Shown here piece by piece: positions 1 through 64,000 of a DNA stretch of 64,000 bases. Source of the stretch: a virus. The notes beneath the pieces were generated by a model, which ran no database searches, was not told the DNA's origin, and worked only from the letters and a program-made list of their open reading frames with translations. Each line of letters begins with the position of its first letter. The stretch's first letter is position 1. A program made the translations under genes and the position numbers. Location of the stretch: the IMG/VR virus record IMGVR_UViG_3300042934_000398, positions 35,444 to 99,443 of that record; one strand, 5' to 3'.

Positions 1-1
1 A

Positions 2-727
2 GAAGGAAATGAAGAAAAAACTGACAAAACAGAAGAAGAATGGATTTGGGTAGAAGGTTATAAAGGTACAGATAAAGACATGAAGTGCCGTGATATGCAA
101 TATGAGTTAAATAAGACGTATGAACACGAAGGTAAAATTGAATTATGTGAATCAGGGTTTCACTTCTGTAAAGAATTAAGTAATGTTTTTGGATACTATT
201 CATTAGATAATGGTAATAGATTTTTCAAGGTAAAATGTCTAGTAATTAAAGATAAATGGGAGTCGGGCGACAATAAATTCACTGCCAAAGAAATTATTTT
301 TACAGAAGAATTAGGATATAAAGAATTAGAAAAATTTATTATTAAAAAATATTCATTTGTACATAACAAAAATGAATGGAATGAACTAAGTGAAATTGGT
401 ATTAAGAAATTTTACAGAAAGTATTTTATGAGTATTATGTCAGATGCTGGTTATGGAGAAACATTTTCTAATATCTTATATGATGATATAAATAAGAAAA
501 TCGAAGAAATAGAGTCTGAAAATAAGAGAAGATACATAGAGGCAAATTCTTATAGTAACATATATTATCCAAACCAATATATTTCAAAGCCTGTAAGAAA
601 TCCATTTTATATTTATGAGCCATCATATGATTATACTAGATTCGACGAATTGATTAATAAAGTAAAAGCATTTCAAGAAGAGGGATTATCAAAAGATATG
701 TCGGTTTATTTACTACTGAAAAGGTAA
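2..727 (+). CDS. 5'-truncated phage protein, DUF7666-like
   Basis: The reading frame is open to the left window edge, so the true start lies outside; the first internal ATG at 80 is not the likely start. The visible N-terminal part (WVEGYKG, then K-C-R, Q-Y-E, K-T-Y-E, ESGFHFC and NVFGYY) matches the layout of a common phage family of unknown function whose signature is 'FHxC...DVFxYY'. The C-terminal part is highly charged and Tyr-rich with no recognised motif. It is followed after about 40 nt by the remnant of an RNA ligase gene. The function is unknown; the family resemblance is from memory and is moderately secure. Confidence 0.7.
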   Translation, partial: EGNEEKTDKTEEEWIWVEGYKGTDKDMKCRDMQYELNKTYEHEGKIELCESGFHFCKELSNVFGYYSLDNGNRFFKVKCLVIKDKWESGDNKFTAKEIIFTEELGYKELEKFIIKKYSFVHNKNEWNELSEIGIKKFYRKYFMSIMSDAGYGETFSNILYDDINKKIEEIESENKRRYIEANSYSNIYYPNQYISKPVRNPFYIYEPSYDYTRFDELINKVKAFQEEGLSKDMSVYLLLKR

Positions 728-767
728 TCAAAAGCGCATTTCATTTGGAATTTGAAAGGAGAGAATA

Positions 768-833
768 ATGAGGAAATTAGCAAGTGTTAAAGTAGTAAGT
801 GATATGATGCCAATTGAAGGAATGTGGATGTAA
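768..833 (+). pseudogene. Detached N-terminus of an RNA ligase gene
   Basis: A strong ribosome-binding site (GAAAGGAGAG) precedes a 21-codon frame starting MRKLASVKVVSDMMPIEG and stopping at TAA. The intact ligase downstream starts MRKLAHIEKIEWLSPIKD, so the two N-termini align without gaps (M-R-K-L-A, then P-I). This looks like the original start of the ligase gene, cut off when the adjacent nuclease gene inserted after the PIEG codons. It could still be translated and, through the TAATG overlap, couple translation to the nuclease. Confidence 0.6.
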
Positions 834-1450
834 TGGGTAAATATAGTGGTTTAAAAATTGGTGATAAATACAATAATTGGACTGTTGATTCAGAATGTTA
901 CAAAGACAAGAACGGTTCTGATGTTTACATGTGCAACTGTATTTGTGGAGAAAGAAAGCAAGTAGAAGGAAAGGCTTTAATTCTTGAAAGAAGTAAATCA
1001 TGTGGGTGTATAAAAAGAGTAAATGCCGAAGAACAAAAGAAACGCATTAAGGAATATAAAGCAAAATATTTTCAGGAAAACAAAGATAAAATTTATAAAA
1101 GAACTATTAATAATCAAAGATTACAAAGAGAAAAAGATATATAAGAATTTGGTATAGATAGGTATTCTTTAAAAAGTAGATATAATATTTCACTTGAACA
1201 ATATAAAGATTTATTAGATAAACAAAATAACAAATGTTGCTTGTGTAATGTCTTATTTGATAAAGAAGATAATTCAAAAAGACCATGTATCGATCATAAC
1301 CATGAAACACAAATTATACGCGGAATCATATGTAAGAATTGTAATTCTGCACTTGGTATGTTTAAGGATAATACTTTAGTTATGAAAAATGCAATAGAAT
1401 ATTTAGAAAGAGATGGTATATATAATGATGAGAAAATTAGCGCATATTGA
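833..1450 (+). pseudogene. Endonuclease VII-like homing nuclease with in-frame TAA
   Basis: The frame from ATG 833 (overlapping the preceding stop as TAATG) begins GKYSGLKIGDKYNNWTV with a Cys-rich N-terminal module (CNCICGE...CGC), then a basic linker. An in-frame TAA at 1142-1144 interrupts it. The same frame continues with the recombination endonuclease VII core: CCLCN, then DHNHET, RGIICKNCN and LGMFKDN, i.e. the two CxxC pairs and the DHxH active-site motif. It is therefore one gene split by a single nonsense codon, typical of decaying homing endonucleases. Its 3' end overlaps the start of the RNA ligase by 23 nt. A two-polypeptide gene cannot be excluded, but no ribosome-binding site precedes the second half. 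Confidence 0.75.
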
Positions 1451-2507
1451 AAAAATTGAATGGTTAAGTCCTATTAAAGATAGGGATAAAATTGAATTAG
1501 TAGGGGTTTCTGGTTGGCAATGCATAGTAAAAAAAGGGGAATTTAATATTGGTGATAAATGCTGTTACATAGAAATTGATAGTGTAATGCCAGAGACTGA
1601 ACAATTTGAATTTCTAAGAAGTAAAAAGTTTAGAATTAAAACTATGAAGATGGCAGGAGTAATCAGTCAGGGTATTTGTTTCCCATTAAGTATTTTGCCA
1701 GAAGGTGATTATGAATTAGATCAAGATGTTACTGAGATTTTGGGAATTAAACAGTATGAAGAAACAATGGACATTGAAAGAAATGCACCAGCATCATCAG
1801 ATAGTAAAAAGAAATATCCTAATTTCTTAATGAAATTTAATTGGTTTAGAAAGTTGGTATTACCAAAGAAACAAGCTAAAGGATTTCCAGAATTTATTAG
1901 TAAAACAGATGAAACTAGAATTCAGAATGCACCATTTTATTTACAAAACAAAAACGAATGGACAGCAACAGAAAAGGTTGATGGTCAATCAGGAACGTTC
2001 TTTTTAAGAAAAGAAAAATGTAAACGAATATTTAAAAAGACTACATATGAGTTTGGAGTATGCTCTAGAAATCTTAGAATCTGGAATGAAGATAGTTCTT
2101 CATATTGGACTGTAGCTAAGAAGTATAATATTAAACAAGTGTTATTAAATAATATTGGTGATAATGAGTTTATGGCTATTCAAGGTGAATGTATAGCTGC
2201 TAATGTACAAGGAAATAAATACAAGGTTACTGCGCCAGATTTATATGTGTTCAATGTATTAACTCCAAATGGAAGATTAGGCTCTGTAGAAGCAAAAGAA
2301 TGGGCTGAACAGAATGGATTGAAATTTGTACCTATAATTGATGAACATTATATCTTACCTGATAGTGTAAAAGAAATATTAGCATATGCACATGGAGAAA
2401 GTAAATTATATCCAACATTAAGAGAAGGTATCGTGTTTAGAAGTAAAGATGGAAAACAGAGTTTTAAGGCAGTTGATCCACTTTTCTTACTAAAACATGA
2501 TGAATAA
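1428..2507 (+). CDS. RNA ligase, DRB0094/Rnl2-like nucleotidyltransferase
   Basis: An ATP-dependent RNA ligase that seals RNA ends in the cytoplasm through a lysyl-AMP intermediate. The N-terminal domain (MRKLA...GWQCIVKKGEF..GD..CYIEIDSV) is the OB-like module of DRB0094-type ligases. The catalytic motif KVDG (Lys near residue 183) follows, then motif III-like QGECI, motif IV EGIVFRS and a motif V Lys in SFKAV. The length of 359 aa fits the family. Start 1428 (second of two ATGs) gives the conserved MRKLA N-terminus, but no good Shine-Dalgarno is seen because the start lies inside the 3' end of the nuclease frame. Phages use such ligases to repair RNAs cut by host nucleases; that role is inferred. 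Confidence 0.85.
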   Translation: MRKLAHIEKIEWLSPIKDRDKIELVGVSGWQCIVKKGEFNIGDKCCYIEIDSVMPETEQFEFLRSKKFRIKTMKMAGVISQGICFPLSILPEGDYELDQDVTEILGIKQYEETMDIERNAPASSDSKKKYPNFLMKFNWFRKLVLPKKQAKGFPEFISKTDETRIQNAPFYLQNKNEWTATEKVDGQSGTFFLRKEKCKRIFKKTTYEFGVCSRNLRIWNEDSSSYWTVAKKYNIKQVLLNNIGDNEFMAIQGECIAANVQGNKYKVTAPDLYVFNVLTPNGRLGSVEAKEWAEQNGLKFVPIIDEHYILPDSVKEILAYAHGESKLYPTLREGIVFRSKDGKQSFKAVDPLFLLKHDE

Positions 2508-2552
2508 TACTATAAGATCATTCTTTGAATCGGTTTTGAGAAAGGGGTAAAT

Positions 2553-2816
2553 ATGACAGAAGAAAATAAGAAAAGATGTAGAGAAGAAATTGAGTTAAGA
2601 AACTGGAATAAGTTAGGGATTATTGAACCAAATGTATCACCTTTAGTATGGAATAAAGAAGTTGAATTAATGTATGAGGATATGGATGGGCAACCATGTA
2701 GATGTAATGCAATTTATGTTCATAATAGTTTTGGTTCAGATTATTTTCAAGCGACAAATGGGATGGCTAAAGGGAATCGTATGAGTAGTTGTATCGCTTA
2801 TAGAGAATTAAAATAA
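2553..2816 (+). CDS. Small phage protein of unknown function
   Basis: An 87-residue acidic protein with a Cys pair (PCRC, around residue 49) and a conserved-looking C-terminal half (YVHNSFGSDYFQATNG). A GAAAGGGG ribosome-binding site lies 7 nt before the ATG. I recognise no domain. Confidence 0.75.
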   Translation: MTEENKKRCREEIELRNWNKLGIIEPNVSPLVWNKEVELMYEDMDGQPCRCNAIYVHNSFGSDYFQATNGMAKGNRMSSCIAYRELK

Positions 2817-2835
2817 ACTTATAGAGGTAGATAGT

Positions 2836-3072
2836 ATGAAATATTATTACAGTGAAGACCTGATAAATATTATTATGATATGTAATCAAGATGAAAGTGA
2901 TATAAATAATATTGTTGCTCAAAGCCTTATAAAGAGATGTGAAAAAGCAATGGCTTGTAGTGATATAAAAATACGTTTTACTAAAAGAGATAGAGATTTT
3001 CTTTTGGATAAAATGTGGAAAGATATAGATGAAAATGCTAGGTTTACAATTATGCGAATTATGGGAGTGTAG
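2836..3072 (+). CDS. Small hypothetical protein
   Basis: 78 aa, helical and charged, preceded by an AGAGGT ribosome-binding site 20 nt after the previous gene. No recognisable motif. It sits in the + strand run of small genes before the TnpB insertion. Confidence 0.65.
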   Translation: MKYYYSEDLINIIMICNQDESDINNIVAQSLIKRCEKAMACSDIKIRFTKRDRDFLLDKMWKDIDENARFTIMRIMGV

Positions 3073-3115
3073 ACACAATAATAATTTAAATAAAGTAGAC
3101 TTATAAGGAGGATTT

Positions 3116-3292
3116 ATGAGTAGTGATTTTAAAGATAGACTTTTAAAACGATCAGATAATAATTGTGAAAATGTTTTAGATAACCATGATGTAGATGACT
3201 ATTATGAGGACGAAAATAACTACAATGATGATGATTGGAACGAATACGTAAATGACTATTATGAGAATTATGTAGCAAAATATTCGGATTAA
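3116..3292 (+). CDS. Short acidic Asp/Asn/Tyr-rich protein
   Basis: 58 aa with a perfect AAGGAGG ribosome-binding site and an ATG 5 nt later. The C-terminal 35 residues are almost entirely D, E, N and Y. A strongly acidic small phage protein of this kind could be a DNA mimic or inhibitor, but nothing in the sequence proves it. Confidence 0.65.
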   Translation: MSSDFKDRLLKRSDNNCENVLDNHDVDDYYEDENNYNDDDWNEYVNDYYENYVAKYSD

Positions 3293-3337
3293 TTACGATG
3301 AAACTATACTTTGATAGGAAAATGAAAGGAGAAATAA

Positions 3338-3733
3338 ATGAAATTTGAAAGTAAATTTGAGTTAGGACAGCAAGTATGGGGTACAGTTATTAATGATAAA
3401 AGTACATATGAACCAGTGGAATGTGATTTATGTGATAGCACAGGGTTTGTCATCGTAAAAGGGAAAGATGTAGAATACATTTGCCCTCAATGTTTTGGAG
3501 ACAAACAATATAAGAAATTAGGTAAAGAAATGACAATCTGCAAAACTGGTAAAATAGGCAAAATATGTGTAGAACAGTATGATAGTCAATATAAAAATAC
3601 AAGTGGAACAAAATATATGATCGACAAAACAGGAGTAGGAAGTGGAACTGTGTGGCGTGAAGAAGAATTATTTGCATCCGAAGAAGAAGCTCAAAGGGCT
3701 TGCGATGAATTTAATAAAAACAATTTACTATAA
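3338..3733 (+). CDS. Zinc-knuckle protein, DnaJ zinc-finger-like
   Basis: 131 aa. After a short N-terminal 'F..GQ.VWGT' segment there is a CDLCDSTGF...CPQCFGD pair, the CxxCxxxG repeat layout of DnaJ-type zinc fingers (one full zinc site). The C-terminal half looks beta-rich. Such single-knuckle proteins are frequent among uncharacterised phage early genes. AAAGGAG precedes the ATG. The role is unknown. Confidence 0.7.
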   Translation: MKFESKFELGQQVWGTVINDKSTYEPVECDLCDSTGFVIVKGKDVEYICPQCFGDKQYKKLGKEMTICKTGKIGKICVEQYDSQYKNTSGTKYMIDKTGVGSGTVWREEELFASEEEAQRACDEFNKNNLL

Positions 3734-3771
3734 AGGACGAATTTTATCGTGAAATAGAAGGGATGTGACAG

Positions 3772-4962
3772 ATAATATATAAAACAAAAATAATACCAGT
3801 TAAGTGTAGCAAAACTGATTATCATTATTTATTGAGACTGAACAAATTGTCAGCCGAAGTTTGGAATTATTGCGTGAAGATTGATAAAGAATATTATACA
3901 AATAATAAAAAATATATGGATATGAGAACTATACAAACAGCAGTTAAGTGTTATAACAATCTTCACGCAAAAGGAATTTACTATGTTTATAGAAAGTATA
4001 TGTTTGCAAGAGATTCAATGTTTAGGTCAATTAAAGCAAAGCATGATACAAGCAATAAAGTAAAATTACCTTATAAGAAAAAGAAGTATTTTAATACAGG
4101 TTGGGATTATCAAAGTATTAAATATGATTTTGAGAAAGGATTGATAAAATTATCAAGACCAATATCGCATGATGAAAATGGTAAGAAAATAAACAATCCA
4201 CCTGTCAAATGTTATACAAAAAACATTCCACAAGATATTAAAGAGATTGAATTGGTATATCGTAATGGATTATATTTAGTAATTAAATATAAGGAAGAAG
4301 ATATACAACAATTAATTCAATCCAATAATTCAGCGGCTATTGATCTTGGAGAAATACATAGCATTACATCTATAGATAATAATGGACATGCAATAATTAT
4401 TACTGGAAGAAAATTAAGAAGTATCAAGAGGTTAAGAGATAAAGAACAAGGTAAATTAAGAAGTAAAATGTCGAAATGTAAAAAGCATAGTAAACAATAT
4501 AAGACATATAGAAATGCATTATGGAATTTAAAGTATAAGACAGAAAGGCAGATATTTGACTGTGTTCATAAGATATCAAAATTATATCTCGATTACTGCT
4601 TAGAGAATAATATTTCTAAAGTTTACTATGGTGATTTAGACAACTGCACTCGAAATTCATCTGAAAAGATTGGTAAAATGGTTGGTCAGAAATTAAACGA
4701 ATGGAACTATGGAGAACTCACTTTACAGCTACGAAACAAATTGGAACGATATGGAATAGAAATGATAAAAGTAAGTGAAGCATATAGTTCTCAGACCTGT
4801 CCTCATTGTGGAAAGCGTCACAAGCCAAATTCTCGTAACTATGATTATAGGTGTGGTTATCATCAGCACAGAGATTTGGTAGGAGCAATAAACATTCTTA
4901 ATTTCAATGAAGACATTAAACAAGAATATCATACAAGTTTTAAGTATCTACGGATAGAGTAA
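3772..4962 (+). CDS. tnpB: TnpB RNA-guided nuclease (IS605/IS607-type), ATA start
   Basis: A TnpB/Fanzor-family nuclease. RuvC-like motifs are visible as AIDLGEIHSITSID, then YYGDLD, then the Zn region TCPHCG followed by HRDLVGAINIL. The middle acidic residue is Asp in GDLD where most TnpBs have Glu, and the second zinc pair is incomplete (YRCGY rather than CxCGY), so activity is uncertain. The conserved N-terminus (YKTKIIPVKC) lies upstream of the first usual start codon (TTG 3832). An in-frame TGA at 3766 leaves ATA 3772 (or 3775), placed after GAAGGGATGTGA, as the only plausible start. No TnpA is present. It is a solitary selfish gene with its guide RNA at the 3' end. Confidence 0.85.
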   Translation: MIYKTKIIPVKCSKTDYHYLLRLNKLSAEVWNYCVKIDKEYYTNNKKYMDMRTIQTAVKCYNNLHAKGIYYVYRKYMFARDSMFRSIKAKHDTSNKVKLPYKKKKYFNTGWDYQSIKYDFEKGLIKLSRPISHDENGKKINNPPVKCYTKNIPQDIKEIELVYRNGLYLVIKYKEEDIQQLIQSNNSAAIDLGEIHSITSIDNNGHAIIITGRKLRSIKRLRDKEQGKLRSKMSKCKKHSKQYKTYRNALWNLKYKTERQIFDCVHKISKLYLDYCLENNISKVYYGDLDNCTRNSSEKIGKMVGQKLNEWNYGELTLQLRNKLERYGIEMIKVSEAYSSQTCPHCGKRHKPNSRNYDYRCGYHQHRDLVGAINILNFNEDIKQEYHTSFKYLRIE

Positions 4963-5075
4963 TCTAAAGTAGTAGATGGCTAGGTTGGAGTCCTAAGTAG
5001 TCCGTTGTAATTTGACGAGAAATTTTCAGTAATGAAAAAGCCAACCAAATATAATTTTGATTTGATTAGAAGAAA
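4963..5075 (+). ncRNA. Putative omega RNA / right end of the TnpB element
   Basis: This non-coding stretch directly follows tnpB, the usual place for the reRNA/omega RNA scaffold. It contains a long-range pairing GGTTGG / CCAACC enclosing internal short hairpins (e.g. TTTTCA / TGAAAA). Sequence from about 5050 onward would be flanking DNA that can act as the guide. The exact element end cannot be fixed without related insertions. Confidence 0.5.
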
Positions 5076-5090
5076 TGAGGTGATTTTACG

Positions 5091-5501
5091 ATATTTTATT
5101 GTCCAAAATGCAAGAAGTTAGATATTAATTTTAAAATGAATTCAGACATTCCACATGTAGTAAACATCAGAGATGGTTACGGACACCCTCTTTATCATAT
5201 GAAGTGTGAATGTGGAAATTATCTATCAGCAGGAATCCATTTTACAAAGGAAGAAGTAGAAAAGGATTCTGGTTTACTTGATTATATTAAAGAGGTTATC
5301 ACTGGTTATAACAAAGATGGATGTTTTTATATGGATGGCTATTATAAATATGTGGAAGATAGAATAAACAAGATAGAACAACGAAATAAAGAAGTATTAG
5401 AAGAACGAGCAAGAATTTCTGTTATGAGTGAATTAGAAAAGAAAGAATATTTTGAAAAGAAATATGAAGAAATGATGAAACGGCTAGGAGAGGAGAAATA
5501 A
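5091..5501 (+). CDS. Zinc-ribbon phage protein, ATA (or ACG) start
   Basis: 137 aa. The N-terminal YCPKC and CECG pairs form a zinc ribbon; the C-terminal third is a charged coiled coil (about residues 95-137). The first ATG at 5136 would delete the first zinc pair. Upstream in frame there is only GGT-GAT-TTT-ACG-ATA after a TGA, with a GAGGTGAT ribosome-binding site, so initiation must be at ATA 5091 or ACG 5088. It lies directly behind the TnpB element. The function is unknown. Confidence 0.7.
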   Translation: MFYCPKCKKLDINFKMNSDIPHVVNIRDGYGHPLYHMKCECGNYLSAGIHFTKEEVEKDSGLLDYIKEVITGYNKDGCFYMDGYYKYVEDRINKIEQRNKEVLEERARISVMSELEKKEYFEKKYEEMMKRLGEEK

Positions 5502-5502
5502 T

Positions 5503-5799
5503 ATGGAAAGATTAACTAAGATTACGACAAGTGGATTTGATAATAAGAAAGTTGACACAGAAGATTATAGCGTATATGAATTATTACAAATGGTATTAGG
5601 CAAGTTGGCAGCATATGAAGATACAAATTTAATGCCTGATGAAGTGGAAGAACTACAAGGACGAATTGAACATTTGCAAAAATTCTATGATTACTTTTGC
5701 GAATTATATGGTACAGGTTTAGATGTCGCTAACTGGCATTTAAATGGAGATCTAGAACCGTTTGATAACTTTTTCGATAGTGCGGAAGAGTCAGAATAA
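5503..5799 (+). CDS. 'MERLTK' family phage protein
   Basis: 98 aa, starting MERLTK and containing LGKLAAYEDTNL followed by a Glu-rich helix. This is a widespread small phage protein family of unknown function. A paralogue starts at 35166. The ATG follows the upstream stop within 2 nt and the ribosome-binding site GGAGAGGAG lies in the previous gene, suggesting translational coupling. Confidence 0.75.
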   Translation: MERLTKITTSGFDNKKVDTEDYSVYELLQMVLGKLAAYEDTNLMPDEVEELQGRIEHLQKFYDYFCELYGTGLDVANWHLNGDLEPFDNFFDSAEESE

Positions 5800-5842
5800 A
5801 TGTGACATTTTATTATGATATTTAATAAGAAAAGGAGATAAT

Positions 5843-6334
5843 ATGAGACAAATAAGAAGAAATGTATTTGAAACAAATTCAAGCAGCACACATAGTATTT
5901 GTATTACCAGTAGAGATAAGTTATTAAATATTCCTAAATCAATCCACTTTAGATTAGGTGAATTTGGATTGGAATGTGAAAATTATCATGATAGCTCATC
6001 TAAAGCAGAGTATCTATATACAGCAATTATGTGTTGTGAAAGAACAAAACTATTAGAAAAGATTAAAGAATACTTAGATAAAAATGGAGTTGAGTATTCG
6101 TTTGATGAACCAAGATATTATACAGGAACATATGGCACATGGATTGATAACGCAAGTATTGACCATACAGAAGATTTACCAGAAATTATTAATGATATTT
6201 GTGGCGATGAAGTTAAGTTGCTTAGATATTTATTTTCAGAAGAAAGCTTTGTTTTAACAGGAAATGATAATGATGACGAAGATGTAGATATTAACGTTGA
6301 CTATGAACATGTAGAATATTATAAAGGAAATTAG
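5843..6334 (+). CDS. FETNSSSTHS-motif protein, copy 1
   Basis: 163 aa. The N-terminus RQIRRNVFETNSSSTHSI is almost identical to that of the next gene (KQIRRGVFETNSSSTHSI), while the rest diverges, ending in a very acidic tail. Conservation confined to the first 20 residues suggests a recognition or processing tag rather than a folded domain. I know of phage proteins with this N-terminal motif but no assigned function. A radical SAM gene follows the pair. Confidence 0.75.
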   Translation: MRQIRRNVFETNSSSTHSICITSRDKLLNIPKSIHFRLGEFGLECENYHDSSSKAEYLYTAIMCCERTKLLEKIKEYLDKNGVEYSFDEPRYYTGTYGTWIDNASIDHTEDLPEIINDICGDEVKLLRYLFSEESFVLTGNDNDDEDVDINVDYEHVEYYKGN

Positions 6335-6347
6335 GAGGATAAATAAT

Positions 6348-6734
6348 ATGAAACAGATTAGACGTGGAGTTTTTGAAACAAATAGTAGTAGTACTCATTC
6401 AATTACAATGTGTTTAAAATCCGATTATGATAGATGGGTAAAAGGTGAGATTCTTTTATTTAAAGGAAGCGGATGGTCATTTGAAGAAGGATATAAACCA
6501 CAAAAGAATAATTTTTATACAAGAGCTGAAGCCATTGAGTTTATGAAACATGATAAGTATTGTTCTAATGATACTAATTGGGACGACAACGATGCGGTAG
6601 ATGAAATACTTAGAGAAAATGAGTTTGTAGATTCTGATTATGAAAATGACGAATTAGAATGGTACGAAGAAACATACATCACACCATCAGGAGAAGAAGT
6701 AATTGCTTTTGGTGAATACGGATATCAGGGTTAA
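6348..6734 (+). CDS. FETNSSSTHS-motif protein, copy 2
   Basis: 128 aa. It shares the conserved N-terminal motif with its upstream neighbour, 13 nt away. The remainder is acidic and rich in aromatic residues, without a recognised domain. AGGAGG ribosome-binding site. See the radical SAM gene at 6749 for the possible link. Confidence 0.75.
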   Translation: MKQIRRGVFETNSSSTHSITMCLKSDYDRWVKGEILLFKGSGWSFEEGYKPQKNNFYTRAEAIEFMKHDKYCSNDTNWDDNDAVDEILRENEFVDSDYENDELEWYEETYITPSGEEVIAFGEYGYQG

Positions 6735-6748
6735 GAGGAGAGAATAAT

Positions 6749-7648
6749 ATGAGACAATTGGGAATGTACATAAACGGTAATTATAAAGTAAAGATATTTA
6801 GTGATGGAACAAAGGTAAGAGAAACAAATGAAAATGAGTTTATCGCTGCATTCCCTGAGAATATGGATGTAAAGATAACAAATCAATGTGATATGGGATG
6901 CATCTTCTGTCATGAAGATAGTAAGATTGATGGAAAACATGGAGATATTCTTAATCAAATATTTATTAATACTTTGCACCCATATACTGAAATGGCAATA
7001 GGTGGTGGTAATCCATTATCTCATCCAGACTTAATTCCTTTCTTAGAGAAGCTAAAAGTGAAGAAGATTATTGCAAACATTACAGTTAATCAAGTTCATT
7101 TTGAAACTAGTCAAGAATTAATTAAGAAGTTGGTTAATGAAAAGTTGATTTATGGACTAGGTGTGTCTCTTGTAGATGCTTCAAAAGGATTTGTAGAGTT
7201 GATTAAGCAATATGATAATGCTGTAATTCATGTTATTAATGGAGTTTTGAAACCTTCTGATATTGAAGTTTTAAAAGACAATGATTTAAAAATGCTTATT
7301 CTTGGATACAAACACTTTAGAAGAGGTATTAGTTGGTATGAAGTAAGACAGGACGATATTACAACAAAACAGGAATGGCTATATAAAAATCTAGCAGAAA
7401 TCACAAAGCAGTTTAAAGTAGTTAGTTTCGATAATCTAGCGATTGAGCAACTTAATGTAAAAAGATTGATGAGCGAGAAAGATTGGAATGAGTTTTATAT
7501 GGGAGATGACGGCATGTACACCATGTATGTTGATCTTGTTAATCAGAATTTTGCTAGATGTTCAGTGGCAGAAAAAAGATATGGGTTACTAGATAATATT
7601 GAAGATATGTTTAACATAGTTAGAGATGAAAAACTGGCAATGAAATAG
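6749..7648 (+). CDS. Radical SAM protein
   Basis: 300 aa. CDMGCIFC (CxxxCxxC, around residue 50) is the radical SAM 4Fe-4S binding motif. It is followed by a GGGNP element typical of the SAM-binding glycine motif, and the rest fits a partial TIM barrel. The N-terminal about 40 residues are beta-like. No SPASM-type C-terminal Cys cluster is evident. It is not NrdG (separate gene at 33171). It sits 14 nt behind the FETNSSSTHS gene pair in the same transcription unit, so one of these proteins may be its substrate; that is inference. Such enzymes need strictly anaerobic conditions, fitting the host. Confidence 0.85.
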   Translation: MRQLGMYINGNYKVKIFSDGTKVRETNENEFIAAFPENMDVKITNQCDMGCIFCHEDSKIDGKHGDILNQIFINTLHPYTEMAIGGGNPLSHPDLIPFLEKLKVKKIIANITVNQVHFETSQELIKKLVNEKLIYGLGVSLVDASKGFVELIKQYDNAVIHVINGVLKPSDIEVLKDNDLKMLILGYKHFRRGISWYEVRQDDITTKQEWLYKNLAEITKQFKVVSFDNLAIEQLNVKRLMSEKDWNEFYMGDDGMYTMYVDLVNQNFARCSVAEKRYGLLDNIEDMFNIVRDEKLAMK

Positions 7649-7679
7649 AAAACTTATTTGCTTTTGGAAAGGAAGATAT

Positions 7680-7847
7680 ATGACCATTAAAGATTTATAT
7701 GTTTATGCTCAAGAACGAGGTATTGAAAACTGCGAAGTAGAAATTCAATATGCTGATGGCGGTGGATGTTATCATGGTACAAGAGATTTAAATGAGCACG
7801 ATATAGAAGTAAAAGAAGAAAGTTATGGTAAGATAGTTGTTTTGTAA
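7680..7847 (+). CDS. Small hypothetical protein
   Basis: 55 aa, preceded by GGAAAGGAAG. It contains ENCEVEIQYADGGGCYHG, a pattern seen in small phage proteins of unknown function. No further inference is possible. Confidence 0.6.
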   Translation: MTIKDLYVYAQERGIENCEVEIQYADGGGCYHGTRDLNEHDIEVKEESYGKIVVL

Positions 7848-7893
7848 AAATAGAATAAATTCGATATTCGATTAAGAAAGGAGAGTTATTATA

Positions 7894-8064
7894 ATGGAAA
7901 ATGATAAATGTGTATTCTTTAGTAAAGATGATTTCAGTGAAGAATCATGGGAAATACTTTGTTCAGAGTTTGAAGTAGATTCAGAACAATCAAGTTTTTG
8001 TGGACATATTATTGTAGAGGAAGATGATTCATTTGACTTGGATGATGACGATGATGAAGAGTAA
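7894..8064 (+). CDS. Small acidic protein
   Basis: 56 aa with an AAAGGAGAG ribosome-binding site. The C-terminus is a run of about 16 acidic residues (EEDDSFDLDDDDDEE). Unknown function; possibly a nucleic-acid mimic. Confidence 0.6.
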   Translation: MENDKCVFFSKDDFSEESWEILCSEFEVDSEQSSFCGHIIVEEDDSFDLDDDDDEE

Positions 8065-8124
8065 TAAATAATATTAGACAACAAAACAAGTGATTGATGT
8101 TCTTATTGGAAAGGAGGAGTTGCC

Positions 8125-8367
8125 ATGATGTCGTCATCTTTTACAGCAGGTGGTAGGTTATTTTGCTCTTATTGCGGCAAAGAAATGCTTAATTGTAAGT
8201 GTAATTGTGAAAAAGCTAAAAAGGATATCGAAATTCAAAACGATATATTTATAAGTCAAGAAAATTTAAGAATTTTAATTTCAGAGAGACTTTCGGAAAA
8301 AGATATTAGAAAAATACAGATTGAAGAAGATATTAAAGCATTAAATAATGAACTTAAATCATTATAA
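8125..8367 (+). CDS. Small zinc-finger protein
   Basis: 80 aa; FCSYCGKEMLNCKCNC supplies a zinc-binding N-terminus, followed by a long charged helix. AAAGGAGGAG ribosome-binding site. Start ATG 8125 or 8128. Confidence 0.6.
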   Translation: MMSSSFTAGGRLFCSYCGKEMLNCKCNCEKAKKDIEIQNDIFISQENLRILISERLSEKDIRKIQIEEDIKALNNELKSL

Positions 8368-8405
8368 ATTGAGCCTTTTATCGACTTTGGAAAGGAGTAA
8401 TTAAA

Positions 8406-8672
8406 ATGTGTACTGAGAAACAAAATGGTTATCAACCAACAAATAAAGTATCAGGATGTGTACCACCTTCAAATGGTTCAGTTTTTGATGTTAATTCAGA
8501 CGATAAGACATGTGACAATTGTATCAAATCTGACGTTTGTAATATAAAAGAAGATATAATCAAATCGACTGAAGATATCTTTAAAATTGTTAATAGTATA
8601 GAGGATAAAATAAAAGTTTCTATTTCTTGTAATAAGTTTGCAGCAAAAAATAAATATACAGGAATAAGATAA
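8406..8672 (+). CDS. Small Cys-containing protein
   Basis: 88 aa. The Cys pair CDNC and a later CN suggest metal binding, and the C-terminal half is helical. No family recognised. A strong promoter region follows at 8718. Confidence 0.6.
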   Translation: MCTEKQNGYQPTNKVSGCVPPSNGSVFDVNSDDKTCDNCIKSDVCNIKEDIIKSTEDIFKIVNSIEDKIKVSISCNKFAAKNKYTGIR

Positions 8673-8696
8673 AGTTTACTAATTTTCAAATTAAAT

Positions 8697-8750
8697 ACAA
8701 ATAATATCAAACAAGTATTGACAATATATAAATAATAATATACAATAAAC
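8697..8750 (+). promoter_or_regulatory. Strong sigma-A promoter with linker motifs
   Basis: TTGACA at 8718-8723, a 17-bp spacer and TACAAT at 8741-8746. The linker-like ACAAATAATATCAAACAAG lies directly upstream (8697-8715) and a second copy of the A/T motif overlaps the -10 region (8730-8745). The same upstream arrangement precedes the promoters at 25805 and 39061. Confidence 0.7.
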
Positions 8751-8792
8751 AAGTAGCAAGCGATTGGTTAGTTTTGGAAGGTGGTGAGAGAT

Positions 8793-9062
8793 ATAACAAG
8801 GAGCAGATTACCTACATATAAACAAATTGAAAAGATGATAGACGAAGAGATAATTAAGAATCCAATTTCAGATACAAATGGTATTAATCCTGTAGTATTT
8901 GAACCAAACAAAAAATATACTCACTTAATTAAACTTGATTATGAGAAGAAATTGGATAGCATTGAAATTATTAGTTCAGAAATAAGACGAGCAGTATTTG
9001 AAGAATATTTTAATGCATGTATCAAAGTAATAGGAGAAATGAATCAGTTAATAAAACATTAA
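8793..9062 (+). CDS. Small hypothetical protein, probable ATA start
   Basis: About 89 aa, helical, no recognised motif. The in-frame GTG codons at 8781 and 8784 are inside the ribosome-binding site AAGGTGGTGAG itself, so ATA 8793 (ATA ACA AGG AGC), six bases further on, is the better start. If GTG 8781 were used the protein would gain 4 residues. Confidence 0.55.
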   Translation: MTRSRLPTYKQIEKMIDEEIIKNPISDTNGINPVVFEPNKKYTHLIKLDYEKKLDSIEIISSEIRRAVFEEYFNACIKVIGEMNQLIKH

Positions 9063-9107
9063 ATATAAATAATAATAAACATATAAAAGAAAAGGAGAAT
9101 ACATATT

Positions 9108-9368
9108 ATGATTATTACAGTAACAAATCCATTCAAATCAATGTATATTGAAGATGCAGAAGGTTCTTTAAGAATTGATGAAGGTATGAAGATTAAATTC
9201 GTAGCAGAAACAGGTGAAGTAATTAGTGGTACATTAACTAAGATTTCTGGCAAAGGTGAGAAAACAAAATTACAGATTATTCCTTATGGAGCACAGAAAG
9301 AAGAAATTTGGGCATTGACTGTTATGCAAGAGTCATCACTAGGTATAGATGAGGATGTTTGTGATTGA
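9108..9368 (+). CDS. Small beta-rich phage protein
   Basis: 86 aa. It is mostly beta-strand forming, with 'GTLTKISGKGEKTKLQIIPYG' implying an SH3/KOW-like small barrel. It ends in TGA overlapping the TTG start of the homing endonuclease (TGATTGA), so the nuclease gene appears to have inserted at this gene's end. Linker motif at 9067. Confidence 0.65.
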   Translation: MIITVTNPFKSMYIEDAEGSLRIDEGMKIKFVAETGEVISGTLTKISGKGEKTKLQIIPYGAQKEEIWALTVMQESSLGIDEDVCD

Positions 9369-10780
9369 GAAAAACGTTCTTAGATGATTTACCTGTAAAT
9401 TATAAGGGAATAGATTGGACTCATTGTTTGGGATATGAAATTAATTTTATATATGACGATATAATAGGAATAATTAAAATTATTAAGTATAACAAAGATA
9501 AGCAAACTTTAATAGTAAAATACAAAGATAAAATAAAACTAATAAAATGTAATAGTTTAAAAAACGCTTATTTAGCAAATGTTATTGGAAAACAATCTAA
9601 ATGGTTTAAGCTTGAAATTAGTACAAAAATCAAAGATAACAAGCGTAATTTAACTATATTAGATCAAGAATATCGCCGAGATAGTAAAGAACGGAAATGG
9701 AAATGGTATAGATATAAGTGCAATGTATGTGGTTGGGATAATGGATGGATTGAAGAAAATCGTTTATTATCAGGAAAAGGATGTTCATGTTGCGATGGCA
9801 AGACTGTTGTTGAAGGAATTAATGACATCCCAACTACTGCTCCATGGATGATTCCATATTTCAAATGTGGTTATGATGAAGCGAAGTTATATACACGTCG
9901 ATCACAGCAAAGAATATATCCTATTTGTCCTGATTGTGGAAGAGTAAAACAAAATAGTATACAAATATATTCGATTTATGAAAATCATTCAATAGGATGC
10001 ATCTGTAGAGATGGTATATCATATCCAAATAAATTAATTTATTATGTTATAGAACAATGCAAAAATCAATTTTATTCTTATGTAAGAGAATATAGTCCAG
10101 AATGGGCGATGGGTAAATTTTATGATTTATACTTAAAAACATTAGATAATAAAGAATATATTATTGAAATGGATGGTGCTATAGGTCATGGTAATAAAAT
10201 ATTACCTAATTCAGAGATTACATTACAAGAAAGCATAGAAATAGATAATTTAAAAAATAGCTTAGCCAATGAACATAAAATTGATATAATCAGAGTTGAT
10301 TGTATACAAAGTGATTTAGAATACATAAAAAATAATATTTTAAATAGTAGAATTAATAATATCCTAGATTTATCAAGTGTTAATTGGAAACAATGTGATG
10401 AAATGGCAACAAAAAGTTTGGTTAAAATAGTATGTAATATTTACAGTAAAAACACATTATTATCGACGGCAGATATTTCAGATATGGTAGGTATTCATCA
10501 AAGCACTGTGAGAGTATATTTGATTAAAGGTACAAAATTTGGTTGGTGCAAATATAATCCTGAAGAAGTCACAAATAAAAATCACATAAAAATTTGGGAT
10601 AATAATCGTAAAAAAGTTATATGCACAACAACAAATAAAAAATTTAATTCAATAATAGAAGCGTCAAAATATTATGGATTAAAATCTTCATCTGGCATAG
10701 GTGAATGTTGTAATAAAAAAATAAAGTCAGCTGGAAAATTGCCTGACGGAACAAAGCTACAATGGGAATATATTAGATAA
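9365..10780 (+). CDS. Homing endonuclease, zinc ribbons + Vsr/EDxHD-like + NUMOD1
   Basis: 471 aa. Two zinc ribbons (CNVCGW...CSCC and CPDCGR...CIC) come first. A PD-(D/E)XK/Vsr-like catalytic region follows (PNKLIYYVIEQ... KFYDLYL... YIIEMDGAIGHG, about residues 220-280). Next is a helix-turn-helix-like segment (TADISDMVGIHQSTVRVYL). The C-terminus is a NUMOD1 DNA-binding repeat (VICTTTNKKFNSIIEASKYYG, then AGKLPDG). The order fits the EDxHD homing endonucleases known from Bacillus phages (I-Bth0305I type). It starts at TTG overlapping the upstream TGA stop, with GAGGATG as a weak ribosome-binding site, so expression is probably low and coupled. Confidence 0.8.
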   Translation: MRKTFLDDLPVNYKGIDWTHCLGYEINFIYDDIIGIIKIIKYNKDKQTLIVKYKDKIKLIKCNSLKNAYLANVIGKQSKWFKLEISTKIKDNKRNLTILDQEYRRDSKERKWKWYRYKCNVCGWDNGWIEENRLLSGKGCSCCDGKTVVEGINDIPTTAPWMIPYFKCGYDEAKLYTRRSQQRIYPICPDCGRVKQNSIQIYSIYENHSIGCICRDGISYPNKLIYYVIEQCKNQFYSYVREYSPEWAMGKFYDLYLKTLDNKEYIIEMDGAIGHGNKILPNSEITLQESIEIDNLKNSLANEHKIDIIRVDCIQSDLEYIKNNILNSRINNILDLSSVNWKQCDEMATKSLVKIVCNIYSKNTLLSTADISDMVGIHQSTVRVYLIKGTKFGWCKYNPEEVTNKNHIKIWDNNRKKVICTTTNKKFNSIIEASKYYGLKSSSGIGECCNKKIKSAGKLPDGTKLQWEYIR

Positions 10781-10824
10781 GCAGACCAATGATGCTTTTT
10801 ATTGGGATTTAGGAGGTGAGACAA

Positions 10825-11265
10825 ATGAAATTAAAGGATAAAATTAGGCATAAACTAATAAAGTTTCTATTGATAGACGAGGTAGAAAAAAATTGTATTG
10901 AAGAAACTAAAAACGTCAAAAGAGAATTAGATAAAGAAATACTTCATTTAAATAGTGGATGCGATAATTTATTTCAGTCTATAAGGCAAATAGATGCAAA
11001 TGTTAAAAATAATAAAGAATCAATAGATATATTACATAATACAATCAGAAATGTAGTTTCGGTAGGAGCAGATGTAATTCCATATGAAAATAATAGAAGT
11101 TGGGCGGTAGTTTGTATAGAAGGAAATTATAATCTTGTCAAATTTATTGATTTACATGGTGCAGACTATAGGCAGATTTTAAACTTTCTCAAACAATATG
11201 AAGGTTCAAGAATGGTTGTTGATGCACCTAACCCAAGATATTTTGAGAGTATGTTTAAGTTTTGA
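10825..11265 (+). CDS. Coiled-coil hypothetical protein
   Basis: 146 aa; residues about 25-80 form a coiled coil and the C-terminal half is globular. AGGAGGTGAG precedes ATG 10825; the earlier GTG at 10816 is part of that site. The frame ends TGA immediately followed in frame by TAA. Confidence 0.65.
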   Translation: MKLKDKIRHKLIKFLLIDEVEKNCIEETKNVKRELDKEILHLNSGCDNLFQSIRQIDANVKNNKESIDILHNTIRNVVSVGADVIPYENNRSWAVVCIEGNYNLVKFIDLHGADYRQILNFLKQYEGSRMVVDAPNPRYFESMFKF

Positions 11266-11315
11266 TAAAAGTTGTATTTTATTGTAAATAATATAAATCA
11301 TAGGAGGTGAAATAA

Positions 11316-11543
11316 ATGAGTAATAGTAGTTCAAAAAGTAGTAGTGGAATGGGAGTATTGGGAGTATTGCAGATAGTATTTATTGTTTTAAAGTTATGTG
11401 GAGTTATTAAATGGTCATGGTTAACTGTATTTATTCCGCTTTGGATTGAATTAGCTTTAGTAGCAATTGTATTAATTATTATTGCAATAGCTGGTAAATC
11501 AGTTGGTGGAAGGAAGAATAGGAGCAATAAAATCAAATGGTAG
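11316..11543 (+). CDS. Small membrane protein, copy 1
   Basis: 75 aa with a Ser/Lys N-terminus and two hydrophobic segments (about residues 14-32 and 40-62) around a conserved GVIKWSW turn, then a basic tail. The gene at 11743 is a paralogue (GVISWSW). Small phage membrane proteins with this G-V-I-x-W-S-W signature are common; the function is unknown. Confidence 0.7.
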   Translation: MSNSSSKSSSGMGVLGVLQIVFIVLKLCGVIKWSWLTVFIPLWIELALVAIVLIIIAIAGKSVGGRKNRSNKIKW

Positions 11544-11725
11544 AATACATAGTTAAGAGTCAATTAAATCAATCACAATCAAACTTAGTAGATGCATTTA
11601 AATTAGAATGTTCTGCTTCTGATATTAAGCAAAATAAAGAAGCTAAAAGGCTTGCGAGATATATCAATAAGCATGGTAAAAGAACTGATAGGATTTGTAA
11701 CATGATATCTAAGTTATGTAAATAA
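11537..11725 (+). CDS. Small basic hypothetical protein
   Basis: 62 aa, basic, helical. The ATG overlaps the last codons of the upstream membrane protein (AAATGGTAG), indicating translational coupling. No ribosome-binding site better than AGGAGCAATAAAA. Confidence 0.6.
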   Translation: MVEYIVKSQLNQSQSNLVDAFKLECSASDIKQNKEAKRLARYINKHGKRTDRICNMISKLCK

Positions 11726-11742
11726 AATTTGGAGGAATTAAG

Positions 11743-11943
11743 ATGGGCATTTGTGAAGTGCTAACAATTATTTTTGTGATCTGTAAGTTATTAGGTGTTA
11801 TTTCTTGGTCATGGTTTTTAGTATTATTACCGGAGATTATTGCAGTGGTGTTGTATGTTTTGATTTTTGTATTTCAAGTATCAATATTTAAGAAAGCTAC
11901 AAAGAATTTTGATAAATTCGATGACAAATTTTTTAAGTTCTAA
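11743..11943 (+). CDS. Small membrane protein, copy 2
   Basis: 66 aa; two transmembrane segments around GVISWSWF, a paralogue of the protein at 11316, separated from it by one small gene. It ends in a charged, Phe-rich cytoplasmic tail. Confidence 0.7.
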   Translation: MGICEVLTIIFVICKLLGVISWSWFLVLLPEIIAVVLYVLIFVFQVSIFKKATKNFDKFDDKFFKF

Positions 11944-12158
11944 TTAAGGAGAGAGATGATATGTTTAGGATTAACAGTCCACCTAATTACAAATAATAAT
12001 AGACAACATATGGTGTATTGCAAGTAATCAACAACAATATATAGACGATAAAAGCACATCAATTCGGGGTTTTATTCGGTATTTATAACCACATAAATAG
12101 ATAATAATAAACAAGGCAACTATTAAAAATTATAATACATAATAAGGAGAAATAAAAT
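11944..12158 (+). other. Leader region of the replication operon
   Basis: No gene of normal size. An 11-codon frame (11961-11996) has a good AAGGAGAG site and may be a leader peptide. Two copies of the A/T linker motif (11991-12006 and 12099-12115) bracket about 90 bp holding a possible promoter (TTGCAA, 16 bp, TATAGA) and a short TATTTAT/ATAAATA hairpin. The promoter call is weak. Confidence 0.4.
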
Positions 12159-13352
12159 ATGGCAAAGTATGAACGCAAGAAATTAGAAAAGAAAAATTGG
12201 ACAGCAAATTTCGCATTAATCGGAGAAGCAAAAGTTAATGATTTTACATTTAAGATTGATGAAAAATCAGAAAAGTCTGATTGGGTTTACAATGTATTGA
12301 ATCTCGGTGTTGACTGTGGAGAAAAACATGGTGTAGTTTACACAGAGTTGATGGGGGGATATGGTTCTGAGAGAGACAATATTCTATATGTGCATGGAAA
12401 AAAAGAAGATGGAAAAGATGATTTTGATAACAGATTTACTATTGATTGGGATGATCGTTTTGATGAAAGTGTGTTATCTGAAATCGGAGAAATGTGTTTC
12501 TTAACTGTAGGACTTGAAAAAGATAAGAAAGATAAAACATTCTACAAGAAATTCTTATCTCCATATGATGCAATTGCATATATAAAAGAAAACCTACAAG
12601 AAGGAACAGTGTTAAATGTTAAAGGTAATTTAAAATATCAGTTATATAACGATAATGTAACTGTTAAGAAAGAAATTACAAGTATTGTACTTTCAGGAGC
12701 AGAAGATTCAAGTAAGTATCGTGCTAAATTTACACAAACTCTTCTATTAACAAAAGATAGTCTTGACAAACCAGACAAAGATAAAGGTGTATTACCTGTA
12801 TATGCAAAGGTTCTTGAGTATGTTAAAGATTACAAAGGCAAGGAAGTAAAACAGTTTATTCCTATCACTAGATTATTTGAATATGAAGTTGACTTAACAA
12901 AAAGAGAACTTGTTGAAAAAGTCGTAGCTAAATTATTCAAAGTAAAAAAAGGTGTTACAGAGATTACATTCGAAGGAGATTTCGTTGAGGGTGGTGCTGT
13001 GGTAACTGCGACAGAAGATGATTTGCCACAGGATATTAAGGATTTGATTGAAATTGGAGCATACACACTTGAAGAAGCACTTGCAAAATGTACTGTAGGT
13101 GGTGGCAAAGAAAGACGAATGATTCTTAGAAAACCTGTATTCAAGATGGTTGGCGAAGAAGGCAAGGAAGTTCCTGTTGTACAAAAAACAGAAGAGAAAT
13201 ATGCAGAAGAAGATTTAATTCTTGATTTTATGATTGAGTTTGGCGAGGAAGAAGAAGCAGAAGAAGATCAAGATGATAACAATGAAGACGATGCAGAAAA
13301 TGTTGAAGAAACTTCTACAGAAGAAGATAATTCTTGGTTGGATAATCTATAA
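12159..13352 (+). CDS. Putative ssDNA-binding protein with acidic C-tail
   Basis: 397 aa. Beta-rich throughout, with patterns consistent with OB folds (e.g. GTVLNVKGNLKYQLYNDN). The C-terminal about 50 residues are intensely acidic and end in SWLDNL, resembling the acidic protein-interaction tip of single-stranded DNA-binding proteins. It is the first gene of the replication block, just upstream of a Sak4-like ATPase. The SSB role is inferred from tail and context, not from a recognised family signature. Confidence 0.6.
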   Translation: MAKYERKKLEKKNWTANFALIGEAKVNDFTFKIDEKSEKSDWVYNVLNLGVDCGEKHGVVYTELMGGYGSERDNILYVHGKKEDGKDDFDNRFTIDWDDRFDESVLSEIGEMCFLTVGLEKDKKDKTFYKKFLSPYDAIAYIKENLQEGTVLNVKGNLKYQLYNDNVTVKKEITSIVLSGAEDSSKYRAKFTQTLLLTKDSLDKPDKDKGVLPVYAKVLEYVKDYKGKEVKQFIPITRLFEYEVDLTKRELVEKVVAKLFKVKKGVTEITFEGDFVEGGAVVTATEDDLPQDIKDLIEIGAYTLEEALAKCTVGGGKERRMILRKPVFKMVGEEGKEVPVVQKTEEKYAEEDLILDFMIEFGEEEEAEEDQDDNNEDDAENVEETSTEEDNSWLDNL

Positions 13353-13353
13353 A

Positions 13354-13410
13354 AAATAATAATATACACAAAACTATTAACTTGCTACTGTCTGAAATAT
13401 GGCAGTAGCA
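13354..13410 (+). promoter_or_regulatory. Linker motif plus hairpin
   Basis: AAATAATAATATACACA at 13354-13370 is followed by a hairpin, TGCTACTG (13383-13390) paired with CAGTAGCA (13403-13410), 28 nt before the next ATG. There is no T-run, so it is more likely an mRNA-processing or stability element than a terminator. Confidence 0.5.
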
Positions 13411-13438
13411 TACAACATGAATATAAGGAGATTATTGA

Positions 13439-14551
13439 ATGGGAAAATACGGAAAAAAGAATCATGTTAAACTAGATCCATTAGCTTATAACTTATGCCT
13501 TCTTGGAGAATCAAAAGTTGGAAAAACTACACTTATTAAAGAAGTATGTGAAAAGTTGGCAGGAGATGATGGATACTTATTTTTAGAATGTTTCCACGAA
13601 GCAGGTGCAGACGCAATTGAAGGAATTAATTATGAAGATGTTCCTGATTGGGAGTATTTTGAGGAAATTTGTGAAGACATTATTGATAACAAGACTAAAG
13701 ATTATGCAGAATTAAAAACAGTTGTCATTGATACATACGATCAATTAATTACTCTAGCAGAACAGGAGTCAATTAGATTGTGGAATAGAGACAATCCCGA
13801 CAAAAGAGCAGATAGTATTAATGCTGCATGGGGAGGTTTTGGTAAAGGAGAAAAGAAAGCAATTGAACTTATGTTTAATAAGTTTGCCGAGTTAAGGAGA
13901 GTTGGGGTTGCAACAATTATTATTGGTCACGTAAAAACAAAAGATGTTACAGATGTTGTTAGTGGTGAAACATATCAGACACTTACAAGTGATCAACAAC
14001 AGAATTATTTCAACGCTTTAAAGAAAAATCTTCACTTCTTGGGACTTGCATACATAGATAGAACTATCATAAAAGAAAAAACTGGAAAGAAAAATATTGT
14101 TACAAAGAAAGAAGAAACTGTAAGTAAAGTACAGGAAGAAACAAGGAAAATTAAGTTTAGAGATGATAATTTCTGTGTAGATAGTGGTTCAAGATTTGCT
14201 GAAATTGTTTCTGAAATTGATTTGAATGCAGATCAATTTATTAAGGCGATTACTGACGCAATTAAAGCAGAACAGTCTAAGTCTGGCAAAACATTAGAAC
14301 AGACCAAAGAAGAACAGGCAAAAGAAGAGGCTGATAAGATAAAATCTATTGCTAAAGCAGAAGAAGATAACAAATCAAAAAAAGCTTTAAACGAAAAAAT
14401 TGCTATGATTACTGAATATATCAAAGAGAATAAGTCAGATATGAGCTTAATTAAACCTATTTTAGAGTTAAGCAAAGAGTTGGGTTATTCAAAACCAACA
14501 GATATTACCGATGTTGATGATGCAGATAAAGTATTAGAACTCATCAAATAA
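13439..14551 (+). CDS. Sak4-like RecA-fold ATPase
   Basis: 370 aa. Walker A is GESKVGKTT (near residue 24); a Walker B-like strand is TVVIDTYDQL; a sensor-like strand is TIIIGHVKTKD. This arrangement is that of AAA_24/Sak4 phage recombination ATPases, which cooperate with an SSB-like partner in annealing or strand exchange. The C-terminal third is a lysine/glutamate-rich helical extension. It lies directly behind the putative SSB, the usual neighbourhood for Sak4. Confidence 0.8.
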   Translation: MGKYGKKNHVKLDPLAYNLCLLGESKVGKTTLIKEVCEKLAGDDGYLFLECFHEAGADAIEGINYEDVPDWEYFEEICEDIIDNKTKDYAELKTVVIDTYDQLITLAEQESIRLWNRDNPDKRADSINAAWGGFGKGEKKAIELMFNKFAELRRVGVATIIIGHVKTKDVTDVVSGETYQTLTSDQQQNYFNALKKNLHFLGLAYIDRTIIKEKTGKKNIVTKKEETVSKVQEETRKIKFRDDNFCVDSGSRFAEIVSEIDLNADQFIKAITDAIKAEQSKSGKTLEQTKEEQAKEEADKIKSIAKAEEDNKSKKALNEKIAMITEYIKENKSDMSLIKPILELSKELGYSKPTDITDVDDADKVLELIK

Positions 14552-14570
14552 CTAGTTTGAATTAGAAATA

Positions 14571-14591
14571 GGGAGTGTTTATTGCACTCCC
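14571..14591 (+). other. Hairpin before 14615 gene
   Basis: GGGAGTG paired with CACTCCC around a 7-nt loop, followed by TTAATATT. Located between the Sak4-like gene and the ribosome-binding site AAAGGTGGTGA. It could be a weak terminator or an RNA-stability hairpin. Confidence 0.5.
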
Positions 14592-14614
14592 TTAATATTA
14601 AAGGTGGTGAATTT

Positions 14615-15070
14615 ATGGCAAAAATGACAAAGGAAGAATTAAAACAATGGGATGATTTATATTGGTATGTAAAAAAAGAGATAATGCTATATGATGAAAA
14701 TCAGGCATTACCAAACAATATTGTATTAAGGTTAAAAGGACTGACGCAAGGTAAATTAATAGCAAATAATAAAACAGAAAACAAAGCTAAATATACATAT
14801 GAAACAATTTTATATACATTCAAAATATGTAAAACAACAATTATGAGTGCATTATATGGTAAAACATTTAAAAATGAAATGAGTAAATTTATATATATCG
14901 CAGCAATAGTAGAAAACAATATTAACGATGTTTATATGAGAATTAGCAATGCTAAGAAATCACAAGAAAAAACAGAAGTAATTAACATAGATACTGTTTG
15001 TCATGAATGTGCTGAATACACAAGAAAGACAGATGATAAGGTAAATAAAAAATTAGAGGGGTTATGGTGA
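14615..15070 (+). CDS. Hypothetical replication-operon protein
   Basis: 151 aa, largely helical with a CHEC near the C-terminus. It ends TGG-TGA overlapping the ribosome-binding region of the helicase gene, 1 nt before its ATG. No family recognised. Its position between recombinase and helicase suggests a replication accessory protein. Confidence 0.65.
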   Translation: MAKMTKEELKQWDDLYWYVKKEIMLYDENQALPNNIVLRLKGLTQGKLIANNKTENKAKYTYETILYTFKICKTTIMSALYGKTFKNEMSKFIYIAAIVENNINDVYMRISNAKKSQEKTEVINIDTVCHECAEYTRKTDDKVNKKLEGLW

Positions 15071-15071
15071 T

Positions 15072-16571
15072 ATGGCGACAAATAAAAGTATAAAATTGAC
15101 ACCATTCCAAGAGGAATTGGTTGCAACTTTAAAAAAAGTGAATGAATTTAAAGAGGCTTGTGAAGCCAATGTTGTTGCTATTTTATATAAACAACCTGAA
15201 TTAATATATGAAACAAATTTAAAGTTGGATGATTTTAATAGTAATGTATGGAGAGTTTATTTCACAATAGCCAATGATTTAATTCAAGTTGAGGATAAAA
15301 AGATTTTAGACGAGATTACAGTTGGTCTATACCTTGAGAAGCACTCAAAATTAAGTAAACAATATGATGAGTATAATGGGTATGAAACAATTTCAAAAGC
15401 TGGTTCATATGTAAAGGTTGAAAATTTTGATGGATATATTAAGGATTTAAAAAAATGGAATAAAGTCATTCAGTTAGCTAAGTGGGGTTTTCCAGTAAAG
15501 GATAGATTGAGTGATTATTGCGATATGAAAGCTGAAGATATCTATAACGAATTTGAAACATTTATTAATCATATGTTTATGGACGTTGAAGGAGAAGTTA
15601 AAAGTTATAATGCTTTTGATGGATTACATGAGTTAATAGATGAGCTTGATAAGGGTGCAGGTATTGGATTGCCATTACATAATTGTGAAATACTTAATAA
15701 GGAAATAGGTGGTTTAAATCCAAACGGAAACATATATGGTCTAGGTGCTAACTCTGGAATAGGTAAATCAACAACTGCAATTAACTATATTTTCCCATCA
15801 ATAATTAAATACGACGAAAAAATAGTTATGATGATCAATGAAGAAGATCAAACAAAAGTACAAAAAGAGTTATTAATATGGGTAGCAAACAATATTTTCA
15901 AAGAAGAATTGCATAAATACATATTAAGAGATGGAAAATTTAGTGAAGAAACAAAAAAATTACTTAGAAAATGTGCTGATTGGTTGGCAGAAAAAAAAGA
16001 CAATAAGAATATTACAGTTATACCTCTTGAAAGATATTCAGCTAAAACTGCAATTAAGATTATTAAGAAGTACAGTGGTTTAGGATGTAAGTATTTTATA
16101 CTTGATACTCTAAAAGAAAGTTGTGATGCTAAATCAGACGAAATATTTAAATCCATGATGCGTGATACAGTGGAATTATATGATGTTGTAAAACCTTCAG
16201 CAAAAAATGTATGCCTATTTATGACATATCAGTTAGGAAAGGCAAGTATTAAACAAAGATATTTAACTAACAATGAAATAGGACAGGCAAAGTCTATTGT
16301 CGATGTAATGTCTGTAAATCTTATGATGAGAAAACCTTTTGATGATGAGTATGCAGGTGGAAAACGTGAAATAGTGGGATATAAGTTAGAAGGAAAGAAT
16401 GGCAAAAGTAGAATACCATTTAAGCTAGACAGAGAGAAACATTATATGATTATGTTTATTCCTAAGAACAGATTTGGACAGACAGACGCATTTCAAATTA
16501 TTAGTGAATATAACTTATCAACAAATGTTTATAAAGATATTGGTATTACAAATATAGTACAAGACTTCTAA
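15072..16571 (+). CDS. DnaB-like replicative helicase
   Basis: 499 aa. The N-terminal about 170 residues are helical. The RecA-like C-terminal domain carries Walker A GANSGIGKSTT (near residue 225), a following MMINEED strand, and Walker B-like YFILDTLKE. This is the DnaB/gp41 type ring helicase that unwinds the fork 5'-3'. The primase gene follows 40 nt later, the classic helicase-primase pair. The lysine/loop regions near the C-terminus (GKNGKSRIPF) fit DnaB DNA-binding loops. Confidence 0.85.
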   Translation: MATNKSIKLTPFQEELVATLKKVNEFKEACEANVVAILYKQPELIYETNLKLDDFNSNVWRVYFTIANDLIQVEDKKILDEITVGLYLEKHSKLSKQYDEYNGYETISKAGSYVKVENFDGYIKDLKKWNKVIQLAKWGFPVKDRLSDYCDMKAEDIYNEFETFINHMFMDVEGEVKSYNAFDGLHELIDELDKGAGIGLPLHNCEILNKEIGGLNPNGNIYGLGANSGIGKSTTAINYIFPSIIKYDEKIVMMINEEDQTKVQKELLIWVANNIFKEELHKYILRDGKFSEETKKLLRKCADWLAEKKDNKNITVIPLERYSAKTAIKIIKKYSGLGCKYFILDTLKESCDAKSDEIFKSMMRDTVELYDVVKPSAKNVCLFMTYQLGKASIKQRYLTNNEIGQAKSIVDVMSVNLMMRKPFDDEYAGGKREIVGYKLEGKNGKSRIPFKLDREKHYMIMFIPKNRFGQTDAFQIISEYNLSTNVYKDIGITNIVQDF

Positions 16572-16610
16572 TAATAAATAATAATAAACAATGGAAAGGA
16601 TGATATTTAC

Positions 16611-17708
16611 TTGGATGTTGTAAGTTTAAAAGAATACATATACAAAGAAAACAAAATTGAATACATATTAGAACAGATTGGATGTCATTCGATTAAATAT
16701 CATCCTAATAAAGAGTATTTTTCATGTGGAAACATTAGTAATAAAGATGGCGATGGAGATAATATCAATGCAATTAATATTAAAAACAACATGTATTTAA
16801 ATTGCGTTAATTATACAAGAAAAAAACATTTTGATGATAAATCTGATTTGATTACATTAATACAATACAACAAAGATTTATCATTTAAAAAGGCTATGAG
16901 ATATACACATAATTTATTAGGATTGCAATTTACATATAAAAAAGAAGAAGAAAAGAAAAAGGATGTTTTTGATCCACTTGCAGTATTTAAGAAAGTTAAA
17001 AAATACAGAAAGCAAAACAATGTATCAGATATAGAAGTGTTAGATGATGAGATACTAGAAGATTATACACCATGTATTCATGTTAATTGGGTTAAGGAAG
17101 GAATTACTCAATATACAGTAAACAAGTTTCAATTAGGATATAGCTTTAGAAGACAGAGAGTTATAATCCCTGTTAGGTATTGGCTTACTGGCGAATTAAT
17201 TGGTATCACTGGAAGAACTATGGTAGAAAACTATGATGAATTTGATATACCAAAATATTTTGCTATTAAGCCATATACAAAAACTATTAATCTGTATGGA
17301 TTGTATGAAAACTATGAAACTATTGAAAAGGCTGGATATGCGATAATTTGGGAGTCTGAGAAATCGGTTTTAAAACGTCATAGTTTGTTGGATGGTACTG
17401 GTGTTGCAGTTGGTTGTCATGATATTTCTGATGAACAAGTAAGAATACTATTAGGATTAAATATTAGTGAGATAATTATAAGCTTTGATAAAGGTATAGA
17501 TATAGATTATATAAGACATTGTTGTGAAAAGTTTTATCACTTACGAAAGGTAAGTTATATATATGATAAATGGGATTTATTAGAAGACAAAGAAGCTCCT
17601 GCCGACAAGCCAAATAAGATATATGAGTTTTTATTTAAGTATAGGACAGTCTATGATGAATTTGAACATAAAGAATATTTGAAATCACTAGAAAGGAAGA
17701 TTAAATGA
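16611..17708 (+). CDS. DnaG-like DNA primase
   Basis: 365 aa. The N-terminal zinc module (H..YFSCGN...LNCVNY) is a CHC2-like finger. The TOPRIM domain shows AIIWESEKSV (catalytic Glu) and IISFDKGID (DxxxD). It makes RNA primers with the helicase upstream. Start TTG 16611 follows AAAGGATGAT. The 3' end overlaps the next gene (AAATGAG). The shorter length than cellular DnaG (no C-terminal helicase-binding domain) is usual in phages. Confidence 0.8.
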   Translation: MDVVSLKEYIYKENKIEYILEQIGCHSIKYHPNKEYFSCGNISNKDGDGDNINAINIKNNMYLNCVNYTRKKHFDDKSDLITLIQYNKDLSFKKAMRYTHNLLGLQFTYKKEEEKKKDVFDPLAVFKKVKKYRKQNNVSDIEVLDDEILEDYTPCIHVNWVKEGITQYTVNKFQLGYSFRRQRVIIPVRYWLTGELIGITGRTMVENYDEFDIPKYFAIKPYTKTINLYGLYENYETIEKAGYAIIWESEKSVLKRHSLLDGTGVAVGCHDISDEQVRILLGLNISEIIISFDKGIDIDYIRHCCEKFYHLRKVSYIYDKWDLLEDKEAPADKPNKIYEFLFKYRTVYDEFEHKEYLKSLERKIK

Positions 17709-18874
17709 GAAAAACATACGAAGAGTTAAATAATATAAAAGATAAATATGGAGTTGATACACTATGGAGTTGGTCACGATATTATAAATACAAGACTTCT
17801 CCATATGAATATTTCTTATCATATGTAGTAAATCCTAAAGTAAAACCAGATAGAGATGATTCAATATATGGTGCTAGTGGAGGATTTGCACACGACATCT
17901 TAGAGAAGTTTTATAAAAAAGAAATTACATACAATGAATTAGCTACTGAATTTGACGATGCAGCAATTACATTAGAAGTTGCAGATTTGAAATTTGATAG
18001 AAGTAATGAAGAAAAGAACGATACAATCAAAGAAAAGTATATGGCTAATTTAAAACACTTCTTCAAGAATCATAAACCTATTACAGTAAAAGTAGATTTA
18101 GAAAGATTTATTACAATTAAAGTAGGTAAATATATATTTCAAGGATATATTGATCTAACAAAGAAGGATTCAGATGGTAATTTTATTATTCAGGATTGGA
18201 AAACATCTTCAATTTATAAAGGAGAAAAAGCAATTGGAGAGGCAGGACAGCTTATTTTATATGCAGAAGGATTACGACAATTAGGTATTCCACTAGAAAA
18301 AATTAAAATATGTTGGAACTTCCTTAAATATGTTAACGTTACAACTGAATTAAAGAATGGTAAAAATAATATTAGACAAATAGAACGATGTAAGATAGGA
18401 GAAAGTTTAAAAGCAAACTCAAAAACATGGTTGAAACATTTCGGTTATAGCGAAGAAGAGATTGACGACTATATTGAATTGCTAATCACAACCAATGACA
18501 TTAAATGTCTACCAAAAGAAGTGCAAGAAAAATATATTATTGATGATTGTTATATATTTGTAGATTTAACACAGGATCTTATTGATGAATTGAAAGAAGA
18601 TATTGTTAAAACTCTTGATGAGATTTGTGACATAGAAGAACGATATAAAATAACTAAAGATGAGTCACTATTCTTTGATTCAGATGAAAGCGTAGATAAA
18701 CAAAGTTATTATTTTGCTAATTTATGTTCTTATTCAGCAAATTTACATAAACCATATAAGAAATATTTAGATAAATTAGAAACCAAAAAGAATGGAACTG
18801 ATATGTTTGGTGGAGTTGGCAGTGATTTAAACGATAATGAAACAGATGATTTGGAATGGTTAAATAGTTTATAG
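17705..18874 (+). CDS. PD-(D/E)XK nuclease, RecB/Cas4-like
   Basis: 389 aa. The motifs GYIDLTKKD, IIQDWKTSS and GQLILYAEGL are the D / DxK / QxxxY signature of the RecB-family nuclease domain (about residues 145-195). An N-terminal S-x-S-R-Y motif (WSWSRYYKYK) matches the family opening. It probably processes DNA ends in phage recombination together with the RecD2-like helicase at 23504. It overlaps the primase by 4 nt. Confidence 0.8.
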   Translation: MRKTYEELNNIKDKYGVDTLWSWSRYYKYKTSPYEYFLSYVVNPKVKPDRDDSIYGASGGFAHDILEKFYKKEITYNELATEFDDAAITLEVADLKFDRSNEEKNDTIKEKYMANLKHFFKNHKPITVKVDLERFITIKVGKYIFQGYIDLTKKDSDGNFIIQDWKTSSIYKGEKAIGEAGQLILYAEGLRQLGIPLEKIKICWNFLKYVNVTTELKNGKNNIRQIERCKIGESLKANSKTWLKHFGYSEEEIDDYIELLITTNDIKCLPKEVQEKYIIDDCYIFVDLTQDLIDELKEDIVKTLDEICDIEERYKITKDESLFFDSDESVDKQSYYFANLCSYSANLHKPYKKYLDKLETKKNGTDMFGGVGSDLNDNETDDLEWLNSL

Positions 18875-18885
18875 GAGGTGGTTAA

Positions 18886-21800
18886 GTGGATAATAATTAT
18901 ACGGTGTATCATTTACATGACGATACAAGTAATTGTAATGGATACGCAGATTCATGTTCTAATTTTAAAGAGTATATTAAACTTGCAAAAAAGCAAGGAA
19001 TGAAAGCGATTGCATTTAGTAATCATGGTGGAATATATGATTGGATAAAGAAAAAACAAGAGTGTGATAAAGCAGGAATTAAATATATTCACGGAGTAGA
19101 GTTATATTTGTGTGGGAAATTAGAGGATGATGATAGAGGCGGACATATTGGTTTATATGCAAAGAATTATAAAGGTGTACTTGAGCTAAATGAATTGATT
19201 TCATTATCCACATCAAAAGGTGTTTGTGAAGATAATTCTGATAGACACATGTATTATAATCCACGTATTTCGCTTGAAGAATTGATGAATACAAGTGACA
19301 ACATTATGGTTGTTACAGCTTGTTTAGCTTCGCCATTGAATAAATGGGACAATAATGAAAAAATAAACGATTATAATACAATTGTTGAATGGTTGTCAAA
19401 AAACAAACATAGATGTTTTCTTGAAATACAATACCATAATTGTGAAGATCAAATTAGATATAATAATAAGTTGTATAAATTAAGTTTAGAAAAAGGTATA
19501 CCTTTAATTGCTGGAACAGATACACATTCATCAAGTAAATACAAAGCAGAATGCAGAAAGATATTACAGATATACAAAAAAAGTTTCTATGGCAGTGAAG
19601 ATGAATTTGATTTGACGTGGAAAAATTATGATGAGTTGGTTGAAGCATTTAAATTACAAAAATCACTAGCAGAAGAAGTTTTTATGAATGCAATTAATAA
19701 TACTAATGTATTTGCTAATATGGTTGAAGATTTTAAGTTTGATAAGAATTTTAAATATCCGACATTATATGGTGATAATGTAAGACAGCAGTGGATGGAT
19801 TTGATTTATAGAAAATATGAAGAAAAAAAATCTAATAATTGTTTAGACTTAATAAATCATACTGAAAAAGAGTATAAAGAAAAGATAAAAGAAGAATTTA
19901 AAGTAATGTGTAAACTTGGAATGGAAAGCTTTATGATGTTTATGTCTGAATTGTTAGAATGGTGTACAAACAATGGTATACCATATGGTTTTGGAAGAGG
20001 TAGTGTGGCCGGTAGCACTATTGCTTACATAACAGATATTACAGATACAGATCCTATTGTGTGGAAAACAGTATTTTCTAGATTTTGTAATGAAGATAGA
20101 ATATCGCTTGGAGATATTGATGTAGACTTTGCACCAGAAGACAGAGAAAAAGTTTATAAATATATTATCGAAAGATTTACTCCACAAAAAACAGCATATA
20201 TTGCTGCATTTTCAACATTACAAGATAGAGGATGTATAGATGTATTAGCTGGTGGACTTGGATATAAAGATTTGGGAAAAGTAATGGATATTAAAAACCA
20301 ATTTGACGAATTATTTAATACATATAGTAAAATTATGCAAGAAGAAGTAAATAGCGAAGAATTGGTTGAAAACGGTATATTAGAATCATCTACAATCACT
20401 TTTGATAATCATAATATTTATATGACTAGAATTAATAACAAGGATGCGAAAATAAAAGCAGAAAAAACTAAAAATTCATATGACTCTTTAATTAATGATA
20501 ACCAAGACTTATTCTACTATTTAAAAGGATTAAAAGGTACTATAGTTGCAAAAGGAACTCATCCTAGCGGTATTATAGGATCACCTATAACACTGGCTGA
20601 TAGTATTGGATTATTCTATAAAGATGGAGATTTAAACATGCCTGTATCAACATGTGCGATGAAAGCTGTCGATTCGCTTAACTACGTAAAATTTGATATA
20701 TTAGGACTTAAAACAGTTGGAATTATTAAAGATGCTTGTAGATATGCTGGAATACCATACCCAAAAGCTCACGAAATAAATTGGGAAGATGATAAAGTTT
20801 GGAATAATATGATAGAGACTCAACAAGGGGTGTTTCAGTTTGAAGGTGATTATGCATTTGATTTGTTGAAGAACTTCAAACCACACACAGTTAACCATAT
20901 GTCTATGGTAAACGCAGCACTAAGACCGTCTGGCAAATCATACAGAGATAAAATGATTGCAGGTGAATTTAATAAAAATCCATCAGAAGAAATTGATAAA
21001 TTACTAGAAGATAATAATGGATATTTAATATTTCAAGAGGATACAATTAAATTCTTAACAGATATTTGTGATTTTACAGGTTCTGCCGCAGACACTACTC
21101 GTAGATGCTTAGATGAAAATTCTTTAGTGTTAATGTCTAATGGAAACAGAAAAAGAATAAAAGATGTTGAAGTTGGTGATAAGGTTGTATGTATTGATAA
21201 CAGTAATAATATTACACATAAACCTGTTATCAATAAATTTAATAATGGTATAAAACAGACTTATAAAATTTATACACAACAAGATAATTATATTATTGCT
21301 ACAGATAACCACAAAATATTAACACAGAACGGATGGAAACAAGTAAAAGAATTAACAAATAATGATTATGTAATGACACCATCTGTAATACATCCTACAT
21401 CTGATAATTTAAAACCAAATCAGAGACTTTCTGAAAACGAAATGTTTTTATTAGGGTTATTAATTGGAGATGGCTCGATTGGAGATATAAACAATATACA
21501 TTTTACAAATTCAGAACTTTGTGTTATAGAAAAATTTAAAAACTGTGTATCTGAATTATCAAGATATAATAAAAATTGTGAGTTCACAGATCATATTCAA
21601 AATGGAGTTGAAGTTGACTATATATACTCAATTTATATTAAATCAAAAAATCATAGAATGATTTTACAAAACTTATTAACAAAATATGACCTAGTAAAGA
21701 AGGCTGGATTGAAAAGAATACCTTATGAAATTATGAATTATCCAGTAGGTAGCAAATTAACAAATCTACTTGCAGGATTGTTTAATACTGATGGTGGTTA

Positions 21801-23490
21801 CAACTTAAAAAATACTTGTATTGAATATTATACAACAAGCAGAGAACTTGCCTACCAAATAAAGTCATTGTTAATGAAGTATAATATATATTCATATGTA
21901 GAGTCAAAAAATGTAAAAGGATATGATTATATGTGCTATCATTTAATCATACGACAAGTTGATTCAGTAGAAAAGTTTTGTAACACAATAGCAACATTGA
22001 TTGTTGGAAGAAAAAAGGATGATTATTTTAATATTTTAGAGTTAGCAAAAAATAGAACATTACAATATGATTACATTCTTCCAGAAGAGTGTTATGAAGA
22101 AATTATAAAGAATGCCAATGATAGAAATATCAGTTTTTCAGATATAGGAAATCAAATTGGAGGATATAAACACAATGGATTTAAATTAAATAAAAACAGC
22201 ACAATAACAAATACTAAAGCATTAGATATTGTAAAGTTTGTATACAGTCCTAAAACTTATGAATTATTAATGGCTGAATATATACCGTTGAAAATAATTA
22301 AAATAGAAGAATATGGTATTTCAAATGTTTATGATATTGAGGTAAAAGACAATCATAATTATGTTGCCAACGAAATAATAGTACATAATTGTATAGGCAA
22401 AAAGGATCAAGAAGGTTTGAAAGAACAATTACCTAAAATCCTCGAAGGATACTGTAAACACTCTAGTAAACCAAGAGAAATAGCGGAAAAAGAAGCAGAA
22501 CAATTTGTTCAGATTGTAGCCGATAGCTCGGAATATCAATTTGGATTTAACCATTCTACCAGCTACAGTATGAATGGATATGCTTGTGTAAATTTGAGAA
22601 CATATTATACAATTGAATTTATTACTGCTTACTTGAATAGAGCTGAAAACGAAGAAGATACAAATAATGGTATTAATCTTGCAAGATATTTTAATATAGA
22701 AATTAAACCAATACAATTTGGTAAATCTCTTTCAGAATATACCATAGACAGAAAAGACAATACTATCTACAAAGGAATATTATCAATTAAGTATTGTAAT
22801 TCAAAAATAGCAGAAGAACTAATGGAGTTATCCAAAAATAAATATAATAACTTTATTGAATTATTAACAGATATACATAAACAAACTTCAGTAGATGCAA
22901 GACAATTAACAATTCTTACAGGTCTTAACTTCTTTAGTATGTTTGGTAATAATAAATACTTGCTTAATGTAATTGAGGTTTATAATAATCTCTACAATGT
23001 AAAACAAATTAAAAAAGCTGATTTTGATAAACTTCAACTTAATGAGTTTTTGATGAAAAAATATAGTAGTAAAGAAACAGAGAAATTATACAAAGAACTC
23101 GATACAAAAGGACTTGTAACAGAAATGTGTTCTAAATTAGAAGATAAACCAATGTCAATCATTGAACATATTAAATTTGAAATGGAATATTTGCAATATA
23201 CTACATACGCAAATCCAAAAGTAAGTAAAGATTATTACGTAGTATTGGACTTTAAAACTTATAATAATCCAGCTACTCCATATTTATTAGTAAGAAATAT
23301 TAAGACTGGAGAAGAATTTAAAACAAAGATAACATCAGCAAAAATATTTAAACTTAGTCCATTTGGTCAATATAGTATATTGAAGATATATGAGTTTAGA
23401 GAACAGTTTAAAAAGAGAAAAGTTGGAGAAGAGTGGATTCCAACAGATGAAACAGAGAAGATTATAACTGCATTTGAGTGTATAAAATAA
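18886..23490 (+). CDS. dnaE: DNA polymerase III alpha (DnaE type) with intein
   Basis: 1534 aa, of which 428 are an intein, leaving a 1106-aa polymerase, the usual DnaE length. The PHP domain is at the N-terminus (HLHDDTS, FSNHGG, HGVELY). The palm has GFGRGSVAGS and the catalytic DIDVDF (around residue 409). It is a C-family replicative polymerase; no 3'-5' exonuclease domain is visible. The intein interrupts the conserved RR/C-I-G-K-K site. GTG start after AGGAGGTGG. With helicase, primase, ligase and SSB-like protein encoded nearby, the phage appears largely independent of the host polymerase. Confidence 0.92.
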   Translation: MDNNYTVYHLHDDTSNCNGYADSCSNFKEYIKLAKKQGMKAIAFSNHGGIYDWIKKKQECDKAGIKYIHGVELYLCGKLEDDDRGGHIGLYAKNYKGVLELNELISLSTSKGVCEDNSDRHMYYNPRISLEELMNTSDNIMVVTACLASPLNKWDNNEKINDYNTIVEWLSKNKHRCFLEIQYHNCEDQIRYNNKLYKLSLEKGIPLIAGTDTHSSSKYKAECRKILQIYKKSFYGSEDEFDLTWKNYDELVEAFKLQKSLAEEVFMNAINNTNVFANMVEDFKFDKNFKYPTLYGDNVRQQWMDLIYRKYEEKKSNNCLDLINHTEKEYKEKIKEEFKVMCKLGMESFMMFMSELLEWCTNNGIPYGFGRGSVAGSTIAYITDITDTDPIVWKTVFSRFCNEDRISLGDIDVDFAPEDREKVYKYIIERFTPQKTAYIAAFSTLQDRGCIDVLAGGLGYKDLGKVMDIKNQFDELFNTYSKIMQEEVNSEELVENGILESSTITFDNHNIYMTRINNKDAKIKAEKTKNSYDSLINDNQDLFYYLKGLKGTIVAKGTHPSGIIGSPITLADSIGLFYKDGDLNMPVSTCAMKAVDSLNYVKFDILGLKTVGIIKDACRYAGIPYPKAHEINWEDDKVWNNMIETQQGVFQFEGDYAFDLLKNFKPHTVNHMSMVNAALRPSGKSYRDKMIAGEFNKNPSEEIDKLLEDNNGYLIFQEDTIKFLTDICDFTGSAADTTRRCLDENSLVLMSNGNRKRIKDVEVGDKVVCIDNSNNITHKPVINKFNNGIKQTYKIYTQQDNYIIATDNHKILTQNGWKQVKELTNNDYVMTPSVIHPTSDNLKPNQRLSENEMFLLGLLIGDGSIGDINNIHFTNSELCVIEKFKNCVSELSRYNKNCEFTDHIQNGVEVDYIYSIYIKSKNHRMILQNLLTKYDLVKKAGLKRIPYEIMNYPVGSKLTNLLAGLFNTDGGYNLKNTCIEYYTTSRELAYQIKSLLMKYNIYSYVESKNVKGYDYMCYHLIIRQVDSVEKFCNTIATLIVGRKKDDYFNILELAKNRTLQYDYILPEECYEEIIKNANDRNISFSDIGNQIGGYKHNGFKLNKNSTITNTKALDIVKFVYSPKTYELLMAEYIPLKIIKIEEYGISNVYDIEVKDNHNYVANEIIVHNCIGKKDQEGLKEQLPKILEGYCKHSSKPREIAEKEAEQFVQIVADSSEYQFGFNHSTSYSMNGYACVNLRTYYTIEFITAYLNRAENEEDTNNGINLARYFNIEIKPIQFGKSLSEYTIDRKDNTIYKGILSIKYCNSKIAEELMELSKNKYNNFIELLTDIHKQTSVDARQLTILTGLNFFSMFGNNKYLLNVIEVYNNLYNVKQIKKADFDKLQLNEFLMKKYSSKETEKLYKELDTKGLVTEMCSKLEDKPMSIIEHIKFEMEYLQYTTYANPKVSKDYYVVLDFKTYNNPATPYLLVRNIKTGEEFKTKITSAKIFKLSPFGQYSILKIYEFREQFKKRKVGEEWIPTDETEKIITAFECIK
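21106..22389 (+). mobile_element. LAGLIDADG intein inside DNA polymerase III alpha
   Basis: Begins at Cys (RR|CLDENSLV) and ends VHN|C, giving the standard Cys1...His-Asn/Cys+1 splice junctions. Splicing blocks are visible: LDENSLV, IKDVEVGDKV, TDNHKILT and YDIEVKDNHNYV. The embedded homing endonuclease has two dodecapeptides, LLGLLIGDGS and LLAGLFNTDGG, i.e. a two-motif LAGLIDADG enzyme. 428 codons. All key residues seem intact, so both splicing and homing are likely functional. Confidence 0.93.
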
Positions 23491-23503
23491 GTGAGGTGAT
23501 TTG

Positions 23504-25780
23504 GTGAGTGATAACGGAACAAAAGAATTTGAGTTTCAGTGTAGAGTAGTTAGATGTATTTATGATACAGAAGATTATAGAGTGTATGCAGTGGATGTAG
23601 ATAAAGATAAATATAATTTTATTAAGTTTACTAAATATGGAACAGCAGTTATAAGTGGCAATCTACATCAACTTGGAGAAGGAATTTTGTATTCAGTAAA
23701 AGCAACAGAAGAAATAACTAAGAATGGTTATGGATATAAAGTAAATAATATTAAACGAGACAGACCAAACACCTCTCTTGATATGCAGTTGTTCTTACAA
23801 GAAATATTAACTCCAATGCAAGCAGATACATTATTTAAAGTTTATCCTGATATAGTGGATAGAGTAATTAATAATAGACTAGAAGACATTGATTTATCAT
23901 TAACTAAAGGAATTAAAGAGTATACGTTTGAGCGTATCAAAGAAAAGATTGTTGAGAACTTTGCATTAGTAGAGCTGGTATCAGAGTTTCAAGGATTACT
24001 TAGTCTAAATATGGTTAAAAAGTTGTATGATAAATATCCATCTACAGAAAAAATTAGATATGAAATGAAGAATAATCCTTATAAATGCCTGTGTGTAATC
24101 TCAGGCATTGGATTTAAAAAAGCTGATGGATTACTATTGGAAATAGAAAAGGCTTCTATAGAAAATGTTTCAAAAGGGTTAAAACCTATTATAGATTTTA
24201 ATTCTGATTTAAAGACAAGCAAGCAAAGATGTTTATCATGTATCTTATTCTTATTAGAAGAAAACGAAAACAACGGTCATACTAAAATGGATCTAGTAGA
24301 TTTAAAAAACCAATGTGATAAACTAGTGCCAGCTTGTGCTTATCATTTCATAGATGCAGTAAAAGAAGAAAGTATATATTATGATAAGAGCAGTAGAAAT
24401 GTTGCATTAAAAGAAACATATAATACTGAATTATATATAGCAAAGAATATTTCATATGGATTATCTGTTAAAAACGAATGGAATATTAATGTAGAGAAAT
24501 ACAGAAATTCAAGTGAATTTTCACTTACAGACGAACAGCTACAATCAATTAATTATTTATGTAAATACAATATAAGCATATTGAACGGGTTTGGTGGTAG
24601 TGGTAAGAGTTCATGTACACAAGCAATAATTCAGATGTTAGATGATAATAATAAATCGTATGTGTTATTATCTCCGACAGGTAAAGCAGCAAAAGTATTA
24701 AAGGAATATTGCAAGAGAGAAACATCAACTATTCATAGAGGTTTAGCTTATATTCCACCTAACACATGGACATATTGTATGAATAATAAACTCGATAGTG
24801 ATGTTGTGGTTATTGATGAGTTTTCAATGACAGATATATTTTTATTCAAACATGTAATCGATGCAATAGATTTTAATAGAACTAAGTTGTTAATGGTTGG
24901 TGATTCTGCTCAGATACCTTCAGTTGCTTGTGGTAATCTATTGCACGACTTTATGCAATCTAAAGTTATACCAACTACGTCATTAACTAAAATCTTTAGA
25001 TATGGTAAAGGTGGATTAATGACGGTTGCTACAGATGTTAGGAATTGTAAGAAATATCTGTCTGACAGTTTAAGTCAGTGTACATACTTTGGAGATAATA
25101 AAGACTATGCTTTTATTAATGTAGATGACAAGCAATCAGTTAAAAACGTTCTTGCATTATATGAAAAATTATTATCACAGAATTACAAAGTAGAAGATAT
25201 ACAGGTGTTAACAGCATATAACAAAGGAGAATATGGTACAGTTGTATTAAACAACCACCTTCAGAAGATAGCTAATAAAAATTTTGGATCAGACACATTT
25301 CTTAAATATGGTGAAACAACTTACTATGTTGGTGATTTGATTATACAGAAACAGAATAATTATAAAGCAAAAGTATATATTGACGATGATTTCTGTATTG
25401 ATGACGAGAATTTAAATACTACGTTTATTGCAAATGGAGAGTGCGGAATTGTATTAAGCATAAATAGATTTGAAATGATAATTGACTTTGATGGTGTGAA
25501 GGTTAGTTATTCAAGAGAAGATTTGCAGAGTGTTGGATTGGGATACGCTATTTCAATTCATAAATCTCAAGGTAGTAGTTCAAAGGTAATTATTCTACTG
25601 ACACCAAAGTCTCATACATATATGCTTAATTCAAATCTAATTTATGTTGGACTCACTAGAATGAAAGAGCGTTGTTTTCATATTGGTGCTGCATCAACAG
25701 TTAATACTTCTATAAAAAATAAAGAGAACTTTAACAGAATGACATTTATGCAATCCATGTTAAAAGAAAATACAAAGTAA
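23504..25780 (+). CDS. RecD2-like DNA helicase
   Basis: 758 aa. An N-terminal beta/OB-like region and helix-hairpin-helix-like middle are followed by superfamily 1B helicase motifs. These are Walker A GFGGSGKSS (near residue 362), Walker B VVVIDEFSM, motif III GDSAQIPSV and a C-terminal UvrD-like segment (YAISIHKSQGSS, YVGLTRMKERC). This is the 5'-3' helicase type of RecD2 without RecBC. Start is GTG 23504 (or TTG 23501) after GTGAGGTGAT. It may act with the RecB-like nuclease at 17705 or at replication restarts. Confidence 0.85.
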   Translation: MSDNGTKEFEFQCRVVRCIYDTEDYRVYAVDVDKDKYNFIKFTKYGTAVISGNLHQLGEGILYSVKATEEITKNGYGYKVNNIKRDRPNTSLDMQLFLQEILTPMQADTLFKVYPDIVDRVINNRLEDIDLSLTKGIKEYTFERIKEKIVENFALVELVSEFQGLLSLNMVKKLYDKYPSTEKIRYEMKNNPYKCLCVISGIGFKKADGLLLEIEKASIENVSKGLKPIIDFNSDLKTSKQRCLSCILFLLEENENNGHTKMDLVDLKNQCDKLVPACAYHFIDAVKEESIYYDKSSRNVALKETYNTELYIAKNISYGLSVKNEWNINVEKYRNSSEFSLTDEQLQSINYLCKYNISILNGFGGSGKSSCTQAIIQMLDDNNKSYVLLSPTGKAAKVLKEYCKRETSTIHRGLAYIPPNTWTYCMNNKLDSDVVVIDEFSMTDIFLFKHVIDAIDFNRTKLLMVGDSAQIPSVACGNLLHDFMQSKVIPTTSLTKIFRYGKGGLMTVATDVRNCKKYLSDSLSQCTYFGDNKDYAFINVDDKQSVKNVLALYEKLLSQNYKVEDIQVLTAYNKGEYGTVVLNNHLQKIANKNFGSDTFLKYGETTYYVGDLIIQKQNNYKAKVYIDDDFCIDDENLNTTFIANGECGIVLSINRFEMIIDFDGVKVSYSREDLQSVGLGYAISIHKSQGSSSKVIILLTPKSHTYMLNSNLIYVGLTRMKERCFHIGAASTVNTSIKNKENFNRMTFMQSMLKENTK

Positions 25781-25782
25781 TT

Positions 25783-25882
25783 ACAAATAATAATAAACAA
25801 GATGTTGACAACATAGTTAACCTGTGATATGATTAATTCAAGCGAAAGAGATAAGGCTAGATTAATGGCATCACAGGTTTTT
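25783..25882 (+). promoter_or_regulatory. Promoter nested in a terminator-like hairpin
   Basis: The linker motif (25783-25801) precedes TTGACA (25805-25810), a 17-bp spacer and TATGAT (25828-25833). The -10 box lies inside the left arm of an inverted repeat, AACCTGTGATATGATTAAT (25819-25837), paired with 25861-25879 and followed by TTTTT. Incoming transcripts can form the hairpin and stop; transcripts starting here lack the left arm and cannot. Confidence 0.7.
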
Positions 25883-25933
25883 AGTACATATTGAAAATAA
25901 TAATAAACAGAAAACATTTAAAAGGAGAATGGA

Positions 25934-27886
25934 ATGAATAATTTAGAAGAAATGAAGTCATTAATTAAACAGTTAAACGAAGCATCAACAGCATATTATA
26001 AGTATGATAAGCCTATTATGTCGGATAAAGACTATGATGCGCTCTATGACCGACTTGAACAGTTAGAAAAAGGCACAAGTATCATTATGGTAAATTCACC
26101 TACTCAGAAAGTACAAGGTGAAATACTAGAAGGATTAACTAAAGTAAAACATAGTAAGCCTATGTTATCCGCTAACAAAACTAAAGATATTAATGAAGTA
26201 AAGAGATTTGTAGGAAATCAATTGTGCGTAGAAATGTGGAAATTGGATGGATTGACAATTGTAATACGTTATGAAAATGGTTTATATAAACAAGCCATTA
26301 CAAGGGGTGGAGGAGATACAGGAGAAGATGTTACACATACAATCAGACATTGTATTAATTTACCTTTAAAATTGCGTACAGATGTTAATATAGAAGTACG
26401 TGGAGAGTGTGTAATATCGTGGGAGAATTTTGATAAAATCAATGAAACACTAGAAGAACCATATAGCCATCCACGTAATTTAGCTGCTGGTAGTGTTAGA
26501 CAATTAGATTCAAACGTAGCAAAGGAAAGATATTTAGAGTTCATAGCATTTGAATTAGTACAAGATAATAATATTGAAAAACTTGATACAGATGTTTCAT
26601 TAGGATGGTTATCTGATTTAGGATTTCAGGTTACTGAAAGAGAATTCGTACAGAATGGTGTTGCTAATGTGGAAGATGTAGATTTAAAATTTAATCCAAT
26701 AAACTATAAATATCCAGTAGACGGAACTATTTATAAATATGAGTTTTATGATTATGGCGAATCACTAGGAACTACAGTACATCATCCTTTGAATATGATT
26801 GCTAGAAAGTGGAAAGATGACACATACGAAACAACACTTGTGGATATTGAATGGAATACTTCTCGCACTGGTTTAATTAATCCTGTTGCTATTTTCTCAC
26901 CTGTAGATTTGGGTGGTGCAATTACAACTAGAGCAACATTACATAATATCAGTTATATGGAAGATTTACAGTTAGGAATTGGTGATACGATTACGGTTTA
27001 TCGTGCCAATATGGTTATTCCTAAAGTTGATGATAATTTAACTAAAAGCAATACATTTAAGATTCCAGATAAATGTCCTGAGTGTGGTAGTGATATAGAA
27101 GTAAAAAATGACAATGGATCAAAATTCTTATATTGTACTAATCCAAATTGCAAAGCCAAGTTGATTAGTAGATTAACCCATTTCGTAAGTAAATATGCGA
27201 TGAACATTGATGGGATGTCAGAAGCCACTATTGAAAAATTTGTTGAATTAGGATGGCTTAATGAGTTGGTAGACATTTATAATCTGAAACAACATAGAAA
27301 TAAAATGATTACATTAGATGGTTTTGGTGTAAAGTCTGGTGATAAATTATTAGCTGCAATTGAAGAAAGTAAGCATGTGAAGCTAGAAAATTTCATTTAT
27401 AGTTTAAGTATCCCACTAATCGGTAAAACAGCAAGCAAAACAATCAGTAAGTATTGTAAAGGAGATACAATTAATTTCTATAGATTGATTAATGAAGACT
27501 TTGATTTTACTAACCTTGACGACTTTGGTGGTACAATGCATGAATCTATTGCAAACTGGTTTAGAAATAATTATGAGATATACAGAAGTCTTGCTACTAT
27601 AATGAATTTTGTAATAGAAGATAAAGCAAATAATAATACACAGAATAGTAAATCGTTGGACGGTATGACATTTGTAATTACAGGATCAGTTAATCGTTAT
27701 AAGAATCGTGAGGAATTAAAAGCGGATATTGAAAGTAGAAATGGTAAAGTTGCAGGAAGTGTCAGTAAGAGTACATCATACCTTATAAATAACGATAATA
27801 CATCAACGTCTGGTAAAAATAAGAAAGCACAAGAGTTGGGAATTAAGATTATTACTGAAGATGAGTTTTTAGAGATGATTAAGTAA
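25934..27886 (+). CDS. ligA: NAD-dependent DNA ligase
   Basis: 650 aa, full length for LigA. Domain Ia (YYKYDKPIMSDKDYDALYDRL) comes first, then the adenylation motif KLDG (Lys near residue 102). The OB fold (LVDIEWNTSRTGLINPVA...TRATLHN) and a four-Cys zinc finger (CPEC...CTNPNC) follow, then helix-hairpin-helix repeats. A C-terminal BRCT domain (DGMTFVITGSV...) completes it. It seals nicks during phage replication using NAD+. Transcription probably starts at the 25805 promoter. AAAGGAGAATGGA ribosome-binding site. Confidence 0.95.
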   Translation: MNNLEEMKSLIKQLNEASTAYYKYDKPIMSDKDYDALYDRLEQLEKGTSIIMVNSPTQKVQGEILEGLTKVKHSKPMLSANKTKDINEVKRFVGNQLCVEMWKLDGLTIVIRYENGLYKQAITRGGGDTGEDVTHTIRHCINLPLKLRTDVNIEVRGECVISWENFDKINETLEEPYSHPRNLAAGSVRQLDSNVAKERYLEFIAFELVQDNNIEKLDTDVSLGWLSDLGFQVTEREFVQNGVANVEDVDLKFNPINYKYPVDGTIYKYEFYDYGESLGTTVHHPLNMIARKWKDDTYETTLVDIEWNTSRTGLINPVAIFSPVDLGGAITTRATLHNISYMEDLQLGIGDTITVYRANMVIPKVDDNLTKSNTFKIPDKCPECGSDIEVKNDNGSKFLYCTNPNCKAKLISRLTHFVSKYAMNIDGMSEATIEKFVELGWLNELVDIYNLKQHRNKMITLDGFGVKSGDKLLAAIEESKHVKLENFIYSLSIPLIGKTASKTISKYCKGDTINFYRLINEDFDFTNLDDFGGTMHESIANWFRNNYEIYRSLATIMNFVIEDKANNNTQNSKSLDGMTFVITGSVNRYKNREELKADIESRNGKVAGSVSKSTSYLINNDNTSTSGKNKKAQELGIKIITEDEFLEMIK

Positions 27887-27917
27887 TAATAATATTAAAC
27901 GAAAGGAATGATGATTT

Positions 27918-28478
27918 ATAGCTATACCTAAGAAATTTAGAAACAAATACATAATAAATGGGGAAACAACAACCATAGAAATGAAAAAGAGAGATGGAAG
28001 AACGTTTTATACGACCATTGATACTGACGATCTACAAAGGCTAATAGACTTAAAAGTTACATGGCATGCAATATTAAATCCAGTAAACGGTTTGTGGTAT
28101 GCACAAGCAGGAATTTATTTGGGTTGTGAAAATGGAAAATACAAATATTCAAGTATGATGATGCAGTGGTTTATTGGAAATCCAGATAATATTAAAGGAA
28201 TTCAAGTAGATCACATTGACCATGATGGACTGAATAATAGAAAATCAAATTTAAGGATTTCTAAGTATGAAGAAAATTTAAGAAACAGAAAATCAAAGAA
28301 TATAACCAATAAGTCAGGATATAGAAATGTAAGTCAAAATGGTAAATGGTGGGTAGTAACTATGAGAGTTGATGGAAAGCATGTGGAATTAGCTAAGTTT
28401 AAAAATGTAGATGACGCTGGTATATGTGCTGAGATTTTACGTGAAAAATATTATGGAGACTATGCAGGAGAAAGCTAA
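27918..28478 (+). CDS. HNH homing endonuclease with AP2-like domain, ATA start
   Basis: 187 aa. N-terminus AIPKKFRNKYIINGETTTIE, the opening of phage HNH endonucleases of this type. HNH motif: VDHIDHDGLNNRKSNLR. C-terminal AP2-like DNA-binding repeat (SGYRNVSQNGKWWVV...ELAKFKNVDDA...YYGDYA). In frame, the codons are TGA (27912), TTT, ATA (27918); the first ATG is 21 codons later and would remove conserved residues. The ribosome-binding site AAAGGAATGATG supports ATA initiation. It is probably weakly expressed. Confidence 0.8.
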   Translation: MAIPKKFRNKYIINGETTTIEMKKRDGRTFYTTIDTDDLQRLIDLKVTWHAILNPVNGLWYAQAGIYLGCENGKYKYSSMMMQWFIGNPDNIKGIQVDHIDHDGLNNRKSNLRISKYEENLRNRKSKNITNKSGYRNVSQNGKWWVVTMRVDGKHVELAKFKNVDDAGICAEILREKYYGDYAGES

Positions 28479-28519
28479 TAAGTTAATACTTTGGAGTGCT
28501 TTTAGAAAGGAGAAATTTA

Positions 28520-28798
28520 ATGACAAGTGCAAAAGACGCAAGAAAACAATTAAATGATTTACTCGGCATAAATAATAAACCACTATTGGAAACATATTTA
28601 GAACAGTTTGAAGAAAAATTACAACAATCTATAAAAAATAAAACATCAAAAGTAGTAATAACTATTCCAGATGTGGTTGCAAAAGATTTTGTTGATGCCT
28701 TAGAGTATCATAAATTTACGATTGATAATGTATACAGAGGAGTAGATATTTTTTCTATTGAACCAAGAGAATACTTTGCATTAGATATCAGTTATTAG
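28520..28798 (+). CDS. Small hypothetical protein
   Basis: 92 aa, starting TSAKDARKQLNDLL, with a helical N-half and a short beta-alpha C-half. AAAGGAG ribosome-binding site before ATG 28520. No family recognised. Confidence 0.65.
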   Translation: MTSAKDARKQLNDLLGINNKPLLETYLEQFEEKLQQSIKNKTSKVVITIPDVVAKDFVDALEYHKFTIDNVYRGVDIFSIEPREYFALDISY

Positions 28799-28844
28799 AA
28801 AGAGCTAACAAACGACGATTTGTTTAAGAAATGAGGTGATTAAA

Positions 28845-29015
28845 ACGGATAGATATAAAGTTAAGTGTATAGACGGACTTCATTATGTTATAGACACGAA
28901 GAAAAATGACACGATTGTAAGCTCAGGATATTATAACGAAGAAAGTGTAAAAACAGTATGTGACAAAAAGAATGTAATATCTGATTTAAGTGGATACATT
29001 AACATCAAATTATAG
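28845..29015 (+). CDS. Small protein, apparent ACG start
   Basis: A 56-codon frame (DRYKVKCIDGLHYVIDT..., later SGYYNEESVKTVCDKKN) follows the strong site GAGGTGAT. The only conventional in-frame start, GTG 28836, lies inside that site. ACG 28845 stands 6 nt behind it. Codon use and the DUF-like KYKV..ID..H..ID.K pattern look coding. The start is uncertain. Confidence 0.5.
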   Translation, partial: TDRYKVKCIDGLHYVIDTKKNDTIVSSGYYNEESVKTVCDKKNVISDLSGYINIKL

Positions 29016-29044
29016 CTTTATTGGGTTTAGAAAGGAGAATAAAT

Positions 29045-29404
29045 ATGATAGTTATTGATCCAGAAAGAGGAGGATGTGTGTTGTGGAAAGATTTAAATGT
29101 AACACATATCAGAGGTAATATTGAAGATTGTGCTGATGCAATTTTTAGAAGAATAATGATTCCGATTGAAGATGATGAAAATGTTATTATTGGTTATTAT
29201 CAAATTGAAGAAGTTGGTTTAGACGTTGCTGGAATTGGCAGAGCTTGGAAAGATGAATTTACTAAAATAGGTATTAAAACAGATGACATTATCGGAAAAC
29301 AAATTGACAATTTTCTACCACAGATTAAAAGAAGGATAAGTAAAGAAGTTTATGACATGTATGAAAGCGCATCAAATTTTAAGATAGGCTTAAAGACACA
29401 ATAG
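29045..29404 (+). CDS. Hypothetical protein
   Basis: 119 aa; mixed alpha/beta protein starting MIVIDPERGGCVLW. AAAGGAG ribosome-binding site before ATG 29045. No recognised domain. Confidence 0.65.
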   Translation: MIVIDPERGGCVLWKDLNVTHIRGNIEDCADAIFRRIMIPIEDDENVIIGYYQIEEVGLDVAGIGRAWKDEFTKIGIKTDDIIGKQIDNFLPQIKRRISKEVYDMYESASNFKIGLKTQ

Positions 29405-29443
29405 AATCAGGTTTTTATTAAGACTTAGAAAGAAGGTGAGTAT

Positions 29444-29647
29444 ATGGGTATTAATGTAGAAGAATATAAGGTAATTTATAAGGATGTTGTTTATAATCCA
29501 CTGACAATTACACCAATATTTAAAGGCAACGAAGATTTTTCAAAATCTGATAAAATACAATTTATTGAAATGTTTTATATTAATGAAGATGGAGAGTTGA
29601 GATTCATAAGTGACGAAGCGTGGTGCTTTAAATTTGTAAGAAGATAA
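29444..29647 (+). CDS. Small hypothetical protein
   Basis: 67 aa, beta-rich, with GAAGGTGAG ahead of the ATG. Unknown function. Confidence 0.6.
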   Translation: MGINVEEYKVIYKDVVYNPLTITPIFKGNEDFSKSDKIQFIEMFYINEDGELRFISDEAWCFKFVRR

Positions 29648-29690
29648 TCAAATCAGATATTGTTTGGAACTTTGAAATGAGGTGACACAT

Positions 29691-30146
29691 ATGAAATGTA
29701 ACTGTTTTACTTGTCCACTAGGGAAAGATTGTTATAATCATCGGTTAGATTTGTATGAAAATATGGGAGAAGAGCCAGATTACAACGAAATAGCGTATTC
29801 AATCTGGTGTGATAAAATAGGTTCAAAATGCGGTTGGTATGGATTTTGTGATGAAGCATTTGAAGAAGATATTACACACAGTAAAGCAAATAAAAAACAA
29901 TCTAGTAAGCGTTCAAGACGAGAAAAACACAATAAGAAGATATCTGACATTTATTCATTTACAAAAAGAATATGGATGATTCCATACTATGAACATAATA
30001 GCAGATTAATCCAAAACAATTTTTCATGGAGAACAAAGCGGTTTTATAAGAAATATTCTCATAAGCAGATCAGAAAATACGAAGGAGAAATTTCTAATGG
30101 CAATTGTTATCGTAAGGTTTGGAATTACAAATGTGAAATAAGTTAG
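29691..30146 (+). CDS. Cys-rich basic protein
   Basis: 151 aa. The N-terminus MKCNCFTCPLGKDC and later WCDKIGSKCGWYGFCDE give eight Cys residues, likely metal binding. The C-terminal 80 residues are strongly basic, suggesting nucleic-acid contact. ATG 29691 follows GAGGTGACACAT. Confidence 0.6.
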   Translation: MKCNCFTCPLGKDCYNHRLDLYENMGEEPDYNEIAYSIWCDKIGSKCGWYGFCDEAFEEDITHSKANKKQSSKRSRREKHNKKISDIYSFTKRIWMIPYYEHNSRLIQNNFSWRTKRFYKKYSHKQIRKYEGEISNGNCYRKVWNYKCEIS

Positions 30147-30186
30147 TACAAAATAACTCTTTGATTCTAATAGAAAGGAATGTTAA

Positions 30187-30381
30187 ATGACTAATTTTGA
30201 ATGGGTAAAAAATTTAAACGAAGATCAGATGGCAGCTTTTATTACACTATACAGACCAGATTGTAATGAATTATGTAAAGATGCAAAAGCAGGATGTAAT
30301 TGGGGTTGTAAACATCATAGTGGGAGAGATATTATTCGGAAATGGCTAGATAAAGACGTTAATGATGATGAAGAAATATAG
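30187..30381 (+). CDS. Small Cys/His protein
   Basis: 64 aa with CNELC, GCNWGC and KHH, a plausible zinc site, and an acidic tail. AGAAAGGAATG ribosome-binding site. Confidence 0.6.
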   Translation: MTNFEWVKNLNEDQMAAFITLYRPDCNELCKDAKAGCNWGCKHHSGRDIIRKWLDKDVNDDEEI

Positions 30382-30427
30382 AGCATATGAAACAATGTTT
30401 TTATCAGGATTGTGAAAGGAGATTACA

Positions 30428-30748
30428 ATGAAAAAATTTAAATGTACTGTTACAAAAGTTTATGAGTACGAAGTTGAATTAGATGAGAGAGTATGGACTG
30501 AAGAAGAACTAAAGAACTGGTCAGAATGTTTTTGTGATATCGATGATCTACGAGAGTTAGCAGAACAATTGTCATTAAGAAAGACTGATTATGAAGATGG
30601 AGAGTTTATTGAAGGGTTTGGTGTTCCTATGATTAATGGAAATAAACCTTTTGTGTGGGGTGATAATAAGGATGTTATTAATGAGAGTGTAAATATTAAT
30701 ATTATCACTGATGGAGAAGCTGATGTTGAAAGTGAAATAATTAATTAA
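30428..30748 (+). CDS. Small acidic hypothetical protein
   Basis: 106 aa, acidic, with an N-terminal KKFKCTVTKVYEYEVELDE beta segment. GAAAGGAG site. No family recognised. Confidence 0.6.
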   Translation: MKKFKCTVTKVYEYEVELDERVWTEEELKNWSECFCDIDDLRELAEQLSLRKTDYEDGEFIEGFGVPMINGNKPFVWGDNKDVINESVNINIITDGEADVESEIIN

Positions 30749-30766
30749 GATGTGATTTTGATTAGG

Positions 30767-30785
30767 TTTCACTACAGTAGTGAAA
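30767..30785 (+). other. Perfect short inverted repeat
   Basis: TTTCACTA-CAG-TAGTGAAA, an 8-bp perfect palindrome with a 3-nt centre, lies 34 nt before the start of the TGA-containing gene. It could be an operator or an mRNA hairpin. Confidence 0.5.
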
Positions 30786-30818
30786 GTAACATAAATAATG
30801 AAAGTGGAGGTGAATTAA

Positions 30819-31064
30819 ATGACAATTGATATTGTAAAATGAGAGAATTGGGAAGGTTTATATGTTGACGGTAATCTTTGTACTGAAGGACATCACATAG
30901 AACAAGAAGATATTCTTGAATGCATTAAAGAAACGGTAAACACATGCGAAGGAATAAGTGATTTTGAGTATGTGATTACATATGTATCATCTAAGTGGAT
31001 GGAAGATATATGTTCTTTCCCTAAATATATAGCTAATATACCAGATGAAGCAATTATTGAATAA
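30819..31064 (+). CDS. Small protein with in-frame TGA at codon 8
   Basis: ATG 30819 has an excellent site (GGAGGTGA). After MTIDIVK the frame reads TGA (30840-30842), then continues for 73 codons as ENWEGLYVDGNLCTEGH... to TAA. If TGA is read as Trp the sequence VKWENWEGLYVDG is continuous with a familiar small phage protein pattern. No ribosome-binding site or start lies behind the TGA. It is either a nonsense mutant, a sequencing error or a recoded gene. Confidence 0.6.
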
Positions 31065-31138
31065 TAAATAATAATATACATAATCAATCCTAATAATAGG
31101 TTGATATAAATAATACATAACAAGGAGGAATTAAAAAA

Positions 31139-31339
31139 ATGGAAGTAACACTATATTCAAATCATTGTCCACAATGTAAAGTTTTGGAAACAAAATTAAA
31201 AGATAAAAACGTAGTTTATACAGAGGTAAATGATGTTGATTTAATGTTATCAAAAGGATTTATGTCAATGCCAATGTTGGAAGTTGACGGAAATGTGATG
31301 AACTTTGCAAGTGCTTTAAAGTGGGTAAATGAAAACTAG
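31139..31339 (+). CDS. Glutaredoxin/NrdH-like redoxin
   Basis: 66 aa; EVTLYSNHCPQCKVLETKL gives the CxxC redox motif at the start of a thioredoxin-fold, with SMPMLEVDG as the cis-Pro segment. It lies 21 nt upstream of nrdD, so it may supply electrons or maintain thiols for nucleotide reduction. AAGGAGG site. Confidence 0.8.
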   Translation: MEVTLYSNHCPQCKVLETKLKDKNVVYTEVNDVDLMLSKGFMSMPMLEVDGNVMNFASALKWVNEN

Positions 31340-31360
31340 AAGACTAAAGGAGAACAAATT

Positions 31361-33190
31361 ATGCTAGAAAGTTATAGAAGAAATGTCAATTTTATTAAAA
31401 AATACGCAAGTGCAGTTAATGCGTCAAGTGGTAGTGAAGTAGATTCAAACGCAAATGTAGAGAATAAGAATATTACAACTTGCATGGGCGAAATTCCTAA
31501 GAGAGAAATTATTGGAACAAACAGATTATTAATGTGTGACAAACTAACTGAATTATATGGTGAAGATTTTGCAAATGAGTATATTAGACAGTTAGAATCA
31601 CATGAGATTTACAAACATGATGAGACATCAATAATGCCATATTGCGTTTCTATTACAATGTATCCGTTTTTATTTGGTGGATTAAAGGATATCGGTGGTA
31701 TTTCATCTGCACCTACTAATCTACAAGCATTTCAAGGATCATTTATTAATTTAGTCTTCGCTATTGCTAGTCAGTTTGCAGGTGCAGTAGCTACACCAGA
31801 GTATCTTATGTATTTAGATTATTTTATCAGAAAAGAATATGGAGAAGATTATTATAAACGTGTAGATGATATTGTAGTACAATCCATTAAACCTAAAACA
31901 ATTGACAAAGTTATTACAGATGGGTTTGAGCAAGTAGTATACTCAATGAATCAACCAGCCGCAGCAAGAAACTTTCAGTCAGTATTTTGGAATGTAGCAT
32001 ATTTTGATAAGCCATACTTTGAAGGAATGTTTGACAATTTTGTATTTCCTGATGGAACATGCCCAACATGGGAAAGTGTTGATTGGTTACAGAGAAGATT
32101 TATGAAGTGGTTTAATAAAGAAAGACTTAAAAAAGTATTAACATTCCCGGTTGAAACATTAAACTTACTTAATGACGGAGAAGATTATGTAGATAAAGAA
32201 TATAAAGAACTTCAAGCTGAAATGTATGCTGAAGGACATTCATTCTTTACATATACAAGTAATAGCGTTGATTCATTGGCTAGTTGTTGCCGATTGAAAA
32301 ATGAATTTCAGGATAATACATTCTCATATACTCTTGGAGCTGGTGGAGTATCAACAGGTTCTAAAGGTGTTATAACAATAAATCTGAATAGACTCGTACA
32401 AAACGCTACTAAAAATAATATAGATATTTCAGATGCCGTATCAGAGCAAGTTGAAAAAGTACATAAATATTTAACAGCATATAATGAAATCATTACAGAC
32501 TATTTTAATGCAAGAATGTTGCCTATTTTTGATGCTGGTTATATTTCATTAGAGAAACAATTTTTAACTATCGGCATCAACGGATTTGTAGAAGGAGCTG
32601 AGTTCTTAGGAATCGACATTTCTCCTAACGAAGAATACTTTGAATATGGAGAAAGAATATTAAAACCTATTTATACGTTAAATAAACAAGCTAAAACAAA
32701 AGAACTGATGTTTAACACGGAGTTCGTGCCAGCGGAAAATCTAGGAGTTAAGAACGCTAAATGGGACAAGAAAGACGGATATTTTGTACCAAGAGAATGT
32801 TACAATAGCTATTTCTATAAAGTGGAAGACGAAACATGTAATATATTAGATAAGTTTATCTTACATGGAAATAAACTTACTAAATATTTAGATGGTGGAT
32901 CTGCATTACATATGAATTTAGATGAACACTTATCTAAAGAACAATATTTACACTTAGGAAAAGTTGCTATCAAAACTGGCTGCCAGTATTATACATACAA
33001 TATTCCAAACACAATTTGTAACAAGTGTGGACATATTAGCAAGCATAGATTAAATACTTGTGAAAAATGTGGAAGTGAAGATTTGGATTATGCAACCAGA
33101 GTTATTGGATATCTAAAGAGAGTATCTAAGTTTGCTGAAGCTAGAATTAGGGAAGCGGCAAGGAGATTTTATGACAAATTTAAAGCTTAA
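31361..33190 (+). CDS. nrdD: Anaerobic ribonucleoside-triphosphate reductase
   Basis: 609 aa. Class III reductase making dNTPs from NTPs with a glycyl radical, active only without oxygen. It contains the NrdD core (e.g. MYPFLFGGLKDIGGISSAPTN, QFAGAVATPEY, active-site Cys region SLASCCRLKN). A C-terminal four-Cys zinc site (CNKC...CEKC) and the glycyl radical motif RVIGYL (Gly near 583) follow. It lacks the N-terminal ATP-cone found in many cellular enzymes. The 3' end overlaps nrdG by 20 nt, showing coupling. Confidence 0.95.
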   Translation: MLESYRRNVNFIKKYASAVNASSGSEVDSNANVENKNITTCMGEIPKREIIGTNRLLMCDKLTELYGEDFANEYIRQLESHEIYKHDETSIMPYCVSITMYPFLFGGLKDIGGISSAPTNLQAFQGSFINLVFAIASQFAGAVATPEYLMYLDYFIRKEYGEDYYKRVDDIVVQSIKPKTIDKVITDGFEQVVYSMNQPAAARNFQSVFWNVAYFDKPYFEGMFDNFVFPDGTCPTWESVDWLQRRFMKWFNKERLKKVLTFPVETLNLLNDGEDYVDKEYKELQAEMYAEGHSFFTYTSNSVDSLASCCRLKNEFQDNTFSYTLGAGGVSTGSKGVITINLNRLVQNATKNNIDISDAVSEQVEKVHKYLTAYNEIITDYFNARMLPIFDAGYISLEKQFLTIGINGFVEGAEFLGIDISPNEEYFEYGERILKPIYTLNKQAKTKELMFNTEFVPAENLGVKNAKWDKKDGYFVPRECYNSYFYKVEDETCNILDKFILHGNKLTKYLDGGSALHMNLDEHLSKEQYLHLGKVAIKTGCQYYTYNIPNTICNKCGHISKHRLNTCEKCGSEDLDYATRVIGYLKRVSKFAEARIREAARRFYDKFKA

Positions 33191-33629
33191 ATATATAAGC
33201 TATTCAATTGCATTACAAGAAGTTCCTGACGAGATTTCGTTAGTGATTAATATTAGTGGTTGCCCTCATTTATGTGAGGGTTGCCACTCTCAATATTTAA
33301 CTAAATACGAAGGAAATTATTTGCTAGATGATTTAGAAGAACTAATTAATATCTATTATGGAATGATTACTTGTGTTTGTTTTATGGGTGGCGACCAAAA
33401 CATGATTGAATTAGACACTGCAATAGAATACGTACATAGAAAAGGATTGAAAACTTGTGTATATAGTGGCTCAGATGACTTTAGTATATTTAAATGTTCA
33501 TTGAAGTATCTTGATTGGTTAAAGATAGGCTCATACAAACAAGAACTAAGTGTTGATAATAATATACAACACGGAATTAAATTGGCGACAAGCAATCAAA
33601 AGTTATATAAAAGAGGTATAGATTACTAA
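33171..33629 (+). CDS. nrdG: NrdG, activating radical SAM enzyme
   Basis: 152 aa. It generates the glycyl radical on NrdD. SGCPHLCEGC is the CxxxCxxC iron-sulphur motif; CFMGGD is the following glycine element. ATG 33171 lies inside the end of nrdD with AAGGAG just before it. The compact length matches NrdG. Confidence 0.93.
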   Translation: MTNLKLKYISYSIALQEVPDEISLVINISGCPHLCEGCHSQYLTKYEGNYLLDDLEELINIYYGMITCVCFMGGDQNMIELDTAIEYVHRKGLKTCVYSGSDDFSIFKCSLKYLDWLKIGSYKQELSVDNNIQHGIKLATSNQKLYKRGIDY

Positions 33630-33671
33630 ACCAATATCTTGTTTTATGTGCTTTTTTGAAAGGAGTTAAAA

Positions 33672-33827
33672 ATGGCTAGATATGAAGTTGAAGTACATGC
33701 CTATCAAATAGTGGAAGTTGAAGCCAATAGTGAAGAAGAAGCAATTGAAAAGGCGATTGAAGAAGGTGTAGATCTTTCAAGTTGTGAATGGAGTCATGAA
33801 AGATGCAGTAAAATCAAAAACGAATAA
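33672..33827 (+). CDS. Small hypothetical protein
   Basis: 51 aa: RYEVEVHAYQIVEVEANSEEEA with a repeated 'EEAIEKA' helix, a pattern of small phage ferredoxin-like-fold proteins. GAAAGGAG site. Confidence 0.6.
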   Translation: MARYEVEVHAYQIVEVEANSEEEAIEKAIEEGVDLSSCEWSHERCSKIKNE

Positions 33828-33857
33828 TATACAACAATAAAAAGGAGAGTGATTATT

Positions 33858-34421
33858 ATAGGAGCGAATGTAGGATATTTAACCGCAGCTAAAACGGATG
33901 AGTCGAATGAAAACTATACACCTTATTACGCTGTTGAACCAATAATGAAATATATAGATAAGAAGTTAAAGGTTTGGCTACCGTTTGATGAAGAATGGTC
34001 GGCATACTATAACACATTTAAAGATAATGGATATGACGTTATAAGAAGCTGTATTCAGGAATGTCAAGATTTCTTTACATATGAACCAGAAGAATATGAT
34101 GTGATTGTTAGTAATCCACCATTTAATGTAAAGGATAAAATACTAAAACGGTTAGATGAATTAGGGAAGCCATTTGCAATTTTGCTTCCAATGAATTCTC
34201 TTCAAGGAGCAAGCAGATATAAGTGTTGTTTTAAAAATGGAATACAATTATTAGCATTTGATCAAAGAATAGGATTTCATTCACAAGACAAAATGGACGA
34301 ACCAATAGAAGGAAGTCCATTTGCAAGTGCATACTTTTGTAGAAATGTATTACCGAAAGATTTGATAGTAGAAGAGTTAATTAAATATAAGAAACCATTA
34401 ATAAATAATAACAGACGATAA
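33858..34421 (+). CDS. DNA N6-adenine methyltransferase-like protein
   Basis: 187 aa. NYTPYYAVEPIMKYI, then WLPFDEEWS, then VIVSNPPFN: the NPPF catalytic motif and spacing match small phage adenine methyltransferase-like proteins. A SAM-binding FxGxG is not obvious, as in this subgroup. The likely start is ATA 33858 (GANVGYL...) after AAAGGAGAGTGATTATT; GTG 33849 is inside the ribosome-binding site. It could protect phage DNA or be catalytically reduced. Confidence 0.6.
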   Translation: MGANVGYLTAAKTDESNENYTPYYAVEPIMKYIDKKLKVWLPFDEEWSAYYNTFKDNGYDVIRSCIQECQDFFTYEPEEYDVIVSNPPFNVKDKILKRLDELGKPFAILLPMNSLQGASRYKCCFKNGIQLLAFDQRIGFHSQDKMDEPIEGSPFASAYFCRNVLPKDLIVEELIKYKKPLINNNRR

Positions 34422-34456
34422 AATGAAAATTTGATTAACTCTTGAAAGGAGATAAG

Positions 34457-34735
34457 ATGAATTTAGCATATTATAACGACCATAAAGAAAAGTGGCAATC
34501 ACATGAAATTTCTTTATTAGACGAGAACTTCTATAATACAGAGCACGATGTATTTAGCCATGATCCATTTAATATTACAGGTTATGGAGAAACAAAAGAA
34601 GAAGCACTTAGTAATTTCAAAATGAAATTTGAATATACAATGAATGAACTTAAAGCGTTTGAAACAATGTTGTTAGATACAAGTGTTATTGAAGATAATA
34701 TTGTTCAAGTGGATTGTTTTAAAAAGAGAATATAA
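34457..34735 (+). CDS. Small hypothetical protein
   Basis: 92 aa. The segment GYGETKEEALSNFKMKFE resembles HicB-like or DUF1902-type small antitoxin folds ('G.GET.EEAL..F'). No HicA-like toxin is adjacent. GAAAGGAG before ATG 34457. Confidence 0.6.
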   Translation: MNLAYYNDHKEKWQSHEISLLDENFYNTEHDVFSHDPFNITGYGETKEEALSNFKMKFEYTMNELKAFETMLLDTSVIEDNIVQVDCFKKRI

Positions 34736-34779
34736 TATAGAACTACTATTTTAATTACTTGCAGGAAAGGATGTGAGTT

Positions 34780-34965
34780 ATGAGATTATTTAAAGTGGAC
34801 TATATGGATGATTGTGATGATGATTCTTATTTAACTGTAGGTAATAATTTAGAAGAAGTAGAAGAAAGAGAATTAATTAAATTACAGTCTGAATGTTCTT
34901 GTTTTATGGGATGTTGGGTGTTTGAAGTAAAAGAAGTAGATGGGCATAAAATAAAAGTAGAATAA
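34780..34965 (+). CDS. Small hypothetical protein
   Basis: 61 aa with a CSCFMGC cluster and a beta-rich C-terminus. GGAAAGGATGTGAG site. Unknown function. Confidence 0.6.
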   Translation: MRLFKVDYMDDCDDDSYLTVGNNLEEVEERELIKLQSECSCFMGCWVFEVKEVDGHKIKVE

Positions 34966-35165
34966 TACGACAAATTTATCAAGAATGACAGCAAAAAAGG
35001 GTGCCAATCGTCGATACACCCCTTAATGCTGATTATATTCTTAAAAAATATAGTTTTTTATAGGTGCGCACTACCTACAATAAATATATATGTTAATGTT
35101 CCAAAAATATGTTTATAAGTTAAAAATAATTTTAAAATTATAATTAATTAAGAAAGGAGTAAATA
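34966..35165 (+). other. Intergenic structured region
   Basis: No gene. A hairpin AAGGGTG (34997-35003) / CACCCCTT (35017-35024), extended by AGCA/TGCT outside, is more GC-rich than its surroundings and lacks a following T-run. A second small palindromic stretch (TAGGTGCGCACTACCTA) lies near 35065. It may be a processed RNA or regulatory leader of the 35166 gene. Confidence 0.4.
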
Positions 35166-35477
35166 ATGGAAAGATTAACAAAATATAATGCTACAGGAGT
35201 AGCAGTTTTAAAGCAACCATTTGTATGTGATAAGTGTGATGAAATTTTTTATAGGTTACACGATTTAGGATATGGAGAACCTATTGCAAAATTAGCTAAG
35301 TATGAAGATTTAGAAGAAAAGTTGCATTATCTATGCAAAAATGGAGATGAAAATATTGTTGAAAATATTATCAATGTTTTTATTGAAATAATATTCAAAG
35401 GACAGAAACATGAAGGCTTTGAAATATTAACAAATGAAGATGCAGAGTTATATAATGAATGGTTAAAGACCATATAG
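35166..35477 (+). CDS. 'MERLTK' family phage protein, second copy
   Basis: 103 aa. Starts MERLTKYN and carries IAKLAKYEDLEEKL, like the protein at 5503, with an added CDKC pair. AAAGGAG site. Last + strand gene before a bidirectional terminator and the divergent regulator pair. Confidence 0.7.
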   Translation: MERLTKYNATGVAVLKQPFVCDKCDEIFYRLHDLGYGEPIAKLAKYEDLEEKLHYLCKNGDENIVENIINVFIEIIFKGQKHEGFEILTNEDAELYNEWLKTI

Positions 35478-35491
35478 AAACATAATATCAT

Positions 35492-35526
35492 AAAAAAAAT
35501 AGAGAACACTCTACGCATTCTCTACC
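35492..35526. terminator. Bidirectional terminator
   Basis: TAGAGAA (35500-35506) pairs with TTCTCTA (35518-35524). Read on the - strand it is followed by TTTTTTTTA, on the + strand by CCTTAATATT. It separates the convergent genes ending at 35477 and 35533. Confidence 0.7.
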
Positions 35527-35532
35527 TTAATA

Positions 35533-35952
35533 TTAATCTTTTTCGTAGATGTTATATAACACTACGTAAATACAATAGATAAAAATTACGGCAATACTTG
35601 AAAAAATTATTGATAAATTTTTATTTAACCAAAAATGTATTAACATAAAAACTGCTGACCAACACGCAGTCATACCTAAAAGATAGTAATAAATTAACAT
35701 TTTAGCTCGGTGTATTATACCAATAATTGGGAAAAAGGTATTAGTTATACCAATTAATATTATAGTAATTATATAATAGTTTTCTGTTGGCATTAAGTTA
35801 AAAGGTATGATTAAGTATAAACTTAATATTAAAGCAGATGTTATTAAATAAAATCGAAAAAGTGTATTATAAAATTCAAGTTTTACTATTAGCTCTCTTT
35901 CGTCAAGTACATATCCTTTTTTCATAGTAGTTTTAAAAAGATTAATTTGCAT
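35533..35952 (-). CDS. Four-helix membrane protein
   Basis: 139 aa with four hydrophobic segments (about residues 33-52, 60-80, 85-105 and 110-132). ATG 35952 overlaps the end of the XRE gene upstream, with AGGAGG inside that gene. XRE plus small membrane protein pairs are common in Firmicutes; the membrane partner often modulates the regulator. Unknown function. Confidence 0.7.
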   Translation of the reverse strand: MQINLFKTTMKKGYVLDERELIVKLEFYNTLFRFYLITSALILSLYLIIPFNLMPTENYYIITIILIGITNTFFPIIGIIHRAKMLIYYYLLGMTACWSAVFMLIHFWLNKNLSIIFSSIAVIFIYCIYVVLYNIYEKD

Positions 35953-36166
35953 TATTTAAGTCCTCCTTGTTTTTCCAAAATAATTCGTCGAGCGATTTAT
36001 CTAATGCCCAACAGATTCGTAAACATAATTCAATTGTAGGATTATATTTACCAGTTTCAATTAAGTTGATAGTTTGTCTTGATGCCTTAACAAGTTCAGC
36101 TAATTGATCTTGTGATAAATCTTTAGCAACACGAGCAAGTTTTAAATTAATATTTTTGTCATTCAT
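35942..36166 (-). CDS. XRE-family transcriptional regulator
   Basis: 74 aa Cro/C1-type helix-turn-helix (LARVAKDLSQDQLAELVKASRQTINLIE). ATG 36166 follows GGAGGTGA. It is transcribed opposite to the surrounding early genes from its own promoter, the typical setting of a lysogeny or morons regulator. The short length (HTH only) suggests Cro-like or autoregulatory function. Confidence 0.85.
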   Translation of the reverse strand: MNDKNINLKLARVAKDLSQDQLAELVKASRQTINLIETGKYNPTIELCLRICWALDKSLDELFWKNKEDLNNAN

Positions 36167-36185
36167 ATATTCACCTCCATGACTT

Positions 36186-36214
36186 ACTATACTATATAAT
36201 ATATGAAATGTCAA
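36186..36214 (-). promoter_or_regulatory. Promoter of the XRE operon
   Basis: On the - strand: TTGACA (36214-36209), 17-bp spacer, TATAGT (36191-36186), about 20 nt before the regulator ATG. A repeated TATATAG/CTATATA pattern around the -10 box could be the operator. Confidence 0.7.
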
Positions 36215-36273
36215 TTATAATGTACTAAAAATATAATATAAATTATAAATGTATATAGAAAGGAACAAAACAT

Positions 36274-37017
36274 ATGAGTATTTCATTAGAAGAAGCCAGA
36301 AATAAGCTTGATACTTTAGAAAAATTAGCAGGTAATCCAGAGTTAATATTAACAGATTTATTTACAGAAGGTGTATCAGGAAGTAATTTTTTATATCAAA
36401 TTAATATAGATGGTAAATATATATTAGATTATTTAAAAGAATATCTTCAAAAAATATCAGTTTTATCAGATTGTATAATTACTAATAGTTCATATGATTT
36501 TTATATTTACATACAGTCATTAAAAATTGTAGAATATTACAAATATGATTCAAATGATTGTATTGTACGTATAAACGCCGACAAAAGAACGTTTAAAATT
36601 ATTAATCGATGCATTGAAGATTATGAAACCATTATGAATAAAAAATACATAAAAGGAATTAAAACATTAGACGGATATTGGATAAGGTTTCAAAATTTAA
36701 ACTTTAAAAAAAGAATTAAAAATGCTATTAATTCATTCTCTTCAAATAAGAAGTTTTACGTAAAGATTCTTGATTTTTTATTTTGGCTGAGAATAAAACA
36801 AAGTAAGGTTGATAAATTACTTAATCAAAAAATTACCGAAATCAATGAATCTAATAAGTATAATGAAGAATTTTATAATGAAGAAATTGAAAGACAAAAT
36901 TATTATTTACAATATGCACCAAAACAAATACAAAAAATTAAAGAAAAACAAAAAGAAATTTCTACATATCTATTAAGTATTGGATATAAAGAATATAAAG
37001 AAATGTCAGAACACTAA
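36274..37017 (+). CDS. Hypothetical charged protein
   Basis: 247 aa, Lys/Glu/Asn-rich, helical, with a coiled C-terminal end. AGAAAGGAAC before the ATG. It is the first + strand gene after the regulator and may be controlled by it. No domain recognised. Confidence 0.65.
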   Translation: MSISLEEARNKLDTLEKLAGNPELILTDLFTEGVSGSNFLYQINIDGKYILDYLKEYLQKISVLSDCIITNSSYDFYIYIQSLKIVEYYKYDSNDCIVRINADKRTFKIINRCIEDYETIMNKKYIKGIKTLDGYWIRFQNLNFKKRIKNAINSFSSNKKFYVKILDFLFWLRIKQSKVDKLLNQKITEINESNKYNEEFYNEEIERQNYYLQYAPKQIQKIKEKQKEISTYLLSIGYKEYKEMSEH

Positions 37018-37064
37018 ATAGCAAATAAAAGGTAGATTTTAACATGTTTTAGAAAGGAATAAAT

Positions 37065-37226
37065 ATGACTGTAAAAGAACTTAGAGACAAACTAAATAAA
37101 TTGATAGACGCAGACGAATCAGATTTATTAGTTTATTTTAACGATGGTTGTTCTTGACTTGAAGAAATTATAGAGATAAAAGAAGAATACAATGAATGTG
37201 ATAGAGAACATATTCAACTAATGTAA
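37065..37226 (+). CDS. Small protein with in-frame TGA
   Basis: ATG 37065 with AGAAAGGAA site. The frame MTVKELRDKLNKLIDADESD... reaches TGA at 37155-37157 in FNDGCS[TGA]LEEIIEI and continues to TAA. Trp at this place fits the common small phage protein pattern 'D.G.W..LEEVEI'. Downstream sequence has coding character but no start of its own. Confidence 0.55.
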
Positions 37227-37256
37227 GAGCTGATAAAACAGAATTTTATCAGCTCT
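37226..37256 (+). other. Strong hairpin
   Basis: AGAGCTGATAAAA pairs perfectly over 13 bp with TTTTATCAGCTCT, starting at the stop codon of the preceding gene. The ribosome-binding site of the next gene follows directly, without a T-run, so it probably blocks decay or modulates translation. Confidence 0.6.
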
Positions 37257-37271
37257 AAGGAAGGAGAATTT

Positions 37272-37469
37272 ATGGATATTTTTCAATGTATCAATAAAAA
37301 GAAAAGTAATGTTCATTGCCAATATAATAAATGTAAACATAATTATGATGGTATTTGTATCCACGAATATGTTATGGAAAAATACAAAGATTCTGAATAT
37401 GTTCTTATGTCAGAATGCGATATAGCATATGAAAAAAGTAGCAACTATGATGACATGTATTGGTACTAA
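37272..37469 (+). CDS. Small Cys-rich protein
   Basis: 65 aa: FQCINK..., HCQYNKCKH, GICIHEY, ECD; Cys/His pattern suggests zinc binding. AAGGAAGGAG site. Confidence 0.6.
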   Translation: MDIFQCINKKKSNVHCQYNKCKHNYDGICIHEYVMEKYKDSEYVLMSECDIAYEKSSNYDDMYWY

Positions 37470-37724
37470 GAGTAAATCAGTTGTATCTTTGATTATGTAA
37501 TGTCAAAATCCCACATAATACTCACAGTAATATTGTTCGGATACTACATGAAAAAAAGGTGACTTTGACAATGAAATTAGTGATAAATTGTGTAGAACAA
37601 TATCTTATATCGCAACTATAATTAATGAATTGCTTACACATATTTATGTAACTAGTATTAACTGAATTAAAAAATATATACATATAAATACAGATTTCTA
37701 TTACAAAAACAAAAGGAGATATAA
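37470..37724 (+). other. Intergenic region without gene
   Basis: 255 nt. It contains a long-range stem TGTCAAA (37501-37507) / TTTGACA (37564-37570) around 56 nt that includes CCCAC and GGTG, which can extend the stem. No open frame with a start is convincing. It may be a leader RNA for the dUTPase gene group. Confidence 0.4.
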
Positions 37725-37925
37725 ATGAAAGTAAAATTTATTTTTGACGCACAATTTTATAGTTACATGGAAGAAATAGTAGACTTGCAAGATAATCTAT
37801 CTGAGTCTGATATTAAAGCCATGTTTCCAATCGTATTGGGTATAGAATATAACGATAATTGTTCATTCGAAGCTATTAATGGGAAAATTGTATGTGACGA
37901 AGAAGTGTTAGCTTATACAGAATAA
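37725..37925 (+). CDS. Small hypothetical protein
   Basis: 66 aa acidic protein starting KVKFIFDAQFYSY. AAAGGAG site; 15 nt before the next gene. No family recognised. Confidence 0.6.
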   Translation: MKVKFIFDAQFYSYMEEIVDLQDNLSESDIKAMFPIVLGIEYNDNCSFEAINGKIVCDEEVLAYTE

Positions 37926-37940
37926 TAAAGGAGAAAAATT

Positions 37941-38528
37941 ATGGCAAGAGGAAAACAAAGTTTACTAGAATTAACTGCACCAGAAAATATTATAGAAACA
38001 AATGAAGAAGTTGGTTCAATACCGTTTTTCGATATAGATGACGAATATGCGATTTCTGGTTGTTATGGAGATTATGCACTGGTGATTAGAAAGAAAGCAA
38101 GTAAAACTGGGAAAGAAGAAAATGGAGAAGATAACACTAAAGTTTATACATATTATCGTTGGGATGAATTAAAATATGATAGTAAAGTATATGGTATATT
38201 TGATCTTTATTTAAAAGCGAAAAGATTACATTCGTTTAAAAACATGAAACGCACCAATGACATCAAAGAGCTTATTAAAATTGAAAAAGAAATTTCAGAC
38301 TATGTACATAACATACTAGATATTAATACAAGTGAACAGTTTAAAACAGTTTGTGATTTAACTGATACAGTTTTGTTTTTAAAGAAACAAATAGAAGAGG
38401 CAAGGAATACACTATCTGAATATAAGAAACTAATACATGATACACAATTAGAATTTAAAGAGTCTAAAAAATTAATTGTAGAAAATATGCCAAAAACAAA
38501 GAAACATCCAATTAAGGAGGAAGAATAG
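37941..38528 (+). CDS. Hypothetical protein with coiled-coil C-terminus
   Basis: 195 aa. The N-half contains a beta-rich segment (ISGCYGDYALVIRKKASKTG); the C-half is a coiled coil (residues 105-185). It ends 1 nt before the dUTPase ATG, so it is in the same operon. Unknown function. Confidence 0.65.
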   Translation: MARGKQSLLELTAPENIIETNEEVGSIPFFDIDDEYAISGCYGDYALVIRKKASKTGKEENGEDNTKVYTYYRWDELKYDSKVYGIFDLYLKAKRLHSFKNMKRTNDIKELIKIEKEISDYVHNILDINTSEQFKTVCDLTDTVLFLKKQIEEARNTLSEYKKLIHDTQLEFKESKKLIVENMPKTKKHPIKEEE

Positions 38529-38529
38529 A

Positions 38530-39030
38530 ATGACACTAAAAGAAAATGAATTGCTATTTGCAAAAGTAAGAGATGGTGCTATTATACCAAGCAAGAGAGA
38601 AGAAGATGGTTGTTTCGATATATACGCATGTTTTAATGAAGAATATATGGTAATTCCGCCACACACAAATAAGTTAATTCCTACTGGTATAGCTTCGGCG
38701 TTTACTCCAAAATATCGTTTAGCTATTAGGGAACGTGGCAGTAATACTAAATCAACACTAATCACAATGGCAGGTCAAGTTGATAGTGGATACAGAGGAG
38801 AAATATTTGTAAGTCTATATAATGGAAACGATATTCATATTGAAATAACTAAAAATATTATAGAGGTGGAAAAGACAGAAGATTTAATTCGTGTACCTTA
38901 TACAAAAGCAATTGCTCAATTTGCTATAGAAGAAGTTCCTGTTATGAATGTTAAAGAAATTAGTTATGAATACTTGGTTAAAATAGAATCAGAACGTGGT
39001 ATTGGCAAATTAGGAAGCAGCACAAAGTAA
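38530..39030 (+). CDS. dut: dUTP diphosphatase (trimeric type)
   Basis: 166 aa. All five dUTPase motifs can be traced: DGCFDIYA, RERGSNTKS, GQVDSGYRGEI, the middle beta region, and C-terminal ERGIGKLGSS. It hydrolyses dUTP to dUMP, preventing uracil incorporation and feeding thymidylate synthesis (see the ThyX-like gene at 46560). AAGGAGGAA site. Confidence 0.88.
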   Translation: MTLKENELLFAKVRDGAIIPSKREEDGCFDIYACFNEEYMVIPPHTNKLIPTGIASAFTPKYRLAIRERGSNTKSTLITMAGQVDSGYRGEIFVSLYNGNDIHIEITKNIIEVEKTEDLIRVPYTKAIAQFAIEEVPVMNVKEISYEYLVKIESERGIGKLGSSTK

Positions 39031-39038
39031 AATTAAAT

Positions 39039-39150
39039 ACAAATAATAATAAACAAGTTATTGACATTTGATTAAGAACGTGTTATATTTAGTTCATGGC
39101 AGAAATACAAGCTATAGAATATAAGTATATCACGTTTTTAATTTCTGTCT
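39039..39150 (+). promoter_or_regulatory. Second promoter nested in a terminator-like hairpin
   Basis: Linker motif 39039-39057, TTGACA 39061-39066, 17-bp spacer, TATATT 39084-39089. Left arm AACGTGTTATA (39077-39087) pairs with TATATCACGTT (39126-39136), followed by TTTTT. A second possible hairpin, GGCAGAAAT / ATTTCTGTC, is formed only within the new transcript. Same architecture as 25783-25882. Confidence 0.65.
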
Positions 39151-39198
39151 TACATAAAAAATATAACAAAGATAATAATAAACAAGAAAGGGGGAAAT

Positions 39199-39561
39199 AT
39201 GAGATTTAAGGATTATAAAGCAATGTTACATAAAGAAGAACGAATGCTTAATCGTATTCACACAATGGACATGAGTTTAAATGGTGGTGATGAATTAGTA
39301 GATATCTATGATATTACAATACCAGAAAACTTCAAATTAACAAAGCCAAAAAGAAAGAAGATTTACAGAGCCTTTAATTACTTTATCAGAAATGGATTCT
39401 TTGACAAACCAATAAGTGTTATTATTGAAAGCAATGAGAATGGTAAGGCTAATAGATTTGTTTTGGTAGATGGGTATTCAAGATATGTGGCTGCAAGGTG
39501 GATGTATATGAGGTTTATTCCGGTTAAATACATAGATATTAACGATGTTATAATTAAATAA
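39199..39561 (+). CDS. ParB/sulfiredoxin-fold small protein
   Basis: 120 aa. VLVDGYSRYVAAR matches the ParB-like 'xDGxxRxxAA' motif, and the preceding PISVIIESNENG strand fits the fold. Phage proteins of this type can be DNA-binding or nucleases; the activity cannot be told from sequence. GGGGG-type ribosome-binding site. Confidence 0.7.
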   Translation: MRFKDYKAMLHKEERMLNRIHTMDMSLNGGDELVDIYDITIPENFKLTKPKRKKIYRAFNYFIRNGFFDKPISVIIESNENGKANRFVLVDGYSRYVAARWMYMRFIPVKYIDINDVIIK

Positions 39562-39598
39562 GAAATGTAAATAATAATATACGAGGTAAGTAGAATTT

Positions 39599-39964
39599 AT
39601 GAGAGATAAAAATAGGATTAAACCATTCTTAGCAGAACTAGAAAAAGCATGGTTATACAGCCCTGATTTAAGATTTACGCAGCTTGTTATTAATCTACTT
39701 GGAATTGATTCATATTATATGGAAGACGAAGATGCTTTGAAGGTTATTCAACGATATAATGGAACTAAGGACGATGAGATATTTAAAGTTAGATGCAAGT
39801 GAGAATCTTGTGGTAAAGAAATTAAGGTAGGTGTTCCAAAGAAAGATTACTACGGTGGCGATTTTGATTGTAGATTTGGAAATACATGTAATGAATGCGT
39901 ACCGTCAGATAGTGTTACTAGGGATGGAATGTGCGAAAGTACATATTTAGAAATCGAAGAATAG
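39599..39964 (+). CDS. Zinc-knuckle protein with in-frame TGA inside the zinc motif
   Basis: ATG 39599. The first 67 codons (RIKPFLAELEKAWLYSPDLRF...) form a known-looking small phage domain. The frame then meets TGA at 39800-39802 within RC-K-[TGA]-E-S-CGKEI and continues for 53 codons, YYGGDFDCRFGNTCNEC... to TAG. The first Cys of a CxxxxC knuckle lies before the TGA and the rest behind it, so the two parts belong to one protein in which TGA stands where Trp would fit. No start codon or ribosome-binding site follows the TGA. Confidence 0.7.
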
Positions 39965-40009
39965 AAGCCAAAACAAAGATGTACTTTATTAGGAGTTGAA
40001 AGGAGATTT

Positions 40010-40165
40010 ATGAAAAGAGAAGACGAAATTACTAGGTTAATATTATTATGGGGATATGAAACAATAGGTGATTTATCGGATGGGATTCCATTCTGCACAT
40101 TATCTTCATTATCAAGTTACTTAGCAGATAATATGATTTTAAAATCTGAAATAGAAAATCAATAA
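40010..40165 (+). CDS. Small hypothetical protein
   Basis: 51 aa (MKREDEITRLILLWGYETIGDL...). GAAAGGAG site 6 nt before ATG. Unknown. Confidence 0.55.
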   Translation: MKREDEITRLILLWGYETIGDLSDGIPFCTLSSLSSYLADNMILKSEIENQ

Positions 40166-40212
40166 CAAATCTAAAATTGGTGTGCTTATTAAAAGAAAGA
40201 GAGGAATAAACA

Positions 40213-40641
40213 ATGGGATTGGATAGAGAACCTATAAAGATTGCAAATGCTTTAAAAATTGCAAAAGAATATTATAACGAAAAAACATACCAACATGCTT
40301 TAAGAGTTATGCAATACGTAGCAGATAATGAAATGATTCAAAGTGAGTATAAAGATGAATGTGTGGCATTAGCTATAATGCACGATCTATTAGAAGATAC
40401 AGATTTTAATAGTGCTTATTTTCCAGAATACTTCAATAAAGCATTAAAATTACTAACCAAACCAAAAGAACAAGACTACATTGATTACATTAAGAACATT
40501 AAAGATACTGGCTACACAAATTGGAGAATGTGTGCTTATTGGGTTAAATTAGCAGATATGAAAGATCATTTAGCACAGACCGAAACACTTACAGATAAGT
40601 TGAAAGAAAAGTATTTAAAAGCGTTACCATATTTACTATAA
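40213..40641 (+). CDS. HD-domain hydrolase, (p)ppGpp-hydrolase-like
   Basis: 142 aa. YQHALRVMQYV, then ALAIMHDLLEDTDF, then VKLADMKDHL: the H...HD...D motif order of HD phosphohydrolases and the 'HDLLEDT' and 'KLADxxDN'-like signature of the SpoT/MESH1 hydrolase group. A phage enzyme of this kind could remove stringent alarmones, but the substrate is inferred. GAGAGGAATAAAC site. Confidence 0.7.
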   Translation: MGLDREPIKIANALKIAKEYYNEKTYQHALRVMQYVADNEMIQSEYKDECVALAIMHDLLEDTDFNSAYFPEYFNKALKLLTKPKEQDYIDYIKNIKDTGYTNWRMCAYWVKLADMKDHLAQTETLTDKLKEKYLKALPYLL

Positions 40642-40681
40642 AATGTGCATTCGATTTGCTTATTAGAAAGGGGAAAGAAAT

Positions 40682-40879
40682 ATGATTGTATCTAAAACTA
40701 GAATGTCCAAGATGCCAACTTCATGTAGTAAGTGCTCTTATTATGAAGTAGAAAGAGAATTCGGTCATGCTGACATTAGAATATGTAATGGATATGGTAA
40801 AGGATTTGATATTGAAAAGAATATTAAACCAACAGTTGAACGTTCCAAGAAATGTCCATTAATTGAAATTGAAGAGTAA
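40682..40879 (+). CDS. Small four-Cys protein
   Basis: 65 aa; SCSKCSYY, ICNGYG and KCPL form a likely zinc site ('CxxC...C...C' seen in many phage small proteins). GAAAGGGG site. Confidence 0.65.
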   Translation: MIVSKTRMSKMPTSCSKCSYYEVEREFGHADIRICNGYGKGFDIEKNIKPTVERSKKCPLIEIEE

Positions 40880-40922
40880 ATAAAAGCATTGATTGATGTA
40901 CTTATTAGAAAGGATAAAGAGT

Positions 40923-41114
40923 ATGAGTAGAATTATAAAATCGATTGCAAAATCAATCACATTAGTAACTCTTGCAATAATTATTGCTTTGGTGATACGT
41001 GTTGTTTGCAACTTGGCAATTGGTTTAATCGGTGTTTATCCATGTCTAATCATAGTTATTTTAATAATGATTATAACGGCAAGTGCAATGTTTTACAAAG
41101 ACAGTAACAGATAA
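40923..41114 (+). CDS. Small membrane protein
   Basis: 63 aa with two transmembrane helices (about residues 11-30 and 36-56). AGAAAGGATAAAGAG before ATG 40923. Unknown. Confidence 0.65.
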   Translation: MSRIIKSIAKSITLVTLAIIIALVIRVVCNLAIGLIGVYPCLIIVILIMIITASAMFYKDSNR

Positions 41115-41132
41115 TAAGAAAGGAGATAAATA

Positions 41133-41351
41133 ATGAGCCAACCATGTAAATATAACAGTTTTAGTCCATGTGAGGAATGCGATAAGTGTTATGGTATCAA
41201 AAATCATACTCATGTATATTGTACAAACTGTAGGCATTTCAGATTAGATGATGAAGAAATTCCTTATTGCCCTTACGAAGAAAAAGAATGTGATATAAGA
41301 GACTGTGAAGATAGCAGACCATTTAGTGAAAGACCAATGTATGAAGAATAA
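41133..41351 (+). CDS. Small Cys-rich protein
   Basis: 72 aa with ten Cys (PCEECDKC, YCTNC, YCPYEEKEC, DC), probably binding zinc or forming a metal cluster. AGAAAGGAG site. Confidence 0.65.
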   Translation: MSQPCKYNSFSPCEECDKCYGIKNHTHVYCTNCRHFRLDDEEIPYCPYEEKECDIRDCEDSRPFSERPMYEE

Positions 41352-41394
41352 TTGATGTTACCGACACGAATGTCGGGAAGAAAGGACGAATTAG

Positions 41395-41577
41395 ATGAAA
41401 CTAGAACATGAATTATTAGAAGAATACATATATATAAATTTCCCATACGAAGAATATGGAGATTTAACAATAGAAAATATGTTAACCATATACGACTCAT
41501 TGGGATACAAATCTTATGTATTAAATGTCGCTGCTAAAAACTTGGGAAAAGATTTACTGAAACTATTTAAAAGATGA
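41395..41577 (+). CDS. Small hypothetical protein ending TGA-TAG
   Basis: 60 aa, helical. The stop TGA is immediately followed in frame by TAG, so reading TGA as Trp would add just one residue. AGAAAGGAC site. Confidence 0.6.
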   Translation: MKLEHELLEEYIYINFPYEEYGDLTIENMLTIYDSLGYKSYVLNVAAKNLGKDLLKLFKR

Positions 41578-41615
41578 TAGATCATTGATTTTATTAGGTT
41601 GAGAAAGGAGAAAAT

Positions 41616-41723
41616 ATGTTAGACAAATTATTATGTAAGATACAATTATATAGTTATTTATTACCAACATGTAGAATTGGTAATGCTATCATGGATTTTA
41701 GAAAACAACACACAATCAAATAA
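41616..41723 (+). CDS. Very small hypothetical protein
   Basis: 35 aa (MLDKLLCKIQLYSYLLPTC...) with a GAAAGGAG site at good spacing. Could be a genuine microprotein. Confidence 0.45.
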   Translation: MLDKLLCKIQLYSYLLPTCRIGNAIMDFRKQHTIK

Positions 41724-41757
41724 ACCTTCTAATGGGTTTGTGGAAAGGAAGTGAAAA

Positions 41758-42009
41758 ATGAATCTAATAGATTTCCATGTAACTAAAATCATATCTGAAG
41801 AAAAAGATGTAGTATATAAATTATTAAATATAACAAAAGAACAGGTAGATAACGAAACAGAAGAATTGTGGAAAAACTTTCTTCTTGGAAATGGTGTAAA
41901 ACAGACATACGAATATTGGGATGATGGTGGGACAAGAATAGATACAGAAATATTTAACTTAGATAAAAATCAGAAACCATATTATGTAGGTTATGTTGGG
42001 CAACATTAA
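41758..42009 (+). CDS. Small hypothetical protein
   Basis: 83 aa; amphipathic N-half, then WDDGGTRIDTEIF. GGAAAGGAAGTGAAAA site. Unknown. Confidence 0.6.
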   Translation: MNLIDFHVTKIISEEKDVVYKLLNITKEQVDNETEELWKNFLLGNGVKQTYEYWDDGGTRIDTEIFNLDKNQKPYYVGYVGQH

Positions 42010-42048
42010 AAGATAATAATAAACACAATAATTAAAGAGGAGGATTGC

Positions 42049-42636
42049 ATGAACGAGAAATTTAACTTTGTTTTCTGTAAATACGCACATGGAAAGAATA
42101 AAAATTATATAAAATGTGCCAACTGCAAAAAAGATATGTGTCCAAGTGTTAGTAATATTTTATACGGTAAAGTATTCAAGTTACCTGTAATCAAACAAAT
42201 ATATAAATTAATCAGTAATATTTATTATGATATTGAAACAAAGAGATATGAAAATGACTACATAAACGAGTACGAAATAGGTGATATGAAACACATATGG
42301 GGACTTAAATCATATGATGATTTATCTTCAAGTAGCGGAGCTAATATACATATAATGAATGATATCGAATTACTCTATCATAAAGATACGGAAGATTATT
42401 CTATCAGTATTGAAACAATCTATATGTTTGAATTAAAAGATGGAGATATAAAATATCTTAAATGTCTATTGGATAACTTTACTAAATGGATGGACGAGCA
42501 TGGATATAGAACAGATAGCAGGGTTAATTTATACGAAGTATTTACATATGGTAACAACATCAACACGCATTTTAAGACAATAGAAGAGTGTTATGCAAAC
42601 TTTAAGATGCTAGTTAATGGGTATTGTAGTTTATAA
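42049..42636 (+). CDS. Hypothetical protein with N-terminal zinc knuckle
   Basis: 195 aa. FCKYAHG...KCANCKKDMC near the N-terminus suggests a zinc site. The rest is a globular domain without recognised motifs. It follows a linker motif at 42011 and an AGAGGAGG site. Confidence 0.65.
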   Translation: MNEKFNFVFCKYAHGKNKNYIKCANCKKDMCPSVSNILYGKVFKLPVIKQIYKLISNIYYDIETKRYENDYINEYEIGDMKHIWGLKSYDDLSSSSGANIHIMNDIELLYHKDTEDYSISIETIYMFELKDGDIKYLKCLLDNFTKWMDEHGYRTDSRVNLYEVFTYGNNINTHFKTIEECYANFKMLVNGYCSL

Positions 42637-42684
42637 AAGCAAACTGAATTAGGATTTTGTTGACATTTTTATGAAAGGAGAGCA

Positions 42685-42900
42685 ATGGAAAAATTAATTG
42701 TAATATGGGGCAACGGATATGTTGGTGAATATGAGAAACGAGGAAAAGGATATTACCAGATATCAAACTTACATGAAGAAGTTTTCTGGGAAGTATTTAG
42801 AAAAGGTGTATTTAAAGATAAAAAAGATACTGCAAGATTTAAATTTATTCGTGGCAATGACATGGAGAAATTTGCAGCTACTAGAGATTTTATATTTTAA
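42685..42900 (+). CDS. Small hypothetical protein
   Basis: 71 aa, beta-rich (LIVIWGNGYVGEYEKRGKGYYQ). GAAAGGAGAG site. Unknown. Confidence 0.6.
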   Translation: MEKLIVIWGNGYVGEYEKRGKGYYQISNLHEEVFWEVFRKGVFKDKKDTARFKFIRGNDMEKFAATRDFIF

Positions 42901-42942
42901 CATCAATTGTAGTATCGATTTGAAGATTAGAAAGGAGTACAT

Positions 42943-43260
42943 ATGGAACAATCAGACGGTAATAAAGCCGGAGAAGCATTAAGAACTATATTAAACAGGT
43001 TAAAAACGATTAAAGATGAACCAGTAGAAGAATGCAAGAAGAGAGGATGTTTCCACTGCAAGAACTACGTTAGAAGAGAAGGATATAATCAGCAATGGGG
43101 AATGTATCAATTCTATAATAACTATTGTAACAAGGGCGTAGAAGAAGATAAACACATGTATATGGATAAAGATTGTGTATCATTTGAATTAGGTGAAAAT
43201 CAGTATATTTATATGTCTGACAAAGAAAAAAGAAGGATTGAGCGAGGTTGTAGAATATGA
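42943..43260 (+). CDS. Cys-containing hypothetical protein
   Basis: 105 aa; ECKKRGCFHCKNY, YCNKG and DC give a Cys/His cluster. Stops at TGA overlapping the next ATG (ATATGAAG), indicating coupling. AAAGGAG site. Confidence 0.65.
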   Translation: MEQSDGNKAGEALRTILNRLKTIKDEPVEECKKRGCFHCKNYVRREGYNQQWGMYQFYNNYCNKGVEEDKHMYMDKDCVSFELGENQYIYMSDKEKRRIERGCRI

Positions 43261-43535
43261 AGAAAATTAAAGTAGTTGATTTTATTAAAACATTAGAAGA
43301 AATTTGTTTTGATGATGAAACAGAGTTAGTTTTCGACACACTAGATGGAACTACAGGAGAGCCGTATGATTTAGAATTAAATGAGTTTTATTTCGGTGAT
43401 GCTTTATGTGTACCTAACGTGAATGAAATTAACATTGAATTTATGGTAAGCGATGAATTTATCAAGGCAAAATCAAGTGAATTGGTTAGTGATCTTGCTG
43501 AAGAAATCAGGGATGTAATTAATAAGTACAGATAA
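43257..43535 (+). CDS. Small acidic hypothetical protein
   Basis: 92 aa, acidic, start overlapping the previous gene by 4 nt. KVVDFIKTLEEI... then GEPYDLELNEF. Unknown. Confidence 0.65.
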   Translation: MKKIKVVDFIKTLEEICFDDETELVFDTLDGTTGEPYDLELNEFYFGDALCVPNVNEINIEFMVSDEFIKAKSSELVSDLAEEIRDVINKYR

Positions 43536-43583
43536 GACAACCAAATCAACAATTGCTTTGGTTATGAGAAAGGAGTGATAACA

Positions 43584-43748
43584 ATAATTCAAGCACCATG
43601 TAAAGGCTGTCCAGATAGATATTTGGACTGTTATGATAAATGTAGTAAATTCAATACATATAAGTTAGAGAGTGATAATATTAAACAAATGAAATGAAAT
43701 TGCGAGAAAATATATTTAGAAATTATATGGGGCAACAATCAAAAATAA
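43584..43748 (+). CDS. Small Cys protein, ATA start and in-frame TGA
   Basis: The frame IQAPCKGCPDRYLDCYDKC matches a very common phage zinc-like opening 'APCKxCPDR...C..C'. No ATG is present. GTG 43575 is inside the site AAAGGAGTGAT, and ATA 43584 is the fitting start. A TGA occurs at 43695-43697 after QMK; the frame continues NCEKIYLEIIWG to TAA 43748. The protein may simply end at 43697 (37 aa); the extension is less convincing than in the other TGA genes. Confidence 0.5.
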
Positions 43749-43822
43749 ATGACAAGAATAAGTTTGAGAAAAGTAAATTTCACAGACCTAGCGGATGTCA
43801 AAGTTAGAAAGGAGTATTGAAA

Positions 43823-44017
43823 ATGAGTGATATCACAAGAAAAGGTTGGAAATGTGATGCTTGTGAAAAAGAATTTTTTGAAGGTCAGTATGGATATGCT
43901 AATAGATATAAAGTAATAATAGAGCATCATTCAAATACCATTGATGGTAATAATACAGATTTAAAAGATGTGTGTAAAGAATGTGTTGATAGGATAATAG
44001 ATGCTTTAAATATTTAA
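43823..44017 (+). CDS. Small zinc-finger protein
   Basis: 64 aa: KCDACEKEFFEG...DVCKECVDRI, two CxxC pairs at the usual spacing of a treble-clef finger. GAAAGGAG site before ATG 43823. Confidence 0.65.
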   Translation: MSDITRKGWKCDACEKEFFEGQYGYANRYKVIIEHHSNTIDGNNTDLKDVCKECVDRIIDALNI

Positions 44018-44041
44018 TAACCGGCTTAAAAAGGAGAGGTA

Positions 44042-44245
44042 ATGAATAGTAATATAACACGAATTAACTGTAATGAACCAAGATCAATGTATTTATTCTT
44101 CAGTAGAGTACAAAGGATACTATCTAAAAATCATGGTGGAGTGGCACCAAAAGGATTGTGGAATGAATTAAAAGAACTTGAGATGGATGCACTAAATTAT
44201 TACTTCTATGATGCATACTTAGATAAACAAAGAGAAACCAAATAA
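44042..44245 (+). CDS. Small hypothetical protein
   Basis: 67 aa, basic; AAAGGAGAGGT site. No recognised motif. Confidence 0.6.
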   Translation: MNSNITRINCNEPRSMYLFFSRVQRILSKNHGGVAPKGLWNELKELEMDALNYYFYDAYLDKQRETK

Positions 44246-44306
44246 ATGCGTTATTCGATTAGCTTAGTACAAATAATAATATACAATAATAAAGGAGAAT
44301 GAAACA

Positions 44307-44531
44307 ATGCAAGATGAACGTTATGTAATTGTAACAAAGGGAAATATTAAGAAATTTCCAATAGACAAAAGAAACAGATTTACATTAAAAGGTGACACCA
44401 CAATGGATATATTTGAAGGTTATCTCTATATTTCTGAAGATTTAGCTTTGGAAGATATGGCAGATATGAATCTTAGTCCAAAGGAATACGAAGTTAAAAA
44501 ATATAAATTTACAGTAGAAGAGGTTAAATAA
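44307..44531 (+). CDS. Small hypothetical protein
   Basis: 74 aa, beta-rich. Linker motif at 44269; AAAGGAG site. The next gene's ATG follows the stop directly. Confidence 0.6.
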   Translation: MQDERYVIVTKGNIKKFPIDKRNRFTLKGDTTMDIFEGYLYISEDLALEDMADMNLSPKEYEVKKYKFTVEEVK

Positions 44532-44693
44532 ATGGATATAACAATGTGTACTTCAAAAAATTGTGCGTATAAAGATTCTTGTCTTAGACATGATGACAGT
44601 AAAGCAAATAAACAGTACCAATCATATTGTAACTTTGAGATAGATTGTTACTTGGAAAATGGTTATGAATACTATATAGCACAGCAAAAATAA
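44532..44693 (+). CDS. Small Cys protein
   Basis: 53 aa (CTSKNCAYKDSCLRHDD...YCNFEID), four Cys, a pattern frequent among small phage proteins. The ATG touches the preceding TAA, so translation is coupled. Confidence 0.55.
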   Translation: MDITMCTSKNCAYKDSCLRHDDSKANKQYQSYCNFEIDCYLENGYEYYIAQQK

Positions 44694-44736
44694 TTAAATA
44701 ATACATAATAATATACATAATAAAAGGAGAACCAAT

Positions 44737-45390
44737 ATGAGAATGAAAAGCATACTAAGCATCTTAATTGTTATATTAGGTGTGACCGCACTTATTCTCT
44801 CATATCAAAGTGGAACAAATCGTGCCGCTGCAAATGGATATGTGAGTAGAGGCACTATACAGGGCGAAAAATATTACGACATAAGCAAAGAAGAAGTTAA
44901 TGATTTAGAAATGGCAAATGACAATACAGATATATATGAGCAAAAAGTTGAAGTAGGTGAAAGAGAAGTAGTGTCGCTCAAAACTGCTAAAATTGAAATA
45001 ACCAATCGATGGAATATCACTTTAACTGATGAAGAAATCGATTTGCTTGCTAAAATTGTTTGGCTTGAAAGTCAAGGAGAAATTGATAAAGGACAGCAGG
45101 CTGTTGTGGAAGTAATATTTAATCGTATGAAGCATTGGGAATTTAAAGGTTCATTATATGATGTGTTAAGTGAAAAGAATGCATTTTCGACTTGGAAAAA
45201 TAGAAGTATAGCTAATCCAACTGAAAAAGAATATGAAAATATTCAAAAGGTGTTAGATGGGAAAACAGATATTACAACTGAAAATCATGTATATTTCTCA
45301 ACTTCCCCAAGAAACAAAAAAGATGTAATTAAAATAGGGAATCACTATTTTTGTAGTTATGAGTATGATTCAAAAGAAGATAAGGAGTGA
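44737..45390 (+). CDS. SleB-like cell wall hydrolase, membrane anchored
   Basis: 217 aa. N-terminal transmembrane or signal segment (residues about 5-23, ILSILIVILGVTALILSY), then a linker. The Hydrolase_2/SleB domain from about 90 onward has LAKIVWLESQGE (catalytic Glu), QAVVEVIFNRM, FST and HVYFSTSP. It cleaves glycan strands of peptidoglycan. It lies among early + strand genes, away from the lysis cassette, so it may act in DNA entry, superinfection or sporulation-related wall changes rather than final lysis. Confidence 0.8.
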   Translation: MRMKSILSILIVILGVTALILSYQSGTNRAAANGYVSRGTIQGEKYYDISKEEVNDLEMANDNTDIYEQKVEVGEREVVSLKTAKIEITNRWNITLTDEEIDLLAKIVWLESQGEIDKGQQAVVEVIFNRMKHWEFKGSLYDVLSEKNAFSTWKNRSIANPTEKEYENIQKVLDGKTDITTENHVYFSTSPRNKKDVIKIGNHYFCSYEYDSKEDKE

Positions 45391-45396
45391 TCATAA

Positions 45397-46122
45397 ATAG
45401 GTAAATTTAGAGATTTAACAGGAAAAACTTTTGGTAGATTGACTGTGATTAAAAGAGTAGATACTCCATCGCATGTAAGCAAAAATAATACAGATGTATA
45501 TTGGTTATGTAAGTGTAATTGTGGGAATGAAAAAGATGTCTTTGTTAGAACCGCCAATTTAAACAATGGTAGAGTTTCTTCATGTGGATGTTGGCAACAA
45601 GAATCAAGATTAATACATAATCGAAAATATAATAAATTCGAATTATCAGGAGACTTTGGCGTGGGATACACTGAAGATAATCAAAAATTTTATTTTGATT
45701 TAGATGATTATAAACTAATAAAAGACGTATACTGGTCAATTGACAAAGATGGATATGTTTATAATTTTAAATCACAAACTAGAATGCACAGATTGGTTAC
45801 AAATTGCCCAGAAGAATTCCAAGTTGATCATATTAGTCATTGTAAAGAAGATAATAGAAAATGCAATTTAAGAGTAGTTAATAACCAACAAAATCAAAGA
45901 AATAAATCTGTACATAAAAATAGTCAGACTCAAGTACAAGGCGTTAGAAAACAAATAAATAAGTATATGCCTTATATAGTTGTAGACGGAAAATATATTC
46001 ATCTTGGTTCTTTTGAAAAAATTGAAGATGCTATATCGGCACGTAGAGAAGCTGAAGATAAGTATTTCGGAGAATTTAGTTATTATAAAAGCATAAACAG
46101 AAATCATAGTTTTTACAAGTAA
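45397..46122 (+). CDS. HNH homing endonuclease with AP2-like domain, ATA start
   Basis: 242 aa. N-terminal zinc module (KFRDLTGKTFGRLTVIKR...CKCNCGNEK...SCGC) as in many phage HNH proteins, HNH motif VDHISHCKEDNRKCNLR, and AP2-like C-terminus (VQGVRKQINKYMPYI...YIHLGSFEKIEDA). In frame the codons are TCA-TAA-ATA; ATA 45397 is the only possible start that keeps the conserved GKFRDLTGK, after AAGGAGTGAT. The first conventional start (TTG 45439) would cut it off. Confidence 0.8.
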   Translation: MGKFRDLTGKTFGRLTVIKRVDTPSHVSKNNTDVYWLCKCNCGNEKDVFVRTANLNNGRVSSCGCWQQESRLIHNRKYNKFELSGDFGVGYTEDNQKFYFDLDDYKLIKDVYWSIDKDGYVYNFKSQTRMHRLVTNCPEEFQVDHISHCKEDNRKCNLRVVNNQQNQRNKSVHKNSQTQVQGVRKQINKYMPYIVVDGKYIHLGSFEKIEDAISARREAEDKYFGEFSYYKSINRNHSFYK

Positions 46123-46135
46123 AGGAGTGATACAT

Positions 46136-46321
46136 ATAAGAGATTATTATGAAACAGTAGAATCTAATCTTCAAGGTGATGATAGTTATAACAGTGAACG
46201 TTGCCCTGAATGTGGAGGTATGATGGATTACACGTATGAAACTGGTGAAGCATGGGGTGGATATTTTAGACAGAAAATAAGATATTGTCTACATTGTGAT
46301 TATGAAGAAACAGTAAATTAG
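46136..46321 (+). CDS. Small zinc-ribbon protein, probable ATA start
   Basis: 62 aa; CPECGGMM...YCLHCDYEE is a clear zinc ribbon. GTG 46127 is part of the site AAAGGAGTGAT, so ATA 46136 (ATA AGA GAT TAT) is the likelier start. Confidence 0.6.
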   Translation: MRDYYETVESNLQGDDSYNSERCPECGGMMDYTYETGEAWGGYFRQKIRYCLHCDYEETVN

Positions 46322-46335
46322 AAAGGTGGTTTAAT

Positions 46336-46548
46336 ATGACAATCGAGTTAATAATAATGGCTTTATTTATATTAATTGTGTTATTAAGTACAATTATGGT
46401 TAGTGGATATTATAACAAAACAGAAGACAAGCAACACTACTTTGATAGTTTTACATTAGAAGAATGTGAACAACTATATCAAAAAGATATAACAACTGAT
46501 ATTAATAATGGCAAAATAACAGGATTTGAAATGAATTTAAATAGATAG
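46336..46548 (+). CDS. Small single-pass membrane protein
   Basis: 70 aa; N-terminal transmembrane helix (IELIIMALFILIVLLSTIMV), then a polar domain. AAAGGTGG site. Confidence 0.65.
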   Translation: MTIELIIMALFILIVLLSTIMVSGYYNKTEDKQHYFDSFTLEECEQLYQKDITTDINNGKITGFEMNLNR

Positions 46549-46559
46549 GAGATACATAA

Positions 46560-47129
46560 ATGAAAATTAATAATTTACAAGTATATGGATTAAATAATGC
46601 TATTAGATGTAGTAAATTTCCTATGGCAATTGATACTAATCAGATTAATGAATCTGTTACACAAACAGTAATTAATTTAGGCAATTCAGATATAGGACAT
46701 GGTCATGACCAATTTATTACAGGGATAATAACACAATTTGATTTAACATTTTCAATTAAGGCATGGGTTGAAGCTGAAAGGTATCACTTCTTTGATTTTA
46801 TTTCAAGCCAATCTACAATGCATAGAATAGCAAAATTTGATATTAAATCTCAATGTAATGAGTATGTAACAGAAAATACAATTAATGAAGCGAATAGATT
46901 AAAAAATATATATTTAAACACGCAAGATAAAGAAGATTATTTAACACTGCTATATAATGTTCCAACTGGATTCCAATTAACTGCTGGTATGACAACTAAT
47001 TATAGGCAATTAAAAACAATTTATACACAAAGAAAACAACATCGATTGCCAGAATGGAGACATTTTTGTGAATGGATTGAGACATTACCACATTTTAAAG
47101 AGTTATGCTTAGGAGGTGAACAATGTTAA
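46560..47129 (+). CDS. ThyX-like protein (FAD thymidylate synthase fold)
   Basis: 189 aa. WVEAERYHFFDFISSQSTMHRI and TTNYRQLKTIYTQRKQHRLPEW resemble the flavin/dUMP-binding helices of ThyX and of the ThyX-like phage proteins. The canonical RHRxxSxxxxSxR is not complete, so the enzymatic activity is uncertain. Neighbours (guanylate kinase, deoxyribosyltransferase-like, dUTPase) support a role in dNTP supply. Confidence 0.6.
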   Translation: MKINNLQVYGLNNAIRCSKFPMAIDTNQINESVTQTVINLGNSDIGHGHDQFITGIITQFDLTFSIKAWVEAERYHFFDFISSQSTMHRIAKFDIKSQCNEYVTENTINEANRLKNIYLNTQDKEDYLTLLYNVPTGFQLTAGMTTNYRQLKTIYTQRKQHRLPEWRHFCEWIETLPHFKELCLGGEQC

Positions 47130-47674
47130 TCTTAACAGGTAAAAGTGCTACAGGAAAAGATTCTATCGCCGAAGAATTAATTAAACTTGGATATTCACGC
47201 ATTATTACTTATACAACTAGACCTATGCGTGATGGTGAAGTTGATGGAGAAACATATCATTTTATTTCCGTAAGTGAGTTTTTAAAGAAATACATAGATG
47301 GTGAGTTTTTAGAAGTGAATTACTATACCACAAAATTAGGTGTTTGGTTTTATGGATCTAGTTTAGCTGATTATCAAAAATCAGATAATAATACAATTTG
47401 TGTACTTACCCCTTGTGGTATTAAAAAACTAAAGCAAAATAATATTAAACATACTAGTTTTTTAATTAATGTATCAGATAATGAAATACTGAAAAGACAA
47501 ATTATGCGTGGAGATAATCAGGATGAAGCCGAAAGAAGATTTATGGCTGACAAATTAGATTTTGCTGATATTGATGATTTAGTAGATTGTACAATTCAAA
47601 ATGAAAATAAAAATGCTTTTGATGCTGCAAAAGAAATTGATGCAATATATAAATCTTTAAAGGAGAGTGAATAA
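47123..47674 (+). CDS. gmk: Guanylate kinase
   Basis: 183 aa. P-loop TGKSATGKDS and the GMP-binding segment TYTTRPMRDGEVDGETYHFIS are diagnostic for guanylate kinase. It converts (d)GMP to (d)GDP for DNA synthesis. It overlaps the ThyX-like gene by 7 nt; AGGAGGTGA lies within that gene. Confidence 0.88.
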   Translation: MLILTGKSATGKDSIAEELIKLGYSRIITYTTRPMRDGEVDGETYHFISVSEFLKKYIDGEFLEVNYYTTKLGVWFYGSSLADYQKSDNNTICVLTPCGIKKLKQNNIKHTSFLINVSDNEILKRQIMRGDNQDEAERRFMADKLDFADIDDLVDCTIQNENKNAFDAAKEIDAIYKSLKESE

Positions 47675-48102
47675 TGGAAACGTTTAGAATATATACCTGC
47701 GGTGGTATGAGTGGGCTTGATTGGAATTCTCAAAATGCATGGCGTTCAACTGTAAAAGAATATTTAGAACGTGTTGAGTGCCCTTATAGAGTAGTAGTAT
47801 TAAACCCATGTGACTATTACAACTTTGAAACAATCACACATCGTACAGAAAAGGAGGTGATGAATTTTGATCTTAATTTAGTTCGTAAATCAGATTTATT
47901 ATTAGTTAACTTTAACAATCCAAATAGCATAGGTAGTGCCATTGAACTCTTTGCGGCTTATGATAAACACATCCCTGTGGTAGCAATTTGTGAAGGTAAT
48001 GAGCTGGAAATTCATCCATGGTTATTAGAATATGTAGATAGAATGTTCTATACAATGAAAGATGCATTGAAATACATAAAATCATTTTATTTGGTGGAAT
48101 AA
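47674..48102 (+). CDS. Nucleoside 2-deoxyribosyltransferase-like (DUF4406)
   Basis: 142 aa. YTCGGMSGLDW...W, the NPCDYY and DLLLVNFNNPNSIGSAIELFAAY segments match the DUF4406/nucleoside deoxyribosyltransferase-like fold (Asp, Glu active-site positions in 'DLLL' and 'SAIE'). Probably nucleotide salvage or modified-base metabolism. ATG overlaps the gmk stop (TAATGG). Confidence 0.7.
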   Translation: METFRIYTCGGMSGLDWNSQNAWRSTVKEYLERVECPYRVVVLNPCDYYNFETITHRTEKEVMNFDLNLVRKSDLLLVNFNNPNSIGSAIELFAAYDKHIPVVAICEGNELEIHPWLLEYVDRMFYTMKDALKYIKSFYLVE

Positions 48103-48155
48103 ATAAAAGATTCAAATCATACTTATGAATAGTATATTTAGGGAGCGTGATAAAT

Positions 48156-48293
48156 ATAGAAAAATTAATAATTAATAAAGAAGAAAAAGATGAAATGATT
48201 ATACTTACAAAATTTCTATTAAAAAAACAAAAGATTTCAGAACAAGAATATAGGAGAATCATTGATGTAATAGGTACATATACAAATAATTAA
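48156..48293 (+). CDS. Small protein, probable ATA start
   Basis: 45 aa helical (EKLIINKEEKDEMIILTKFLL...). Site GGGAGCGTGAT contains the in-frame GTG 48147; ATA 48156 is better spaced. Last gene of the early + strand block. Confidence 0.5.
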   Translation: MEKLIINKEEKDEMIILTKFLLKKQKISEQEYRRIIDVIGTYTNN

Positions 48294-48299
48294 AACATG

Positions 48300-48330
48300 A
48301 AAAGAACTTATACATTGTATAGGTTCTTTT
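48300..48330 (+). terminator. Terminator of the early + strand block
   Basis: AAAAGAACTTATAC / GTATAGGTTCTTTT (13 of 14 pairs, 3-nt loop), ending in TTTT. Closes the early operons before the integrase. Confidence 0.75.
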
Positions 48331-48356
48331 AACTTTATATGAAACACAAGTATGAG

Positions 48357-48385
48357 TTGACAAATGTAAACAGAAATGATAAATT
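48357..48385 (+). promoter_or_regulatory. Integrase promoter
   Basis: TTGACA (48357-48362), 17-bp spacer, TAAATT (48380-48385), 28 nt before the recombinase ATG. Confidence 0.7.
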
Positions 48386-48413
48386 ATAAGTAATAAATCG
48401 CTGGAGGTGTAAA

Positions 48414-50108
48414 ATGAACGCAGTATACTATTGCAGAGTTAGTACAGAAGAAGATAGTCAAGTAAAAGCAATGGAAAGTCAAATTCAAGAAGCAAAAAAA
48501 TGTATTGAAAATAATGATTGGATTGAAATAGATGGTTATGTTGATGAAGGTAAAAGTGGTACTGCAACAACTAAAAGAGATGAATATAATCGACTATTAA
48601 ATGATTTAGAATCAGATAAATTTGAAATTATTGTTATTAAATCGCAAGACAGATTAATGCGTAATACAAAAGATTGGTATATTTTTATCGATAAACTTGT
48701 TACTAATAATAAAAAATTATTTTTTTATTTGGAAAATAAATTTTATACACCAGATGATGCACTAATTACAGGAATAAAAGCCATTCTTGCTGAAGAATAT
48801 AGTCGTGATTTAAGTAAAAAACTCAATAATGCTCATAGAAATAGGCAAGAAAAAGGGAATAGTGTTGTAATTACGTCTTCTACATGGGGATATGATAAGA
48901 TAAATAAAGAAGTAGTTGTTAATGAAAAAGAAGCTGAAATTGTGAAGTTAATATATGATTTATATATACAAGGTTATGGTAGTAGAACAATTAGTAAGGA
49001 ATTAAGTAACAGAGGAATAAAAAGCAGAACTGGCAAAGATTTTGCTGAAATTACAATAAGAAGGATTATTAGAAATCCTCTATTTAAAGGAACAGCGGTA
49101 ATGAATAAACGCCATATGGATTTTAACACAAAGAAAACTTATCACAATCCTGAAAGTGAATGGATATATCACGAAAACGCTGTACCACCTATTATTTCAT
49201 CAGAAATTTGGGAACAAGCTAATAAAATAATGGATACAAAATCTAAAGAAGTACATGGAGAAGAATTTGGTAAAAGAAGACAGGGTAAAAATTTAGGAAA
49301 ATTTAATTTATCAAGTAAAATAATCTGTGGAGAATGTGAATCAGTTTATTGGAGAAGATATCGCAAAAATACTAAAGGTGAACAGATAGTTGATTGGAGT
49401 TGCAGTGAATATGTTAAAAGAGGTCGTAAAAATAAAATTGATTCAAGAGGAAAGAATAAAATTAAATTAAATGCTAAAGAAGGTGGATGTGACAATATCC
49501 ATATAAATGATAATGATATATATAATATTATTGTTAAAATATCAAATAAAGTATTTAATAAGGATAAAAACAATATTATCGATAAATACACTGCCGTTTT
49601 AAATATTGCTTTCTCAAATGAAACATTACAAGATGAAAAACAACAGTTGGAATCAGAGAAAGTAAAAATATTAAACCAAAAAAATATATTATTAGATAAA
49701 CTACTTGATGATATAATAACAAATGATGATTATAAACGAAAAGATTATGAGTTAGAAAATAGATTAAATCAGATTATAGCCAAAGAAGAGACTCTAACAG
49801 AACGAGAAAAAGAAGCATCTAGTCAAGAAAAAAGAATTAATGAACTAAAAGAACTATTAGAGATAGAAGGTAACGATGAGATAAAGGTTGACAAAATTAT
49901 AAGCCATATAGAGAAGATAGTTATATTCCCAGATTACATGAAAGTTTACTTAGATTTTTATGATGAAATAAATATTAATATTCAAAAAGGAGAAAAAGGC
50001 AAAAAAGAATATCTGTATGTAGACACAGGTAAATACCTGATACCACATACAGACAAATATCACTACGATGGACAAGCCAAAGAAGTAAGAGTTAAGTTAT
50101 ATATATAA
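48414..50108 (+). CDS. int: Large serine recombinase (phage integrase)
   Basis: 564 aa. N-terminal resolvase domain with the catalytic Ser in YYCRVST (Ser10) and conserved RLMRN; recombinase domain (about 150-260, TWGYDKINKEVVVNEKEAEIVKLIY). Zinc ribbon ICGEC...WSC...GCDN follows, then a long coiled coil (about 395-480). This is the standard layout of phage serine integrases that join attP and attB. attP is expected beside the gene but cannot be identified from one sequence. The site GGAGGTG precedes the ATG. Confidence 0.95.
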   Translation: MNAVYYCRVSTEEDSQVKAMESQIQEAKKCIENNDWIEIDGYVDEGKSGTATTKRDEYNRLLNDLESDKFEIIVIKSQDRLMRNTKDWYIFIDKLVTNNKKLFFYLENKFYTPDDALITGIKAILAEEYSRDLSKKLNNAHRNRQEKGNSVVITSSTWGYDKINKEVVVNEKEAEIVKLIYDLYIQGYGSRTISKELSNRGIKSRTGKDFAEITIRRIIRNPLFKGTAVMNKRHMDFNTKKTYHNPESEWIYHENAVPPIISSEIWEQANKIMDTKSKEVHGEEFGKRRQGKNLGKFNLSSKIICGECESVYWRRYRKNTKGEQIVDWSCSEYVKRGRKNKIDSRGKNKIKLNAKEGGCDNIHINDNDIYNIIVKISNKVFNKDKNNIIDKYTAVLNIAFSNETLQDEKQQLESEKVKILNQKNILLDKLLDDIITNDDYKRKDYELENRLNQIIAKEETLTEREKEASSQEKRINELKELLEIEGNDEIKVDKIISHIEKIVIFPDYMKVYLDFYDEININIQKGEKGKKEYLYVDTGKYLIPHTDKYHYDGQAKEVRVKLYI

Positions 50109-50126
50109 TTATATTCGTAAAAAATA

Positions 50127-50155
50127 GGAGATAGACGAATAAACAATCTATCTCC
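50127..50155. terminator. Convergent terminator
   Basis: GGAGATAGA / TCTATCTCC with an 11-nt loop between the integrase and the endolysin. On the - strand TATTTTTT follows, so it mainly ends the lysis operon. Confidence 0.7.
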
Positions 50156-50186
50156 ATACATAAATTCCACTAATTAATCCTCTCTT

Positions 50187-50798
50187 TTATACCAACAGTC
50201 TACGTAAAGCTTCAGCTCCCAACTTTCCGTTTTTTAACCATCCATTTTTCTTTCTAAAATCATTAACCGCTGCTGTAGTTAAAGAACCCCATTTGCCATC
50301 CGTAACTAAATGTATATCTAGTTTTTCATTTAGTGCTTTTTGTATTATTTTAGTAATAAATATATTGTTGTTTTTTGCATCAAAAGTTGTACCGTTTATA
50401 CCCACATTTGCAATTTGGAAATGAGGTGAATCTACATTGGTAGACCAGTTTGCTCCAGCCTCAAATCCATATTTTGACATTATTTCAATTATCTTTTGAG
50501 TTTGTTTATCTTTTGTATTCCAAATAGCTGTCATCTCCCCATCAATTTTTCTTTGTGGAATTAAGTCAACTGCATTCTTTTTTGTATGTATACTATTAAG
50601 CGTCCATGTGATTTTACTACCTTCTCTAGTACGACCTTGTGCATATAGATAATTTTGTCTTTCTTGACTTCTGTAAGTTTCAACTATTAGTGGTGTAATA
50701 CCATTTTTCTCTATTTCATCAATTGCTAAATTTAATAACACTTGACACAGCGGATTAAGTTTTTTTATATCTCTGCATTGTTCTATATTTTTTGCCAT
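50187..50798 (-). CDS. Endolysin: M15 peptidase with peptidoglycan-binding domain
   Basis: 203 aa. D-Ala/L-Ala-D-Glu type zinc peptidase: the SIHTKKNAVDL motif (His71, Asp78; the usual Gly of HxxGxAxD is Asn) and DSPHFQ (His126) supply the zinc ligands. A C-terminal PG_binding_1 repeat (LVTDGKWGSLTTAAVNDF) anchors it to the wall. It is the last gene of the lysis operon; AAAGGAG site. Confidence 0.9.
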   Translation of the reverse strand: MAKNIEQCRDIKKLNPLCQVLLNLAIDEIEKNGITPLIVETYRSQERQNYLYAQGRTREGSKITWTLNSIHTKKNAVDLIPQRKIDGEMTAIWNTKDKQTQKIIEIMSKYGFEAGANWSTNVDSPHFQIANVGINGTTFDAKNNNIFITKIIQKALNEKLDIHLVTDGKWGSLTTAAVNDFRKKNGWLKNGKLGAEALRRLLV

Positions 50799-50821
50799 TA
50801 TAATTCTCCTTTCATTACATT

Positions 50822-50850
50822 AAAAAAGAGTGGGAGATTAGCCCACTCTG
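50822..50850 (-). terminator. Terminator after holin, AGAGTGG family
   Basis: Read on the - strand: AGAGTGGG / CCCACTCT followed by TTTTTT. The same stem core recurs at 52241 and 54428. Confidence 0.75.
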
Positions 50851-50865
50851 ATAATATATGTATTA

Positions 50866-51192
50866 TTATTTTTTGTTGATTGTATACCCACTTAACTCAG
50901 TTACTAATCCTTCAATCAGAATATCTATTTGTTCTTGTGTAATTTTAATACCTTTTTGTGTTGCATAATGACTTATTGCATCAATGACATAAGCCTTCTT
51001 TTCTTCACCTGATTTCGGTATGTTTTTATAAATTGATTCAGCAGCATTAACGCATTTTTCAATAAAATCTAATACGTCAGCATATTTAGAGTTTTCTAAT
51101 TTTAATTTAACAAATGGAATTATGTATCTAAATACCACTAAAGCTAAAATACCTATTGTATACTTAATAATTGTAAATAATGTTTCATTCAT
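50866..51192 (-). CDS. LLH-type phage holin
   Basis: 108 aa. One N-terminal transmembrane helix (about 5-28), then an amphipathic helical domain with NAAESIYKN...GEEKKAYVIDAIS...KGI.ITQEQIDILIE, the signature of LLH-family holins. It permeabilises the membrane to release the endolysin. Confidence 0.88.
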   Translation of the reverse strand: MNETLFTIIKYTIGILALVVFRYIIPFVKLKLENSKYADVLDFIEKCVNAAESIYKNIPKSGEEKKAYVIDAISHYATQKGIKITQEQIDILIEGLVTELSGYTINKK

Positions 51193-51204
51193 AATTTATT
51201 CCTC

Positions 51205-51486
51205 CTATTGATTTATAATCTGATTAATATCAACTTGATCTTTAAATTCTTGTGGCAAAGAACTTATAATTTTTATTCGATTTTCCACTTTACTTTTTAT
51301 GTAATAAAATGTATTCGCAGCTGTAACTTCTCCCCATGATGCTAAGGTAATATTCTCGATTGGAGATACATCAATTTTAAAAATAATACCAACTAACATA
51401 AATAAAGTGAGAGATATAGCAATAATATAACTTGTAACTAAAATTTTTTTACTGAATTCCATTTTCTTTTTATTTTCTTTAATCAT
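51205..51486 (-). CDS. Holin-like membrane protein
   Basis: 93 aa; transmembrane helices at about 12-36 and 46-62, then a charged tail. Length and position beside the LLH holin suggest a holin partner or antiholin. Site GGTGATGTA. Confidence 0.65.
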   Translation of the reverse strand: MIKENKKKMEFSKKILVTSYIIAISLTLFMLVGIIFKIDVSPIENITLASWGEVTAANTFYYIKSKVENRIKIISSLPQEFKDQVDINQIINQ

Positions 51487-51495
51487 TACATCACC

Positions 51496-51930
51496 TTACT
51501 TCCCATCGTAAAAACTATTATGCTCAAGACAATATTGATATTTATTTGAGATATACTTAAAAGCCAGGTCTATTTGACCATTAGTTAATCCTTTTGTCTC
51601 AACATAGTTATTATATCTATCATGTAATGATATAATATTAACATAATTTTCCTTACTCTTTTCTTCACCTCTCATTAATTCATCGGCAAAGTTTAATATG
51701 TTTCTACGCATACTTTCAACTTTATGATCCTGAAGATCATACTGTAATGTTTTTACATCAGATTGAATTTGTGAAATATCTTTTTTGACATCTCTATTCA
51801 ATCTATTACCAATCCATCCTAATAACATTGATATTGGGTTAAATTTAATTGGAGATATTTCAAATAGCATCCCACTCCCAAATAGTATCCAACCTCCGTA
51901 TTTTATATAATCTAATATTTCTTTTTCCAT
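51496..51930 (-). CDS. Membrane-anchored lysis-cassette protein
   Basis: 144 aa; hydrophobic stretch about 10-42, then a coiled coil (about 46-75) and helical C-terminal domain. Similar membrane-anchored proteins (XhlA-like position) occur in lysis operons. No good ribosome-binding site at normal distance from the ATG (an AAAGGATGAG lies about 17 nt upstream and TGA precedes directly), so the start is uncertain. Confidence 0.6.
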   Translation of the reverse strand: MEKEILDYIKYGGWILFGSGMLFEISPIKFNPISMLLGWIGNRLNRDVKKDISQIQSDVKTLQYDLQDHKVESMRRNILNFADELMRGEEKSKENYVNIISLHDRYNNYVETKGLTNGQIDLAFKYISNKYQYCLEHNSFYDGK

Positions 51931-51968
51931 CCCTCAATTTACACTCATCCTTTCTTTTTTATTGTAAC

Positions 51969-51997
51969 TTGAAACTTACTGGATTACGTGTTATAAT
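51969..51997 (+). promoter_or_regulatory. Promoter of a short + strand RNA
   Basis: TTGAAA (51969-51974), 17-bp spacer, TATAAT (51992-51997). It points away from the - strand genes into a non-coding region. Confidence 0.7.
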
Positions 51998-52003
51998 TAA
52001 TTA

Positions 52004-52066
52004 GCACGAATCATTAGTGTTAGAGGATGTTGGTAAATCCCAAAATGCGTCAACATCCTCTTTAAT
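52004..52066 (+). ncRNA. Putative short RNA with terminator
   Basis: Starts about 7 nt after the TATAAT box and ends in a hairpin AGAGGATGTTG (52021-52031) / CAACATCCTCT (52050-52060) followed by TTTAATTA. About 60 nt, no coding potential. Its AGGATGTT could pair with AACATCCT in the RNA at 58843. Confidence 0.5.
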
Positions 52067-52240
52067 TAAAAAAACATTAAAATAAGAGCCAATATAAGGC
52101 TCTATAATTTTTTACCCATAATCTAATACCTAATTTACATTTTAATGCCTATATAAAGGCTGTACAAATTAATATAATACTTATAATCAACAAAAATTCC
52201 ACTCTGGATAAAACACAGATTTTATAAAGAATTACATAGT

Positions 52241-52270
52241 AAAAGAGTGGCAGAATATAACCACTCTTTA
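52241..52270. terminator. Terminator, AGAGTGG family
   Basis: AAAAGAGTGG / CCACTCTTT with a 10-nt loop; T-rich on both sides (TTTTACT on -, TTTATTTTT on +). Ends the tail-fibre gene on the - strand. Confidence 0.7.
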
Positions 52271-52310
52271 TTTTTATGTTATTTAGTTGCTTCGCAATAG
52301 TATCCTATTG

Positions 52311-54401
52311 CTATCTAAATAATGCAATTTCTTTGATTTTGACTGTTCCTAAATTAGTTAAAACTAATTCCACATATCCAGTACCGTATACGTCAGATAT
52401 ATCGACCCACAATTCATAATTTGTTGTATCATATTGGTAAGTCCCCTTTTTAATAAAAGTATTATAAATCGTAGCACTAGTATTAACACCAGTTCTTGCA
52501 TCTGATGTAAGTCTAATATCTAATGTATTACCTGTAGTATTTATAAAATCAATATCACACATCAAATAAAGACGACTATAATTATCAAATTTTAACTGAT
52601 CATCAAATACAAGTCCTTGATAACCATTTCCAGTTGCACCAGACATAGTAAATATGATTTGATTATTTGTCGTATCTTCTACAACTGTTGATGTATTTCT
52701 ATCTTCAGCCAAAACCGAACTAGACACGTACGCCATATATGTATGTTTTGTGACACTTAAATGATGCCTATCAGTAACTACTTTTTTTTCTGTATCTGCA
52801 AGTTGTACTGGAGTATATGTTGCGTAATCATTTCCTGTAAAGTACGGATTATCCCAAATAATTCTACTATCTGCACTGCATTGATATAATTTTCCTTGTG
52901 GTGTAGTTGGTAATGCATCATATTCTATGGTTACTATTTTTGGATCAATTATATGTAATGTGCTATATGCTTCAAGCCATAATGTAGGATTCGTCGTAGA
53001 TAAAGGTCTTTGAATGCTACAATTAATCATAGTTATTCTACTTTTACTCCAGACAGTAGATCCTATAACCCTCAATACTCCACTACTAGCAGGGCTTTCT
53101 GAATGACAATTTAATAATGTTGCTCTACTCGCATATAGGTAATATGCAACTAAAGCCCCTCCATCATTAGAACAATTTATAAAAGTTACGTTCCCTTTTA
53201 TTTTATATCCATATACGTTGACTCCATTTAAATGACAATCTTTAAACATAAGAGTAGTTGCTCCAGAACTATCAGACCATGACACAAATCCATTTAATAA
53301 TAAATTAAATTCAATATTTTCAAATAAATCAAAAGAAGCATATCTGCTTGATTCAATTCCAGTGTTCATATTATGAAAACCCAAATTAATAAATCTAGCA
53401 AACATCAATCCATATGAATATATTCCATAAGATACACGAGTGCTTGCAGTACTTTTTAATGTTAAATCACTTATGTGAACATATTTACTTATAGATTGAT
53501 TGCTCCAAATACTTGTAATTGCAGTATTTGATTTTGTAAGTTCGTTACCTATTATAAATATCGCATCTATGTCAGTATAATCAGACAAGGTAGATGTTGT
53601 ATTAGTATTTTTTATAATATTAGTTATATCTCGACCAGAACCAAATATAATGGTATTAGTTCCTGAATTATCAAATTGAGTACCATATATTATTAGAGGT
53701 GCTGATATTAGATAATCTCCTTTAGGTAAAAATAACTTCATCTTGTTTTCATATGTATAATTAATAATTGATTGCAATGCAGAAGTATCGTCTGTAACGC
53801 CATCTCCTACTGCGCCTACTAAAGGCAATGGTGGATATTTTGCATTTATAGCTGTTAATAACAATCGAGACGTGTTAGATGCCAATTGCGAACTAACTTC
53901 ATTTACAGCACCAACTAAATTGGATTTTTCAGTAGTATTTAATACTGTTTTATCTCCAATATCAGTAGTATTGGTATCAATTCTACCTTTATTTTCATTA
54001 ATTGCCCCAACCAAATCAGTATTTGATGTGGTATTTAGATTTGATAAATTACCTACTCTTTGTCCAATTTCTTGCAATGCTGCATTTGTATTATCAGTAG
54101 TATAATAATTTCCAGTATCTAATATAGGTAATTGGCTTGCGTTTTCTAATCCAGCACCAGCAGAAGCAATTATCATCCAATAATTTATATCAGTAGGTAA
54201 AACACCTTTACATGGTACTTTGTTTAAATATGAACTACCATTATATGTAACTTTATTGCCTACGACATATGATGTTGTTGGATTATACTCTTCCCAAAAG
54301 TTTCTTGCATTCTCATTTGTTTTTCTCTGATTCTCGTTTATAATCATTTCTGCATTCAAAGCTTCAGAAGTTAATACTTTATTTGCTTTAACAATCTTCA
54401 T
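52311..54401 (-). CDS. Tail or receptor-binding protein with pectate-lyase-like beta helix
   Basis: 696 aa. N-terminal helical attachment part, a small carbohydrate-binding-like module (YNPTTSYVVGNKVTYNGSSYLNKV), two short 'NTT..N.TDLVGAINE' repeats shared with the next gene, then Pectate_lyase_3 (GAVGDGVTDDTSALQSIINY) and right-handed beta-helix repeats, and a C-terminal beta sandwich. Likely host-surface binding or depolymerising spike. ATG 54401 follows AAAGGAGG. Confidence 0.8.
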   Translation of the reverse strand: MKIVKANKVLTSEALNAEMIINENQRKTNENARNFWEEYNPTTSYVVGNKVTYNGSSYLNKVPCKGVLPTDINYWMIIASAGAGLENASQLPILDTGNYYTTDNTNAALQEIGQRVGNLSNLNTTSNTDLVGAINENKGRIDTNTTDIGDKTVLNTTEKSNLVGAVNEVSSQLASNTSRLLLTAINAKYPPLPLVGAVGDGVTDDTSALQSIINYTYENKMKLFLPKGDYLISAPLIIYGTQFDNSGTNTIIFGSGRDITNIIKNTNTTSTLSDYTDIDAIFIIGNELTKSNTAITSIWSNQSISKYVHISDLTLKSTASTRVSYGIYSYGLMFARFINLGFHNMNTGIESSRYASFDLFENIEFNLLLNGFVSWSDSSGATTLMFKDCHLNGVNVYGYKIKGNVTFINCSNDGGALVAYYLYASRATLLNCHSESPASSGVLRVIGSTVWSKSRITMINCSIQRPLSTTNPTLWLEAYSTLHIIDPKIVTIEYDALPTTPQGKLYQCSADSRIIWDNPYFTGNDYATYTPVQLADTEKKVVTDRHHLSVTKHTYMAYVSSSVLAEDRNTSTVVEDTTNNQIIFTMSGATGNGYQGLVFDDQLKFDNYSRLYLMCDIDFINTTGNTLDIRLTSDARTGVNTSATIYNTFIKKGTYQYDTTNYELWVDISDVYGTGYVELVLTNLGTVKIKEIALFR

Positions 54402-54427
54402 TTTTACCTCCTTTTGTGTATAATAAA

Positions 54428-54450
54428 AAGAGTGGTGATTAACCACTCTT
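54428..54450 (-). terminator. Terminator, AGAGTGG family
   Basis: On the - strand AAGAGTGG / CCACTCTT followed by TTTTATTA, between the two tail genes. Confidence 0.75.
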
Positions 54451-54496
54451 GAGTTATGTGATATTTAGTTACTTCGCAATAGAATCCAATTTCTAA

Positions 54497-57076
54497 TTAA
54501 ACCAATGGAATTGTTTGTGATCCGCTATTTGTTAAAACATATACTTTAACACTATCAATCCATATACTAACATCTTGACCGATAATCGGTTCTATTATAA
54601 AGTATGGATAATACGTTCCAGCACTTGCGACAACTGATGAATAATGAATATATTCACACCATTTTTTATTAATGTGCATTATTTGAGGATTTCCCAATCC
54701 TGCCGATCCTGTAAACCTCATTTTAATATTTGATTGAACATTAGATTTTAATTTTATAAAACATAATAAAGTATCGCCAATGTTTGCTGTAAAACTAGTT
54801 CCATTTAATGAGCCTTGTTTAGTAACACCATTTCCAAGAACATCAATTCTATAGCTTTGCATTGCTGTTAAAAACGTAGATGTGTCAACAACTCCACTTA
54901 ATCCAGTATCCGTATTAGTTTCGGAAGAATCAAAATCTCTATTGATTGTTGGTGATTGCGTTAACCATATAGGGTTAATATCGGTTGATAATCCATTTTT
55001 TGCTACGCTTGACATAGTAGTTATGGCGTTAGAATTTATATTAATATTTTCTAATATTGGTATTCCGCCATGTACAGTCGCACTACCAGAAGTAACTTTA
55101 AAATCTTCGAGTTTAATAACCGTATTATCATAATCAGTACATATAAATCCTTTTCCTGAGTAATTTGCCATAAATATAGATTTCATATGTAGCGTACCAC
55201 ATTTATTTATCATATTTATAAAATATTTATGATTCTGCAATGTGTCAGCCAGTGATAAATGGGCGTTTTCAATTTTAATATTAAAACAATTATCAAACGT
55301 TATAATTGATGAATCACTGGATGTTATAACACGTTCAAACCACGGACTATTAAAATAGATTTGTTCACAATCTTTCATTCTTAAAACTTCATTATTGTAG
55401 AAATTTTCAATAGAAAAACTTCTAAATTCTACTTGTTTTACTATTTCCATATAAACCACAGGAGATAAAGTTACTGTGTTATCACCTTGAATTTCTACTT
55501 TATCAAATATTAGTATATTGTTCTCATTAATGCCAGTATCTCGTTTTTCTGCTCTAAAGCCACACTTTTGAAAAAATACATTTTTCATTGAAACCCATAG
55601 AACGCCCTTGTATTTCAATGCGTATTTATTAGTATTAGCGAATATTATATTTTCTATGTGGAATCCTGCGCAGTTTTCAAGGCTTAATACGTCATTTCCT
55701 GTAAATTTTCCGTTTTTGATAACCGAGTTTAATCTAATTGCATCGCTATAATTCAACCAATAGCCAGTTCCTGTGTAATTTATAGTTGCACCGTTCAAGT
55801 TTAGTACAATTTGTTTTGTTACTAAAATAGGAGTTGTTACTTCGTAAATCTTGCCGCCACTAAATATTATTTCTTGACCGTTTATCGCCTTTGTGATAGC
55901 ATTAAAAATCTTTTCATCATCTGTATCACCTTCTTTTTCCACATGGATAATCTCTGCCAATTGCGAATTAACTTCATTTACTGAACCTACTAGATTTGTT
56001 TTTTCTATCGTTGTTAAAGCAGATAAATCACCAATTTCAGTGTCGTGTTCATTAATTGCATTAACTATATTTTCTTTGTTTGTAGTATTAAGAGTTGCTA
56101 AATCACCAGTTTTAGTATCAACTTCAGTTTTTGTATATACATTAGTTATGCCTAAGTCAGCAATAGCAGTGGGAGTAGTACCACTTTGAACTCTACCCTT
56201 AATATCAGTAGTGACTTTTGTATATGTACCGACTGTGCCAAAATCAGATAATACACCATCGGCAGCTTGATTTGCAGCATCAGTAGCAGCTACAGCGTTG
56301 TCAATTAAATTTTGCAATTCAGTAGGTAATACACCATCATTATCAGTAATTTCATAAATATTTTTCGGATTATCTTTATCTGTTTGTGGAAGAGCATCAT
56401 ATTCAGCTTGTGTTACATAAAAATAATCAGGTCTTAATTCTTCACTAGCAATACGCTGATTTTCGGTTTGTATACGAATATCTTCAGCATTCTGTACATT
56501 TATATTTGTTTGATTTATTATATTTGTGGCATTTATAGCATTTTCTGTGGCAATTTCAGCATTCGTAATAGCAGTTTCAGTTCTACTAATTGCATCATTC
56601 ATATCAAATATTAAATCACCAACAGAATTCATAGCATCTGTTAATGCATTAAATTCATTTGTACTAATAACTGTATTATCATCTAAAGCTGATTTGTCTA
56701 CTCGTATTTTAAATTTAGGGGTGGATAATAATTTCTGCATTGTAGTGCCATCACCATTATCTATTGTTTTATATAATCTAAATTCAGCATCCAAATTACC
56801 ATCCAATATAGTAGTTTGTAATGAAATTGGATATATAATTTGATTATTCTCAATGATACACTGATTAAAAATACCATTGTTATCACGTTTAGTACATGCA
56901 AATATTGCAATAGCACCATCTGGTATAGTGTAGATCTCGCTGTCTTTCCATACGTTTGCGACAATGTATCTCGAATTCTCGTCATATTGTTTTGTATAAA
57001 CAACATCTAAATGTTTTAAACTGTGGAAATCTACGTCTATGTTATAAACAATATCTGATTCATAATTAATCGCCAT
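54497..57076 (-). CDS. Baseplate upper protein-like tail fibre with beta helix
   Basis: 859 aa. The N-terminal about 140 residues match the BppU N-terminal domain (FHSLKHLDVVYTKQYDENSRYI...FRLYKT). A helical stalk, repeated 'NTTNKENIVNAINEHDTEIGDL' coiled segments, a beta-helix region and a C-terminal carbohydrate-binding-like domain follow. It anchors the host-binding apparatus to the baseplate. The middle repeats are shared with the protein at 52311, which probably sits on the same structure. Confidence 0.8.
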   Translation of the reverse strand: MAINYESDIVYNIDVDFHSLKHLDVVYTKQYDENSRYIVANVWKDSEIYTIPDGAIAIFACTKRDNNGIFNQCIIENNQIIYPISLQTTILDGNLDAEFRLYKTIDNGDGTTMQKLLSTPKFKIRVDKSALDDNTVISTNEFNALTDAMNSVGDLIFDMNDAISRTETAITNAEIATENAINATNIINQTNINVQNAEDIRIQTENQRIASEELRPDYFYVTQAEYDALPQTDKDNPKNIYEITDNDGVLPTELQNLIDNAVAATDAANQAADGVLSDFGTVGTYTKVTTDIKGRVQSGTTPTAIADLGITNVYTKTEVDTKTGDLATLNTTNKENIVNAINEHDTEIGDLSALTTIEKTNLVGSVNEVNSQLAEIIHVEKEGDTDDEKIFNAITKAINGQEIIFSGGKIYEVTTPILVTKQIVLNLNGATINYTGTGYWLNYSDAIRLNSVIKNGKFTGNDVLSLENCAGFHIENIIFANTNKYALKYKGVLWVSMKNVFFQKCGFRAEKRDTGINENNILIFDKVEIQGDNTVTLSPVVYMEIVKQVEFRSFSIENFYNNEVLRMKDCEQIYFNSPWFERVITSSDSSIITFDNCFNIKIENAHLSLADTLQNHKYFINMINKCGTLHMKSIFMANYSGKGFICTDYDNTVIKLEDFKVTSGSATVHGGIPILENININSNAITTMSSVAKNGLSTDINPIWLTQSPTINRDFDSSETNTDTGLSGVVDTSTFLTAMQSYRIDVLGNGVTKQGSLNGTSFTANIGDTLLCFIKLKSNVQSNIKMRFTGSAGLGNPQIMHINKKWCEYIHYSSVVASAGTYYPYFIIEPIIGQDVSIWIDSVKVYVLTNSGSQTIPLV

Positions 57077-57108
57077 TTAAACACTTCCTTTCGTATAATA
57101 TTGTTTGT

Positions 57109-57495
57109 TTATTCTTCTATCATAAATTCCAAATTAAATAGGGTAGTAGCTTTAACATCTACTTTATCTAAGTCAGAAAGTTTAATTTTATGTACATCAA
57201 TCGTATCCTCACAATTTAATAAATCTTGTTTTTCTTTTGTAAATTCATGTACATATTTAGGTGCAATTTTAAATTGATTGCTTTCATCAATCTTAACTTC
57301 GCCATTTTCATCTTTAAGAGCATATTGTTCAATTAATTTTTTTTCGCAATCACTAAAATCTTTAATAGCATCAGTTAATTTACGATAATTTTTATTTAAA
57401 TTCCAACTGATTTTACTTGGTAATTTTTCATTCATTAACTCCTCAATTGCGTGTATAGCAGATATAACCTCATAATTTTTTAAAGTAATTTCCAT
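57109..57495 (-). CDS. DUF1617-like phage protein
   Basis: 128 aa, helical, starting MEITLKNYEVISAIHAIEELMNEKLP; matches a family found between tail and lysis genes of Firmicute phages (DUF1617). Function unknown. GAAAGGAA site. Confidence 0.7.
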   Translation of the reverse strand: MEITLKNYEVISAIHAIEELMNEKLPSKISWNLNKNYRKLTDAIKDFSDCEKKLIEQYALKDENGEVKIDESNQFKIAPKYVHEFTKEKQDLLNCEDTIDVHKIKLSDLDKVDVKATTLFNLEFMIEE

Positions 57496-57537
57496 TCAAA
57501 TATTCCTTTCATTTGCTTTTATATTTTTGAGCATAAT

Positions 57538-57567
57538 AAAAGAGCCTGATATTAATCAGACTCAATT
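57538..57567 (-). terminator. Terminator
   Basis: On the - strand GAGTCTGA / TCAGGCTC with a 6-nt loop, followed by TTTTATTA; closes the antirepressor operon. Confidence 0.7.
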
Positions 57568-57595
57568 AGCTTGTACCATATTTAGTTATCATTTT

Positions 57596-57970
57596 TTAAT
57601 AAAATATTCTTATAATAATTCCATATGACCTATCGTTTCCTATTGTGAGCGTCACTGTTTGCAATTCTTCATTATATGTTATATAATCCAAATCTTCTGT
57701 CAAAATAGTATGTAAGTAGTGTTTTTCATTCCATAATTTTTCTTCACTATCAGATACAATTAATATACCATTTTTTAACTCCATTGTTATATTTTTTAAT
57801 TCATAACATATAAGTGGGAGAGTACCATTGCTATCGGTATATAATTCAAATACCTTATATAGATGTGGGTATTCTTCGTTGTACATTGTATCAAAGAATG
57901 AAATTAAGTCTTCTATATCTTCTTTAGTAGCAGTAGGATATGGAGTTATTTCAATATGAGTGTTAGGCAT
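57596..57970 (-). CDS. Hypothetical protein in antirepressor operon
   Basis: 124 aa, beginning MPNTHIEITPYPTATKEDI. The ATG 57970 overlaps the end of the antirepressor gene by 8 nt, with AGGAGG inside that gene. No recognised domain; the tail ends in beta strands. Confidence 0.65.
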   Translation of the reverse strand: MPNTHIEITPYPTATKEDIEDLISFFDTMYNEEYPHLYKVFELYTDSNGTLPLICYELKNITMELKNGILIVSDSEEKLWNEKHYLHTILTEDLDYITYNEELQTVTLTIGNDRSYGIIIRIFY

Positions 57971-58784
57971 TAGCGGATACCTCCTGAAGTAAAGTAGTAT
58001 CAAACTCATCCAATAACTGATTCTTCTTGATTAGTCGATATATAAACTTTAATCCTTTTGGAATTACTAATGTTACGATTGAAATATGCTTAGTTTTTTC
58101 ATTTTCTTCAACAACCGTTTTAAAATATGGCGACTTTATGTATTTACCCATTGGCTCGTTATACCCAGTTTGTTTCGATAATATTTTCTTTTCACGTAGA
58201 AGAGAACAGAGAGTAGTTCTACCTATTTCAATATTATCAGCAACTTGCTTTAATGTTAATAATCCTTTTCGCTGCATTAAATTTCGTGCTAGTTCTGCAT
58301 CTGGTTCAAGTTCTGAAATACGTTTTTTATATTCTTCATTTGACTTGATTAAATCATTTACCATTGATTTTTTAGTTGTATCACTAAAAGAAGAGAAGTT
58401 ATTATTCACAAATTCTTCTTCTCGACCTTCTTGAACAACGCCACCAGTTAATCTGATTTGTTTAAGATAAGCTTTGATGTCTTTTCTAAGTGTTTTAGCA
58501 ATTGCCTTACGAGAAGATATTAAAGTATCATACATTCCATCTTCATTTATAAATAAAGATTTTTGTTCTCCTCCAAGGGTGTATTTTAAAAATATACCCT
58601 TTTGATCTTCCGTTAACTCTGCTTGTTTAAGCATTTGACTAACATTTTGTACACTTAGCCAATTTGCAATATCAGACGCTAGAAAATATGGATTTTCATA
58701 ATCACCATAAAAATCTATTTCTAATTTCTTGCTTACTAAGTTCATTGTTCCTGCTAACTTTAATACTTTTAATTCATCTTTCAT
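57963..58784 (-). CDS. ant: Bro-N/KilAC phage antirepressor
   Basis: 273 aa. N-terminal Bro-N domain (IDFYGDYENPYFLASDIANWLSV...LFINEDGMYDTLISSRK), central coiled coil, and C-terminal KilAC/ANT domain with a helix-turn-helix (LTLKQVADNIEIGRTTLCSLL). Such proteins inactivate the lysogenic repressor or divert regulation. Start ATG 58784 has better spacing from AGGAGG than ATG 58790. A + strand RNA lies opposite its leader. Confidence 0.88.
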   Translation of the reverse strand: MKDELKVLKLAGTMNLVSKKLEIDFYGDYENPYFLASDIANWLSVQNVSQMLKQAELTEDQKGIFLKYTLGGEQKSLFINEDGMYDTLISSRKAIAKTLRKDIKAYLKQIRLTGGVVQEGREEEFVNNNFSSFSDTTKKSMVNDLIKSNEEYKKRISELEPDAELARNLMQRKGLLTLKQVADNIEIGRTTLCSLLREKKILSKQTGYNEPMGKYIKSPYFKTVVEENEKTKHISIVTLVIPKGLKFIYRLIKKNQLLDEFDTTLLQEVSANA

Positions 58785-58807
58785 ATTCATTTCCTCCTAA
58801 AATATAA

Positions 58808-58836
58808 TTGATATTATTTTAGAAGTATGATAATAT
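58808..58836 (+). promoter_or_regulatory. Promoter of antisense RNA
   Basis: TTGATA (58808-58813), 17-bp spacer, TAATAT (58831-58836), on the + strand and divergent from the antirepressor start. Confidence 0.65.
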
Positions 58837-58842
58837 AACAAT

Positions 58843-58908
58843 ATAAGAGTAACATCCTTATGTATGACAGTCACTTATCTTTTCGAGGGAGTAGTGACTG
58901 TCTTTTTT
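58843..58908 (+). ncRNA. Putative antisense RNA opposite antirepressor leader
   Basis: About 66 nt, ending in a strong terminator: GACAGTCACT (58866-58875) / AGTGACTGTC (58893-58902) then TTTTTT. It is complementary to the - strand mRNA between the small HTH-like gene and the antirepressor. Position recalls sar RNA of P22 and c4 of P1, which silence antirepressor synthesis; equivalence is inferred. Confidence 0.55.
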
Positions 58909-59104
58909 ATTTACCACGTTTTAAGTTAGATTTAATCACGTTTATTGCATTATCATTAAATAAATAACTTCCTTTCGCTGTTTCTCTAAAATCTGATTCA
59001 TTTAAATTTAATGATTTTGCCAGTCTGATTAAATATGCTGTCGTAATATCCAGCATTCTTGAAACTTCTGTAGTAATGTATACTTTCCTTACATCGTCAT
59101 TCAT
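58907..59104 (-). CDS. Small HTH-like regulator
   Basis: 65 aa; VYITTEVSRMLDITTAYLIRLAKSLNL has the spacing of a MerR/excisionase-like winged-helix DNA-binding helix, followed by FRETAKGSYLFNDNAINVI typical of such proteins. ATG 59104 suits AAGGAGG; ATG 59110 is too close. Probably co-transcribed with ant. Confidence 0.65.
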   Translation of the reverse strand: MNDDVRKVYITTEVSRMLDITTAYLIRLAKSLNLNESDFRETAKGSYLFNDNAINVIKSNLKRGK

Positions 59105-59130
59105 ATACATACCTCCTTGTTACAAGATTA

Positions 59131-59159
59131 ACTTTATCATCATTAAGGCTAAATGTCAA
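59131..59159 (-). promoter_or_regulatory. Promoter of the HTH-ant unit
   Basis: On the - strand TTGACA (59159-59154), 17-bp spacer, TAAAGT (59136-59131), about 27 nt before ATG 59104. Confidence 0.65.
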
Positions 59160-59195
59160 TACTAAATATGAAAATTTTACTAATTATTTTTCCAT

Positions 59196-59450
59196 CAAAA
59201 AGCACCTACTTTTTTAAGGTAGATGCTTAATTTTTTATTAATTTTATAAAACAAATAAGACTGAAACAGAATTGGCTACACCATATCTGAAACAATCTTA
59301 TCTATCGCTTTCGCTAAGAATCATGGCTACACCAGTCATCCTATATAAAGTATATTACTAAAATTCAAAATTATGCAAGTATCATGGTTACACCAGTTAA
59401 TTACTTACAAGACTATACAAAGAAATGGCTACACCTTAGTTTGTATGTCT
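59196..59450 (-). ncRNA. DUF3800-associated RNA with four hairpin repeats
   Basis: Transcribed from its own promoter downstream of the DUF3800 stop and ended by AAGCATCTAC / GTAGGTGCTT plus TTTTT (59229-59197). It contains four copies of TGGTGTARCCA-like sequence (59425-59436, 59384-59395, 59323-59334, 59272-59283). Each copy can be lifted to the apex of its own stem, e.g. TACAAA/TTTGTA for the first, TGTAAGTA/TACTTGCA for the second, ATAAGA/TCTTAT for the fourth; stems differ while the tips agree. This is good evidence for a structured RNA. I recall that structured RNAs near DUF3800 genes were reported by comparative genomics; identity with one of them is untested. Confidence 0.7.
59272..59436 (-). 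repeat. Four phased 12-bp repeats
   Basis: On the + strand: TTGGCTACACCA, ATGGCTACACCA, ATGGTTACACCA, ATGGCTACACCT, starting at 59272, 59323, 59384 and 59425. Spacings of 51, 61 and 41 bp are all a multiple of ten plus one. Confidence 0.85.
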
Positions 59451-59456
59451 AATTGA

Positions 59457-59485
59457 ATGTTATCACAATTAAATGTTTAAGTCAA
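59457..59485 (-). promoter_or_regulatory. Promoter of the repeat RNA
   Basis: On the - strand TTGACT (59485-59480), 17-bp spacer, TAACAT (59462-59457), immediately behind the DUF3800 stop codon. Confidence 0.65.
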
Positions 59486-59498
59486 TATAGTTTTTACC

Positions 59499-60230
59499 CT
59501 ATTCTAAAAGATTTTTAAATCCAAACCTACTCTCTGTACAATCATTATATCCTTTATATACTTTATCTTTAAATATTGCATATAATCCACAATAATCATT
59601 ACTATTAATCAAATGCCTTACAAAAGCCATTGGTATAAAATCTGCCAATTGAACTCCTAAGTTGTTATCTGATTTTAATGGGAAACTCAATATAGACAAT
59701 CTATCCATTATAGTCATAGAATCAATAAATAGCGTACCACCAGTGATTAAACGATAATAGCAAATTTGAAGATATTTATTTTCTTTGAGATTCCTTGATT
59801 CTATAAAGAATGATCCAGTTGCGTTTTTACTCAAAAGAAAATGAACAAAATTTTCTAAAATAATTTGAAGCGTAATATTATAAATATCATTTGTATGATT
59901 ATTAAAGTACATGTCACTATATTTTTTAGTATCTATAGATGATACGAATACTTCGATATCAAGTTCTTTTATCAATTTCTTAATTCCTTCAAATAATTTT
60001 ATACGGATAGTGTTATCTGTTAGAAACTCAAATCCTTTTCTATTTTTACGCATATCATATAAATGAAGAGGTAATTCTGGATTTGGCATATTCTCAATTT
60101 TAATCTTCTGTAATTTAGGTTTTAAGATATTTTCATAATCATCTATTTTAATTGCATATCCCCCTAGAGCAAAATATGTTCCAAACGCATTTGGTTTTAT
60201 TTCATCTAAAAATAAATAGTATTCGTCCAT
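59499..60230 (-). CDS. DUF3800 protein (RNase H-like fold)
   Basis: 243 aa. The DUF3800 hallmarks are visible: N-terminal YYLFLDE (Asp9, Glu10), central FFIESRN with Glu, and C-terminal GVQLADFI with Asp; these acids would form an RNase H-like active site. Start ATG 60230 follows GGAGAG; the upstream in-frame ATG lacks a site. No partner protein is adjacent. A multi-hairpin RNA with its own promoter follows, pointing to an RNA-protein system, perhaps defence or toxin-antitoxin. The activity of DUF3800 is not established to my knowledge. Confidence 0.85.
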   Translation of the reverse strand: MDEYYLFLDEIKPNAFGTYFALGGYAIKIDDYENILKPKLQKIKIENMPNPELPLHLYDMRKNRKGFEFLTDNTIRIKLFEGIKKLIKELDIEVFVSSIDTKKYSDMYFNNHTNDIYNITLQIILENFVHFLLSKNATGSFFIESRNLKENKYLQICYYRLITGGTLFIDSMTIMDRLSILSFPLKSDNNLGVQLADFIPMAFVRHLINSNDYCGLYAIFKDKVYKGYNDCTESRFGFKNLLE

Positions 60231-60264
60231 TTCAGCTCTCCTCATCAGTATTTAATAATAATGC

Positions 60265-60296
60265 CATTATATACCAAATATGGAGAAAATACTAGA
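60265..60296 (-). promoter_or_regulatory. Shared cassette promoter, DUF3800 copy
   Basis: Extended -10 TGGTATATAATG with upstream TCTAGTATTTT and TCCA blocks; nearly identical to 61379-61410 before the P63C gene. The -35 is poor, so an activator or extended -10 recognition is likely. Confidence 0.65.
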
Positions 60297-60302
60297 GTAA
60301 CT

Positions 60303-60334
60303 TATAAAAGCAACTACTTTTTACGGTAGATGCT
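60303..60334 (-). terminator. Shared cassette terminator, copy upstream of DUF3800
   Basis: On the - strand AAGCATCTAC...GTAGTTGCTTTT, closely similar to the terminator at 59197-59229 that ends the repeat RNA. Ends the P63C transcript. Confidence 0.7.
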
Positions 60335-60465
60335 TAATGATTTATATTAATATGCAAATATTGTTAAAAGCGGGTCCGCATCGATAAATCCTTATTTTAA
60401 GCCTATTGTAGCGATTTTTTATCGATAAAAATAGCCATTTTGACTACTTTTAGTCCGCCTCATTT
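60335..60465 (-). other. GC-richer 3' region of the P63C cassette
   Basis: No gene. Two GCGGAC boxes and two copies of TTTATCGAT (one in the palindrome TTTATCGATAAA) lie within 90 bp; GACTA-AAAG-TAGTC can form a hairpin. The position corresponds to the repeat RNA of the DUF3800 cassette, so it may also be a structured RNA. Confidence 0.4.
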
Positions 60466-61338
60466 TTAAATTTTTTCATCAATTGGTACAGCAAAAGAAC
60501 GTCTAAACATAGTTTCTAATTCATCCCATGAGTCGCATGCTCTAAACAAAGCCATATCAGAATAAATCAAATCTCTAAGCTGAATATAACCATATTCTTT
60601 AGAAAGTCTTTGATGTAGTTTATTCTTTCTATAGTTCTTTCCTTTAATAATAGGATTAAGACGTTTTAATTCATCTAATACGCCATCTGGTAATCTATGA
60701 TAAATTAAAAAATTTGTTAATTTACCAACATAAGAATTATGATAGTGACCATTATATTCCCATTGTTTTAATCTATATAATTCTTTGTAAAATTCATCTG
60801 GAAAAACCTTAGTCCAAGGTAATAATTCTGCACTAATATATGCAGCTAATATTTTTTGTAGTTCTTCCTCTTCCCGATCTTTTTCATATCCTGTGGCTTC
60901 ATCAATCAAAGCCGTAATACCAACTTTTGATAATGCTCTAACCAAAATACCACTCATTATAGCTAGTGGCTTTTGACTATCGGTTAATACTTTATCATCA
61001 TCTGCTTGTAAATAAACTTCACATATTAATGGGAGTATTTCTGCATTATACCCAACATATTTAACTTTACCATTTTTAGAAGTATATTTAACTTCTAAAT
61101 CAAATCCATCTGAAAATACATTATTAATATACGGTTCTAGATTTTTAGCATCCAAAAAACTTGGCATATTTTCTAATCTCTTATCTGACAAAGATTTTCC
61201 CTTTCTTGCCCTGCCAAAAGCTTCAAATACTGCTGTCGATGTTAATACTCTTGTCTTATCATCTAAAACTGCACAACCTAGCTCTTTCCCATTGATTTTA
61301 ACTTTACCTGAATATAATCGTTTTGGTAATTCACTCAT
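60466..61338 (-). CDS. P63C-domain protein
   Basis: 290 aa. Opening LPKRLYSGKVKINGKELGCAVLDDKTRVLTSTAVFEAFGRARKG and C-terminal LLPWTKVFPDEFYKELYRLKQWEYNGHYHNSYVGKLTNFLIY are the P63C family layout, found in phages and mobile elements with unknown role. Start ATG 61338 follows GAGGAGG. A perfect 12-bp inverted repeat covers its promoter. Confidence 0.85.
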   Translation of the reverse strand: MSELPKRLYSGKVKINGKELGCAVLDDKTRVLTSTAVFEAFGRARKGKSLSDKRLENMPSFLDAKNLEPYINNVFSDGFDLEVKYTSKNGKVKYVGYNAEILPLICEVYLQADDDKVLTDSQKPLAIMSGILVRALSKVGITALIDEATGYEKDREEEELQKILAAYISAELLPWTKVFPDEFYKELYRLKQWEYNGHYHNSYVGKLTNFLIYHRLPDGVLDELKRLNPIIKGKNYRKNKLHQRLSKEYGYIQLRDLIYSDMALFRACDSWDELETMFRRSFAVPIDEKI

Positions 61339-61354
61339 TATTTTATCCTCCTCA

Positions 61355-61391
61355 TTGGTATATAATCTTATCATATTACATTATATACCAA
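61355..61391. promoter_or_regulatory. Operator-like perfect inverted repeat
   Basis: TTGGTATATAAT (61355-61366) and ATTATATACCAA (61380-61391), 13 bp apart. The right arm is the -10 region of the P63C promoter read on the - strand; a bound dimer would block transcription. Confidence 0.7.
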
Positions 61392-61410
61392 ATTGGAATA
61401 AAATACTAGA
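61379..61410 (-). promoter_or_regulatory. Shared cassette promoter, P63C copy
   Basis: Extended -10 TGGTATATAATG preceded by TCTAGTATTTTATTCCA; almost the same as the DUF3800 promoter at 60265-60296. Confidence 0.65.
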
Positions 61411-61420
61411 ATAATTTAAA

Positions 61421-61453
61421 AAGAGCCGAAGATTTGGGAATCAACGACTCTTG
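61421..61453 (-). terminator. Terminator of the Ig-like gene
   Basis: On the - strand AAGAGTCG / CGGCTCTT (7 of 8 pairs) followed by TTTAAATT. Confidence 0.7.
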
Positions 61454-61482
61454 GGGATAACTTGTTATTTTATTGTTATTAT

Positions 61483-62454
61483 TTATTCTACTACTACATC
61501 ACATAAAAGAACTATTACTTCTTTGTTTGGATTTGTAATTGTACACTGTATCTTAGTATTTCCTTTTTTCAATGCTGTTACTATACCACCAACAGATGTG
61601 ACTTTTGCAACAGATTTGTCCAATGATACAAATTTTACTTTAGCTTTTGTAAGTTTATTTTCAACATCAATATCAAAAGTGTCATTAACAGTTAACTCTA
61701 ATTCAGAATCAGATAATGTAGTAACGTCTTCAATTTCAGAAATATTATCAACTGTTACATTGGAATTTAATTCATAAACTTTATCATCAACAGTAGTAAC
61801 TTTACATGTTATTTTAGCTTGTCCATTTTTTAAGCCTTTAACAACACCTTTTTTATTAACTGTGGCTATTTTAGTATCACTTGACGACCATTCGTATGTT
61901 GCACCATCTTCCCTGTCTATTAGATTAATATCATATGATGCAGAAGTTTCTAGTAGAAGAGAAGTAGATGTAAGTGTGGTAGAAAAATATTTTTGTTGAG
62001 TACTATTATCTGGTTCTGATTGACGTATATCGTCGTTTATAACTGGTACAACTATTTCATCTGTTCCTATAATTTTAATTTTAATTGGAATTAGTTCTGG
62101 TAAATATGTGTTATAATCAATTATAATTAAATGAGCATCAACAATTTGTTCTCCATAGACAATTTTATCTAGTGGATTATTCCATCCAATATCAGCTATA
62201 ATTGTATCACCATTGAATTTAACTGTAGTTGCCAAAACTCTGTACCTCATCAATTCCTCTCCGGCAATTGCTTCAAGAGGAGATGAACTATCTTTTGTAT
62301 CATTTACCTTAAATGAAATTTCATATTCACTAGGACACTCTTTTAATGTAAATGGTTGCATATCAGTGGCATTAACTATATTAAATGGTAATATAACTAA
62401 GATAAATAATAAAAAAGTACTAAATAGCTTGTAATATTTTTTCAATTTATACAC
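61483..62454 (-). CDS. Secreted Ig-like (Big_2) protein
   Basis: 323 aa. Typical signal peptide (basic YKLKKYYKL, hydrophobic FSTFLLFILVILPF, then NIVNA). After a beta-rich N-domain come two bacterial Ig-like group 2 domains, recognisable by SSSDTKIATVNKKGVVKGLKNG and SLDKSVAKVTSVGGIVTALKKG. A phage gene with a Sec signal in the tail region is unusual; it may decorate the host surface or help virion adhesion. Site GGAGGTGT. Confidence 0.85.
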   Translation of the reverse strand: MYKLKKYYKLFSTFLLFILVILPFNIVNATDMQPFTLKECPSEYEISFKVNDTKDSSSPLEAIAGEELMRYRVLATTVKFNGDTIIADIGWNNPLDKIVYGEQIVDAHLIIIDYNTYLPELIPIKIKIIGTDEIVVPVINDDIRQSEPDNSTQQKYFSTTLTSTSLLLETSASYDINLIDREDGATYEWSSSDTKIATVNKKGVVKGLKNGQAKITCKVTTVDDKVYELNSNVTVDNISEIEDVTTLSDSELELTVNDTFDIDVENKLTKAKVKFVSLDKSVAKVTSVGGIVTALKKGNTKIQCTITNPNKEVIVLLCDVVVE

Positions 62455-62498
62455 CTCCTAATAATATTATACCACTAATTTTACAAAATACAACAATA

Positions 62499-64000
62499 TC
62501 ATAATAACTTTTCTTCAATATTTTTTAGTTTTTTCATTATTATAGGTATAAACTCTTCATATCTTAAAAAATATTTGTAATCAATAATTTCACTTGTTGT
62601 GTCATATTCACCGTCATCATTTTTAACTAAATATATTGGCTCTTTTACTAAACCTCCAAATTCCTGTGTGGTAATGCCATTTTTCAACAATAACCGTTCA
62701 ACATCTTGTGCTTTCATACCAGCGTGAAATCTATCGCTTGTTCCTTCATTATATTTAAATAAATACGGAATTAATTCATCTAACATTTTAATATATCTAT
62801 CATCAATTTCTACAAAACTATTTTTCATTCTTTCGTCTGAACTAGTAATTATTCCAGATGAATTATAAACATTATTTGCATATACACTTGCCCAGTAAGC
62901 AGCACTACTCCCTAATCCCATACTACTGGAATTAGCATTTAAATTATATGCTGTACTAATAAAAGCAAAATAATACATTTCACTACTTGAACGTGTTAAT
63001 TGCCCAGCTGTGGTCGCCCAACCAGTAAATTGTGTACTAGATATATAATTGCTACTTATAGTTGAATTACCAACGGTAATTCCAACTGGTGTAATAGTTG
63101 TGTTTGATCCTCCTTGTGATACATTGATATAATTAGTTGATAATATTCCACCAGATATTGTAGTAGAGTATGATGCTCCACTTGAATTTATGGTCGCTCC
63201 TGTTATTGTTCCACCTGTGATTGTTGCAGAAGACGTAATATTACCACTAAAAGTTCCACTGTTTAATGTAGCATTATTAGCAGTCAAATTTCCTAGTGAA
63301 TCCACAATAAATTTATTATTAATATTCATTAAACCACCTGTAATAGAGCCGCTAAATGTACCATTTGTAAACGTACCATAGTTAGCTGTCAAATTTCCAC
63401 TGCTATCAACAATAAATCTATTGTTAATATTCATACTACCACCAGTAATTGTACCATTAAACACAGCATTGCCACTACCATCAATATAAAATTGATTCAC
63501 ACCACTCTTAGTTAATTTAATGCCATCTGTGGCATTTAATCTTATAGAATTAGTACCTTTATTAATAGTAATATCACAATTTGTAAATGTTGCACCATCT
63601 TTATTTAAAACGATAGAACTATTTGCATTCTCAACATATAAATTTTCAGTGATTGTTACTCTACCGATTAGATAGTCTACATTAATCCCCATGACTGTAT
63701 TTCCATCTGGGGCAATCATTCTACCAAATGCACTATTAGCACTAGCGAATCCATCATCAGAAAACATCATCACATTACTCGTTAACCACATTTGATAAGG
63801 TGAATAATCGTTTATATTTTCATCAAATTGTCTTGCTCTTAATCCAAACGTACCAAATGTAATTTCTTCTTTATCACTTGAAATCAATTTATTATATGTA
63901 GCATTAAGCATACCGTTTTTAAATTCAAGAAAACTTGAAGTATTCCTTACTGCCGAATCATAAGGTATCTTATTCATAGAAAATGAGCTAGAAGTTCTAC
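62499..64000 (-). CDS. 5'-truncated tail protein with S74 endosialidase chaperone
   Basis: The frame is open to the right window edge, so the start is outside (the Met at 63977 is internal). Repeated 'NINN(K/R)FIVDSSGNLTAN...GTFSG' beta units (about four) form a fibrous part. The C-terminal chaperone domain has SSDERMKNSF (autocleavage Ser-Asp region) and FHAGMKAQDVERLL, as in S74/intramolecular chaperone proteins that trimerise fibres and are then removed. Ends TGA. Confidence 0.85.
   Translation of the reverse strand, partial: RTSSSFSMNKIPYDSAVRNTSSFLEFKNGMLNATYNKLISSDKEEITFGTFGLRARQFDENINDYSPYQMWLTSNVMMFSDDGFASANSAFGRMIAPDGNTVMGINVDYLIGRVTITENLYVENANSSIVLNKDGATFTNCDITINKGTNSIRLNATDGIKLTKSGVNQFYIDGSGNAVFNGTITGGSMNINNRFIVDSSGNLTANYGTFTNGTFSGSITGGLMNINNKFIVDSLGNLTANNATLNSGTFSGNITSSATITGGTITGATINSSGASYSTTISGGILSTNYINVSQGGSNTTITPVGITVGNSTISSNYISSTQFTGWATTAGQLTRSSSEMYYFAFISTAYNLNANSSSMGLGSSAAYWASVYANNVYNSSGIITSSDERMKNSFVEIDDRYIKMLDELIPYLFKYNEGTSDRFHAGMKAQDVERLLLKNGITTQEFGGLVKEPIYLVKNDDGEYDTTSEIIDYKYFLRYEEFIPIIMKKLKNIEEKLL

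Follow-up and report, generated by a model that had tools for sequence, protein, structure and literature searches.

A DUF3800 gene of a probably temperate phage is followed by a predicted RNA with four repeated hairpin tips and its own promoter

Introduction

Rfam contains structured RNAs linked to DUF3800 genes for which no mechanism has been assigned, and DUF3800 domains also occur beside CRISPR effectors. A phage DUF3800 gene followed by a cluster of short repeats therefore raises the question of whether the repeats belong to an RNA gene, whether such an RNA is kept beside related proteins, and what it might do to its neighbour.

Setting of the cassette

The window, the whole stretch of 64,000 nucleotides that was analysed, is part of a virus record of 99,443 bases. 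The sole other copy found was an identical phage contig (L078/G001) binned with an Anaerocolumna MAG; it is the same phage and so offers no variation usable for comparison. A large serine recombinase gene (48414-50108), followed by an M15 endolysin gene (50187-50798), suggests that the phage is probably temperate. The DNA polymerase III alpha gene of the same phage (18886-23490) was found to contain an intein with a LAGLIDADG domain, and an RNA ligase family gene (PF09414 and a PHA02142 OB-fold) was found at 1413-2507.

The cassette, made up of the DUF3800 gene and the predicted RNA gene, lies on the minus strand; its neighbours are a P63C-domain gene (60466-61374) and a 67-aa gene (58907-59110). 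Terminator-like hairpins at both of its ends open with the identical 13 nt TTAAGCATCTACC (59218-59230 and 60325-60337), which may be a trace of the route by which the cassette was inserted. The features are as follows, with the basis of each in brackets.

60303-60337, minus strand: terminator-like hairpin TTAAGCATCTACC..., upstream of the DUF3800 gene (sequence)
60266-60271, minus strand: possible extended -10 (TATAAT) of a DUF3800 gene promoter with a weak -35 (sequence)
60236-60243, minus strand: RBS-like GAGGAGAG, before ATG 60230 (sequence)
59499-60230, minus strand: DUF3800 protein gene, 243 aa (PF12686, alignments, AlphaFold2, Foldseek)
59457-59485, minus strand: promoter of the RNA, TTGACT-17-TAACAT with extended -10 TG (consensus, position in relatives)
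59196-59450, minus strand: predicted RNA, about 255 nt (promoter to terminator, fold)
59410-59450, minus strand: hairpin 1, tip GGUGUAGCC at 59427-59435 (folding, tip count, arm pairing)
59374-59409, minus strand: hairpin 2, tip GGUGUAACC at 59386-59394 (folding, tip count, arm pairing)
59317-59342, minus strand: hairpin 3, tip GGUGUAGCC at 59325-59333 (folding, tip count, arm pairing)
59306-59314, minus strand: GCGAAAGCG mini-hairpin (identical in L175, L185 and L186)
59252-59304, minus strand: hairpin 4, long stem, tip GGUGUAGCC at 59274-59282 (fold, terminal domain common to L175, L185 and L186)
59196-59230, minus strand: intrinsic terminator of the RNA (fold, sequence)

The DUF3800 protein

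The open reading frame spans 59499-60245 on the minus strand, and its likely start is the ATG at 60230 with GAGGAG just 5′ of it. The protein matched the PF12686 profile with E 8e-11 and 43.2 bits against a cut-off of 21, which places it in the family, and the residues D9, E10, E144 and D197 (numbered from M1) were found to be invariant in alignments of relatives, as the first-pass annotation had expected in naming a DUF3800 gene with intact Asp/Glu positions. A PDB sequence search with the protein gave borderline, unconvincing matches only, and a fold search was therefore used. The AlphaFold2 model was confident (pLDDT 89.3, pTM 0.88), and its best PDB matches in Foldseek were to RNase HII (1eke, E 4e-4, TM 0.50). 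RNase HII carries an adjacent D-E on its first strand, as does the DUF3800 protein with D9-E10. Model and alignment agree in predicting an RNase H-type fold with an acidic active site, and the RNase H-like protein proposed earlier is upheld at the level of the model. The model also agrees with the published description of DUF3800 as an RNase H fold with a catalytic rearrangement, linked to non-coding RNAs (PMC10910872). Searching the protein with models of defence proteins gave nothing beyond a weak, partial match to PDC-M16A (E 0.002).

The RNA gene behind it

The promoter, already read as a sigma-A promoter in the first pass, has its TTGACT at 59485-59480 and its TAACAT at 59462-59457 and starts 13 nt past the DUF3800 stop codon. 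By itself it is unremarkable, with 23 promoter-like sites in 2.4 kb against 18 expected; it gains weight because a promoter was found at the same place in 12 of 12 Gram-positive members of the protein clade described below. The predicted length of about 255 nt is right for the span from promoter to terminator, and the whole predicted RNA folds with z = -4.2 with the terminator and z = -2.4 without it. A terminator had been expected after the repeats and was found there (z = -3.9). Hairpin 4 is very stable (z = -5.4), whereas hairpins 1 to 3 are weak if folded singly. Most of the RNA consists of hairpins and short AU-rich linkers, and no reading frame spanning 59196-59450 was found.

The motif GGTGTARCC was found in four copies in the 64-kb window, all on the minus strand and all within the RNA, against 0.10 expected, a count that was reached by no shuffle of the window; the count inside the RNA was matched by 1 of 100 dinucleotide shuffles. 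Four repeats of the longer TGGTGTARCCA had been described. The four tips stand, but the 11-mer fits only three of them, the first tip reading AGGTGTAGCCA. The promoter, the predicted four-tip RNA and the terminator behind the DUF3800 gene are confirmed as a real feature of the sequence.

Pairing of the hairpin arms

The terminal domain was aligned with MAFFT, which is not structure-aware, and an arm-swap test was therefore used in place of a covariance model. The test covered 16 tip hairpins of six loci and compared the pairing of each arm with its own partner and with foreign arms; the mean was -9.2 kcal/mol for own arms and -3.3 kcal/mol for foreign arms, and 0 of 20000 permutations were as good, the choice of hairpins by eye from the fold somewhat favouring own-arm pairing. 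The pairing of own partners ranked 1 of 24 in the window, 1 of 24 in L171 and 1 of 6 in L137. Three of the window's arm pairs had been named from the sequence before any folding, as part of the claim that at least three pairs are complementary; all four were found to pair, including the weaker third.

Relatives of the protein and their promoters

Protein searches placed the window protein in a clade, its tree built on the members known at that stage, with three viral contigs (L175, L185 and L186) at 47-49% identity. It also contains L171 (39%), L176, L137, L080, L072 and L189, followed by L074 (a Clostridioides difficile plasmid), L073 (an Enterococcus phage) and L075 (a Vibrio plasmid). All 12 Gram-positive members, the window included, were found to have a promoter-like site at the DUF3800 stop codon with a score of 9 or more out of 12, and in 11 of them the score was 10 or more, with promoter starts from -4 to +38 nt relative to the stop codon. 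Among 32 control genes of the same loci, 6 reached a score of 9 (P = 9e-7) and 3 a score of 10 (P = 5e-7), in a consensus-based test in which some control genes share loci and three of the 12 members (L175, L185 and L186) are close to each other. A broad sample of 61 low-GC DUF3800 loci of all kinds contained the promoter in 12, compared with 2 of 146 controls, at a stricter threshold (P = 1e-5).

Past the promoter lies a stretch without an annotated or long reading frame, with a strongly negative folding z in most members and a weaker one in L189 and the window; the RNA ends in the relatives are predicted. The RNA was found downstream of the DUF3800 gene in all resolved members. The sequences thus support a structured RNA with its own promoter being kept beside DUF3800 in the relatives. 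The earlier expectation that DUF3800 homologues carry a nearby RNA held within the clade, as judged by the promoter at the stop in its 12 Gram-positive members, but many DUF3800 genes outside it have no such promoter, and the family as a whole therefore does not depend on the RNA. By the consensus used, no good sigma-70 promoter was found at the stop in L075 (Vibrio pJV) and alphaproteobacterial relatives.

Searching phage DNA with only the RNA as query gave nothing relevant. Three spaced copies of GGTGTARCC were found at 70 places in viral contigs, none with a DUF3800 relative, so the tip alone is no finder of such RNAs; apart from L056, these places are apparent in-frame coding repeats. The cluster of L056, an isolate virus contig, is non-coding-looking (minus-strand offsets 4149-5560), and no DUF3800 relative was found in the stretch examined.

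Other RNAs were met in the survey. In L106, roughly the first 270 nt past the DUF3800 stop contain two tandem copies of a compact RNA (AACAGTAAGTC...GTAAG...GCAATT), of which the second seems to have a separate promoter (TTGACT...TATACT); the same type is present in L094, L104, L105 and L107, and L094, L104, L106 and L107 gave no Rfam match. L091 and L144 share another RNA core, GTTCCGTCCTGGAGCCGCG, behind a promoter downstream of DUF3800, also without an Rfam match. Paracoccus phage Pkon1 (L183) has an 827-nt gap (3215-4041) without annotated genes behind DUF3800, by repressor genes.

Tips of the related RNAs

The GCGAAAGCG hairpin and a long terminal hairpin tipped GGUGUAACC, on stems that differ in sequence, are common to the window and to L175, L185 and L186. 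These three relatives have in addition a GUAGGUUACCUAC-type hairpin and, close to the 5′ end, another GUGUAAC tip. The GUGUAAC/GGUGUAACC tips are thus kept at 47-49% protein identity. The tip of L171 is AUGCGAWAGCUA in four copies, that of L137 GGUYAAACCUAACC and a variant in three copies, that of L072 UAGCUUGUCUA in two copies and that of L176 GAAUGAYUUCGG in two copies, and the outgroup relative L181 contains a tandem GGUUGGAYUACCGACC. The tip sequence seems to change along with the protein, a pattern in which only one tip group is sampled by more than one member. Tip repetition was significant only in the window, L171, L137 and L181 (which lies outside the clade), the remaining members having a compact fold or no more than two tips; several equal tips are therefore frequent, not required. 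The four equal tips ascribed to the RNA in the first pass accordingly describe the window and these three loci but not the other members.

Comparison with known RNAs and systems

In the Rfam scan no model reached its gathering score on the window RNA, and up to E 10 only chance-level matches were found. The first-pass annotation had pointed to the Rfam DUF3800 models; none matched the window RNA even at E 10, and none matched the RNAs of the scanned L171, L137, L072 and L094-like loci, whereas DUF3800-I or -XI was found beside other DUF3800 genes in the same survey. The models DUF3800-I to -XI (e.g. RF02969, RF02975) likewise describe a structured RNA beside a DUF3800 gene. The window differs in its protein clade, in its several equal tips and in an RNA that is downstream in all resolved clade members. 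In the wide sense it is a DUF3800-associated RNA, being kept beside DUF3800 genes.

Type III toxin-antitoxin systems (ToxIN, CptIN, TenpIN) likewise consist of a protein and an RNA with repeated units. There the RNA is upstream in one operon with a terminator between, forms tandem pseudoknot repeats and is paired with a ToxN-fold toxin (PMC5086642). In the window the RNA follows the protein gene and has a promoter to itself, so the order of upstream repeats, one promoter and an intervening terminator is absent. Its hairpins are irregularly spaced, only the tips being repeated while flanks and spacings differ, and plain hairpins account for the pairing, as judged from hairpin folding and repeat layout. 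The protein model is RNase HII-like in place of a ToxN/AbiQ-fold endoribonuclease, and the NCBIfam ToxN, CptN and TenpN models gave no match to the protein. Because it differs in the order of the genes, the arrangement of promoters, the form of the repeats and the fold of the protein, the window is not a member of type III. In L171, the closest genome relative, the DUF3800-RNA pair directly adjoins a TenpIN-like type III locus (2235-2978) with a promoter, three CCCCGYGAGTRACGGAG-like repeats, a terminator and the ORF of a divergent TenpIN-like toxin (NCBIfam E 1e-8, under the curated cut-off), by its sequence a complete type III layout. The type III-like system suggested at first is plausible in view of the repeats, of a tip that the closest relatives of the protein retain and of this neighbour of L171, but falls outside the type III definition.

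In AbiF/RCd22 of the Clostridioides difficile prophage phi027, an RNA that carries two copies of a motif neutralises a toxic protein encoded by the phage, and the AbiF RNA also lowers gene expression (PMC12373285). It resembles the window in the phage-encoded protein, the adjacent sigma-A-driven structured RNA, the repeated motif and the place near a lysis module (PMC12373285). AbiF, however, belongs to the Abi_2 (Cas13-related) proteins, and RCd22 lies upstream of its gene and is co-transcribed with it; the window gave no Abi_2 Pfam match and no RF03085 match, and no sequence relation to AbiF/RCd22 was found. DUF3800 proteins with an RNase H fold also accompany the Cas12a2 (V-A2) and VI-F CRISPR loci as accessory nucleases (PMC10910872, PMC12669027). 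The window protein has the same domain but is a stand-alone protein with its own RNA, and no CRISPR or Cas genes are present at the window.

Discussion

The DUF3800 protein and the RNA probably act as a pair, judging from their sequences, and there is about an even chance that in this phage-borne pair the RNA binds and restrains the protein. The two would form an accessory module of a probably temperate phage, in which an RNase HII-like DUF3800 protein is joined by a non-coding RNA dedicated to it and transcribed, directly behind the gene, from a separate promoter. This RNA would show several copies of one tip (GGU-GUA-RCC) to the partner protein, which would recognise them, and binding would hold the acidic active site in check. 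Were the RNA lost or diverted, for example by a second phage that shuts down host transcription or degrades the RNA, the freed protein may cut nucleic acid and stop the infection or the cell, an outcome like that of a type III RNA antitoxin. What is read from the DNA itself is an RNA gene with its hairpins, kept together with the protein, and a set of acidic residues that are intact; binding, inhibition, nuclease activity, toxicity, defence and a role in phage competition or element retention would be the functional side of this proposal.

Restraint by the RNA is the most economical reading because the RNA gene adjoins the protein, the tip is repeated and is common only to the nearest proteins, the active site is recognisable, the setting is a mobile element and a type III layout stands beside the L171 pair; AbiF/RCd22 offers by analogy an experimental precedent in phage (PMC12373285). 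A restrained nuclease or a type III-like system is thus plausible. Against it, the gene order is opposite to that of type III systems, the tip repeats are not significant in several members, and an RNA guide, scaffold or RNA substrate would look much alike. The RNA may indeed be a required cofactor, guide or scaffold of a ribonucleoprotein effector like OMEGA/TnpB or Cas nucleases, the identical tips being docking sites and the variable parts or linkers setting the target. The company of DUF3800 with Cas12a2 and VI-F, together with an RNA that has its own promoter and terminator and is kept with the protein, would suit this, but it is considered unlikely, since an RNA mostly of hairpins and short linkers offers no obvious unpaired guide stretch and multiple identical tips fit titration better than one guide. 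Control of DUF3800 expression in place of activity, for example by a 3′ UTR or antisense-like element, is suggested by the position directly behind the gene and by the effect of the AbiF RNA on gene expression; it is rather improbable, given an own promoter in all 12 Gram-positive members and repeated identical tips that a 3′ UTR does not need.

Repeated identical tips on a phage are also typical of sponges, and the RNA could be a decoy or competitor for a host or rival-phage factor (an RNA-binding protein or a defence system), with DUF3800 processing or protecting it. The tip, however, varies among relatives and is common only to the closest proteins, which indicates the partner protein as its reader. 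Mimicry of 16S rRNA by the tips, prompted by GGTGTAGC and GAAATGCG, was rejected, the shared-word lengths being no better than in shuffles with 2 exceptions among 18 (nominal P 0.003 and 0.04), so that tips as 16S rRNA copies are not beyond chance; a decoy is accordingly improbable. Slighter still is the chance that the four repeats act at the level of DNA, as operators or iterons bound by a regulator of the phage, for instance the 67-aa protein encoded just downstream. TGGTGTARCCA is nearly palindromic and the spacings of 41, 61 and 51 are near helical-turn multiples, but this spacing rule is broken in L171 (about 38, 71, 38), each repeat was found with its own complementary arms, a promoter precedes and a terminator follows the repeats, and the tips of the relatives sit inside stronger hairpins.

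The association of DUF3800 with RNA is itself already known; the window is set apart by an RNA outside the Rfam DUF3800 models, a gene order opposite to that of type III systems and an unrelated protein. The clade is a compact case, in which a single protein with a recognisable RNase H-type active site goes with a single RNA gene of about 250 nt whose repeated tip is well defined, and among close relatives the tip and the protein appear to have changed together. The promoter at the DUF3800 stop codon provides a finder for more such RNAs. Restraint by the RNA could further be placed, tentatively and at somewhat less than even chance, in a distinct class of RNA antitoxin, in which an RNase HII-like DUF3800 gene comes first and is followed by an independently transcribed multi-tip RNA with a lineage-specific tip, the whole spread by phages and plasmids. 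If true, such a class would explain the DUF3800-linked RNAs that have so far been without an assigned function.
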